Under the pieces are notes generated by a model, which was given only the letters and a program-made list of their open reading frames with translations, was not told the origin of the DNA and did not search any database. A DNA stretch of 38,775 nt from Clostridia bacterium (GTDB lineage Bacteria; Bacillota; Clostridia; Oscillospirales; Acutalibacteraceae), in contig JAGAVE010000062.1 of assembly GCA_017942105.1 (NCBI GenBank), positions 1 through 38,775 on the forward strand. The letters run 5' to 3'. Positions within the stretch are counted from its first letter, which is position 1; every line of letters starts with the position of its first letter. Position numbers and translations under genes: made by a program. Of the stretch, positions 1 through 38,775 are shown piece after piece.

Positions 1-9
1 CTCATTATT

Positions 10-79
10 TGTGTTACAGTTGTCATGACGAATGGTTAACCTCCTGTCGGTTTTGTCTGAGCAACTTAACTGTAACACA
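10..79. repeat. 12-bp inverted repeat with extra half-copy
   Basis: Perfect 12-bp arms TGTGTTACAGTT (10-21) and AACTGTAACACA (68-79) enclose a 46-bp loop. The 9-mer TGTAACACA recurs directly at 114-122, just before the XRE-like remnant. The arms are too far apart and lack a U-tract for a terminator. They could be a regulator-binding pair or the scar of an inserted element; the sequence does not decide. Confidence 0.5.
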
Positions 80-118
80 GGTTTTTCCTTTCGTCATTTC
101 TTTTTATTCACTTTGTAA

Positions 119-244
119 CACATCTATTGTAAACCTACAGAAAACGGAAAGCGAAGCCTGCCGATTGAATACCTCATCACGCTCTCAGAATATTATAATG
201 TTTCTTCAGACTATATCCTCGGTCTGAAGAACGAGAAGAACTGA
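119..244 (+). pseudogene. C-terminal remnant of an XRE-family HTH regulator
   Basis: The frame opening after the TAA at 116-118 encodes about 41 residues ending at the TGA at 242-244. They contain ENGKRSLPIEYLITLSEYYN followed by a VSSDYILGL motif. This is the typical last two helices and tail of HTH_3/Cro-CI proteins (recognition helix end, then LxxLxxYYNVSxDYxLGL). The N-terminal half of the HTH, including the first helices and a start codon, is absent; the upstream frame is closed by stops. It therefore reads as a degraded regulator tail, not a working gene. The product would have been a small DNA-binding repressor. The overlapping open frame at 9-227 has no recognisable protein. Confidence 0.7.
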
Positions 245-360
245 ACCGTTTTGCAAGCATTGCAGACGGTTTATTTTTATTGAAAAATCCTTGATTTTCA
301 AGGTCTTTCCGCTCTTTTTTAACATACCTTAAAATACCTTGAAAATCTTATAAAAACCGC

Positions 361-389
361 TTGACTTTACCACACTAATGTGGTAACAT
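361..389 (+). promoter_or_regulatory. his operon promoter with embedded palindromic operator
   Basis: TTGACT (361-366) and TAACAT (384-389) are separated by 17 bp. The spacer and the start of the -10 are occupied by the palindrome TTACCACA-CTAA-TGTGGTAA (367-386), with perfect 8-bp arms. A repressor bound there would block RNA polymerase. The first gene downstream encodes a TrpR/YerC-family protein, so autoregulated repression of the his operon is the natural reading; that step is inference. Confidence 0.8.
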
Positions 390-420
390 ACCGTCATATT
401 CTTTTTAAATGGTGATGATT

Positions 421-705
421 ATGAACATCCGTAACGAAAATATTGATAAGGTTTTTGAGGCTATTCTTTCCCTTGAAAATCTTGATGAGTGCTACCGCTT
501 TTTTGAAGATATCTGCACGATAAAAGAGATTCAGGATATCGCTCAGCGCTATGAGGTTGCACGGCTTCTGACAGACAAGAAAAATTACAACGAAATAACC
601 AAAGCTACAGGCGCATCCAGCACGACGATCACCCGCGTTAACAAATGCCTTATGTACGGTAACGACGGTTATAAAATGGTTATTGAAAGAACCAAGAAGA
701 ATTGA
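421..705 (+). CDS. yerC: YerC/TrpR-family transcriptional regulator (probable his repressor)
   Basis: This 95-aa protein belongs to the YerC/YecD branch of the TrpR superfamily. The family signature is clear: ECYRFFEDICT, the region around EIQDIAQRYEVARLL, then the HTH GASSTTITRVNKCLMYGNDGY. Its length is close to B. subtilis YerC. The ATG at 421 is preferred over the one at 409 because GGTGAT (410-415) then makes a spaced ribosome binding site. It is the first gene of the histidine operon, 9 bp before hisZ, and its promoter carries a palindrome. TrpR-family 'HisR' regulators of histidine genes have been proposed in Firmicutes. I infer that it binds 367-386 and senses histidine; no effector site can be proven from sequence. 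Confidence 0.85.
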   Translation: MNIRNENIDKVFEAILSLENLDECYRFFEDICTIKEIQDIAQRYEVARLLTDKKNYNEITKATGASSTTITRVNKCLMYGNDGYKMVIERTKKN

Positions 706-714
706 GGTGGCAAA

Positions 715-1839
715 ATGTTTTTAAGCAATATTCTTAAAAATGAAGAGAAGGCGGTTTTTGCCCTTCGTTCTCTTTACCGCAAATACGGCTACACACCCTT
801 CAAGATGAGCAAGTTTGAGGAATATGATCTTTATGTCCGCAACAAGGATTTCCTCGTTTCAGACAGTGTTATCACCTTCACGGGAATGAACGGAAAGCTT
901 CTTGCTCTCAAGCCCGATGTTACTCTTTCGATCGTTAAAAACACAAAGGATCTTCCCGACACTGTGCAGAAGGTATATTATAATGAAAATGTTTACCGTG
1001 TTTCGAAAAACACGCACGAGTTCAAGGAGATTATGCAGACGGGGCTTGAATGTATCGGCGCAATCGGCATTTACGATATTTACGAGGTTATCTCCCTTGC
1101 CGCAAAGAGCCTCGGCGCAATCAGCGAAAACTTCGTCCTTGACCTTTCGCATATAGGTATTGTTTCGGCTGTGCTTGATTCAATCGGCTGCAGCAGAGAG
1201 ACGGGAAAGAAAATCCTTACCTGCATCGGCGAAAAAAATCAGAGCGGTATTGAGAAAATCTGCGCAGAAAATAATATCTCCGGCGAGGATTGCGAAAAAA
1301 TAGTTTCTCTCGTCGGCACATACGGCAGGATTGAGAAGGTTATCCCTGAGCTTCGTGCAATCTGCGACACACCTGAGCTTAAATCATCTCTCGCAGAATT
1401 CGAAAGCATCTGTGCCCTCCTCATTTCAAGCGAATTTTCAGATAAAATCAATATTGACTTCTCAATTGCTACGGATATGAGATACTATAACGGTGTTGTT
1501 TTCCAGGGCTTTGTTGAAAATGTTCCGACGGGCGTTCTTTCGGGCGGTCAATACGATAATCTTATGAAGAAAATGGGCAGAAAATCAGGCGCAATCGGCT
1601 TTGCCGTTTACCTTGATACTCTTGAAAGGCTCAACCTCGTTGAAAAAAAATACGATGTTGATTGCATCCTTCTCTATGACGAAAGCACTGAGCCTGCAGA
1701 CCTTGCAAACGCTGTCAACAAGCTCATCGCAGACGGCAGAGAGGTTATGGTGCAAAAGGCTGTGCCCGAAAATATAAAATACAAACAGCTTCTTAAAATC
1801 AACGGAAAAGAGGTGGACGAGCTTGAAAACAATGATTAA
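715..1839 (+). CDS. hisZ: ATP phosphoribosyltransferase regulatory subunit HisZ
   Basis: A 374-aa paralogue of histidyl-tRNA synthetase that partners short-form HisG and is needed for its activity and histidine feedback. Class II synthetase-like core elements are visible: LKPDVTLSIVKN and VYRVSKNTHEFKEIMQTGLE in the first half, and GVLSGGQYDNLMKKMGRKSGAIGFA near residues 275-300. The tRNA-anticodon domain expected of true HisRS is missing, and the length matches HisZ. The ribosome binding site GAGGTGG precedes the ATG. The end overlaps hisG by 17 bp, and the two subunits form a hetero-octamer in characterised systems. A true HisRS is unlikely given the adjacent short hisG. Confidence 0.93.
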   Translation: MFLSNILKNEEKAVFALRSLYRKYGYTPFKMSKFEEYDLYVRNKDFLVSDSVITFTGMNGKLLALKPDVTLSIVKNTKDLPDTVQKVYYNENVYRVSKNTHEFKEIMQTGLECIGAIGIYDIYEVISLAAKSLGAISENFVLDLSHIGIVSAVLDSIGCSRETGKKILTCIGEKNQSGIEKICAENNISGEDCEKIVSLVGTYGRIEKVIPELRAICDTPELKSSLAEFESICALLISSEFSDKINIDFSIATDMRYYNGVVFQGFVENVPTGVLSGGQYDNLMKKMGRKSGAIGFAVYLDTLERLNLVEKKYDVDCILLYDESTEPADLANAVNKLIADGREVMVQKAVPENIKYKQLLKINGKEVDELENND

Positions 1840-2461
1840 TGTCGCTTTGCCCAAGGGCAGACTCGGCGAAAAGGTTTACGATATGTTTGAAAAATCAGGC
1901 TATGAGTGCCCGTCCATCAAAGAGGTTAACCGTAAGCTTATTTTTGAAAATGAAGAAGCAGGCGTCCGCTATTTCTGGGTAAAGCCGTCGGATGTTGCAA
2001 TCTATGTTGAAAGAGGCGCCGCTGATATCGGCGTCGCAGGCAAGGATATTCTTCTTGAATATGCTCCCGATGTCTACGAGCTTCTTGATATGAACCTCGG
2101 CAAATGCCGTATGGCTGTCGCCGCCAAGAAAGACTTCCGTGACAATACGGAAAACACCCTTCGCGTTGCGACGAAATTCCCTAACATCGCAAAGGACTAT
2201 TACAGCAAAAAGGGACGCGACATCGACATTATCAAGCTCAACGGCTCAATCGAAATCGCTCCGATACTCAACCTTTCCGATGTCATTGTTGATATCGTTG
2301 AAACAGGAAAAACCCTTCTTGAAAACGACCTTGAGCCGAAAGAAACGATCGTTCCCATCAGCGCAAGGCTTATTGCAAATAAATCAAGCTTCAAATTCAA
2401 AATGGAGCAGATCGAAAATATCAAAAACAGTCTGAAAGCTCAGGTGAAAACAGATGATTAA
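1823..2461 (+). CDS. hisG: ATP phosphoribosyltransferase catalytic subunit, short form
   Basis: HisG condenses ATP and PRPP to phosphoribosyl-ATP, the committed step of histidine synthesis. The product is 212 aa and lacks the C-terminal ACT-like regulatory domain of long HisG, consistent with dependence on the adjacent HisZ. Visible motifs are ALPKGRLGEK at the N-terminus, ADIGVAGKDILLE around residue 70 and the PRPP-loop region VIVDIVETGKTLLEN near residue 155. A TTG at 1823, 6 nt after AGGTGG (1811-1816), is preferred over the ATG at 1832, which would sit 15 nt from that site. It overlaps hisZ by 17 bp and hisD by 8 bp, so translation is probably coupled. Confidence 0.93.
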   Translation: MKTMINVALPKGRLGEKVYDMFEKSGYECPSIKEVNRKLIFENEEAGVRYFWVKPSDVAIYVERGAADIGVAGKDILLEYAPDVYELLDMNLGKCRMAVAAKKDFRDNTENTLRVATKFPNIAKDYYSKKGRDIDIIKLNGSIEIAPILNLSDVIVDIVETGKTLLENDLEPKETIVPISARLIANKSSFKFKMEQIENIKNSLKAQVKTDD

Positions 2462-3734
2462 AATTATGAAATACGGCGAGGTTGACAACAAGGATATCTT
2501 TGCTCGCGGTACTGCCGCAACAAGCGTTGAAGACATCGTTGCAGGAATTATAGAAAATGTTAAAGCAAACGGCGACAAGGCTTTGTTTGAATACTGCGAA
2601 AAGTTTGACAAAGCAAAGCTCTCAACTCTTGAAGTTTCTGCAGAAGAAATCGAAGAGGCTTTCAATACAGTTGAACCGAAGTTTGTTGAAATTATAGAAA
2701 AAGCCGCCGTAAATGTAAGAGAGTTCCACTCCCGTCAGGTCAGAAACAGCTTCATCCTCAACGAGAAGGACGGCGTTGTTATCGGCCAGAAGGTTCTTCC
2801 GATTGAAAAGGTCGGTCTTTATGTTCCCGGCGGTACTGCAGCTTACCCCTCAACAGTTCTTATGGACAGCATTCCTGCAAAAATTGCAGGCTGTAAGGAA
2901 ATCGTTATGGTAACTCCTCCGAATTCCGAAGGCAAGGTTAACCCCGTTATCCTCGCCGCCGCAAAGATTGCAGGTGTTGACCGTATTTTCAAGCTCGGCG
3001 GTGCTCAGGCCGTTGCCGCTCTCGCTTACGGAACAGAAAGCGTGCCGAAGGTTGATAAAATCGTCGGACCGGGCAACGCTTTCGTTGCAGAGGCAAAGAA
3101 ACAGGTTTTCGGCATGGTTTCAATCGATATGATTGCAGGGCCGTCTGAAATCCTCGTCGTTGCAGATAAGACCTGCAACCCGAAATTTGTTGCCGCAGAC
3201 TTGCTCTCTCAGGCTGAGCACGATAAAATGGCAAGTGCTGTGCTTGTGTGTGACGATATGGACTTTGCCGAAGCTGTCAGCGCAGAGCTTGAAAGGCAGA
3301 TTCCGCTTCTTCCCCGCGAAGAAATCGCAAGAACTTCAATCGACAATAACGGAAAAATCATCGTTGCCGACGACCTTCTCAAAGCAATTGATATTGCAAA
3401 CGAAATTGCTCCCGAGCACCTTGAGCTTTGCATGGATAACCCGTTTGATTACCTCGATAAAATCAAGCACGCAGGTTCAATATTTATGGGCAAATACTGC
3501 CCTGAGGCTCTCGGCGACTACTTCGCAGGCCCGAACCACACACTGCCGACGAGCGGTACGGCTCGCTTCTCGAGCCCGCTCTCCGTTGACGATTTCGTGA
3601 AGAAAACTCAGTACACTTACTATACGAGAGAGGCGCTTTCAAAGGTTGCGGAGGATGTTGCTTTCTTTGCAGAAAAGGAAGGACTTTCAGCTCACGCAAG
3701 AAGCGCAACAATCAGATTTGAGGAAAACAAATGA
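2454..3734 (+). CDS. hisD: histidinol dehydrogenase
   Basis: HisD oxidises L-histidinol to L-histidine in two NAD-dependent steps, the last reactions of the pathway. The 426-aa length is normal. The family catalytic Glu-His pair is in APEHLEL. Zinc-binding and substrate segments appear as LLSQAEHDKMA, GDYFAGPNHTLPTSGTAR and GLSAHARSA. The NAD site region VGLYVPGGTAAYPS is present. It starts 6 nt after AGGTGA inside the end of hisG and overlaps hisC by 4 bp (ATGA). Confidence 0.95.
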   Translation: MIKIMKYGEVDNKDIFARGTAATSVEDIVAGIIENVKANGDKALFEYCEKFDKAKLSTLEVSAEEIEEAFNTVEPKFVEIIEKAAVNVREFHSRQVRNSFILNEKDGVVIGQKVLPIEKVGLYVPGGTAAYPSTVLMDSIPAKIAGCKEIVMVTPPNSEGKVNPVILAAAKIAGVDRIFKLGGAQAVAALAYGTESVPKVDKIVGPGNAFVAEAKKQVFGMVSIDMIAGPSEILVVADKTCNPKFVAADLLSQAEHDKMASAVLVCDDMDFAEAVSAELERQIPLLPREEIARTSIDNNGKIIVADDLLKAIDIANEIAPEHLELCMDNPFDYLDKIKHAGSIFMGKYCPEALGDYFAGPNHTLPTSGTARFSSPLSVDDFVKKTQYTYYTREALSKVAEDVAFFAEKEGLSAHARSATIRFEENK

Positions 3735-4792
3735 GCAGATTTTTCAGCAAAAAATACTCTTCCCTTGAAGCCTACACCCCCGGTGAACAGCCCAAGGATA
3801 TGAAATATATCAAGCTTAACACAAACGAGTCTCCGTTTCCTCCTTCGCCGAAGGTTACGGAATATGCAAAGGCTGAGAGCGAAAAGCTCAATCTCTATTC
3901 CGACCCCGAAAGCCGTGTTCTTACTCAGAAGGCGGCAGACCTTTTCGGCGTTAAGTACGAAAACATTCTTATGACCAACGGCTCGGACGAGATTCTTAAC
4001 TTTGCATTTATGGCTTTCTGCGATAATGAAAAAGGTATCGCCTTCCCATCAATCAGCTACGGTTTTTATCCCGTTTTCGCAGAGCTCAACCACATTCCGT
4101 ATAAGGAAATCCCTCTCAAGGATGATTTCAGCATTGATGTTGAGGACTACTGCAATATCGGAATGAATATTGTTATCGCAAACCCCAACGCCCCAACAGG
4201 ACTTGCCCTGACTGCAGACGAGATTGAAAAAATCGTTGTAACAAACAAGGACAGCGTTGTTATCATCGATGAAGCGTATGTCGATTTCGGCGCAGAAAGT
4301 GTTGTTCCTCTTACCAAGAAATACGACAACCTTCTCGTTACGCAGACTTTCTCAAAGTCACGCTCTCTTGCAGGTGCAAGGCTCGGCTTCGGCATCGGTA
4401 ACGAGGCTCTCATCGCAGACCTTAATACAATCAAATATTCAACCAATCCCTATAATGTTAACCGTATGACCTCTGCGGCAGGTATTGCGGCTATTGAGGA
4501 CAACGATTACTATATGGCAAACTGCAGAACGATTGCAGAAAACAGAGAGTACACAAAAGCTGAGCTTCAAAAGCTCGGATTTGAAACTCTCGATTCAAAA
4601 TCAAACTTTATTTTTACTCGTTGCGATAAAATCGGCGGCGGTGAATTTTACCTCACTCTTAAGAAGATGGGTATACTCGTCCGTCATTTTACGAAGCCTC
4701 TCATCAGCGATTATGTCAGAATAACAATCGGCACAAAAGAGCAGATGGATGCGCTTCTTGAAGCAACCAAAAAAATACTTGAGGTGAAATAA
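3731..4792 (+). CDS. hisC: histidinol-phosphate aminotransferase
   Basis: A 353-aa fold-type I PLP enzyme converting imidazole acetol-phosphate and glutamate to histidinol-phosphate. Family marks include KLNTNESPFPPSP at the N-terminus, NPNAPTG, VVIIDEAYVDFG and the PLP-lysine segment TFSKSRSLAGARLGFGIG. Near the C-terminus, YVRITIGTKEQMD carries the substrate-binding arginine. It overlaps hisD by the ATGA quartet and abuts hisB with no gap. Its place in the his operon supports HisC over other class I/II aminotransferases. Confidence 0.94.
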   Translation: MSRFFSKKYSSLEAYTPGEQPKDMKYIKLNTNESPFPPSPKVTEYAKAESEKLNLYSDPESRVLTQKAADLFGVKYENILMTNGSDEILNFAFMAFCDNEKGIAFPSISYGFYPVFAELNHIPYKEIPLKDDFSIDVEDYCNIGMNIVIANPNAPTGLALTADEIEKIVVTNKDSVVIIDEAYVDFGAESVVPLTKKYDNLLVTQTFSKSRSLAGARLGFGIGNEALIADLNTIKYSTNPYNVNRMTSAAGIAAIEDNDYYMANCRTIAENREYTKAELQKLGFETLDSKSNFIFTRCDKIGGGEFYLTLKKMGILVRHFTKPLISDYVRITIGTKEQMDALLEATKKILEVK

Positions 4793-5380
4793 ATGAGAAC
4801 AAGCGAAATCAAAAGAGACACTGCAGAAACAAAAATCAGCCTCACCCTCGACCTTGACGGAACAGGCAAGAGCGAGCTTGCAACAGGCTGCGGCTTCCTT
4901 GACCATATGCTCACCCTTTTTGCAAAACACGGCAGGTTTGACCTTACGGTAAACTGCGACGGCGATGTTAATGTTGATGACCACCACACGGTTGAGGACA
5001 TCGGCATCTGCCTCGGCAAGGCTTTCAGCGAAGCCCTCGGAGATAAGAAAGGCATCGTGCGCTACGGAAACTTCATCCTTCCGATGGATGAGGCTCTCAT
5101 TATGTGCGCGGTTGATATTTCGGGCAGAGATTACCTCGCTTATAACCTCGAAATCCCGACGCAGAAGGTTGGTACATTTGACACGGAGCTTGTTGAGGAA
5201 TTCATGCTCGGATTCGTCAGAAACGCAGGCATTACTCTTCACATCGCTCAGCTCAGCGGCACTAACTCGCACCACATTATTGAGGGCACATTCAAGTGCC
5301 TTGCAAGAACATTGCGTCAGGCGGTTAACATTGACGAAAATTTCAAGGACGAAATCCCGTCCACTAAAGGTGTTTTATAA
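4793..5380 (+). CDS. hisB: imidazoleglycerol-phosphate dehydratase
   Basis: A monofunctional 195-aa HisB that dehydrates imidazole glycerol-phosphate to imidazole acetol-phosphate. The manganese-binding histidine clusters are visible as GFLDHMLTLFAKHG, DDHHTVEDIG and NSHHIIEGTFK, the last in the second half of the duplicated fold. There is no N-terminal HAD phosphatase domain as in enteric HisB, so this gene does not supply histidinol-phosphate phosphatase. It overlaps hisH by one base (TAATG). Confidence 0.95.
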   Translation: MRTSEIKRDTAETKISLTLDLDGTGKSELATGCGFLDHMLTLFAKHGRFDLTVNCDGDVNVDDHHTVEDIGICLGKAFSEALGDKKGIVRYGNFILPMDEALIMCAVDISGRDYLAYNLEIPTQKVGTFDTELVEEFMLGFVRNAGITLHIAQLSGTNSHHIIEGTFKCLARTLRQAVNIDENFKDEIPSTKGVL

Positions 5381-6000
5381 TGATAGCAATAATCGACTAC
5401 GGCGTTGGCAACCTTTTTTCTCTTAAAAGCTCGTTCAACGCTATCGGCGCAGATGTCGCCGTTACGGACAGCGAAGAAATCATTCGCTCCGCAGATAAAA
5501 TAATCCTCCCGGGCGTCGGCGCTTTTTCAGACGCAATTGCAAAGCTCCGCGCGACGGGACTTGATAAAGTCCTCATCGACGAGGCGAAGAAGGGCAAGCC
5601 CGTTATGGGTATCTGCCTGGGTATGCAGATGCTTTTTGAAAAAAGCTTCGAATACGGCGAATACGACGGTCTCGGTCTTCTTAAGGGTAATGTTGTCGGA
5701 ATGCAGGGTGTTCTTCCCGAAGAGCTGAAAATTCCTCATATCGGCTGGAATGCGCTTCATTTCAGGCAGAAGGACTGTCCTCTTTTCAGATACATTAAAG
5801 AGGACGACTGCGTTTATTTTGTTCACTCATATTTCGCAGAGGACTGCGACGAAAGCGTTGCAGCAACGACTGAATACGGCAAAGAGCTTACGGCCGCCGT
5901 TGCATATAAAAACATTTACGGCTGTCAGTTCCACCCTGAAAAAAGCGGTGATGTCGGCCTGAATATCCTCAGAGCATTTTGTGAAACGGAGGCAGAATGA
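5380..6000 (+). CDS. hisH: imidazole glycerol phosphate synthase, glutaminase subunit
   Basis: A 206-aa class I glutamine amidotransferase that feeds ammonia to HisF. The catalytic cysteine is in GICLGMQMLFE and the His-Glu pair in CQFHPEKSG. The oxyanion-loop region IILPGVGAFSDA and the IDYGVGNLFS start are typical of HisH. The gene is followed by hisA through an ATGA overlap and separated from hisF by hisA, a common order in Firmicutes. Confidence 0.95.
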   Translation: MIAIIDYGVGNLFSLKSSFNAIGADVAVTDSEEIIRSADKIILPGVGAFSDAIAKLRATGLDKVLIDEAKKGKPVMGICLGMQMLFEKSFEYGEYDGLGLLKGNVVGMQGVLPEELKIPHIGWNALHFRQKDCPLFRYIKEDDCVYFVHSYFAEDCDESVAATTEYGKELTAAVAYKNIYGCQFHPEKSGDVGLNILRAFCETEAE

Positions 6001-6713
6001 TGAATATTTTTCCCGCGATTGACCTTTACGAGGGTGCTGCCGTCCGTCTGTTCAAAGGCGACTACAACCAGATGACGGTTTACGATAAAAACCCTCTCAA
6101 CATAGCAAAAAAGTTTGAAGAATACGGCGCTGAGTTTCTTCATATGGTTGACCTTGAAGGCGCAAAGACAGGACTTACACCCAACCTTGAAACGATTGAA
6201 AACATAGTTAAAAACACATCACTCTTTGTTGAGCTCGGCGGCGGAATCCGTTCAATGGAAACTGTTGAAAAGTATCTTTCAATCGGTGTTTCCCGTGTAA
6301 TTCTCGGCACTGCCGCAATCACGGACGAAGCTTTCCTCGACGAAGCAATCGCAAAATACGGTGAAAAAATTGCCGTCGGCGTGGATATCAAGGACGGCTT
6401 CGTTGCCATCAAGGGCTGGACAGAAAAATCTCAGTACACCTTCGAGGATTTCTGCAAAAAGATGCAGGACAAGGGCGTTAAAACCCTTATCTGCACCGAC
6501 ATTTCCAAGGACGGCGCAATGAAGGGAACGAACAGAGAGCTTTATAAAACTCTCAGCGAAAAGCTCAGCCTTGACATTATCGCTTCGGGCGGAGTTTCAA
6601 CAATCGACGACATCAAAGCTCTTCGCGAAATGAACCTTTACGGCGCAATCATCGGCAAAGCGTACTATACAAACGCGATAGACCTGAAAGAAGCAATCGA
6701 GGTGGCAAAATGA
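5997..6713 (+). CDS. hisA: ProFAR isomerase
   Basis: A 238-aa beta/alpha-barrel that isomerises ProFAR to PRFAR by an Amadori rearrangement. The catalytic aspartates are in FPAIDLYEG (strand 1) and ICTDISKDGAMKG (strand 5). Half-barrel phosphate-binding motifs ELGGGIRS and IIASGGVST are present. The start at 5997 overlaps hisH by ATGA; the neighbouring ATG at 6000 would only remove one methionine. The HisA/PriA distinction rests on operon context; trp genes are not in the window. Confidence 0.94.
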   Translation: MMNIFPAIDLYEGAAVRLFKGDYNQMTVYDKNPLNIAKKFEEYGAEFLHMVDLEGAKTGLTPNLETIENIVKNTSLFVELGGGIRSMETVEKYLSIGVSRVILGTAAITDEAFLDEAIAKYGEKIAVGVDIKDGFVAIKGWTEKSQYTFEDFCKKMQDKGVKTLICTDISKDGAMKGTNRELYKTLSEKLSLDIIASGGVSTIDDIKALREMNLYGAIIGKAYYTNAIDLKEAIEVAK

Positions 6714-7468
6714 TTACAAAAAGAATTATCCCCTGCCTCGATGTCAAGGACGGCAGAGTTGTCAAAGGCGTAAATTTCCTCGGTCTTGCGGATGTTTCCT
6801 CTCCCGTCAAGCTTGCAGAGTTTTACTCATCCTGCGGTGCAGACGAGCTTGTTTTTTACGATATAACTGCTTCTGCTGAGGGCAGAAGGCTCTTTACGGA
6901 TATTCTGACCGAAGTTGCAAGCAAGGTGTTTATTCCACTTACCGTCGGTGGCGGTATCAATACCGTTGATGACTTCGACCGTGTTCTTAAATGCGGAGCA
7001 GACAAGGTCAGCGTCAACTCAGGTGCAATCCGTAATCCTGAGCTTGTGCGTGAAGCAGCTCACAAATACGGCGACCAGTGCGTTGTTCTTTCAGCAGATG
7101 TGAAGAGGGTTGACGGCGAATTCCGCATCTTCGCTAAGGGCGGCCGCGAGGACACGGGAATGGAAGCTATTTCTTGGATTAAAAAATGTGTCGGAATGGG
7201 CGCAGGCGAAATTGTTGTTAACAGCATCGATACCGACGGCGTTAAGCAAGGCTTCGACCTCGAGATGCTTGAGGCAGTCTGCGACGCAGTCAATGTCCCC
7301 GTAATCGCATCGGGCGGTGCGGGCTGCATAGATGACTTTACGAAGCTTTTCAAGGCTTTGCCTAAGGTTGACGCAGGGCTCGCGGCTTCAATCTTCCATT
7401 TTGGGGAAGTTGAAATCAAAGACCTGAAAAAAGAACTCAGAAAAAATGATATCATAGTGAGGTTATAA
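6710..7468 (+). CDS. hisF: imidazole glycerol phosphate synthase, cyclase subunit
   Basis: A 252-aa beta/alpha-barrel that forms imidazole glycerol-phosphate and AICAR from PRFAR and ammonia channelled from HisH. The two catalytic aspartates lie in IPCLDVKDGRVVKG and NSIDTDGVKQGFD. The phosphate-binding signatures TVGGGINTVDD and VIASGGAGCIDD are intact. It overlaps hisA by the ATGA quartet and is followed 3 bp later by hisIE. Confidence 0.96.
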   Translation: MITKRIIPCLDVKDGRVVKGVNFLGLADVSSPVKLAEFYSSCGADELVFYDITASAEGRRLFTDILTEVASKVFIPLTVGGGINTVDDFDRVLKCGADKVSVNSGAIRNPELVREAAHKYGDQCVVLSADVKRVDGEFRIFAKGGREDTGMEAISWIKKCVGMGAGEIVVNSIDTDGVKQGFDLEMLEAVCDAVNVPVIASGGAGCIDDFTKLFKALPKVDAGLAASIFHFGEVEIKDLKKELRKNDIIVRL

Positions 7469-7471
7469 AAA

Positions 7472-8122
7472 ATGAATTTGGATGAATTGAAATTTGACGA
7501 AAAAGGACTTATCCCTGCCGTTGTCGTTGACGCAAAGAGCAAGAAGGTTCTTACCGTTGCATATATGAACAGAGAAAGCCTTGAAATCAGCATAAAAGAA
7601 AAGCGCACCTGCTTCTGGTCCCGTTCGCGTCAGGAGCTCTGGCGCAAGGGCGAAACAAGCGGCAATGTTCAGAAAATCGTCAGCATAACCGCCGATTGCG
7701 ACAAGGACGCTCTTACCGTAGTTGTTGAAAAAGAAGGCCCTGCCTGCCACCTCGGCACAGATTCCTGCTTCAACAACATTGTATGGGAAAATGACGAGCT
7801 GAGCGAATTCTCTTACGAAGGACTTCTCAAGCTCATTGAGGGCAGAAAGATAAACAAGCAGGAAGGCTCATACACAACATATCTTTTTGAAAAAGGTTTG
7901 GATAAAATCCTTAAAAAAGTCGGCGAAGAGTCAACTGAGGTTATCATCGCCGCCAAGGATAACGATAAGAGAGAAACCGTATACGAAATCGCAGACCTCG
8001 CTTACCATGTTATGGTGCTTATGATCGAGATGGGAATTTCTCTTGAAGATATCTTTGACGAGCTGGCTTCCCGCCATGTTATTGACCATAAGGTCAAGCA
8101 GGAAAAAAGCACTGCACAGTAA
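7472..8122 (+). CDS. hisIE: bifunctional PR-AMP cyclohydrolase / PR-ATP pyrophosphatase
   Basis: This 216-aa fusion does steps two and three of the pathway. The HisI domain (about residues 1-105) carries FWSRSRQELWRKGETSGN, a DCDKDAL metal site and the CHLGTDSCF zinc cysteines. The HisE MazG-like helical domain (about 115-205) carries KKVGEESTEVIIAAKD and EIADLAYHVMVLM. It is the last gene of the operon. A small hairpin with a U-tract begins 13 bp after the stop. Confidence 0.95.
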   Translation: MNLDELKFDEKGLIPAVVVDAKSKKVLTVAYMNRESLEISIKEKRTCFWSRSRQELWRKGETSGNVQKIVSITADCDKDALTVVVEKEGPACHLGTDSCFNNIVWENDELSEFSYEGLLKLIEGRKINKQEGSYTTYLFEKGLDKILKKVGEESTEVIIAAKDNDKRETVYEIADLAYHVMVLMIEMGISLEDIFDELASRHVIDHKVKQEKSTAQ

Positions 8123-8134
8123 AAAGCAAAAAGA

Positions 8135-8166
8135 AAGGAGCTGTAAAAACGGCTCCTTAATTTTTT
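8135..8166 (+). terminator. intrinsic terminator of the his operon
   Basis: Stem AAGGAGC (8135-8141) pairs with GCTCCTT (8152-8158) over a 10-nt loop and is followed by AATTTTTTAT. It lies directly after hisIE. Confidence 0.75.
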
Positions 8167-8187
8167 ATACGGTAATAAATCCTGAAG

Positions 8188-8416
8188 CACCCCGTCAAAT
8201 TCGGATTTGTAGGGGTGATACTATTTTTGCACAATCTATATATGTGCGCGTAGGGACCGGCCTCCCGGACGGTCCGCAAATTTTGCTGATAAACGGACGG
8301 TCGAGGACGCCCGTCCCTACAACATTGATTGATGTGTATCCGTAGGGTTCGATGCTCTGCGACGAACCGTTAATTCTGCGATATTTCACGGCGTGTCGCA
8401 AGCGTCACCCCCTACG
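8188..8416. repeat. cluster of three palindromic intergenic repeats
   Basis: Three hairpin-forming units fill the stretch between his and the GH43 region. CACCCC/GGGGTG spans 8188-8217. GTAGGGAC/GTCCCTAC spans 8250-8320 and includes CGGACGGTCCG-type inner palindromes. CGTAGGG/CCCTACG spans 8341-8416 with an inner GTTCG/CGAAC hairpin (8347-8367). No protein is seen here. This looks like the compound REP-like elements scattered between genes in many gut Clostridia; that family link is from general knowledge. The 10-mer CCGTCCCTAC at 8311-8320 recurs at 35536-35545. The rest of 8417-8525 shows nothing I recognise. Confidence 0.65.
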
Positions 8417-8525
8417 AGAACGATTTAAGACAGGTATTAAAAATCTGCGTCACAGACTCTCAACTATTCATTACTATCTCTTATCTATTATCTACAAACC
8501 CGAATTTATCGGAATGATCGGATAT

Positions 8526-8556
8526 AAAAAAGGAGCTGTTTTGCAGCTCCTTTTTT
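8526..8556. terminator. bidirectional intrinsic terminator
   Basis: GGAGCTG (8532-8538) pairs with CAGCTCC (8544-8550) around TTTTG. It is flanked by six A on one side and six T on the other, so it can stop transcription on both strands. On the minus strand it follows the GH43 stop immediately. Confidence 0.85.
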
Positions 8557-9531
8557 CTATGAATTTAAAATCGGGAGTCCGTTTTCATCCCAACGGACGG
8601 TTCTTTTTCTTGCACTTCTGCAGGGATCATATAGCGAATCCTCGTGGGAATAACCGCATTTACCGTCAAAGCATTTTTTATCCCTTGAATGGTAGATGAA
8701 AACCCAGTTTCCGTATTCATCCTTGACAAAGCAGTTGTGTCCCGGGCCGTACTCTTTATAAAGGTCATCCGAGGTCAGCAGAGGATAGTCAAGCTTCGTC
8801 CAGCTTGCAGTGTCAAGAAGGTCAGCGCCCTCGTCTGCATACATCATTCCGATGCAATATTCAGGTCCCGTTGCCGAGGCTGAAAAAGCAAGGTAAACCT
8901 TTCCGTTTTCAATCATAACGGCAGGACCTTCATTGACGGGAATTCGCACCTTTTCCCAATCGTATTCGGGCTTTGTCAGAAGAACTGCCGGGGAGGTAGC
9001 TTTCCAAGGCTCCTTCGGGTCAACCGTTGCGATATAGACATTTGAGTTTCCGTCCGTCTGAGCCCACGCAACATAGCTTTTTCCGCCCGATTCAAAATAT
9101 GTCATATCAAGCGAAAACCAGCGGAAGGAGAAATCATCGCCCTCGCAAGCCTGAAAACGGCCTTTATCTGTCCAGTTATCATTATAAGGGTCATCGCCCT
9201 CGCAGGCAATCACATGGCATCGGATATCCCAGACATTGTCCGAACTGTCGCTCGCCGCGAAGTAGACATACCATTTGCCGTCGATTTCGTGGATTTCGGG
9301 AGCCCAGATATAACGGTGAGCCGTCGGTGTATCCTTTTCGTCCCAGATAACCTTTTCCTCTGCGTCCTTTAGCCCGTCAACCGTACGCGATCTGCGAAGA
9401 ACAATTCTGTCGTAGCCTTCCGCATCTGCCGCACCGTACATCGGATAGGATGCCGTGAAATAATACCAGCCGTCACTACCCTTTGTTATATACGGATCGG
9501 CTCTGTTTTCAATTAAAATGTCTGTTTTTTT
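8557..9531 (-). CDS. GH43-family glycoside hydrolase (start lost to a frameshift)
   Basis: The frame encodes about 324 residues of a five-bladed GH43 propeller, a family of arabinofuranosidases and xylosidases. The three active-site acids are visible: base Asp in ENRADPYITKG, pKa-modulating Asp in WFSLDMTYFE, and acid Glu in VNEGPAVM. The frame has no usable start codon. Its first methionine (first base 9441) lies after the catalytic Asp, and the frame is opened only by a stop at 9532-9534. The ATG at 9539 begins MAKKK in another frame, and an A9 tract (T9 on +, 9525-9533) separates the two. A -1 slip or one extra A would give MAKKKTDILIENRADPYI. It has no signal peptide of its own. Without slippage or repair it is probably silent. 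Confidence 0.8.
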   Translation of the reverse strand, partial: KKTDILIENRADPYITKGSDGWYYFTASYPMYGAADAEGYDRIVLRRSRTVDGLKDAEEKVIWDEKDTPTAHRYIWAPEIHEIDGKWYVYFAASDSSDNVWDIRCHVIACEGDDPYNDNWTDKGRFQACEGDDFSFRWFSLDMTYFESGGKSYVAWAQTDGNSNVYIATVDPKEPWKATSPAVLLTKPEYDWEKVRIPVNEGPAVMIENGKVYLAFSASATGPEYCIGMMYADEGADLLDTASWTKLDYPLLTSDDLYKEYGPGHNCFVKDEYGNWVFIYHSRDKKCFDGKCGYSHEDSLYDPCRSARKRTVRWDENGLPILNS

Positions 9532-10970
9532 TTAGCCATTAAACCGCCTTCTTCTTTGAGCGCCTGAATGTCTCTTACGAGATAGTCAATCTTTGTATAA
9601 ATCCAGCCGAGAGCTTCAACGATTTTATAAAGAAGCCTCTTAAGAATATTGCCGAAGGATTTTTCGTTGTATTCTTCGGTGCGCTTGATCGTAACGGTAT
9701 CGAGAAGCTCGCTGTTGTCTCCTCTGCGTGTTTCAAGCACCATTGTGTCGCCGTTAAATTCGAGCGTTGTGTATGTTGTTACATCGTTTTCGAGGAAGCT
9801 GTATGCAAGATGCTCAGCTTCGTAGCTTTCATTTGTCGGTCTGCCGCAGTTTGAGTTTGAGTTAAGGTAGAGGACACCTTCAGGGTTAACAAATGTTTCT
9901 CCGCTCGGCGCCTCCTGTTTAACCTTGTTATTGTTCATAAAATGCGAACGGCCCTGAGAATGGGTGTGTCCCGTTATGACAAGGTCAAGGTCGTATGACT
10001 CGAAGATAGGAGCAAAAATCGTTTTGAGAAGGATTTCCGTTTCCATATCGCCGATGCTGTCGCCTGCGCCGTAAATACCGTGGTGCACAACGCCGATTCT
10101 CCACTTTGCATCGGGATTGAGCTTGACTGCCTCTTTTGCCATAGCCTCGTGGTCGGGTGCGTTACCTGATGTTGAATCAAAGAAAAGATAAAGAACATCA
10201 CCGTAACGGAACCAGAAATCACGGTCAAGACCTCTGAAATTCTTGCCGTAATATTCATTGGGCATATTCGTATAATAATTATACATCATACCCTTTTTAT
10301 CGTGATTACCGATAGCAAGCGCCATAGGAAGCGAACGGAGAGTTTCGGGCATAAGAAGTGTCTGCCACTCTTCTGCGGTCTCGCCCGTTGAAGTATTATC
10401 TCCGGGGGAAACAAGATAGCTGATGTCCGGATTTTTCTCAGTTGCTTCAACGAGAATATTGTTCCAGCGATTGCCGTCTTCCTTCTGTTCCTTGCCGCCG
10501 TCATAGAAAGTTTCTGTTATTTGAATATCTCCGATAACAAGAGCCTTGTGGCTTCCGAAAGACTTCGTTTCATACTTCTTGACAGCGCTCCAGCCGTTAT
10601 CCGTATACCACTGATAGTAATAAGCCGTATGCTCTTCAAGTCCCGTGAGAGTTACACGGCAGACGAGTTGAAGCTCGTTCTCCGCGGGAGTTGCTTCGCC
10701 CTCAAAAAGAGTTGCATCTGACATATCCGCATTCTTCGAAAGCCTGACCTGAGCTTTTGCCGTCGCTTTATCAGCGTGCCAGCAAAGGCTGACCTGCGTT
10801 TCGTCTGCGCCGACATTGAGCGTTGGGAGCGTGTTTTCATCAATAAGGGAGTTATAATAAGCCTCCCATTCGCTTTCGTTGAGTTTTTCCGAAAGCTCTG
10901 TTGCCTGAGACATTGTACCAAGTTGCATAAGCATTAAGACACTCATAAAAATCGATAATACCTTTTTCAT
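9513..10970 (-). CDS. secreted purple-acid-phosphatase-like metallophosphoesterase
   Basis: About 485 aa. It has a signal peptide (MKKVLSIFMSVLMLMQLG), a fibronectin-III-like N-terminal domain (about 45-135) and a calcineurin-like phosphoesterase domain. Metal-site motifs occur in the family order: GDIQ, SPGDNTS, GNHD, VVHHGIYG and GHTHSQGRS. The start at 10970 is chosen over 10982 because the upstream ATG lies inside the GGAGGG ribosome binding site. The substrate is unknown; such enzymes hydrolyse phosphomonoesters or phosphodiesters outside the cell. The C-terminus (EEGGLMAKKKQTF) runs through an A9 tract into a frame that would continue as a GH43 domain if shifted by -1. It may therefore be a broken two-domain protein or two overlapping genes. 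Confidence 0.82.
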   Translation of the reverse strand: MKKVLSIFMSVLMLMQLGTMSQATELSEKLNESEWEAYYNSLIDENTLPTLNVGADETQVSLCWHADKATAKAQVRLSKNADMSDATLFEGEATPAENELQLVCRVTLTGLEEHTAYYYQWYTDNGWSAVKKYETKSFGSHKALVIGDIQITETFYDGGKEQKEDGNRWNNILVEATEKNPDISYLVSPGDNTSTGETAEEWQTLLMPETLRSLPMALAIGNHDKKGMMYNYYTNMPNEYYGKNFRGLDRDFWFRYGDVLYLFFDSTSGNAPDHEAMAKEAVKLNPDAKWRIGVVHHGIYGAGDSIGDMETEILLKTIFAPIFESYDLDLVITGHTHSQGRSHFMNNNKVKQEAPSGETFVNPEGVLYLNSNSNCGRPTNESYEAEHLAYSFLENDVTTYTTLEFNGDTMVLETRRGDNSELLDTVTIKRTEEYNEKSFGNILKRLLYKIVEALGWIYTKIDYLVRDIQALKEEGGLMAKKKQTF

Positions 10971-11000
10971 GATTCCCTCCATAAAAATTTGTAACGACTT

Positions 11001-11029
11001 ATCTTACCACTTTAAATATAAAAAGTCAA
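11001..11029 (-). promoter_or_regulatory. promoter of the metallophosphoesterase gene
   Basis: On the minus strand TTGACT (11029-11024) and TAAGAT (11006-11001) are separated by 17 bp and lie about 30 bp before the gene start. Confidence 0.6.
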
Positions 11030-11095
11030 AGAAATTAACGAAAGTTTTTAAAAAATCTTTAAAATTTTTCTGCAAATTCACTAATATATATTTTG

Positions 11096-11124
11096 TTGCG
11101 CCGCTCCTCGGCTTCTGCTATAAT
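11096..11124 (+). promoter_or_regulatory. promoter of the sugar-isomerase-like gene
   Basis: TTGCGC (11096-11101), a 17-bp spacer and TATAAT (11119-11124). A GGAGAGA ribosome binding site and ATG (11153) follow. Confidence 0.6.
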
Positions 11125-11152
11125 CAAATAAATAAAATAACGGAGAGATACT

Positions 11153-11899
11153 ATGGGCTTAATTAAAACGGGACTTGCAAGCGTTACTTTCAGAAACAAA
11201 AGCATTGATGAAATCATTTCTCTTTGCAAAAAAGCAGGCATCGGCTTCATCGAATGGGGCGCTGATGTTCATATAAAAACAGCCGACGACGCAAGAAAGG
11301 CAAAAAGGCTTTGTGACGAAGCAGGAATATCCATCCCCTCTTATGGCAGTTATTACAAGGTCGGTTGCGGCGACGAAGTCCAATGGCTCTCACTCTGCGA
11401 AAATGCAAGGATTATGGGCGCCCGTTCAATACGCGTCTGGCTCGGAGAAAAAAACAGCGAAGACACGAGTGAAAAAGAATATGCAACTCTCATCGAAGAC
11501 TTAAAAAAAATCTGCGAAAAAGCAGCAGAATACGAGCTTCTCGTCTGCCCCGAATGCCACGACTATACATTCAACAACGATACCTCGGCATTTCTTAAAA
11601 TAAGCCGCGACCTGAATATGCCGAATTTCAAAACATATTTTCAATCAAGATACTTCCGTATGGACTACGACCTTGACAGAATAGAAAAAACCTTTGACCA
11701 TATTGAAAACATCCATATTTCATATTCCGACCTTAAAAAAGAGCAGGCAGACAAAGAGAAAAACGAGGACTACATTGATATTCTTCTGAACAGATTTAAA
11801 GATAAAAACTACAGCGGAATCGTATTTATCGAGTTTACTGAAAAAGCCGAGGAAGAAAGCTTGCTTCGGGATGTTGAAAGATTAAGAAAAATCTTATAA
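11153..11899 (+). CDS. sugar phosphate isomerase/epimerase-like TIM barrel
   Basis: A 248-aa cytoplasmic protein of the xylose isomerase-like / AP endonuclease 2 superfamily. The start KTGLASVTFRNKSIDEIISL and the segments GFIEWGADVH, LLVCPECHDYTFNND, ENIHISYSDL and GIVFIEFTE match the strands of these barrels and offer Glu, His and Asp metal ligands. Members interconvert ketoses, inosose or sugar phosphates. The exact substrate cannot be read from sequence. It has its own promoter and is divergent from the metallophosphoesterase/GH43 gene, suggesting but not proving a link to sugar use. Confidence 0.75.
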   Translation: MGLIKTGLASVTFRNKSIDEIISLCKKAGIGFIEWGADVHIKTADDARKAKRLCDEAGISIPSYGSYYKVGCGDEVQWLSLCENARIMGARSIRVWLGEKNSEDTSEKEYATLIEDLKKICEKAAEYELLVCPECHDYTFNNDTSAFLKISRDLNMPNFKTYFQSRYFRMDYDLDRIEKTFDHIENIHISYSDLKKEQADKEKNEDYIDILLNRFKDKNYSGIVFIEFTEKAEEESLLRDVERLRKIL

Positions 11900-11975
11900 A
11901 CAACCCAACTCAACCAACGGTATGTAGACTTTCCCCCTGATGCTGATTATGATAGAGATGAAAGGAGGCAAAATA

Positions 11976-12584
11976 ATGGACCAGGCAAAAATCGGCAGAT
12001 TCATTGCTGAGCGCAGAAAAACGGCGGGTCTTACTCAGATGCAGCTCGCAGAAAAGCTCAGCATTACGGACAGAGCCGTTTCCAAATGGGAAACGGGCAG
12101 GTCATTGCCCGATTCATCGATAATGCTTGAGCTTTGCAAGGAGCTTAACATCACTGTCAACGATTTATTATCAGGGGAGGTTGTTACAATGGAAAACAAC
12201 AATAAGGAAACAGAAAAAAATTTACTTGCACTTGTCAGAGAAAAAGAAAATGCTGATAAACGATTGCTCAACATTGAAATCGTCTTAGGTTTTATCACAT
12301 CAATATTTTTTATGACGCTCATCTTCGTTGCAAGCTTTGTTGAGATGCAGAATTGGATCAGAATTTTACTCATCGTCGTAGGGATGGTATTGTTTGCCGT
12401 CGGCATAGGGTACTGCTTAAAAATCGAACAGACAGCAGGCTATTACGAATGCAGTGAATGCGGAAACAAATATGTTCCGTCTTTTAAAAGCGTTTTGTTT
12501 GCAATGCACCTCAACAGAACACGATACCTGAAATGCCCTGAATGCGGCAAACGCTCGTGGCAGAAAAAAGTAATCAGAAAATAA
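11976..12584 (+). CDS. XRE regulator fused to a membrane and zinc-ribbon region
   Basis: A 202-aa protein with three parts. An HTH_3 domain (residues about 5-60) contains LTQMQLAEKLSITDRAVSKWETGRSLPD. Two hydrophobic helices lie near residues 95-145. A C-terminal zinc ribbon has two CxxC pairs (YECSECGNKY and LKCPECGKRSW). The ATG at 11976 follows AAAGGAGG and is preferred over an ATG 36 bp upstream. Such proteins are common in gut Clostridia and are presumed membrane-tethered regulators; target and signal are unknown. A terminator follows directly. Confidence 0.85.
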   Translation: MDQAKIGRFIAERRKTAGLTQMQLAEKLSITDRAVSKWETGRSLPDSSIMLELCKELNITVNDLLSGEVVTMENNNKETEKNLLALVREKENADKRLLNIEIVLGFITSIFFMTLIFVASFVEMQNWIRILLIVVGMVLFAVGIGYCLKIEQTAGYYECSECGNKYVPSFKSVLFAMHLNRTRYLKCPECGKRSWQKKVIRK

Positions 12585-12586
12585 TG

Positions 12587-12628
12587 AAATCCGAACCCGT
12601 TGCTTTTAACAATGAGTTCGGATTTTTT
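12587..12628 (+). terminator. intrinsic terminator
   Basis: AAATCCGAAC (12587-12596) pairs perfectly with GTTCGGATTT (12616-12625), followed by TTT. It ends the XRE/zinc-ribbon gene and separates it from the convergent beta-helix gene. Confidence 0.8.
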
Positions 12629-12641
12629 GTGCCGTAAAAAA

Positions 12642-14918
12642 TTAACCCTGCTTGAGAATCATATACCAACTGCCGATAAAACGGAAAACCTTCATTATCG
12701 GTGCAAAAATTTTGTATTTTATTTCACCGTCAAGCAGTTCATTAAATTTCAGATTTTCAAGAACCACTCTTTCCCGAAACAGCATATCAACCGCCTGGCT
12801 GTTATAGGAACGGAACTTTGTTTTATTATCTATTGAATAAAACCGCTGACCAAGCTGTCCGTCTTCGGTGGAACGCATAGAATTAAGGAAATTTATTCTG
12901 CCGCCTGAAAGTATCAGGGCAGGCTCTGTTTTTGAAGAACCGTCGTGTCCGACATTAACAAATGTTGCCGTACTGTCTTCCGTTTTCAAGAAAGATTTTG
13001 CACCGTAGATAAATGTGTTGAAAACAGTTATATCTTCGCAGTCTTTGAGATTTATAAAAGTCGTCTGAATTCTTCCCGTAGGGATGAAAAAGAAATTAAA
13101 AATATTCTCTTCTTTTATTCTGTTTTGGGTTTCAGGCAAATCAAAAGACGAATAGCCGTTTCGCGGAAGCGTATTTGCATTCTGATGGCAAGCCTCAATT
13201 ATGCTACTTTTGCAGTTTTTTAAATCAAACATTCCTTCGATACAGCAGCCTATGACTTTTTTTAGAAAGGCATTTTTACAGCCGTCAAGCTCAATGCCGA
13301 TTGTTGCAAGCGTGATCGTGCAGTTAGTTACATAAACATTGTCGTACTTGCTGTAAACAGCAGGCGATGTCTTTTTATAATCACCGCTTTCATCAACAGG
13401 ATTGTTTAACGGATAGTCGATTCTCAATCCATTCAAGCCTGCTCCGTCTCCGTTAAGAGTTATAAGAGGCTTGTCTGTTTCGTTGTAACCGTAACAAGAG
13501 ATGATCAATGTGCCTTTACTGCAGCCGCTCTGGCAACGAACAGGAACACTTGAAGACCCTCTCAGCTCAACACCCGCAGGAACGGCTACAGGCTTATCGA
13601 GACGGTAAAGACCCGCGGGAAGATATACCACTCCGCCCGTTTTTTCGGCTTCATCGAGCTTTTTCTGTAACTCGGCAGAGATATCGGTTTTTCCCGTTTT
13701 ATCCGCCTCAACGATATAGAGATTGCTGTTTGGTTTTTGATATGTAATGTGATAATCAGGAGAAAACGAGGATGTATCTGCCATATATTTTTTTATAGGC
13801 TCACCGTCCCAATGCCCCTTCACTTTTCCTTTTGTTTCAACATTGGTTAATTGTATTGAACTGTAGTCCTCCTGAAGAATTGCATAAACACTGCCTTCAA
13901 CCGAACTGTTGGCAATTCCTAATCCCCATGTCTTGCCTCGGCGGTTCACCGAATACCGTGAAACATAAATTCCGTAATCACAATCTGTAATTCTCAAATC
14001 CACGAATGAGCCGCTGAATGTATAACGGAAGCCCGGCTTAAAAATAATACCGCAAATCATATCCGACACTTCAACATCCGAAAAATTAGGCCATTCAAGG
14101 TCTCCTATAACTAAACCGTATCCGTTCTTTCTTGTGTATTTATCAAGCTTTTCCCTATCGGGTGCGTTAAACTTTTCCCCTGCATTTGACCAGTATCTGT
14201 TTGAGATATAAAGCGTTTTGATAGTATCAACATCTGCGCTGTTATACATATTTAAGCCCTCATAAAGGCAAGTGCCCTTAACATTTTCAATGTTCATCAT
14301 TTCATGGCATTCCCTAACACCAAGTTCGCACTGAGAGCTGCCGCCAATGCCTCTGTATGAATTAATAAGCGTGCAGTTTTTTATTGTCTGAAGCATATAG
14401 TCATCATTGCCTTCAACATAGAAGGTATACGGATAAGGCTTGACATTTTCGATATCCTGCTCAGGATACCAGACAGTAAGACCGACCGCACCCGCACTCG
14501 CACCAACCGTAAAAAGAGAAGGCCTCATCTCTCTGCTGCTTTCAACATCGGCGATTATAACCGTTCCGTAATCCGAACCCTCGTCAGGGTCCTGATATTC
14601 ACCGCGAAGTGTTACAAATTTTTGTATATATATATTACCCGTGACTCTGTATTCGCCCTTCGGCAACCATACTGTTCCTCCGCCGTTGGCAAAGCAATCG
14701 TCAATCGCCCTCTGAATAATTGCAGTCACATCCTCTTTACCCGAATTATCCGCATCATACGGTGCCTCGGTTACGACGATATCAGCAATAACAACATCAT
14801 CAGTTGGGTAAACAGTTTGGATAATAACCGGCGACTGCACAACTTCCTTTGCAAGGCAAGGAATCGCAAAACCGACCGCAATAATTAACGATAGCAAACC
14901 TGCGATTATTCTTCTCAT
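12642..14918 (-). CDS. secreted double pectate-lyase-like beta-helix protein
   Basis: A 758-aa exported protein. The signal peptide is MRRIIAGLLSLIIAVGFAIP followed by CLA. Two pectate_lyase_3-type modules appear to be in tandem. The first starts near residue 50 (YDADNSGKEDVTAIIQRAID, then GGGTVWLPKGEYRV). The second starts near residue 410 (DISAELQKKLDEAEKTGG, then VVYLPAGLYRLDKP). Each is followed by many short beta-helix turns. These modules occur in polysaccharide lyases, epimerases and phage depolymerases. No specific catalytic residue set was identified, so the substrate is open. No LPXTG or anchoring repeats are seen. GGAGGG precedes the start. Confidence 0.8.
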   Translation of the reverse strand: MRRIIAGLLSLIIAVGFAIPCLAKEVVQSPVIIQTVYPTDDVVIADIVVTEAPYDADNSGKEDVTAIIQRAIDDCFANGGGTVWLPKGEYRVTGNIYIQKFVTLRGEYQDPDEGSDYGTVIIADVESSREMRPSLFTVGASAGAVGLTVWYPEQDIENVKPYPYTFYVEGNDDYMLQTIKNCTLINSYRGIGGSSQCELGVRECHEMMNIENVKGTCLYEGLNMYNSADVDTIKTLYISNRYWSNAGEKFNAPDREKLDKYTRKNGYGLVIGDLEWPNFSDVEVSDMICGIIFKPGFRYTFSGSFVDLRITDCDYGIYVSRYSVNRRGKTWGLGIANSSVEGSVYAILQEDYSSIQLTNVETKGKVKGHWDGEPIKKYMADTSSFSPDYHITYQKPNSNLYIVEADKTGKTDISAELQKKLDEAEKTGGVVYLPAGLYRLDKPVAVPAGVELRGSSSVPVRCQSGCSKGTLIISCYGYNETDKPLITLNGDGAGLNGLRIDYPLNNPVDESGDYKKTSPAVYSKYDNVYVTNCTITLATIGIELDGCKNAFLKKVIGCCIEGMFDLKNCKSSIIEACHQNANTLPRNGYSSFDLPETQNRIKEENIFNFFFIPTGRIQTTFINLKDCEDITVFNTFIYGAKSFLKTEDSTATFVNVGHDGSSKTEPALILSGGRINFLNSMRSTEDGQLGQRFYSIDNKTKFRSYNSQAVDMLFRERVVLENLKFNELLDGEIKYKIFAPIMKVFRFIGSWYMILKQG

Positions 14919-14984
14919 CGTTTTCCCTCCGAAAATCTTTGTTTATTGAACACAATGCCAATTTGCTCTCCTGTCTTCTGAATC

Positions 14985-15013
14985 ATTATAACATCCGACT
15001 AAAACAAAAGCAA
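14985..15013 (-). promoter_or_regulatory. promoter of the beta-helix gene
   Basis: On the minus strand TTGCTT (15013-15008), a 17-bp spacer and TATAAT (14990-14985) with an extended TGT just before the -10. The same TGTTATAAT -10 occurs at 19886-19894, 21644-21652 (minus) and 28004-28012. Confidence 0.6.
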
Positions 15014-15016
15014 CAA

Positions 15017-15050
15017 AAACCTCCGGCATCTAATCCGATGCCGGAGGTTT
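15017..15050 (-). terminator. intrinsic terminator of ilvE
   Basis: A perfect 14-bp stem, AAACCTCCGGCATC (15017-15030) with GATGCCGGAGGTTT (15037-15050), has a 6-nt loop. Read on the minus strand it is followed by TTGTTGCTTTTG. It closes the ilvE transcript and overlaps the promoter of the next gene. Confidence 0.85.
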
Positions 15051-15095
15051 GCTGTTCTTATTAATCTCGGTTCAGTTTACTGTAACCAAGGATGC

Positions 15096-16127
15096 TTATT
15101 TTACCTCGATCTCGTGAATCCAGCCTTCGGGAGCTTCGATTCTGCCCATCTGGATACCCGTAAGAGTATCATACAGTTTCTTTGTAATCGGGCCCATATC
15201 ATCCATTCCGCTCGGGAAGCAGATTTCATTGCCGTGGTCAACAACCTTGCCTACGGGTGAGATAACTGCGGCTGTACCGCAAAGACCGCACTCAGCAAAA
15301 TCCTTAACCTCTTCAAAGAAAACTTCTCTTTCTTCAACCTCCATACCGAGATACTCTTTTGCAACATAGCAAAGAGAGCGTCTTGTTATGGAAGGAAGAA
15401 TTGTATTTGACTTCGGCGTTACAAGCTTGCCGTCCTTGGTAATAAAGATAAAGTTAGCTCCGCCCGTTTCTTCAACCTTTGTTCTTGTTGCAGAGTCAAG
15501 GTACATATTCTCATCATAGCCCTGCTCGTGAGCGTCAACGATTGCGTACATACTCATAGCATAGTTAAGACCTGCTTTGATATGACCTGTTCCGTGAGGT
15601 GCTGCTCTGTCGAAATCGCAAACACGAAGAGTGATCGGCTTTGCGCCGCCCTTGAAATACGGGCCGACGGGTGTTGCGAAAATACGGAACTGATACTCTG
15701 TTGCAGGCTTAACACCGATAACAGGATTGCTACCGAACATAAACGGACGAAGATACATCGTTGCACCCGAGCCGTACGGCGGAACAAAATCTGCGTTTGC
15801 GGCAACGACCTGCTCAACAGCCTTTATAAACTCATCCTCAGGGAAAACAGGCATCTGCAATCTCTTTGCGCTGTCTGCCATTCTTTTTGCGTTAAGGTCG
15901 GGGCGGAAGGTTACGATTCTGCCGTCCTGAGTACGGTATGCCTTCAAGCCCTCAAAAACTGTCTGGGCATACTGAAGAACACCTGCACACTCGCTGATGA
16001 CAACATTTGCGTCCTCAGTAAGTCCGCCTTCATCCCATGCGCCGTCCTTAAATTTTGAAACATATCTTTTGTCGGTTTTGATATAGCCAAAACCTAAAGC
16101 TGACCAATCAATATTTTTGTTGCTCAT
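15096..16127 (-). CDS. ilvE: branched-chain amino acid aminotransferase
   Basis: A 343-aa fold-type IV PLP aminotransferase that makes valine, leucine and isoleucine from their 2-oxo acids using glutamate. It matches the longer ilvE type (ECAGVLQYAQTVFEGLKAYR, LRPFMFGSNPVIGV, ATPVGPYFKGG). The probable PLP lysine is in GTGHIKAGLNYAMSMYA. TRTKVEETGGANFIFI and ECGLCGTAAVISPVG are conserved C-terminal segments. It stands alone with its own promoter and terminator. CGGAGG precedes the ATG. No T-box signature was seen upstream. Confidence 0.93.
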   Translation of the reverse strand: MSNKNIDWSALGFGYIKTDKRYVSKFKDGAWDEGGLTEDANVVISECAGVLQYAQTVFEGLKAYRTQDGRIVTFRPDLNAKRMADSAKRLQMPVFPEDEFIKAVEQVVAANADFVPPYGSGATMYLRPFMFGSNPVIGVKPATEYQFRIFATPVGPYFKGGAKPITLRVCDFDRAAPHGTGHIKAGLNYAMSMYAIVDAHEQGYDENMYLDSATRTKVEETGGANFIFITKDGKLVTPKSNTILPSITRRSLCYVAKEYLGMEVEEREVFFEEVKDFAECGLCGTAAVISPVGKVVDHGNEICFPSGMDDMGPITKKLYDTLTGIQMGRIEAPEGWIHEIEVK

Positions 16128-16231
16128 ATTTTTTCCTCCGTTTTATAACAAATTTAACTTCTTCCGGCTCCGCTCTGAATGTATCGAAGCCGTCAGCGTC
16201 TTTCAAGAAAGATTGTTTAAGTATAAACACC

Positions 16232-16261
16232 ATTTTAACGGATTTGCAGATAGTTTGTCAA
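16232..16261 (-). promoter_or_regulatory. ilvE promoter
   Basis: On the minus strand TTGACA (16261-16256), an 18-bp spacer and TAAAAT (16237-16232), about 105 bp before the ilvE start. The long leader has no clear T-box or terminator. Confidence 0.65.
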
Positions 16262-16338
16262 GTGTTTTTTAATGAAGCGCCGGAGTGTTTCGTTTAAATC
16301 TATAACCGAAGCGGCCGTAAAGAATTTCATCTGCTTGG

Positions 16339-16367
16339 TTGACGCAATTTTCTTATTATGTTATACT
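16339..16367 (+). promoter_or_regulatory. promoter of the FrhB/pyruvyltransferase pair
   Basis: TTGACG (16339-16344), a 17-bp spacer and TATACT (16362-16367), about 48 bp before the first ATG. It is divergent from the ilvE promoter. Confidence 0.7.
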
Positions 16368-16415
16368 TTCTGCAATATTAATATCTCTTAAAAAAGATGC
16401 TTTTTGGGTGATTGT

Positions 16416-17363
16416 ATGAATAGCAACCGCAAATGTTACGCAGTGAAAAACAAAAATGAAAATATCAGGGCAGAATCCCGCTCCGGAAGAGTTTTCACAG
16501 CTATTTCAGATTGGGTTCTTGACAATGGCGGCGTGGTATACGGTTGCGTTATGAGTGATGCCTACACCGCGGAACACATCCGAGCGGTAACAAAGATCGA
16601 CAGAAACCGTATGCGCGGTTCAAAATACATTCCAAGTCATATAAACAATTGCTACTCTCTCTGCGCAGAAGATTTATCAACCGGAAGGCAAGTTCTTTTC
16701 AGTGGAACTCCTTGTCAGATTGATGCTTTAAAAAACTTTCTTTCCGTAAAAAAAGTAGACACAACCAATCTTCTGACAATGGATCTCATCTGCCACTCTG
16801 TTGCTTCACCAAAGCTATGGAGAAAATATGTCGACCACTTGTCTCAAGGAAAAAGAATCGACTGCGTTGATTTCAGAGACAAGAAAAATTTTGGTTGGGT
16901 TGCACACAAGGAAACCATCGTTGTCGAGGGCGTAGAAATTTCTTCCAACGGTTTTTCGGATATCTATTATTCAGACCTTGCCTACCCTCTTCATTGTTTT
17001 AAGTGCTATTACAAAAATTGCAACCGCGTTTCCGATATCACAATTGGCGACTACTGGGGGATTGATAAGCTCGACCCCGAATTTTTTGATAACAAAGGAA
17101 TCTCTTTAGTGATGCTGAATTCAGAAAAAGGTGAAGACGCTTTTTCTGCTTGTTCGAAAGAGCTTGAAATCAGGGAGCATTATCTTATAGACAGCCTACA
17201 GCCCCCTCTTGTTCATAATTATGTAATTCCTAAAAACAGAACCCGTTTTTATAAATCCCTCAATCGTGATAATTTTGATATCCTTCTAAAAAAATTCATC
17301 AAACGACCCGAACTTATTTACACAAAAATAATTTCAATCGCTTTAAAAATCGTAAAAAGGTGA
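16416..17363 (+). CDS. FrhB/FdhB-family iron-sulfur flavoprotein-like protein
   Basis: A 315-aa homologue of the coenzyme F420 hydrogenase/dehydrogenase beta-subunit family. Such proteins are often found beside pyruvyl- and glycosyltransferases in cell-surface polysaccharide clusters. Visible are VLFSGTPCQIDALKNFL (about 93-109), MDLICHSVASPKLW (about 123) and a cysteine set in HCFKCYYKNCN followed by SDITIGDYWGID (about 190-215). Family members usually begin with a 2x[4Fe-4S] ferredoxin segment; this one does not. Instead the next gene carries it. The ATG at 16416 follows GGGTGA with a 4-nt gap; a TTG 12 nt upstream is less likely. The reaction is unknown and redox chemistry on a surface glycan is inferred. 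Confidence 0.8.
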   Translation: MNSNRKCYAVKNKNENIRAESRSGRVFTAISDWVLDNGGVVYGCVMSDAYTAEHIRAVTKIDRNRMRGSKYIPSHINNCYSLCAEDLSTGRQVLFSGTPCQIDALKNFLSVKKVDTTNLLTMDLICHSVASPKLWRKYVDHLSQGKRIDCVDFRDKKNFGWVAHKETIVVEGVEISSNGFSDIYYSDLAYPLHCFKCYYKNCNRVSDITIGDYWGIDKLDPEFFDNKGISLVMLNSEKGEDAFSACSKELEIREHYLIDSLQPPLVHNYVIPKNRTRFYKSLNRDNFDILLKKFIKRPELIYTKIISIALKIVKR

Positions 17364-17370
17364 TATCTGA

Positions 17371-18762
17371 ATGAACAAAGACATTATCCTATTTGACAAA
17401 AAAGAAAATTGTTGCGGTTGTTGGGCTTGCTCAAACATCTGCCCTCAAAAGGCAATCAAAATGTACGAAGATGCTGAGGGTTTTCTTTTCCCCTCAATCA
17501 ATCTAGACCTTTGTGTTTCGTGCCGCCTCTGTGAGCAAGTCTGCCCTATGAAAAAACGCAAGGCACTGTCTGAACAAAAGCAAAATCAACCTCATGTCAA
17601 AATCATCAATTTCAGTATGGATGACAATTACGGTGCAGTTATCGCAGGTGCTTGCCTTGAAAATGCAGTAAAATCCATAGTGAGCGACCATAACATCGTC
17701 GAAACAATAACATACGATGCATCATACACCAAACCGTCCTTTAAGAAAAAATTGTATGCAGAAAAAACGGCGTGGGTTGATCTGTTCAAGGTTTTCCTAC
17801 GAAAAATTCATTTAATAAGCGCAGAGCAAAAAGAGTCTGATCCTAATCCTTTCAAAAAAGTTGTTTCCACCTCTCCGTTGAGGAATCATAGATATAACCG
17901 TTTCAGGTGCAACTTTCTGAATATGACTAAACCCGAAAACGATATCACTCTCTCGGAGTGCCGCGATAACATCAAAGCTCTTATCTGCGGAAGCGATATT
18001 GTTTGGCATCCCAACCTTATCAAAAGAAACCAAGCTAAAGCTTTTTATCTTAACTTTGGCAACGAAAACGCAAGGCGCATTTCCTACGCAGCTTCTCTCG
18101 ATTGCTTTAACGATGAGACCTTGTATGAGCATAAAAGTGAATATAAGAAACGATTAAAATCATTTGATTACATTTCTGTCCGTGAACAGTGCAATGTAGA
18201 TTTCATAAGCTCCGTTTCCAAAAAAGATGTTTCTCTTTGCTGTGACCCTGTTTTTCTTTTTGACAAGAATTTCTTTAATAGTATGATTTCTTCTTCGGAA
18301 GAGCCTATCACAAACGATAAATACATCTATGTTTATATCCTAAGTCATAACGAAAAAATAGCAGAATACGCAACCCGAATCGCAAAAGAAAAAAATTTAA
18401 AAATTCTCTTCTATTCTGAATCTCAGAACGATTTCGGTGAATACGGTATAAACTGTTCCGCCGACGGACCCGCAGAATTCCTTCAGAGAATTAAAAACGC
18501 AGAGTATGTTATTACAACATCTTTCCATTGCGTTGCTTTTTCCCTTTTATTCGAAAAGAAATTCATCGCTTTCAGACGAAGTGGAATGGGACCAAAAATT
18601 GATAACATCCTCTCTATCGTTGGCTTGACCGAGCGTCTTATTGAGGACAACTCCGTTTTTGATATAGATGAGCTGATCGATTTTTCAAAAGTCCGTTCAG
18701 CGTTGCTGCAAGAAAGGAAAAGATCTATGGAGTTCTTGAAAAAATCTCTTGAAAAAATTTAA
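17371..18762 (+). CDS. ferredoxin domain fused to polysaccharide pyruvyl transferase
   Basis: A 463-aa two-domain protein. Residues about 10-60 are a 2x[4Fe-4S] ferredoxin with CCGCWACSNICP and CVSCRLCEQVCP. The remainder (about 75-460) is a polysaccharide pyruvyl transferase-like domain with FSMDDNYGAVIAGACLENAV, ICGSDIVWHPN, ISYAASLDCF, YISVREQ, VSLCCDPVFLF and ITTSFHCVAFSLLF. The enzyme family puts pyruvate ketals from PEP on surface sugars. The gene is 7 bp after the FrhB-like gene, which lacks its usual ferredoxin, so the two probably act together with the electron-transfer module on this partner. No glycosyltransferase or flippase is nearby. Confidence 0.82.
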   Translation: MNKDIILFDKKENCCGCWACSNICPQKAIKMYEDAEGFLFPSINLDLCVSCRLCEQVCPMKKRKALSEQKQNQPHVKIINFSMDDNYGAVIAGACLENAVKSIVSDHNIVETITYDASYTKPSFKKKLYAEKTAWVDLFKVFLRKIHLISAEQKESDPNPFKKVVSTSPLRNHRYNRFRCNFLNMTKPENDITLSECRDNIKALICGSDIVWHPNLIKRNQAKAFYLNFGNENARRISYAASLDCFNDETLYEHKSEYKKRLKSFDYISVREQCNVDFISSVSKKDVSLCCDPVFLFDKNFFNSMISSSEEPITNDKYIYVYILSHNEKIAEYATRIAKEKNLKILFYSESQNDFGEYGINCSADGPAEFLQRIKNAEYVITTSFHCVAFSLLFEKKFIAFRRSGMGPKIDNILSIVGLTERLIEDNSVFDIDELIDFSKVRSALLQERKRSMEFLKKSLEKI

Positions 18763-18777
18763 AAGGATGTGTTTATA

Positions 18778-19815
18778 ATGTCAGGCGTTCTCAACAGCAT
18801 CACGGCATTTTTTATGTCAATCGTTACTGCGATTTCATTTTTACCTATAAACCTCGTTAAGACAATAACACGGGATGACGGTCTGATTGCAAAAATCGGA
18901 TTTTCAGCCTATAACGAACGCGCAGAAAAATTCTGCAAAAATCCCGACACTGATTCAGATTTTGTCCCTCAGGGTCTTTCCTACAGTGATTATCTCGGCA
19001 AGGTGCTCATCTGCGGATATATGAACACGCAGGGCAATTCAAGAATTTATGTTATTGACCCCGAAAGCGGAGAAACTGAAAAGTATGTTTCTCTTGTTGA
19101 AGTTGATGGCGACGACTATACGGGTCACTGCGGCGGAATCGCTTCCTTTGAAGGTAACGCATGGGTCGTTTCGGGCAAATACGCTCGCAGGCTTGATTTG
19201 AACACGCTCAGAGACGCGGAAAATGAAGCTTGCGTTCAGTTTGTTGACGAATTCAACACGGGAACAAGAGCCTCATATGCAAACTGCTCTAACGGCATCC
19301 TCTGGATCGGTGAATATCACAAGGACGGTGACGATTATGTAACGGACGAATCGCACCACCTGACCTCTCCCGACGGAGAAAATATGTCTGCCTGGACTTG
19401 CGGCTATATTCTTGAAAGCGGAAATCCGCAGGGATTTTCATACGACGGAAATTCGAAAAAGATTACCACCCCCGATATCATTCTTGAAACCGAATCGATG
19501 TGCCAGGGCTTCACTCAGCTTCCCGACGGCAGGTTTGTTACAAGTATTTCAGGTAAAATCACAAAATCTGAGTTTAACTTTTACGAAAACATTCTCGACG
19601 GCGAGGCGGACGGAACTGTTACCGTTTCAGGAAAAGAGGTTGACCTTTATTTCCTTGATTCCGCGGCAAGAGTTGACTCGTTAAAGGTCCTCCCCCGTTC
19701 CGAAGGCGTTGATGTTTATAACGGTAGGCTTCTCGTTTTATATGAATCGGGATGCAGAAAGATGCTTGCCGCACAGATAGTGAGAACAGACTATGTATGG
19801 AGCGTTGAAGTCTGA
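18778..19815 (+). CDS. secreted protein of unknown function, propeller-like
   Basis: A 345-aa protein with an N-terminal hydrophobic segment (ITAFFMSIVTAISFLPINLV) that looks like a signal peptide or anchor. The body has repeated WIGEY-, VLICGY- and RIYVIDPESG-like strands with aromatic and Gly-rich turns, suggesting a beta-propeller. I do not recognise the family. ATG 18778 fits the AAAAGGA ribosome binding site better than the GTG at 18769. It follows the pyruvyltransferase by 15 bp with no terminator between, so it may be the third gene of that operon. A terminator follows its stop. Confidence 0.7.
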   Translation: MSGVLNSITAFFMSIVTAISFLPINLVKTITRDDGLIAKIGFSAYNERAEKFCKNPDTDSDFVPQGLSYSDYLGKVLICGYMNTQGNSRIYVIDPESGETEKYVSLVEVDGDDYTGHCGGIASFEGNAWVVSGKYARRLDLNTLRDAENEACVQFVDEFNTGTRASYANCSNGILWIGEYHKDGDDYVTDESHHLTSPDGENMSAWTCGYILESGNPQGFSYDGNSKKITTPDIILETESMCQGFTQLPDGRFVTSISGKITKSEFNFYENILDGEADGTVTVSGKEVDLYFLDSAARVDSLKVLPRSEGVDVYNGRLLVLYESGCRKMLAAQIVRTDYVWSVEV

Positions 19816-19830
19816 CAATTCCAAAAAACC

Positions 19831-19864
19831 AAAGCAGTACATCAGTTGAATGTGCTGCTTTTTT
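19831..19864 (+). terminator. intrinsic terminator
   Basis: AAAGCAGTACA (19831-19841) pairs with TGTGCTGCTTT (19851-19861, one U-G pair) and is followed by TTT. It ends the pyruvyltransferase operon. Confidence 0.8.
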
Positions 19865-19865
19865 G

Positions 19866-19894
19866 TTGCAATCTTCAATTTGGTTTGTTATAAT
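19866..19894 (+). promoter_or_regulatory. promoter of the cobalamin riboswitch transcript
   Basis: TTGCAA (19866-19871), a 17-bp spacer and TATAAT (19889-19894) with extended TGT. Transcription would begin near 19901, just before the aptamer. Confidence 0.65.
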
Positions 19895-19919
19895 GTTTAC
19901 ACACAAAAGAATAAACACA

Positions 19920-20112
19920 GTTCAACCGGGTTTCCCGGTGGTCGGGCATATTTCAAATATGTTCGGGGATAAGGAAATCGCAGTGAAAGTCTGCGGCAAC
20001 AGCCATTACCGTAACTGAAAACATTTGTATTTCTCAAGTCGGAATGCTTATCGTTCTGTGCCTCGTAAAAGTCTCTTGGGCAAAGTGGGAGAGATGAAGG
20101 ATATTTAAAGAT
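19920..20112 (+). ncRNA. cobalamin riboswitch aptamer
   Basis: The leader holds the conserved cobalamin aptamer parts in order. A CCGGG/CCCGG hairpin is followed by ATAAGGAA, GCAGTGAAAGTCTGC (the GTGAAA box in a short stem), the CAACAGCCATTACCGTAA loop (B12-box equivalent), and AAGTCGGAATGC near 20036-20047. The outer part ends near 20110. Two hairpins follow before the gene and form the expression platform. Ligand binding should repress the lipoprotein gene at 20213 if the usual terminator logic holds; the exact adenosyl/aquo class cannot be told. Confidence 0.85.
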
Positions 20113-20175
20113 ACGGCAGGGTATCTTTGTTTTTGTTTTCTTCAGCACCCCACGGAGGGTGCTTTTATTTTATCC
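20107..20175 (+). terminator. riboswitch expression platform: two tandem hairpins
   Basis: AAAGATAC (20107-20114) pairs with GTATCTTT (20121-20128) and is followed by GTTTTTGTTTTC. AGCACCC (20144-20150) pairs with GGGTGCT (20157-20163) and is followed by TTTATTTTATCCTTTTT. Either can act as an intrinsic terminator; the GC-rich second one is stronger. A pairing of the aptamer end with the first hairpin arm would give an antiterminator. That part is inference. Confidence 0.7.
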
Positions 20176-20212
20176 TTTTTGTGAAATTATAAAGCGAAAG
20201 GATTTTTATTTT

Positions 20213-20644
20213 ATGAAGAAAACAGTAACCTCAATTACCGCCGTTTTTATGGCTCTTATAATCACACTCTGCTTTGCATCCTGCGCAAACACCGTAGACA
20301 AAACAGGTCTTTGGGAAAACGCGACATACCTAAAGGATGAAACCTTCGGAAAAGGTGAAAAAAGTATTCAGGTCGAAGTTGTTGCGGAAGATCAGTCTGT
20401 TACATTCACAATCAACACTGACAAAGAAACCCTCGGCGAAGCTCTTCTTGAGCATAAGCTCGTTTCGGGAGAAAACGGAGCTTACGGACTTTACATTAAA
20501 ACCGTAAATGGTATTCTTGCAGACTATGACATCGACCAAAGCTATTGGGCGCTGAATAAAAACGGTGAAGCGCTAACAACCGGCGCTGACGGAGAAAAAA
20601 TCTCCGACGGCGGACACTATGAATTTGTTTACACAAAATCTTAA
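20213..20644 (+). CDS. DUF4430 (transcobalamin C-terminal-like) lipoprotein
   Basis: A 143-aa surface lipoprotein. The signal peptide ends in the lipobox FASC, with the modified cysteine at about residue 23 and ANTVDK after it. The C-terminal two thirds match the DUF4430 / transcobalamin-like beta domain: GLYIKTVNGILADYD, SYWALNKNGEALTTGAD and a final DGGHYEFVYTK. In vertebrate transcobalamin and intrinsic factor this domain helps clasp vitamin B12. A cobalamin riboswitch lies directly upstream, so this is very likely a corrinoid-binding capture protein on the outer face of the membrane. No BtuCDF-type transporter is adjacent. The ATG at 20213 follows AAAGGA; an upstream in-frame start would fall inside the terminator region. 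Confidence 0.85.
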   Translation: MKKTVTSITAVFMALIITLCFASCANTVDKTGLWENATYLKDETFGKGEKSIQVEVVAEDQSVTFTINTDKETLGEALLEHKLVSGENGAYGLYIKTVNGILADYDIDQSYWALNKNGEALTTGADGEKISDGGHYEFVYTKS

Positions 20645-20649
20645 AGCTT

Positions 20650-20694
20650 AAAAACCAACAAGCCTTCACCTGTCTGAGGGCTTGTTGGTTTTTT
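20650..20694. terminator. strong intrinsic terminator
   Basis: AAAAACCAACAAGCC (20650-20664) pairs with GGCTTGTTGGTTTTT (20679-20693), followed by further T. It ends the lipoprotein transcript. The A-rich 5' side suggests it may also serve the convergent EEP gene, whose stop is about 55 bp away. Confidence 0.88.
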
Positions 20695-20747
20695 CTCAAA
20701 AAATACAAGGATTAAGTTTTTACCGAAAACGGATAAGATTTATCAAA

Positions 20748-21623
20748 TCAGAAAATCACATCTGCACAGATTGCCGCGTGGTCAGAAAGGTACATATCCC
20801 CGATTTTCTCATCGATGATTTTGTAATTTTCAACCTTTACTCCGTCAGAAACAAAAACAAAGTCAATCGGTCTCGTTTCGAAAATATTTTTGCCGTAGTT
20901 GATAAAGGTTGCTCCGTCGTCTGAATTTTTAGCGAGGTATTTTGTATCATTCAGGCAGGGCTTCATTTCATTATAAGCATCTGCGCCTTCTTTAGTATTG
21001 AAATCACCCGTACACACAACGGGATAACCCTTTGACTTCAGCTCTTCAATTTTAACCTTGAGAACATTTATCTGCTTAACTCTTACGGATTCAAGAACAT
21101 GATCAAGGTGCGTGTTGATATGAGTATAAATTTCTCCCGTTTCTTTGTTTTGCAATGTTGCCCAGGTTGCAATTCTCGGGCAGAAGGACAATGTAAATTT
21201 CGAAGCAAATTCATCGGGAGTATCGGAAAGCCAGATCGTTCCGCTGTCAAGAAGATTGTATTTATCCTTAAGGTAGAAAACAGCCGAAGCCTCTGAGCTT
21301 GCCTTGCCGTCACGCATCTGACTGACGCAACCGTATTCCGGAAGCTTTTCCGTAAGAATTTCAATCCACTCTGCCGTTGCCTCCTGCACGCCGAAGGAAT
21401 CGGGTGCGTACTGTTCAAGAGCTGCTGTAATAAGCTGACTTCTGCCCTTGACAGAGCCGAAGGTATCGTCCTTGCAACGGACATTGAAGGAAACGATTCT
21501 CACGCTGTCGGCAGGCTTTTCAGGCACATTTGCAATCGTAAAGCTCTCAGGAGCGTATGAGCCGAGTGTAAAAAGAAGTGAAAGAAACAATGCTGTAAGC
21601 TGGTTTATAATATACATAAACAT
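20748..21623 (-). CDS. secreted endonuclease/exonuclease/phosphatase family protein
   Basis: A 291-aa exported member of the EEP (DNase I-like) superfamily. A signal peptide covers the first 20-25 residues (INQLTALFLSLLFTLGSYA). The catalytic series is complete: SFNVRC, FGVQEATAEW (metal Glu), INTHLDH (His), VVCTGDFNT (Asp/Asn) and the terminal LSDHAAI (Asp-His). Relatives are nucleases, sphingomyelinases and inositol phosphatases; the substrate is not determined here. It lies 63 bp downstream of the GH110-like gene on the same strand, but an extended -10 (21652-21644, minus) suggests separate transcription. Confidence 0.85.
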   Translation of the reverse strand: MFMYIINQLTALFLSLLFTLGSYAPESFTIANVPEKPADSVRIVSFNVRCKDDTFGSVKGRSQLITAALEQYAPDSFGVQEATAEWIEILTEKLPEYGCVSQMRDGKASSEASAVFYLKDKYNLLDSGTIWLSDTPDEFASKFTLSFCPRIATWATLQNKETGEIYTHINTHLDHVLESVRVKQINVLKVKIEELKSKGYPVVCTGDFNTKEGADAYNEMKPCLNDTKYLAKNSDDGATFINYGKNIFETRPIDFVFVSDGVKVENYKIIDEKIGDMYLSDHAAICADVIF

Positions 21624-21686
21624 CCTCCTATCAATTTTTTAATATTATAACACTATTTTCTGAAATCGCAAATGTTTTCAGAAAAA

Positions 21687-23546
21687 TCAGAGCTGAGAAT
21701 TAATCATCGACCAGACACGGACATTTTTTGCAACTGCAACCTCTTTGAAGCGAAGGAAACCTCCGTCTGCAAAATAATTATCCGAATATATAACATTGTA
21801 ACAGTGTTTGCCGAATTCCATTCTGCCCTGAACGGAAGAAGAATCAAAGAAATCTCCCGTATCAACAGCATTGTTGCTGATAACAAGACCGTTGACATTA
21901 TTCACCCTGAGCAGGTTAGACGGCATATCCGTAAATGTATTTCCCGTAATTTCAACATTCGTGAAAACGGCTGTTTCTGCAGTGCCACCCGCGATATTTG
22001 TTCCGATTTCTATTACCGTACCCCAATCGCTGTAATTGCATTTTTCAAAGGAGTTGTTACGGATAACGAGATTGTCAACTCCCGTTCCCTCCTGCCAAAG
22101 AGTCGGCTCAATATCCATAACGACCTTTATAGCCTGCGCCATCGTTTTGTAAAAGCGATTATTTTCGCAAAGACCGTTTGAAGACTGAAGAAGCAAACCT
22201 CTTGCTCTGTTTTCGTGAAAATAATTATCCCTGATAACATAATTGCCGCTGTTGCACTCCATACTGTAAGCCGTCCAGCCCTCCGTCACACCTTCGGGCA
22301 AGCTCTCAACGATAACCTCTTTTGTTATCCAATCAATGTCTTTGACCGAAACAATCTTTGCCTTCACATCAGTATTTTCAAATTTTTCGTTTTTGAATGC
22401 AAGAGTGTCGCCCGCTTTCAGCCTCATAGCAGATGCGGTAAGAACGAGCCTGTTTCCGTTCGCGGAGGAAACATAGCCGAGACCGTCGTGAACATTGATT
22501 GCGTCATCGCCCATTCCGCTTATGTCACAGCCTGAAATATTGAAGCAACCGTCAGTGTTGACAATATGAATCGCATCGGCAGTCAGCGAAACGCAACGCT
22601 TCTCCTTATACTCGGGATTGACGCCGATAAAGCTGTTGATTATCTGAAAATGTGATACATTACCCTCGCAGATATATGCCATTCCCGCACTGCCATAGAT
22701 GCTGACATTATCGAAAGTAAGATTCTCACTGTAATCTCTAAGGTTAAAAACCGTTCCGTCATAGACATAATGCCTGAGAATATATGTTTCGCCATCCTCA
22801 AAGCCGTCTAAGCATCCGTTATGAACAACGCGCAGAGTGTCGTCGGCAATTTTTTGAGAAGAAACAATGTTCGTTGCATCCTGATAAAGATAATTTTCTT
22901 TTGTTGAGCACCTTGCGCCGAAGGTAAATGTTTCGGGGTCACACTGAGTTATTGCTTCAAGACTGATATTCTCCTTGCAATATTCCGCATCCCTGAAAAC
23001 AAGGTCAATTGTATTGGCTTCGGGATTGCTGTTTTTAACAGTAACGATTGAGGCTAACGGACTTTCCTCCCAGTTCCAATCAAAGTTGAGATTACGGATT
23101 TCAACGCAATCGCTGTTTCTGATAAAAATTTTATATCCTGTTGAAGAGAAAATAAATGTTGCATCCGAGCCTTCAATCAGCAGATCTGTGCAACCGTTCG
23201 CATCAAGGGAAGCGGAGCTTCTGAAATAATATATACCCTTTTCAATAACAAGCTTTGTCCCGGGATGCTCAGAGCAGTAATTCAAGGCGCTCTGAAAAGC
23301 AGCAAAATTATCTTCGCTCTCCTGCGAAAGGCCGAAAAACGAGGCGTTGACCTCATTGAGCGCCTCTTCCTTCGGACGCCGGATATAAAACCTCGTACCT
23401 GATGCACCGTTGATTTCGTCTGCCGTTATGCGTTCGCTCAGGCTGTCTGTTTTTTCAACAAGCACATCACCCTTTTGATGAAGAGGAGTTGCAGAAGTGA
23501 ACAGCATAATTATCGATGCAATGAATGATACTATTTTCAAAAGCAT
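21687..23546 (-). CDS. secreted right-handed beta-helix protein, GH110-like
   Basis: A 619-aa exported protein with a signal peptide at residues 1-20 (LLKIVSFIASIIMLFTSATP). The body is a right-handed parallel beta-helix: an N-terminal pectate-lyase-like cap (FAAFQSALNYCSEHPGTKLV) and many NxSxxGN-type turns. Segments TADAIHIVNTDG, GMGDDAINVHDGLG, ENRARGLLLQSSNGLCENN and VIRNNSFEKC resemble GH110 alpha-1,3-galactosidases, which carry DGIHF, DDATNVHG and RARGILL motifs in the same order. I therefore favour a galactosidase-like enzyme acting on host or plant glycans, but a general beta-helix glycan-binding role remains possible. Confidence 0.7.
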   Translation of the reverse strand: MLLKIVSFIASIIMLFTSATPLHQKGDVLVEKTDSLSERITADEINGASGTRFYIRRPKEEALNEVNASFFGLSQESEDNFAAFQSALNYCSEHPGTKLVIEKGIYYFRSSASLDANGCTDLLIEGSDATFIFSSTGYKIFIRNSDCVEIRNLNFDWNWEESPLASIVTVKNSNPEANTIDLVFRDAEYCKENISLEAITQCDPETFTFGARCSTKENYLYQDATNIVSSQKIADDTLRVVHNGCLDGFEDGETYILRHYVYDGTVFNLRDYSENLTFDNVSIYGSAGMAYICEGNVSHFQIINSFIGVNPEYKEKRCVSLTADAIHIVNTDGCFNISGCDISGMGDDAINVHDGLGYVSSANGNRLVLTASAMRLKAGDTLAFKNEKFENTDVKAKIVSVKDIDWITKEVIVESLPEGVTEGWTAYSMECNSGNYVIRDNYFHENRARGLLLQSSNGLCENNRFYKTMAQAIKVVMDIEPTLWQEGTGVDNLVIRNNSFEKCNYSDWGTVIEIGTNIAGGTAETAVFTNVEITGNTFTDMPSNLLRVNNVNGLVISNNAVDTGDFFDSSSVQGRMEFGKHCYNVIYSDNYFADGGFLRFKEVAVAKNVRVWSMINSQL

Positions 23547-23607
23547 GAAAACACCTCTCTTTTATAAAAACAATAATATCACTTTTAAGTCTTCTTTTCA
23601 AGCTACT

Positions 23608-23643
23608 GACATCGGCTGAAACCCGATGTCGTTTTTTATTTTT
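23608..23643 (+). terminator. orphan intrinsic terminator hairpin
   Basis: GACATCGG (23608-23615) pairs with CCGATGTC (23623-23630) and is followed by GTTTTTTATTTTT. The U-tract is on the + strand, but no + gene lies upstream, and the promoter of the next gene appears downstream. It may shield the cassette or attenuate a longer leader. Confidence 0.7.
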
Positions 23644-23680
23644 AATAAAACTTAAACATTTCTAAAAAAAATCAAAAACA

Positions 23681-23708
23681 TTGACACGGTATAATGAGCC
23701 CGTAAAAT
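23681..23708 (+). promoter_or_regulatory. probable promoter of the membrane-protein/ABC cassette
   Basis: TTGACA (23681-23686), a 16-bp spacer and TAAAAT (23703-23708). A TATAAT at 23690-23695 is an alternative -10 but has no -35 at the right distance. Transcription would start near 23715, giving a very short leader. Confidence 0.5.
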
Positions 23709-23727
23709 TAAGAAAGAGGTTATAGCT

Positions 23728-24099
23728 ATGAACAAAAATGATCAGGAATTTCTCGTGCAAAAAATCCGTACACAGTATATGGAAAAGGAACACACTTCTC
23801 TCGACGAACTCAAAGAGCTTGACGCTAAAGTCAAGCGCCCTGCAAATGTTTTTGCATACATTTTCGGCACAATTGCCGCACTCATTATGGGCTGCGGAAT
23901 GAGCCTTGTTATGACAGACATTTCAAAGATGATCGGCCTTGGCAACCCTATACTTTACGGCATCATCATCGGTATCATCGGAATGGTTATGGCGATTGTC
24001 AACTACCCGATTTATAAAAAAATTCTCGACTCCCGCCGTAAAAAATACGCAGATGAAGTTTTCGCACTGAGCGATAAAGTTATGAAGGTTGAGAGGTAA
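23728..24099 (+). CDS. small two-helix membrane protein, paralogue A
   Basis: A 123-aa protein with a soluble charged N-terminus (about 1-38) and two membrane helices (about 40-62 and 70-92) joined by the motif GMSLVMTDI. A charged C-terminal helix follows. It is clearly related to the protein at 30665-31072: both share a short Asp-Ala-Lys/Glu-Val segment, G-x-I-x-x-L-x-MGxGMSLxMTDI and YPxYxK. Relatives are sometimes labelled dihydropteridine reductase, but no such enzyme fold is visible. Function unknown. The two paralogues flank an ABC/two-component cassette, implying a shared role in it. Confidence 0.75.
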   Translation: MNKNDQEFLVQKIRTQYMEKEHTSLDELKELDAKVKRPANVFAYIFGTIAALIMGCGMSLVMTDISKMIGLGNPILYGIIIGIIGMVMAIVNYPIYKKILDSRRKKYADEVFALSDKVMKVER

Positions 24100-24104
24100 G
24101 AGAT

Positions 24105-24356
24105 ATGTCAGAATTTTTCAAAAAAGCATTTCAGGATATGAAAGAATCAGCCAAGGCTCAGCACAAGGTTGACAAGGCAAACTTTGCCGCTGCCAAGGCA
24201 GAATCCAAGGCGCAGTGGGAAGAGGCAAAAGCTATGGGCAACCCTGAGAAGCGTAAGGCGATGATGCAGGCTGAGCGTGATGCGCAGATTGCACAGGCGC
24301 AGAAGCGTCAGGCAGAGGCACAGGCACGCATTGACGCAGCCAAAGAAAACAAATAA
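24105..24356 (+). CDS. small Ala/Lys/Glu-rich helical protein
   Basis: An 83-aa, highly charged, alanine-rich protein with no hydrophobic segment. It is predicted to be almost entirely helical, probably coiled coil, with repeated AKAE/AQAQ heptad-like stretches between residues 15 and 80. It begins 5 bp after paralogue A with a GAGG-type site, so the two are co-translated. No known domain recognised. It could be a cytoplasmic scaffold or partner of the membrane protein upstream. Confidence 0.7.
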   Translation: MSEFFKKAFQDMKESAKAQHKVDKANFAAAKAESKAQWEEAKAMGNPEKRKAMMQAERDAQIAQAQKRQAEAQARIDAAKENK

Positions 24357-24365
24357 ATTTTCAAC

Positions 24366-24396
24366 ATAACGGGACGCCCTCACGGCATCTCGTTAT
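24366..24396 (+). terminator. hairpin between small-protein pair and ABC genes
   Basis: ATAACGGGACGCC (24366-24378) pairs with GGCATCTCGTTAT (24384-24396) with one C-A mismatch and one G-U pair. The U-tract is poor (TGTTGCG). It may be a weak terminator or an RNA stabiliser that lowers read-through into the ABC genes. A second small hairpin ACCCG/CGGGT occurs at 24446-24461. Confidence 0.45.
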
Positions 24397-24497
24397 TGTT
24401 GCGTATTGATTTGCGAGTATTTTAACTAAGGGATAACGGAAATCTACCCGCAAAAACGGGTTTGAAATTGTGCTGTTTCCCTATTGGAGGATAAAAA

Positions 24498-25400
24498 ATG
24501 AATGCAATAGAAATCAAAAATCTTTCTAAAAGCTTCCGTGGAATGTATGCCGTAGACCACCTGAATATGACCGTTCCCGTCGGTGCGATTTACGGATTCA
24601 TCGGCGAAAACGGCTCAGGTAAATCAACTACGGAAAAGCTCATCTGCGGTCACCTTGTGCCTGATGAGGGCTCAATCTCCCTTTTCGGAAAGGACTATAC
24701 CGACCCCGGTGTGCGTGTAAGAATCGGCGCACTTATCGAAAACGCAGGTTGTTTCCCGAATTCGAGCGTATATCAAAACCTGCGTATGCAGACTATCAAC
24801 CTCGGACTTGAAAACCCTGACGAAGAAATCAACCGTGTTCTAGAAATTGTCCGTATGAAGGACAATGCAAACTTAAAATTCAAAAAATGCTCTCTCGGTA
24901 TGAAGCAGAGAATCGGCATTGCAATAGCCCTCCTCGGCGACCCTGCTCTGCTCATCCTTGACGAACCGATCAACGGACTTGATGCAGACGGAATGAGAAT
25001 GATGCGCGAAATCCTTGTTGATATCACAAAGAATTACGGCTGCACCGTTCTTATTTCCTCTCACCTTCTCGGTGAGCTTGAAAAAATCGCAACGCACTAC
25101 GGCATCATCCGTCAGGGCAAAATGATTATGGAGCTTTCCGCTGAAGAGATGGACAACCGCTCTCAGGTTTTCGTTTCATTGAAAACAAAGGATATGAAAA
25201 CAGCAAAAGCACTTCTTTCAAAGAATTTTGCCGATGTCCGCTATGACGGCGACCATATCCGTGTTTACGACATTGAAAATCCGGCTGAAATTGTAGACTA
25301 TCTGATGCAGAACGGTCACCCCGTAAACGAAATCAGAAAGAACAAAATCGGTCTCGAAGAATATTACATCGAGCTGATGTCGCAGAAGGAGGAAGCATAA
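24498..25400 (+). CDS. ABC transporter ATP-binding protein, copy 1
   Basis: A 300-aa ATPase of the lantibiotic-protection / bacitracin-export type. Walker A is GENGSGKST (near residue 38), signature CSLGMKQR (near 135), Walker B LLILDEPINGLD (near 155) and the switch His in LISSHLL. A C-terminal extension ends in IGLEEYYIELM. It is nearly parallel along its length to the ATPase at 26250 and pairs with the permease that starts one base after its stop. It follows a GGAGG site. The transported substrate is unknown; the nearby two-component pair suggests export of a membrane-active peptide or drug. Confidence 0.9.
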   Translation: MNAIEIKNLSKSFRGMYAVDHLNMTVPVGAIYGFIGENGSGKSTTEKLICGHLVPDEGSISLFGKDYTDPGVRVRIGALIENAGCFPNSSVYQNLRMQTINLGLENPDEEINRVLEIVRMKDNANLKFKKCSLGMKQRIGIAIALLGDPALLILDEPINGLDADGMRMMREILVDITKNYGCTVLISSHLLGELEKIATHYGIIRQGKMIMELSAEEMDNRSQVFVSLKTKDMKTAKALLSKNFADVRYDGDHIRVYDIENPAEIVDYLMQNGHPVNEIRKNKIGLEEYYIELMSQKEEA

Positions 25401-26237
25401 ATGACAAAAGAGCTTAAATTTGAAAGTCCGAGTTTTTCAAAAAGAATCAAAGGAATGCTCGGCGTAGATTTTTACCGACTTTTCCACACTCCGATGTTTT
25501 ATATCTTTTTAGGTGTTGCCGCAATTATTCCTGCAATGGTCTCGGCTCTGACAACAATGCCCGACCGGAACGGCAACACGATGGAGCCTTTATATTCAAA
25601 TGTGTGGCAAATAGTCGCAGCTTCGGAGCCGCTCTATGTTATCCGCACCATTGCCGACTACGCGAATATGAATATGGTATTCATTTTCGGCGGCATTATG
25701 GTTTCCGTCTTTATCGGTCACGATTACAGAAGCGGCTATGTAAAGCAGCTTTTTACAACTCACGCAAAAAAGCAGGACTATATGATTTCAAAAACAATCA
25801 CCTGCGCTTTCGCTATGGCTTGCATGTGCATCACATACCTTATCGGCGGCACTATCGGTGGACTTTTCGCAGGCTACGAAACTTCCGTAAATGCTCTTTC
25901 ACTCATTATTGCAATTCTTGGCAAGATGATCATGAGCCTCGGCTGGGCAAGCCTTTACACTTTTCTCAATGTAATTTTCAGAAAATATTTCGGCGTTTCA
26001 ATTGCATCCTCTTTCTTCTTCGGGACAGGTATTCTTATCATTGGGGTTGCGGCGATTGTTGAGAATCTTTCGCTCCCGACGGCATTTCTCAACATCTTCC
26101 TGTACGGGTCATCCGTCAACGCCTGCCTCGCAAGCAATTTCGGCACTCTTATTACCTGCATCGTCGTCTCGGTTGCCTGGTCACTTTTTTACAATGTGCT
26201 CGGCACAAGAATTCTTTCCAAGAGCGATGTTTATTAA
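25401..26237 (+). CDS. ABC-2 type permease, copy 1
   Basis: A 278-aa integral membrane protein with about six hydrophobic helices. The N-terminal soluble stretch ends in MLGVDFYRLFHTPMFYIFLG, a start typical of ABC-2 lantibiotic-immunity permeases. An IGHDYRSGYVKQLFTTHAKK element sits in the cytosolic loop after helix 2. The same element (EDFRSGYAKNLFTVRSAK) is found in the permease at 27151, confirming the duplication. It forms the membrane half of the transporter with the ATPase just upstream and is followed 12 bp later by the second ATPase. Confidence 0.88.
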   Translation: MTKELKFESPSFSKRIKGMLGVDFYRLFHTPMFYIFLGVAAIIPAMVSALTTMPDRNGNTMEPLYSNVWQIVAASEPLYVIRTIADYANMNMVFIFGGIMVSVFIGHDYRSGYVKQLFTTHAKKQDYMISKTITCAFAMACMCITYLIGGTIGGLFAGYETSVNALSLIIAILGKMIMSLGWASLYTFLNVIFRKYFGVSIASSFFFGTGILIIGVAAIVENLSLPTAFLNIFLYGSSVNACLASNFGTLITCIVVSVAWSLFYNVLGTRILSKSDVY

Positions 26238-26249
26238 GGAGGTCGTTTT

Positions 26250-27149
26250 ATGAATGCAGTTGAAATAAAAAACTTATCAAAAAACTTCGGCACGAAACAA
26301 GCTGTTTGTTCACTTGATATGACCGTTCCGATGGGTTCAATCTACGGCTTTATCGGTGAAAACGGTTCAGGCAAATCAACCACCGAAAAAATGATCTGCG
26401 GTCTTATCCCCGCAAGCACGGGCTCAATCCGGCTTTTCGGAAAGGACTTCACTGATATTGATATAAGAGCAAAGGTCGGCGTTCTTATTGAATCGCCCGG
26501 CTGTTTTCCCGGCCTGACTGTCTGGGACAATATGATGCTTCAGGCAGCTAACCTCAGCATCCCTAACGCGGAGCAGGAGATCGTCAAGATTCTTAAAACC
26601 GTCCGTATGGAAGGTGCGGCAGGCAATAAATACAAAAACTGCTCTCTCGGCATGAAGCAGAGAGTCGGCATCGCAATGGCTCTCCTGGGCGACCCTGCCC
26701 TGCTCGTGCTTGACGAGCCTCTGAACGGACTCGACGCAGACGGTATGAGAATTATGCGCGAGGTGTTCTGCGACATAATCAAGGACGGCAACAGAAGCGT
26801 TATTATTTCTTCACACCTTCTCGGTGAGCTTCAGAAGGTTGCAACGCATTACGGCATCATCCGTCACGGAAAAATGATCTGCGAAATGACAGCAGACGAG
26901 CTTGACGCAAGCTGCAGAACATATATCGCCCTCAAGGCTGAGGATCAAAGCAGGGCAAAGGCTCATCTCTCCTGCCAATATTCACGCGTCGAAGAAGATG
27001 AGGCAGAATACATCCGTATATATGACGAAGCGACTCCCGAAGAGGTTGTCACATATCTTTATAAAAAAGGTATCTCTGTTACCGAAATTATGACGGACAA
27101 GATCGGTCTTGAAGAATATTACATTGATCTTATGAAAGGAAGCAGATAA
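26250..27149 (+). CDS. ABC transporter ATP-binding protein, copy 2
   Basis: A 299-aa paralogue of the ATPase at 24498. Walker A GENGSGKST, signature CSLGMKQR, Walker B LLVLDEPLNGLD and the IGLEEYYIDLM tail are all kept. The start MNAVEIKNLSKNFG mirrors MNAIEIKNLSKSFR of copy 1. It is preceded by AAGGAGG and abuts its own permease with one base between. Both sites look catalytically competent, so this is not a dead copy. Two ATPases could serve two transporters or one four-subunit assembly. Confidence 0.9.
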   Translation: MNAVEIKNLSKNFGTKQAVCSLDMTVPMGSIYGFIGENGSGKSTTEKMICGLIPASTGSIRLFGKDFTDIDIRAKVGVLIESPGCFPGLTVWDNMMLQAANLSIPNAEQEIVKILKTVRMEGAAGNKYKNCSLGMKQRVGIAMALLGDPALLVLDEPLNGLDADGMRIMREVFCDIIKDGNRSVIISSHLLGELQKVATHYGIIRHGKMICEMTADELDASCRTYIALKAEDQSRAKAHLSCQYSRVEEDEAEYIRIYDEATPEEVVTYLYKKGISVTEIMTDKIGLEEYYIDLMKGSR

Positions 27150-27150
27150 A

Positions 27151-27966
27151 ATGGAAAAGGCAATAAACTTTCCGAAATTCACCTTCAGCAAAAGGCTGCG
27201 CAGTATGCTTAAGGTTGATTTTAAAAGAATGTTCAAATCAAAGCTCTTTTATATTCTGATTGCTTGCGCTCTTGTCATACCTGTGCTTATAACGGTTATG
27301 ATGTCAATGATGGACGGCACCGTTTCCGTTAACCCTCAGACAGGCGTTGAAACGGTTATGGAAGGACCCGAAAACTCGTGGCAGTCCATCGGTACTCTTC
27401 CTACGGCTGACGGCGCCGCCATGGGTGGTATGGATGTTATGGGTATGTGCAACATCAATATGATGTTTATGCTCGTCTGCGTTTTCATCTGCATTTTTAT
27501 TTCTGAAGATTTCAGAAGCGGTTATGCAAAAAATCTTTTCACTGTCCGTTCAGCAAAAGGCGACTATGTTATCTCAAAAACTCTTGCCGGCTTCGTCTGC
27601 GGTGCACTTATGCTCATCTTTTATTTCATCGGCGCAATGCTTGGCGGTGCGATATCGGGTCTTTCTTTCTACCTTCACGGGCTGACGGCTTTTAACATCG
27701 CAATGTGTATGATGGCAAAGATTTTTCTTATGCTTGTTTTTGTTGCAATTTTTGTTTTAATCAGCATCGCATCAAAGCAGAGGGCTTGGCTTTCAATCTG
27801 CGGCTCACTCGGCGGAGGAATGCTTCTTTTTATGATGGTTTCTCTCATCACTCCTCTCGGTTCTTCGGTTATCAACGCCGTTCTCTGCCTTGCAGGAGGT
27901 TTGATCTTTGCCGTCTCGCTCGGTTTTGCAAGCAAAGCCGTATTAAATAAAACAAGCCTTGTGTAA
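27151..27966 (+). CDS. ABC-2 type permease, copy 2
   Basis: A 271-aa integral membrane protein, paralogous to the permease at 25401 but with a Met/Gly-rich loop (about residues 65-105, with MGGMDVMGMCNINMM) after helix 1. Hydrophobic segments fall near 30-50, 105-120, 150-175, 185-210, 215-235 and 240-260. The EDFRSGYAKNLF element follows helix 2. The last gene of the ABC block; the response regulator starts 81 bp later behind its own -10. Confidence 0.87.
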   Translation: MEKAINFPKFTFSKRLRSMLKVDFKRMFKSKLFYILIACALVIPVLITVMMSMMDGTVSVNPQTGVETVMEGPENSWQSIGTLPTADGAAMGGMDVMGMCNINMMFMLVCVFICIFISEDFRSGYAKNLFTVRSAKGDYVISKTLAGFVCGALMLIFYFIGAMLGGAISGLSFYLHGLTAFNIAMCMMAKIFLMLVFVAIFVLISIASKQRAWLSICGSLGGGMLLFMMVSLITPLGSSVINAVLCLAGGLIFAVSLGFASKAVLNKTSLV

Positions 27967-28003
27967 AACCCTGCAAAAAAGAAACAAAACTTTAACAATT
28001 GCG

Positions 28004-28012
28004 TGTTATAAT
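28004..28012 (+). promoter_or_regulatory. extended -10 promoter of the two-component genes
   Basis: TGTTATAAT (28004-28012) with no good -35. It lies 35 bp before the regulator start. An activator, perhaps the regulator itself, could be needed. Confidence 0.5.
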
Positions 28013-28047
28013 GTATGCTGTAACTCAGTATTCGTGGAGGTTTCGTG

Positions 28048-28719
28048 ATGTTTAAAATATTAGTTGTTGAAGATGACAGAGAGCTTAATAAAACAGTATG
28101 CTCATTCCTCAATCACGCAGGTTATGAGGCGGTCGGTTGCCTTAATGCAAACGATGCTTATGACGCGATGTATGAAAATATGTTTGACCTCATCGTTTCG
28201 GATATTATGATGCCCGGAGTTGACGGCTTCGAATTTGCAAGAAATGTAAGAGAGCTCAACAACGATATCCCGATTCTCTTTATGACCGCGCGTGACGATA
28301 TCGCATCCAAGCAAAGAGGCTTCCGCATCGGCGTAGACGATTATATGGTAAAGCCCATTGACCTTGACGAGTTGTTTCTTCGCATAGGTGCGCTTCTTCG
28401 CCGCGCAAAAATCGCATCTTCGCGAAAAATCGAAATTGGCAACTTCATTATGGATGCCGACGAACATACAGCCTACCTCAAAGACGATGAGATTTCCCTT
28501 ACCGCCCGCGAATTTAACATTTTATACAAGCTTCTCTCCTATCCTAAAAAGACCTTTACAAGAATGCAGCTTATGGACGAGTTCTGGGACGCAGACAGCG
28601 AAACTGCTCCCAGAGCGGTTGATGTATATATGACAAAGCTTCGAAGCAAGCTTTCCGATTGTGAGGATTTTGAAATCAAAACCGTTCACGGTCTGGGATA
28701 CAAGGTGGTGTTCAAGTGA
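28048..28719 (+). CDS. OmpR-family response regulator
   Basis: A 223-aa two-domain regulator. The receiver (1-115) has acidic E8-D9-D10, phospho-acceptor D52 in LIVSDIMMPG, T80 and K102 in DDYMVKP. The winged-helix effector (about 125-223) has LTAREFNILYKLLS, the ARAVDVYMTKL-like helix SETAPRAVDVYMTKLRSKL and the wing TVHGLGYKVVF. ATG 28048 is chosen; a GTG at 28045 is only 4 nt after GGAGG. It overlaps the kinase gene by 4 bp, forming one signalling unit that probably controls the ABC genes upstream, as in other resistance modules. Confidence 0.93.
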   Translation: MFKILVVEDDRELNKTVCSFLNHAGYEAVGCLNANDAYDAMYENMFDLIVSDIMMPGVDGFEFARNVRELNNDIPILFMTARDDIASKQRGFRIGVDDYMVKPIDLDELFLRIGALLRRAKIASSRKIEIGNFIMDADEHTAYLKDDEISLTAREFNILYKLLSYPKKTFTRMQLMDEFWDADSETAPRAVDVYMTKLRSKLSDCEDFEIKTVHGLGYKVVFK

Positions 28720-29801
28720 AAAAGGTAAACCCCGTAAAAGGCATATTAAAAGCACTTAATCATTATCTGATTTTCTTTCTTCTCATTGCCTTTATTATCA
28801 CCTGCTGCACGATGCTTTTTGTAACCACTCTGTCAAAGTCGCTCGGCGTTACATTGACTCAGCAGAATATCAGCGTGGCAGCAAAGCTCACCTTTGCAAA
28901 TGTTGTTCTGCTGAGCTTTATTGTGACGGTAATTGACAGGCTTCGCAGAAAGCTCACCGTTGAGCGTCCCGTAAAGATGATTACGGAAGCAACGAATAAA
29001 ATCATTGAGGGCGATTTCAGCGTCCGTATAAAACCCGTTACTAAATACGCAACGGACGACAGCTTCAATGAAATTATTGAATGTATAAACAAAATTGCGG
29101 AGGAGCTCAGCGGCGTCGAAACTCTGCGTTCCGACTTCATCGCAAACATTTCTCATGAAATGAAAACACCTCTTACCGTTATGCAGAATTACGGAACTCT
29201 TCTTCAGACTCCCGGTCTGAGTGAAGAAAAGAGACTGGAATATGCAAACGGGATAATCCACTCCTCCCGCCGCCTGTCGGAAATGATGACGAATATTCTC
29301 AAGCTCAACCGCCTTGAAAACCAGCAGATTTTTCCTGAAACTGCAAGGTTTGACCTTGGTGAACAGCTTTGCGAATGCCTTCTTCAGTTTGAAAATATCT
29401 GGGAGCAGAAGAAAATCGAAATTGAAACCGACATCGCGGAGAACATAAAGGTTGAAGCTGATTCAGAGCTTCTTTCCCTCGTTTGGAACAATCTTTTTTC
29501 CAACGCTTTTAAATTCACGGATGAAGGCGGAACTGTTTCATTAAGCCTGACGGCAACCGAGCACCACGCAATCATCAGCGTATCCGATACAGGATGCGGA
29601 ATGACGCCCGAAATCGGTGCACGCATTTTTGAAAAATTCTATCAGGGCGACCCGTCACGGGCAATTCAGGGTAACGGTCTCGGGCTTGCTCTTGTAAAAA
29701 GGATAATCGACATTATACACGGCGAAATCAGCGTTGAAAGCGCCGTCGGCATCGGCACAACCTTTACGATCAGAATCAGGAGGGCTGAAAGTGAACTTTA
29801 A
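28716..29801 (+). CDS. membrane sensor histidine kinase
   Basis: A 361-aa kinase starting with GTG. Two membrane helices (about 15-38 and 55-75) are separated by a very short outside loop. A HAMP-like segment with ERPVKMITEATNKIIEGDF follows. HisKA has ANISHEMKTPLTVM with H147 as phosphate acceptor. HATPase_c has an N box (WNNLFSNAFKF), a G1 box (VSDTGCGM) and a G2 box (QGNGLGLALVKRI). The short extracellular loop is typical of intramembrane-sensing kinases that rely on an ABC transporter or accessory membrane protein for input. The end overlaps the next gene by 11 bp. Confidence 0.93.
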   Translation: MKKVNPVKGILKALNHYLIFFLLIAFIITCCTMLFVTTLSKSLGVTLTQQNISVAAKLTFANVVLLSFIVTVIDRLRRKLTVERPVKMITEATNKIIEGDFSVRIKPVTKYATDDSFNEIIECINKIAEELSGVETLRSDFIANISHEMKTPLTVMQNYGTLLQTPGLSEEKRLEYANGIIHSSRRLSEMMTNILKLNRLENQQIFPETARFDLGEQLCECLLQFENIWEQKKIEIETDIAENIKVEADSELLSLVWNNLFSNAFKFTDEGGTVSLSLTATEHHAIISVSDTGCGMTPEIGARIFEKFYQGDPSRAIQGNGLGLALVKRIIDIIHGEISVESAVGIGTTFTIRIRRAESEL

Positions 29802-30675
29802 GAAGCTCTGCAAAGCGTTACTTTTTCCTCATATCGCTGTTATGATCATCCTTCTTCCGGTTGCCGTAACGCTTCTCGTCGTCTCAATGGCAATTATCGG
29901 ACAGGATACTCCGATAGCAATTGTCTCCTATATCATCTCTGCCTACACACTGACGGTATGGTGTTGCAGACTCCCTGAGCTTATCAGGTTTTTCAAAAAT
30001 TTCAAAAATGAAAACAAATACGCTCTAAAGTGGCAGGGCGATACCCGCCTGCGCGTTAATGTTTCTCTTTACGGTTCTCTTGCATGGAATTCACTTTACG
30101 GAATTTTTCAGATTTATCTCGGCTTCTGCAACAGCTCGTTCTGGTTCGGCTCACTGGGCGCTTATTACATCTGCCTTGCCGTAATGAGGTTTTTTCTGCT
30201 TCTTCATACAAGAAAATACGCTCCCGGAGAGAAAATGCACACAGAGCTGAAAAAATACCGCGCCTGCGGTTGGGTTTTCCTTGTGATGAACCTTGCGCTG
30301 ATATTAATTGTCTTCTTTATGCTGTATTGGGGCAGAACCTTCATTCATCATATGATAACCACGATCGCTCTCGCCGCTTATACTTTCACGGCATTTACGG
30401 CGGCAATAATCAATATCGTAAAATACAGAAAATACAACAGTCCTATCTTCTCGGCTTCAAAAGCAATCAGCTTCGCGGCCGCTTGTGTATCAATGCTCAC
30501 GCTCACATCAACTATGCTCACAACCTTTGACGACGGAACAATGACCATTCTTACCAGAAAGCTGATGATCGGCGGAGTTGGCTTTGCTGTTTCAGTCGTT
30601 GTAATTGCAATGGCAATCCATATGATTGTACAGGCTACGAAGAAGCTGAAAACAGAGGTGCAAAATGGAAAATAA
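29791..30675 (+). CDS. multi-spanning membrane protein, cassette associated
   Basis: A 294-aa protein with about six or seven hydrophobic helices, starting at GTG 29791 just after AGGAGG. Longer upstream open frame (from 29734) is dismissed because it lies wholly inside the kinase. Charged loops such as KNFKNENKYALKWQGD lie between helices. I recognise no family. The 11-bp overlaps with the kinase gene upstream and with the paralogue gene downstream mark it as part of the same operon. It may sense or relay the signal or contribute to resistance. Confidence 0.75.
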   Translation: MNFKKLCKALLFPHIAVMIILLPVAVTLLVVSMAIIGQDTPIAIVSYIISAYTLTVWCCRLPELIRFFKNFKNENKYALKWQGDTRLRVNVSLYGSLAWNSLYGIFQIYLGFCNSSFWFGSLGAYYICLAVMRFFLLLHTRKYAPGEKMHTELKKYRACGWVFLVMNLALILIVFFMLYWGRTFIHHMITTIALAAYTFTAFTAAIINIVKYRKYNSPIFSASKAISFAAACVSMLTLTSTMLTTFDDGTMTILTRKLMIGGVGFAVSVVVIAMAIHMIVQATKKLKTEVQNGK

Positions 30676-31072
30676 CAATCAGACACAAAATATTTTTTCT
30701 TATACCTACTCGGCAAAAGAACAGGCTGAGCTGAAAAAAATCCGTGATAAATACGACCCTCCCGTAAAAACGGAAGATAAGATGTCCCGTCTTCGTCGCC
30801 TTGACGCCGAGGTTTCCTCCAAGGCGACAAGAGTTGCTCTTGTAATCGGCATCATCGGTACTCTGGTTATGGGGTTCGGTATGAGCCTTATTATGACAGA
30901 CATCGGGGCTTTTTTCGGCGAAATCCCTTCAATGGTAATCGGCATCGTAACGGGCATTATCGGCATCGCTCTCGTCTGCCTTGCCTACCCTGTTTATAAC
31001 AAAAAGCTGAAAAAGGAGCGCGAAAAAATTGCGCCCGAAATCCTTCGTCTTACCGACGAGCTTATGAAATGA
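30665..31072 (+). CDS. small two-helix membrane protein, paralogue B
   Basis: A 135-aa protein with a soluble N-terminus (1-55) and two membrane helices joined by GMSLIMTDIG, followed by a Lys/Glu-rich tail. It resembles the protein at 23728 over most of its length, with a longer N-terminal region (QTQNIFSYTYSAKEQAELKK). Start at ATG 30665 after GAGGTG, within the end of the preceding gene. It is the last gene of the cassette; a strong terminator follows. Function unknown. Confidence 0.75.
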   Translation: MENNNQTQNIFSYTYSAKEQAELKKIRDKYDPPVKTEDKMSRLRRLDAEVSSKATRVALVIGIIGTLVMGFGMSLIMTDIGAFFGEIPSMVIGIVTGIIGIALVCLAYPVYNKKLKKEREKIAPEILRLTDELMK

Positions 31073-31076
31073 AAAC

Positions 31077-31116
31077 ATCCGGAGAAAAGAATCAACCTTT
31101 TCTCCGGATTAATTTT
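31077..31116. terminator. intrinsic terminator of the ABC/two-component cassette
   Basis: ATCCGGAGAAAAG (31077-31089) pairs perfectly with CTTTTCTCCGGAT (31097-31109), followed by TAATTTTT. On the minus strand it could also stop the convergent gene at 31124. Confidence 0.88.
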
Positions 31117-31123
31117 TAAGGTT

Positions 31124-31792
31124 TTATTTGCTGTCACAATCAAGTCTTTTTGCAGTTTTTAAAATATTCGCAATGCAGACGGCGAAATATACACCAATCA
31201 CCATTGCGACAGCCGTCAACGCCAGCGCCCACGGAAGAGTGAACACCGTTCCGCCGATATTTATCGGATTTCCCGTCACTGCAAAGAAAAAGGAAACAAG
31301 CGCAACGATAAAAATTATTGCACCGCCGAAACCGATCGGAAAAAGCATACTCTTCAGATGATGAGAAAGAAATCTTTTTTTTACGGCAGAGCTTGCAAAG
31401 CTCTTTTTTTCGGTTTCCGTTTTCGCACCCGTTACCGAAAGTGAATACGATGCAAAAATAACATCAAGCCCCCTGCCTTCTTTTGCAGTTATATCAGACT
31501 TCACCGTGATGACCGACTTTGACGAGTCAAGCCTGAGCATCGCTTCAAGGTCAAGCGGGATGTGCAGGGATTTATCCTGCCCCTGCAATTCTTCCGTTAA
31601 AGATTTGTTTCGCGCTTCGTGCTCCGTTTCTGTTTCAAGCGGCACTCGCGCGCGGTGGATTCTAAGCCTGTGCGTCCCCTTTTCAAGAGAGTCAAAGGTC
31701 ACATTTCCGTCCTCATCAACCGTCTTGGAGTCTTCGTCAAAAAAAACAGTCACCGTATCGCCCGAAAAATTATCAATTCTTATTTTCGCCAA
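31124..31792 (-). CDS. membrane protein of unknown function
   Basis: About 222 aa. The N-terminal half is soluble and beta-rich (AKIRIDNFSGDTVTVFFDED, then a Glu/Lys-rich linker); two membrane helices lie near residues 145-175 and 185-210. I do not recognise the family. I choose TTG 31792: it is 5 nt after GGTGGTGAT, and a TTGAAA-16-TAAAAT promoter (31842-31815, minus) lies just upstream. The longer frame to 31963 would start upstream of that promoter and its extra residues look non-native. Confidence 0.6.
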   Translation of the reverse strand: MAKIRIDNFSGDTVTVFFDEDSKTVDEDGNVTFDSLEKGTHRLRIHRARVPLETETEHEARNKSLTEELQGQDKSLHIPLDLEAMLRLDSSKSVITVKSDITAKEGRGLDVIFASYSLSVTGAKTETEKKSFASSAVKKRFLSHHLKSMLFPIGFGGAIIFIVALVSFFFAVTGNPINIGGTVFTLPWALALTAVAMVIGVYFAVCIANILKTAKRLDCDSK

Positions 31793-31814
31793 AAAATCAC
31801 CACCATCTATCAGA

Positions 31815-31842
31815 ATTTTACCACAGCAATGATTTTTTTCAA
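31815..31842 (-). promoter_or_regulatory. promoter of the 31124-31792 gene
   Basis: On the minus strand TTGAAA (31842-31837), a 16-bp spacer and TAAAAT (31820-31815). It decides the start at 31792. Confidence 0.5.
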
Positions 31843-32044
31843 CCCCTGCAGTTAAATTTACTGTCAAGTTATTCGATTCATCTTGATGATGGTTAAATCT
31901 ATACGATATTTTTTGTGCAATGATAAGTCGCAATTTAGTAATGTTTTGACCACTTATTTTCATTAATTTTCTATTATTATACAGTTATGTGTGTCAAAAA
32001 GATTAAAGCAACTTCATAACATACTTGTTCTATAAACATGCTAT

Positions 32045-33325
32045 TTAAAACATTATATAGGTTGAAAATTCTTTTTTCTCATCATCATATTCCCATTCGT
32101 AACTGCCGTTGTATTTATCGGCAATCCGCTTAATGCTCTTTGTGCCAATACCATGATATTCCTTGTTTGGTTTTGTAGTTTTAAGAAACCCCGAAGATGT
32201 TTCGGGTTTTGTGTCACACGAATTAACGCAAGTAAGCATATCAAATCCGTTGGCTTTGTTTATAGACAGTTCAACAAATTTCTCCTTAGAGTTTTTTGCA
32301 GCTTCAACGGCATTATCTAAAACATTACTTAACAAAGCCGTTAAATCCGTATTTTCAATAAAAGACAGATTTGCGGTTTTAATAATTACTTCAAAACGGA
32401 TACTATCAGCCTCACATAACATCCTATACTTGTTGACAATCAGATCTAACATTTTATTGTTTGTTTTTCCACTAGTAGAATACTGTTGTAAATCGTTATA
32501 AATATCATCAATATAATTTAAAATCTCAATATTGTCAGTAAGACTCTTAATAACAATAAGATGGTTCTTTTCGTCATGAACAAATTTTTTTAATTCCTCA
32601 TTCTGGTGATCAAGTATCTTATAATATGCTTCATCAATATTTATTCTATCAAGCTCTGTTTGCAGTTTGAAAACAGCTAACTCTTTTTTGATAGATTGAT
32701 TGTAGAGTAGATATGTAGCCGCAATAGCTACTATGGATATCAAACAAGCGAATATAATCGAAACCTTAATTGAGTTTGTAAACTGATAATTAAATGATAT
32801 TTTCCAAAGCAGCACATAAACGAATATCGTACAAATCGGGTATATAATCAGCCATACAGGGGTTTTGGTGTTTGATTTTTTGTTGAATAAAAATTTAAAG
32901 TGCGACATAAGCTGACATGCAAGAAAGTAAAGCATTTTACTTATAAATATAAACAAAAAGTACATAAAATCCGTGCTTCTGTAATCTTTAAGTTCAGTTC
33001 CCATAACCACCGTTAAAAGGTTCATAGAGAGGAACTCAGTACCAATCATAAGTGCATCTAAAATTACCGCTAAAATCAATGCCGCTGTCTTTGTGCAATC
33101 AAACATTAAGTATGCAAACAGAAAGTTTGCAATTAAAAACACAACAAAATTAAGATACAGATTGTCTACAGACAGAAAAATGACAGTCGGACCAGCAAAA
33201 ATCATAACTCCAAAAAACAATATCAAAGGAACATTTTTCTTGGCGTTAAAAATATTTAAAAACATTATCGCAACGCCAAGCATTTCAATTAAATATGAAA
33301 AACAACTTGTTAATGTGTAAGCCAT
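32045..33325 (-). CDS. agrC: AgrC-type quorum-sensing histidine kinase
   Basis: A 426-aa kinase of the AgrC (HPK10, GHKL) class. Six or seven hydrophobic helices occupy residues 1-208 and would form the peptide-sensing domain. A dimerisation helix with KKFVHDEKNHLIVIKSL carries the phospho-acceptor H250. The GHKL ATPase domain has LSNVLDNAVEAAKN (N box) and GIGTKSIKRIADKYNGSY (G box). The start follows GGGAGA, 2 bp after the agrA stop. Order agrA then agrC is reversed from the staphylococcal one. Its ligand is probably the peptide encoded at 34661. Confidence 0.88.
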   Translation of the reverse strand: MAYTLTSCFSYLIEMLGVAIMFLNIFNAKKNVPLILFFGVMIFAGPTVIFLSVDNLYLNFVVFLIANFLFAYLMFDCTKTAALILAVILDALMIGTEFLSMNLLTVVMGTELKDYRSTDFMYFLFIFISKMLYFLACQLMSHFKFLFNKKSNTKTPVWLIIYPICTIFVYVLLWKISFNYQFTNSIKVSIIFACLISIVAIAATYLLYNQSIKKELAVFKLQTELDRINIDEAYYKILDHQNEELKKFVHDEKNHLIVIKSLTDNIEILNYIDDIYNDLQQYSTSGKTNNKMLDLIVNKYRMLCEADSIRFEVIIKTANLSFIENTDLTALLSNVLDNAVEAAKNSKEKFVELSINKANGFDMLTCVNSCDTKPETSSGFLKTTKPNKEYHGIGTKSIKRIADKYNGSYEWEYDDEKKEFSTYIMF

Positions 33326-33327
33326 TT

Positions 33328-34026
33328 TTATCTCCCACTATTGTATTTTAAAAAGTATTTTTTGAATGAAGCCTGTGTGCGATAAGATATGGGCAGAGAA
33401 TATTTTTCACTCAAGACAAGAGTATCTCTTCTATACTTGGTCACATATTTGAGATTTGCAATAAAACTGTTGTGAATTTGATAAAAATATGTCGCTGTAA
33501 GTTTTTCCTTCCAAAAATTCATTTTGTAATCAGTTATATACTCACCGCTAACGGTTACCACTTTTGTAGAGCGACCAACTATCTCAACATAAAGTATGTC
33601 GTTTGAAAAAACCTTTTTGTGTTCATTATCTTTTTTTAAATAAAAACTTATTTCTGTTTTATCCAACAGCTCCAACGCTTTCTCTAATCCCGAGACAAGA
33701 CGCTTAGTATCAAGGGGTTTGTTGATAAATCTGAAAACATCGACATCCATAGCATCATCGAGATACTTGTCATAAGCTGTTATGATAAAAATAATAATGT
33801 GCGGGTTATGTTCTTTTAATCGTGTTGCAATCTTGATACCATTAACTTCACCCATTTCAATATCTAAAAAAGCTATATCATAATAATTTATATTTTCAAA
33901 CAACAATCGACTATCATCAAACAAATCAAAATCAGCTGTAATATTTCTTTCTTGTAAAAAATTAATTACATTCTTTTTTATGTCATTAATATAAATATTG
34001 TCATCATCACAAATAACTATCTTCAT
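33328..34026 (-). CDS. agrA: AgrA-type LytTR response regulator
   Basis: A 232-aa regulator. The receiver (1-120) has CDDDN near the start and phospho-acceptor D55 in IAFLDIEMGEVNG, with a lysine in FINKPLD. The LytTR DNA-binding domain (about 135-230) has ILYVEIVGRSTKV, YQIHNSFIANLKYV and LVLSEKYSLPIS. Start at the ATG 34026 (MKIVICDDD), not the TTG at 34041 that sits in the preceding U-tract. It probably activates the agrDB promoter through the direct repeats at 34555-34584. A hairpin with a U-tract precedes it. Confidence 0.9.
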   Translation of the reverse strand: MKIVICDDDNIYINDIKKNVINFLQERNITADFDLFDDSRLLFENINYYDIAFLDIEMGEVNGIKIATRLKEHNPHIIIFIITAYDKYLDDAMDVDVFRFINKPLDTKRLVSGLEKALELLDKTEISFYLKKDNEHKKVFSNDILYVEIVGRSTKVVTVSGEYITDYKMNFWKEKLTATYFYQIHNSFIANLKYVTKYRRDTLVLSEKYSLPISYRTQASFKKYFLKYNSGR

Positions 34027-34045
34027 TTTTTTACCCCACAAAAAA

Positions 34046-34075
34046 TACTTAACCTCGCCAAGGCTCAGTTAAGTA
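34046..34075 (-). terminator. attenuator-like terminator between xre and agrA
   Basis: On the minus strand TACTTAAC (34075-34068) pairs with GTTAAGTA (34053-34046) across a loop holding an inner GCC/GGC pair, and TTTTTT follows at 34045-34040. It lies after the xre stop and just before the agrA ribosome binding site, so agrAC expression from the xre promoter would be reduced. No separate agrA promoter is obvious. Confidence 0.75.
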
Positions 34076-34097
34076 TACCATCAACTTAATTAATATG

Positions 34098-34436
34098 TCA
34101 AATTCTGTTATCATCTTCTCTATGAATATAGCAGTCAAGAAGTTTCCAAATCGTTTTTTGCTCTTCAAGCGAACACGAAGCAACTAAATCGATTATATTG
34201 GTATCCACATCCTTTTTTATTATACCGGACAAAAAGTAATCGCTGTTACAATCCAAAATATCACAAATTTTTATAAAACTATTTAATCTTGGAAAGCTTT
34301 TGCCGTTTTCGATGTTTGAAATCTGATTATCGGAAACCCCAATAAGTTCTGCCAATTCCGACTGTTTAATACCCAACTGCTTTCTTCTTTGCATTATGCG
34401 AGAACCCAATATGTTCTTACAGTTTTTATCAATCAT
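34098..34436 (-). CDS. XRE-family regulator of the agr locus
   Basis: A 112-aa HTH_3 protein. The HTH (about residues 12-65) has LGIKQSELAELIGVSDNQIS and then NIENGKSFPRL. A short C-terminal helical tail (SLEEQKTIWKLLDCYI) follows. ATG 34436 after GGGTGATGAT is preferred over 34469, 33 bp upstream. It is upstream of agrA on the same strand and divergent from agrD. A long AT palindrome (34483-34513) sits in its promoter region and is a good candidate operator. Role inferred: autoregulated control of the agr locus. Confidence 0.85.
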   Translation of the reverse strand: MIDKNCKNILGSRIMQRRKQLGIKQSELAELIGVSDNQISNIENGKSFPRLNSFIKICDILDCNSDYFLSGIIKKDVDTNIIDLVASCSLEEQKTIWKLLDCYIHREDDNRI

Positions 34437-34482
34437 ATCATCACCCAACAATATGCTACCATTTGTCACGCTCCTTTTGAAC

Positions 34483-34513
34483 CAAATTATATTTATAATA
34501 TAAATATAATTTG
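34483..34513. promoter_or_regulatory. 31-bp AT-rich palindrome upstream of xre
   Basis: Arms CAAATTATATTTAT (34483-34496) and ATAAATATAATTTG (34500-34513) are perfect 14-bp inverted copies around AAT. A minus-strand TATAAT (34491-34486) lies inside one arm, so binding would cover the xre promoter. Confidence 0.65.
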
Positions 34514-34554
34514 TGATATTATAATTTTTCTTTATTAAATAATTGAAATTGTTA

Positions 34555-34584
34555 ATTTGTGCATTTTTGTTTTTGATTTATGCA
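34555..34584 (+). promoter_or_regulatory. candidate LytTR (AgrA) direct-repeat site
   Basis: ATTTGTGCA (34555-34563) and ATTTATGCA (34576-34584) differ at one base and are 21 bp apart, two helical turns. Known AgrA and other LytTR sites are 9-bp direct repeats with 12-13 bp between them. The second copy ends 15 bp before the -35 of the agrDB promoter, a good activator position. Confidence 0.65.
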
Positions 34585-34599
34585 AATCATTTATCGTTG

Positions 34600-34628
34600 T
34601 TGACTTTGTAAAAAAACACCCTTACGAT
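34600..34628 (+). promoter_or_regulatory. agrDB promoter
   Basis: TTGACT (34600-34605), a 17-bp spacer and TACGAT (34623-34628). An AAGGAGG site (34646-34652) and the agrD ATG follow. Confidence 0.7.
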
Positions 34629-34660
34629 TAAAGTACCAAATTGATAAGGAGGCATAATAT

Positions 34661-34813
34661 ATGTCAAAGTCAAACAAAGGAATTAAGGAAAAGCTCATCA
34701 AAGGTATAATCTCATGTGCCGAAAAATCCCTTAAAACTAATGCTAATTCTACAACAAGCGGATGGGGATTTCAGCCTGAGGTTCCTGCTAAAATCAAAAA
34801 TTTCAAAAAATGA
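34661..34813 (+). CDS. agrD: AgrD-like cyclic lactone autoinducer pro-peptide
   Basis: A 50-aa peptide. Residues 1-25 form an amphipathic, Lys-rich helix (KEKLIKGIISCAEKSLK). The core NANSTTSGWG (27-36) is followed by FQPEVP (37-42), the family cleavage/recognition motif, and a Lys-rich tail. Most AgrD cores have Cys where this has Thr/Ser; the only Cys (C19) is in the leader helix. A Thr32 or Ser33 lactone is therefore likely, as with the serine AIP of Staphylococcus intermedius. Perfect AAGGAGG lies 8 nt before the ATG, and agrB overlaps its stop by ATGA. The mature peptide is exported to act on AgrC. Confidence 0.85.
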   Translation: MSKSNKGIKEKLIKGIISCAEKSLKTNANSTTSGWGFQPEVPAKIKNFKK

Positions 34814-35415
34814 TTTATAAGACGGCAAAAGTTATTGCCAGTTTACTAATCAAACATAATTACTTAGTAGATGATGACAGAGATTTGTTTGAATACGGAT
34901 TTTTTCTGGTATTATCTCAATTAATCTATTCGAGTATTTGTTTGATTTTAGGTTTATTTTTGGGTTGCATTCTTGAATGTATTATCTTTTACATTGCTTT
35001 TAATTTATTAAGAAAATATTCCGGTGGATTTCATGCTTCAACTGAACTACGATGCTTTATAATTTCAACATTGTCAATCTTCTGTTCAGTGGTCTTTATT
35101 AGTAAGATGAATTTTTTTGTTTCTGATATAGGGTTTTCAATTCTGTTGTTTATTACTTCAATGGTAATTGTTGTTTTCTCCCCTTTAGATACAAAAGAAA
35201 AACCCTTAAGTAAAGATGAAAGAAAAAAATATCGCAAGTATTCGCTGATAGTTTTGGGTATAATGTTAATTGTGTGCATCGTCGGTTTTTGTTATGTGAA
35301 AGTATTGGCATATCCTATTCTGACTGCAATAATACTTGAAAGTATTTTTTTGCTTTTAGGCAAACTCAAGAAAATATATTTAATTAATCGCTCCAAATCA
35401 TTAACAACACAATAA
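34810..35415 (+). CDS. agrB: AgrB-type peptide-processing membrane endopeptidase
   Basis: A 201-aa membrane protein with about four to six helices. The active-site pair H75 and C82 lies in YSGGFHASTELRCF, with the same seven-residue spacing as H77/C84 of S. aureus AgrB. It cleaves the C-terminus of AgrD and forms the ring through an acyl-enzyme. Its start overlaps the agrD stop. Order D-B is the reverse of the staphylococcal B-D. A terminator follows. Confidence 0.92.
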   Translation: MIYKTAKVIASLLIKHNYLVDDDRDLFEYGFFLVLSQLIYSSICLILGLFLGCILECIIFYIAFNLLRKYSGGFHASTELRCFIISTLSIFCSVVFISKMNFFVSDIGFSILLFITSMVIVVFSPLDTKEKPLSKDERKKYRKYSLIVLGIMLIVCIVGFCYVKVLAYPILTAIILESIFLLLGKLKKIYLINRSKSLTTQ

Positions 35416-35423
35416 TACTAAAA

Positions 35424-35464
35424 AGAATCAGCCATTCTAACGGATGGTTGATTCTTTGTTTTTA
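35424..35464 (+). terminator. intrinsic terminator of agrDB
   Basis: AGAATCAGCCAT (35424-35435) pairs with ATGGTTGATTCT (35444-35455), one G-U pair, followed by TTGTTTTTA. Confidence 0.8.
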
Positions 35465-35535
35465 AGGAGTATTCGATTTTGTTTCCACGCCTCGCAGAAA
35501 TACCACGGAATTTTTCATTTTGCCGAGCATAGGAA

Positions 35536-35545
35536 CCGTCCCTAC
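35536..35545. repeat. partial copy of the intergenic palindrome arm
   Basis: CCGTCCCTAC is identical to 8311-8320. It occurs in the short gap between agrB and the lipoprotein gene and looks like one arm of the same REP-like element. Only ten bases match, so this is weak. Confidence 0.35.
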
Positions 35546-35557
35546 GCTATATTTAAT

Positions 35558-36337
35558 TTACCACTTGGTAAGTGTCATTCTTTCTCCATCAGGACCAACC
35601 AAAACAAAAGAGGTTTTGTTTTCTGAAAGTTTGGTTTCAGCAGTGTATGTTTCTCCGCCAAGATTAATTGTAAGTGTGTCACCGTGAAGTTTCCATGAAC
35701 CTGTTCCATTTAATTGACTGCTCATACTCGAATACGGTATTTCTTGGGTAATATATTCGTAGAAGTATTCCTCTGCTTCTTCTCTGCTTGAGAAATTACC
35801 TGATTCTTCAATCTCTTCATCCGTTATCTTGGACATTTCTTTTTCTACGATTTGTCTAATCATATTTTCATAGTTATCTTTAGAAAAATAAACCTGAACG
35901 ACATTGCCCATAAAGTCAAAAGTAAAACGCAATTTAACTGCCACTCCGTTTGTTTCAAAGACAGCATTCCAGGAACCTAAGAGTAGGTATGTGTTGGCAA
36001 CCATAAGTGAGGGCTTTGTTTTATCATTAGACCCTTGTGAAGGTTTGGAGTTGTTGTTACCTTTGTTGTTTTCCTTATCTTCAACTTTGTCTTTATCTTT
36101 GTTCTGGGTCTTATCTTCAGTTGGCTTTTCAACTTCAGACTCATCTTGAGATTCTGTGGAAATCTCAGTCTCCGTGGTGTTTTTAGATTCAGTGGTATCC
36201 TCAGTTTTGGTCTCGGTTGTTTGTGATGTAGATCTCTCTTTTTTACTTTCTTCCGTTTTATTGTTGTCTTTTCCGCAAGCAGAAAAAAGTGATAAGACCA
36301 TAAGCAGTGAAAGAATTGATGCTAATACTTTTTTCAT
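35558..36337 (-). CDS. lipoprotein with Thr/Glu/Lys-rich linker and C-terminal beta domain
   Basis: A 259-aa surface lipoprotein. Signal peptide with lipobox FSAC (Cys about residue 21). Residues 22-110 are a low-complexity linker of Thr, Glu, Lys, Asp and Asn. The C-terminal domain (about 115-259) begins LLLGSWNAVFETNG and ends in GSWKLHGDTLTINLGGETYT and VLVGPDGERMTLTKW, a lipocalin-like small barrel often seen in Firmicute lipoproteins. GAGG-type site before ATG. It may bind a small ligand or sit near the wall; no partner is evident. Confidence 0.8.
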   Translation of the reverse strand: MKKVLASILSLLMVLSLFSACGKDNNKTEESKKERSTSQTTETKTEDTTESKNTTETEISTESQDESEVEKPTEDKTQNKDKDKVEDKENNKGNNNSKPSQGSNDKTKPSLMVANTYLLLGSWNAVFETNGVAVKLRFTFDFMGNVVQVYFSKDNYENMIRQIVEKEMSKITDEEIEESGNFSSREEAEEYFYEYITQEIPYSSMSSQLNGTGSWKLHGDTLTINLGGETYTAETKLSENKTSFVLVGPDGERMTLTKW

Positions 36338-36488
36338 AGTTTTACCTCCTATAACAAATTATACAAATACAGTTTAACATAACGCTATATCCTATTTAAT
36401 TTATATACTTCATTTCAAACAAATGTCTCAGTTGTCAACAGCTTGAACGCAAGCCGTTTGAGTATGTTTCTCCGACAAGGCGGCGCGC

Positions 36489-36514
36489 AACACACAGAAC
36501 CGTCCCCTGTGTTA
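36489..36514. repeat. REP-like palindrome, copy 1
   Basis: AACACACAGAACCGTCCCCTGTGTTA, written as AACACACAGAACCG then TCCCCTGTGTTA, with AACACA/TGTGTT ends. It is nearly identical to 38012-38037. The reverse complement resembles the GGGGACGGTTCT-TGTGTT elements linked to REP-associated tyrosine transposases. Around it (36338-36606) I see no gene; the stretch is otherwise unexplained. Confidence 0.65.
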
Positions 36515-36606
36515 TCCGGCTGCCACTTTTTAATTCAACAGCCTTGGTTTAGCATTGTCTTTTGCGGGAACTACCGTTTAGGCTTCACGCTAACCGGATC
36601 CTATGT

Positions 36607-37182
36607 TTACCTTGTTTTTCGTTCAGGTTTGTGTCCGCGCAGCTTAATTCGAAAAAAGTTCACTGCAATATACACGCCGATTAAACCTATAATAATTAAA
36701 ATATCTTTAATATTTCCTGATTCAAATATAGTTTTTAATCCGGCCGTCCTTTCCTCGCCTTCTACATCAACGATTACATCAGCTCTTGGGGCATAGGTAA
36801 TTCTGTAAACCATTCCTTTTTTAAATACATATTGTTTTCCATCCTCTGGAAAGGAGCGAAGAGTTAATATATCATCTCCGTTATCAAATCGATACCTGTT
36901 GAGCCTTGCCCAAGCAATTCCTTTCTCTGCGCCGACATATTCAAAATTTTCAGTAACAAAATCTTGTTTAATCAAATCATACGAAGAATAACCGGCCAAA
37001 ACAATACCCAACACTGCAAACAAAGCTATGATTACAGCTTCAATCTTGTGCTGTTTTATTTTTTTTGCTTTGACAAATTTTGATGAGTTTCTGATTTTTG
37101 AAAATCTGACACTTACAGCAAATGCTGACAACATTACCGAACAAGCAACATAAAGCAATGTCATATATACAACCTGTCTCAT
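36607..37182 (-). CDS. membrane protein, putative immunity partner of the Rhs tip
   Basis: A 191-aa protein with helices at about 5-25, 48-68 and 155-175. The outside or inside loop between 70 and 150 is soluble (FEYVGAEKGIAWARLNRYRF, KKGMVYRITYAPRADVIVDV). I recognise no family. It starts 5 bp after the stop of the orphan Rhs tip on the same strand, the usual place for an immunity gene. Function is inferred from position only. Confidence 0.6.
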   Translation of the reverse strand: MRQVVYMTLLYVACSVMLSAFAVSVRFSKIRNSSKFVKAKKIKQHKIEAVIIALFAVLGIVLAGYSSYDLIKQDFVTENFEYVGAEKGIAWARLNRYRFDNGDDILTLRSFPEDGKQYVFKKGMVYRITYAPRADVIVDVEGEERTAGLKTIFESGNIKDILIIIGLIGVYIAVNFFRIKLRGHKPERKTR

Positions 37183-37187
37183 TTACA

Positions 37188-38000
37188 TCACCTCATCTGC
37201 TCTTGAATAAAATTTAGTGTAACACTATTTATAAATCCCACTATATTCAAAACTTTATTAACTGATTTGTTTACAATATGCAACATATTTTTTACTTGAC
37301 TCGGCGAAATGTTTGGAATCACTTGGGAAACTTGATATTTAAAAGAGGAATAGTTTTTAGGTATGCTTTTATCTATTTTATTAAAAATAATTGTATCAAG
37401 AGACTCACCAATCACACTGAATAATACATCCGATCCAATTTCACTTAAATCGAAATTATCCTTATCAAAAAAATAGTTAACCGTATATTTAGAACCAACG
37501 CCGGTCACTATTCTTGCGAACGAATTCTTTAACCCTGTTCCAGGAATCATTCCGGACAATATTGACGAAACATATTCTCCTGCTGATGATCTTGGTTTTA
37601 AAACAGCTATACCTCTTTCTCCTTCAATATAGTTGTTTACTACATCTGAAACATATGTTGATAAACCGCCAAAAAACCCCTTTAAGGCAGTGCCAGCAAT
37701 CACCCCCAAATGACCTGAACAATCAACATACATAATCGGATTATTATCGCAATATGAATAGAGATTTTTATCCGTCAATTGCATTGGGCTTACTGTTACG
37801 AGGTTAACTCCATCCGCACTGATAAACCTTCCCCACTCAGGGTTATAATACCTCGATTTGAGATAATAAAGTCCTGATTCTTCATCATAGTAATATCCAC
37901 GGTAACGAAGGGGGTTCAGAAATGCAACATCATCGGGATTTGTAATCGATCTGCCGTTTTCGTCATATACTCCCGTGATATTTCCCCACGCATCTTGCTG
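37188..38000 (-). pseudogene. orphan Rhs core end plus C-terminal tip (5' truncated)
   Basis: The open frame starts after a TGA at 38001-38003 and has no start at its head. It begins DAWGNITGVYDENGRSI, then carries the Rhs core hallmark: LRYRGYYYDEESGLYYLKSR, YYNPEWGRFISADG, and NLYSYCDNNPIMYVDCSGHLG. After it comes a variable tip of about 160 residues (AGTALKGFFGGLSTYVSDVV to NFIQEQMR) with no known toxin motif. An internal ATG at 37784 could start the last 198 residues. It reads as a displaced toxin tip of an Rhs array, cut off upstream at a REP-like palindrome. Confidence 0.8.
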
Positions 38001-38011
38001 TCAACAACCTC

Positions 38012-38037
38012 AACACACAGAATCGTCCCCTGTGTTA
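38012..38037. repeat. REP-like palindrome, copy 2
   Basis: AACACACAGAATCG then TCCCCTGTGTTA; one difference from 36489-36514. It lies 12 bp from the broken end of the Rhs core fragment, suggesting an insertion or recombination point. Confidence 0.65.
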
Positions 38038-38052
38038 CGCTGCTCACCAGCC

Positions 38053-38469
38053 TTACGGCAACATATTATTTTCTTCCAACTTCATAAAAACAATAAGTAT
38101 CAATAAAACAATCACTAATATCGGTATCATCGTAAATAGCGGTTTTAGTCTTTTTAATAGTTCTCTATCACCATATCCACGCTTATGTGCTAAAACCAAA
38201 CCTATGACTACAGCCACGGCATATGCAGATGCAAGAATCCAAAAAATTACATTTGTACTTTTTGAAAAACTTACACTCACAATATGTGTTTCTGAATATC
38301 TTTTAAAAAACAATGCAGCATACAAAACAGCACCAAAACCAATTATTTTATTCATAGGATTACCGGGTTGTTTCTTTTTCGCTTTAAAACAAGCAATCAA
38401 ACAGCCGGGTATCAGTAATATTGTAACAATTGAAAACATATCAAACGATAAATCGTTAATAGTAAACAT
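38053..38469 (-). CDS. small membrane protein, putative Rhs immunity
   Basis: A 138-aa protein with four hydrophobic helices (about 12-28, 42-55, 72-92, 108-130) and short charged loops. No known family. It begins 15 bp after the stop of the toxin-like C-terminus at 38485 on the same strand, so it is a likely immunity protein by position. Not certain. Confidence 0.6.
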   Translation of the reverse strand: MFTINDLSFDMFSIVTILLIPGCLIACFKAKKKQPGNPMNKIIGFGAVLYAALFFKRYSETHIVSVSFSKSTNVIFWILASAYAVAVVIGLVLAHKRGYGDRELLKRLKPLFTMIPILVIVLLILIVFMKLEENNMLP

Positions 38470-38484
38470 TATTATATCAATTCC

Positions 38485-38775
38485 TTAATTTAATATTTTG
38501 TATTTTATATACCCAAATACCTCGTCGCAAAAAACAGACACCAACGGACTTATTAGGGCTCCACTGCCACCTGTATATCCCACAAGCGCACTGGTTATAC
38601 TTGTCGACACAATCACATTCAAACAATCAATCCCCACCGATACCGCCTGCTTAAATGGATCGTACGGATATTTTTGAGCATTATTGACCATTTCTATAAC
38701 TGACCAAGCATATGAAACAACACCTACATTCTCCGAAAAATCATCAAATGCGTTTATCCAACTGGAACCCGGTAC
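38485..38775 (-). CDS. C-terminal end of an Rhs-type polymorphic toxin (partial, runs off window)
   Basis: The frame is open to the window edge, so its start lies beyond 38775. The visible 96 residues include WINAFDDFSENVGVVSYAWS and a Gly-rich hydrophobic stretch TSALVGYTGGSGALISPLVS, ending in FGYIKYKILN. This looks like an Rhs/polymorphic-toxin tip in composition and in its location upstream of a small membrane protein and an orphan Rhs tip. The core itself is not in view, so identity is inferred. Confidence 0.55.
   Translation of the reverse strand, partial: VPGSSWINAFDDFSENVGVVSYAWSVIEMVNNAQKYPYDPFKQAVSVGIDCLNVIVSTSITSALVGYTGGSGALISPLVSVFCDEVFGYIKYKILN

Follow-up and report, generated by a model that had tools for sequence, protein, structure and literature searches.

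A complete agr-type locus in a Clostridia bacterium with a predicted serine-closed lactone signal, and related AgrD peptides with Cys, Ser or Thr at the ring position

The window analysed here, a stretch of 38,775 nucleotides from a Clostridia bacterium of the family Acutalibacteraceae, carries an agr locus whose agrD gene (34661-34813, plus strand) encodes a 50-residue AgrD pro-peptide, translated as MSKSNKGIKEKLIKGIISCAEKSLKTNANSTTSGWGFQPEVPAKIKNFKK. The features of the locus are as follows, with positions ahead of the recognition motif counted back from it (-1, -2 and so on):

32045..33325, minus strand: agrC, GHKL sensor kinase and likely receptor (HATPase_c_5, 75.7 bits)
33328..34041, minus strand: agrA, response regulator with a LytTR domain (Response_reg and LytTR matches; TTG start listed, ATG at 34026)
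34098..34469, minus strand: XRE-family regulator between agrA and agrD (HTH_3, E 4.3e-15; GTG start listed, ATG at 34436)
34483..34513, no strand: perfect 31-base inverted repeat with 15-base arms and a 1-base centre (repeat search; possible XRE operator)
34646..34652, plus strand: ribosome-binding site of agrD, AAGGAGG, ending 8 bases before the ATG (sequence)
34661..34813, plus strand: agrD, signal pro-peptide (TIGR04223 match, translation)
34757..34771, plus strand: predicted macrocycle Ser33-Gly34-Trp35-Gly36-Phe37, with Ser33 at -5, where relatives have their ring Cys
34772..34786, plus strand: QPEVP recognition motif following the predicted cut, of the broad motif type used as anchor
34810..35415, plus strand: agrB, membrane cysteine endopeptidase/cyclase (PF04647, 128.1 bits; His75 and Cys82 kept)
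35422..35457, plus strand: terminator-like hairpin downstream of agrB (one found against 0.3 expected in 34400-35520)

An AgrB with its catalytic His and Cys is linked here to a GHKL kinase and a LytTR regulator, and all five reading frames of the locus are open, each with a family match. The agrD stop overlaps the agrB ATG at 34810, so that the pro-peptide gene directly adjoins agrB, and the whole genome of the window holds one AgrB match and one AgrD match over cut-off. The peptide matched TIGR04223 (quorum_AgrD; E 8.5e-8, 32.2 bits against a curated cut-off of 19), while a Pfam search with it gave no match. Its translation places Thr32, Ser33 and Phe37 where the original prediction had put them and likewise confirms that the sole Cys is residue 19, within the leader, leaving none ahead of the recognition motif. 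The peptide therefore lacks the ring-position Cys of a thiolactone precursor, and belongs with AgrDs in the wider sense, those with a ring Cys or Ser ahead of the C-terminal motif, through Ser33 (codon AGC, 34757-34759). The enzyme had been expected to look normal, and its His75 and Cys82 are indeed invariant in all 79 AgrBs compared.

The arrangement of agrDB divergent from XRE-agrA-agrC is common to the window and the 14 related loci of its 15-row AgrB clade; agrA and agrC homologues were present at all 14 of these and an XRE homologue was in place at 13, the layout occurring alike with Cys-type and Ser-type AgrDs. The inverted repeat at 34483-34513 sits between the XRE gene and agrD and is a possible operator of that regulator. 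As regards mobile carriage, a viral-contig scan, which detects close relatives only, gave no match, and four plasmid records and one phage record matched, each at less than 60% identity. No solved structures related by sequence were found.

Three other reading frames of the window were noted in passing. Downstream of agrB and on the opposite strand, ORF 35558-36337 (minus) is lipoprotein-like, with a signal stretch and Cys recognized by eye and a Ser/Thr/Glu/Lys-rich linker, and had no Pfam match over its cut-off. The ORF at 37188-37784 (minus), without a Pfam match at E 0.01, has an N-terminal stretch, SYCDNNPIMYVDCSG, that appears similar to the end of an RHS-repeat core. ORF 28024-28716 is an OmpR-type regulator.

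The main survey drew on relatives of the window's genome (98 genomes; 398 family genomes) and on three named records, and covered 79 distinct AgrB loci. Duplicate loci (L022, L024-L032, L116, L205, L220 and L224), AgrB fragments (L019, L211 and L223, plus those in G262 and G430) and loci below the family cut-off (L013-L016 and L020) were left out before counting, and L130 was also unused; three rows were set by hand, namely the cores of L113 (motif re-anchored) and L221 (for the comparison of AgrB residue 74) and L092, classed as Ser at -5 and not Ser at -6. Both strands around each agrB were scanned for AgrD-like reading frames. An AgrD lay beside 75 of the 79 agrB genes (none was found by L011, L012, L085 and L107), and all 75 best hits fell on the agrB strand despite the two-strand search, which is more than chance would give. 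Positions in all 75 were counted from a motif of Q, E or H, followed by P, T, S, D or A, two residues, and P or S.

The candidate ring-closing residue lay at -5 (16 Cys, 11 Ser and three Thr) or at -6 (25 Cys and 20 Ser) in these peptides. Cys was absent from both candidate ring positions in 34 of the 75, and from the eight residues directly ahead of the motif in 28, which suggests that lactone signals are common in this bacterial family and not rare exceptions. A class-level sample of 69 loci, biased as the best-scoring part of a larger list, yielded an AgrD at 46 loci and none at 23; 12 of the 46 had no Cys at -7 to -4. Among these 12, five carry Cys further out, at -8, L182 (a chance-level hit) carries it at -9, and six have no core Cys (L149, L165, L174, L193, L196 and L198). 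The five with Cys eight residues before the motif (L139, L160, L161, L189 and L192) suggest larger rings or an earlier cut. Most of the 20 AgrDs with Ser at -6 (L002, L009, L018, L080, L081, L083, L084, L087, L090, L093-L095, L097-L099, L102-L104, L108 and L113) have a GAG-like stretch ahead of the Ser, whose register matches the one deduced for the C. thermocellum lactone, and four of them (L090, L093, L099 and L104) carry Cys directly ahead of the motif.

A tree of the 79 AgrB rows placed the window in a 15-row clade (98/92) of nine Cys-type and six Ser-type systems. Ala at -10 and Asn at -9 were each found in 14 of the 15 AgrDs, and the register is therefore shared across this clade. A first tree of the wider group put 44 rows, 43 of them with an AgrD, on one side of a branch (100/98), set against eight other rows only. 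The support of the window's AgrB group weakened as rows were added: in a 99-row tree those 44 rows were not one clade, two changes being needed and the rows forming a single group in 16% of bootstrap trees, and 35 rows including the window stood on one side of a branch supported at 75/85 and present in 72% of bootstrap trees, with no starred branch that contains the window and fewer than half of the rows.

The rule at position -5 is independent of the exact clade. The 35-row group yielded 34 AgrDs with Cys (17), Ser (11) or Thr (six) at -5, and the wider group gave Cys in 24, Ser in 13 and Thr in six, that is, one of these three residues in 43 of 43. Of these 43, 28 were in hand when the group was chosen and 15 were found afterwards by sampling relatives of three genomes; the later rows all have Cys, Ser or Thr at -5 as well (nine, three and three, respectively). 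Ser or Thr occupies -5 in all 19 wider-group members without Cys there, which was the question behind the alignment proposed with the original prediction; the 19 include L110 and L200, which have Cys at -4 and -2, respectively. The predicted cut site, -1, is Tyr or Phe in 36 of the 43. Two AgrDs with Ser or Cys at -5, those of L058 and L070, have AgrBs that nevertheless fall outside the window's group.

The original prediction had left the ring to Thr32, if cleavage falls before Phe37, or to Ser33, if it falls after. In the first case Thr32 would close a five-residue ring Thr-Ser-Gly-Trp-Gly. This would fit the registers deduced for the C. thermocellum lactone (S25-F29, followed by Y30 and P35) and for C. 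difficile Agr1, ANST[CPWII]; in both the ring residue would lie at -6, the place of Thr32 in the window, which counts against Ser33. Thr or Ser also stands at -6 in 16 of the 19 wider-group members without a ring Cys (Thr nine, Ser seven), but a hydroxyl there is equally common in members with the ring Cys (20 of 24: Ser 11, Thr nine, the remainder being Gly in four), and the other three of the 19 have Asn (two) or Ala (one). A hydroxyl at -6 is not required, because L207, L218 and L210, all sampled later, combine Thr at -5 with Asn or Ala at -6. By these counts the -6 hydroxyl does not track the loss of Cys while -5 always has a possible nucleophile. A ring closed by Thr32 would leave this constancy at -5 unexplained and would require that the cut had moved in several lineages closely related to ones with Cys at -5; it was disfavoured once the sample was enlarged, and we regard it as unlikely. 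The evidence from the aligned peptides leans clearly towards Ser33, and the most likely product is predicted to be the five-residue lactone Ser-Gly-Trp-Gly-Phe. There is good support for the broader expectation that a hydroxyl residue closes a lactone here, the ring itself being a prediction.

Loss of the ring Cys might alternatively have left a decayed or inactive allele that makes no cyclic signal. There are near relatives of the Cys type, the Ser33 codon AGC is one base from TGC, and the AgrB1 and AgrB2 of S. aureus are reported to be unable to process a Ser-containing AgrD (PMC10482373). Against this, the five frames of the locus are open with family matches, and the occurrence of only Ser or Thr at -5 in the 19 members without Cys argues for function. 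Close homologues with Cys that would expose such decay had been named as grounds for abandoning the original prediction; the homologues compared show no obvious decay. An AgrD over cut-off was found in two of the 18 genomes of the genus, the window's and G002, and both have Ser at -5. Decay is accordingly disfavoured and in our judgement very improbable, and the window AgrD neither looks obviously decayed nor stands alone.

We consider it probable that this is a complete quorum-sensing locus of the agr type, making a lactone and not a thiolactone, through a cut after Phe37 and a ring SGWGF closed by Ser33. The genes are open, their layout recurs at related loci and Ser33 stands at the site of the relatives' ring Cys; by analogy with characterised agr systems, from which cleavage, cyclisation, leader removal and sensing are all drawn, Cys82 of AgrB, aided by His75, would cut the pro-peptide after Phe37 and hold residues 1-37 as a thioester. 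The Ser33 hydroxyl would then attack the thioester to form the five-residue ester ring. The leader would be removed, perhaps near Ala28-Asn29, and the peptide exported with a short tail such as NSTT, to be sensed by the adjoining AgrC, which would signal through AgrA.

The active signal might instead be a lactone rearranged by an O-to-N acyl shift into a homodetic ring, or Thr32 might close a ring of six residues. Tail-less AIPs do rearrange (PMC11297923 reports 48% rearrangement of a synthetic lactone analogue of the Listeria AIP within 22 h at 37 C and pH 7), and the ring reported for C. acetobutylicum has six residues. Rearrangement depends on the ring residue having a free amine, however, and the conserved ANST before the ring suggests a retained tail; for the six-residue ring, homology places the nucleophile at -5 and not at Thr32. 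Both forms together seem highly doubtful beside the Ser33-closed, five-residue lactone.

Thr at the ring-closing site was found in L021, L086, L100, L207, L218 and L210, at two places of the first wider-group tree, and these six sequences predict Thr-closed lactone signals; among the papers listed by our literature search none concerns a Thr-closed signal, judged by titles and the openings of abstracts. Genus g130 has Cys, Ser and Thr types, and a single genome, G038, encodes one Cys-type (L004) and one Thr-type (L021) system. The best tree of the 43-AgrD wider group implies nine exchanges among Cys, Ser and Thr at -5, a number that depends on the clade, well-supported branches alone forcing fewer (two for the Cys label, three for Ser and one for Thr).

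The failure of the S. aureus AgrB1 and AgrB2 to accept a Ser AgrD implies that a change in AgrB is needed for the use of Ser, a point that weighs against the lactone reading. A first column scan of 21 AgrB rows ranked residue 44 highest, but 18 of 200 shuffles did equally well and we did not find it convincing. A scan of 43 rows ranked Phe74 first, present in none of the 24 AgrBs with a ring Cys against 10 of the 19 without, with none of 100 shuffles as good; these shuffles ignore relatedness, there are only two starred independent pairs, and the 21-row and 43-row scans disagree. Among systems of the other register, with the ring residue at -6, Phe74 is common in the Cys types (11 of 29) but rare in the Ser types (four of 20). 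Residue 74 adjoins the catalytic His (codon 35029-35031 in the window), and Phe74 may be read as a lead only, a candidate determinant of hydroxyl use proposed from aligned sequences.

That related AgrBs exchange Cys, Ser and Thr as the ring residue with their catalytic His and Cys unchanged, giving Thr-closed AIPs among the products, and that Phe74 may ease the exchange, is a proposal to which we give an even chance. If true, thiolactone, Ser-lactone and Thr-lactone signals would occur in related species, even within one genome, and Thr-closed AIPs would be a new signal chemistry. This AgrB group is a natural experiment on accepting a hydroxyl in place of a thiol, and repeated exchange around constant catalytic residues is of more interest than a single Ser ring.

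The original prediction held that a lactone signal of this sequence may be new. As regards chemistry this was too strong: Ser-lactones are already known, since Ser-closed AIPs have been published for Enterococcus, staphylococci and C. thermocellum, and both the 34 surveyed AgrDs without a ring Cys and the Ser of G002 make such a peptide less singular. What stands is the particular ring, for the exact sequence SGWGF was in no other AgrD listed in the main, class-level or later-sampled sets. Replacement of the central AgrD Cys by Ser in some cases is stated in PMC4916163. The TIGR04223 AgrDs and the agr loci surveyed within the window's GTDB family share gene family, motif and layout with the window, and members without a ring Cys are common among them.

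The AgrD of C. thermocellum (Clo1313_2818) is reported to give a Ser-closed five-residue lactone, whose identity LC-MS/MS comparison with the synthetic compound confirmed (PMC5322536), and so resembles the product predicted here. Its ring Ser, by the residue numbers, would lie at -6 with the cut before Tyr, whereas the window has Ser at -5 and a predicted cut after Phe, and it has no apparent adjoining agr operon, in contrast to the complete locus of the window. For C. difficile Agr1 the ring residue would likewise be at -6 (from L179), with the ring ending one residue before the motif; on sequence grounds both examples appear to correspond to other survey classes than the -5 class of the window. 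A Ser ring is tabulated for C. difficile Agr2 (PMC12312760). The same source gives the Ser-closed lactone QN[SPNIFGQWM] of the E. faecalis Fsr system (GBAP), also closed by Ser, its ring being of nine residues against the five predicted for the window. Table 1 of that source further lists the Ser-closed AIP of S. pseudintermedius, RIPT[STGFF], and a Ser-closed lactone AIP is reported for S. intermedius (PMC10482373). In these two staphylococci, as is predicted for the window, Ser replaces the ring Cys in an agrBDCA-type system, and the S. pseudintermedius lactone is a five-residue ring ending in Phe, as would be that of the window; their genes stand in the order agrBDCA, whereas in the window agrDB diverges from XRE-agrA-agrC.
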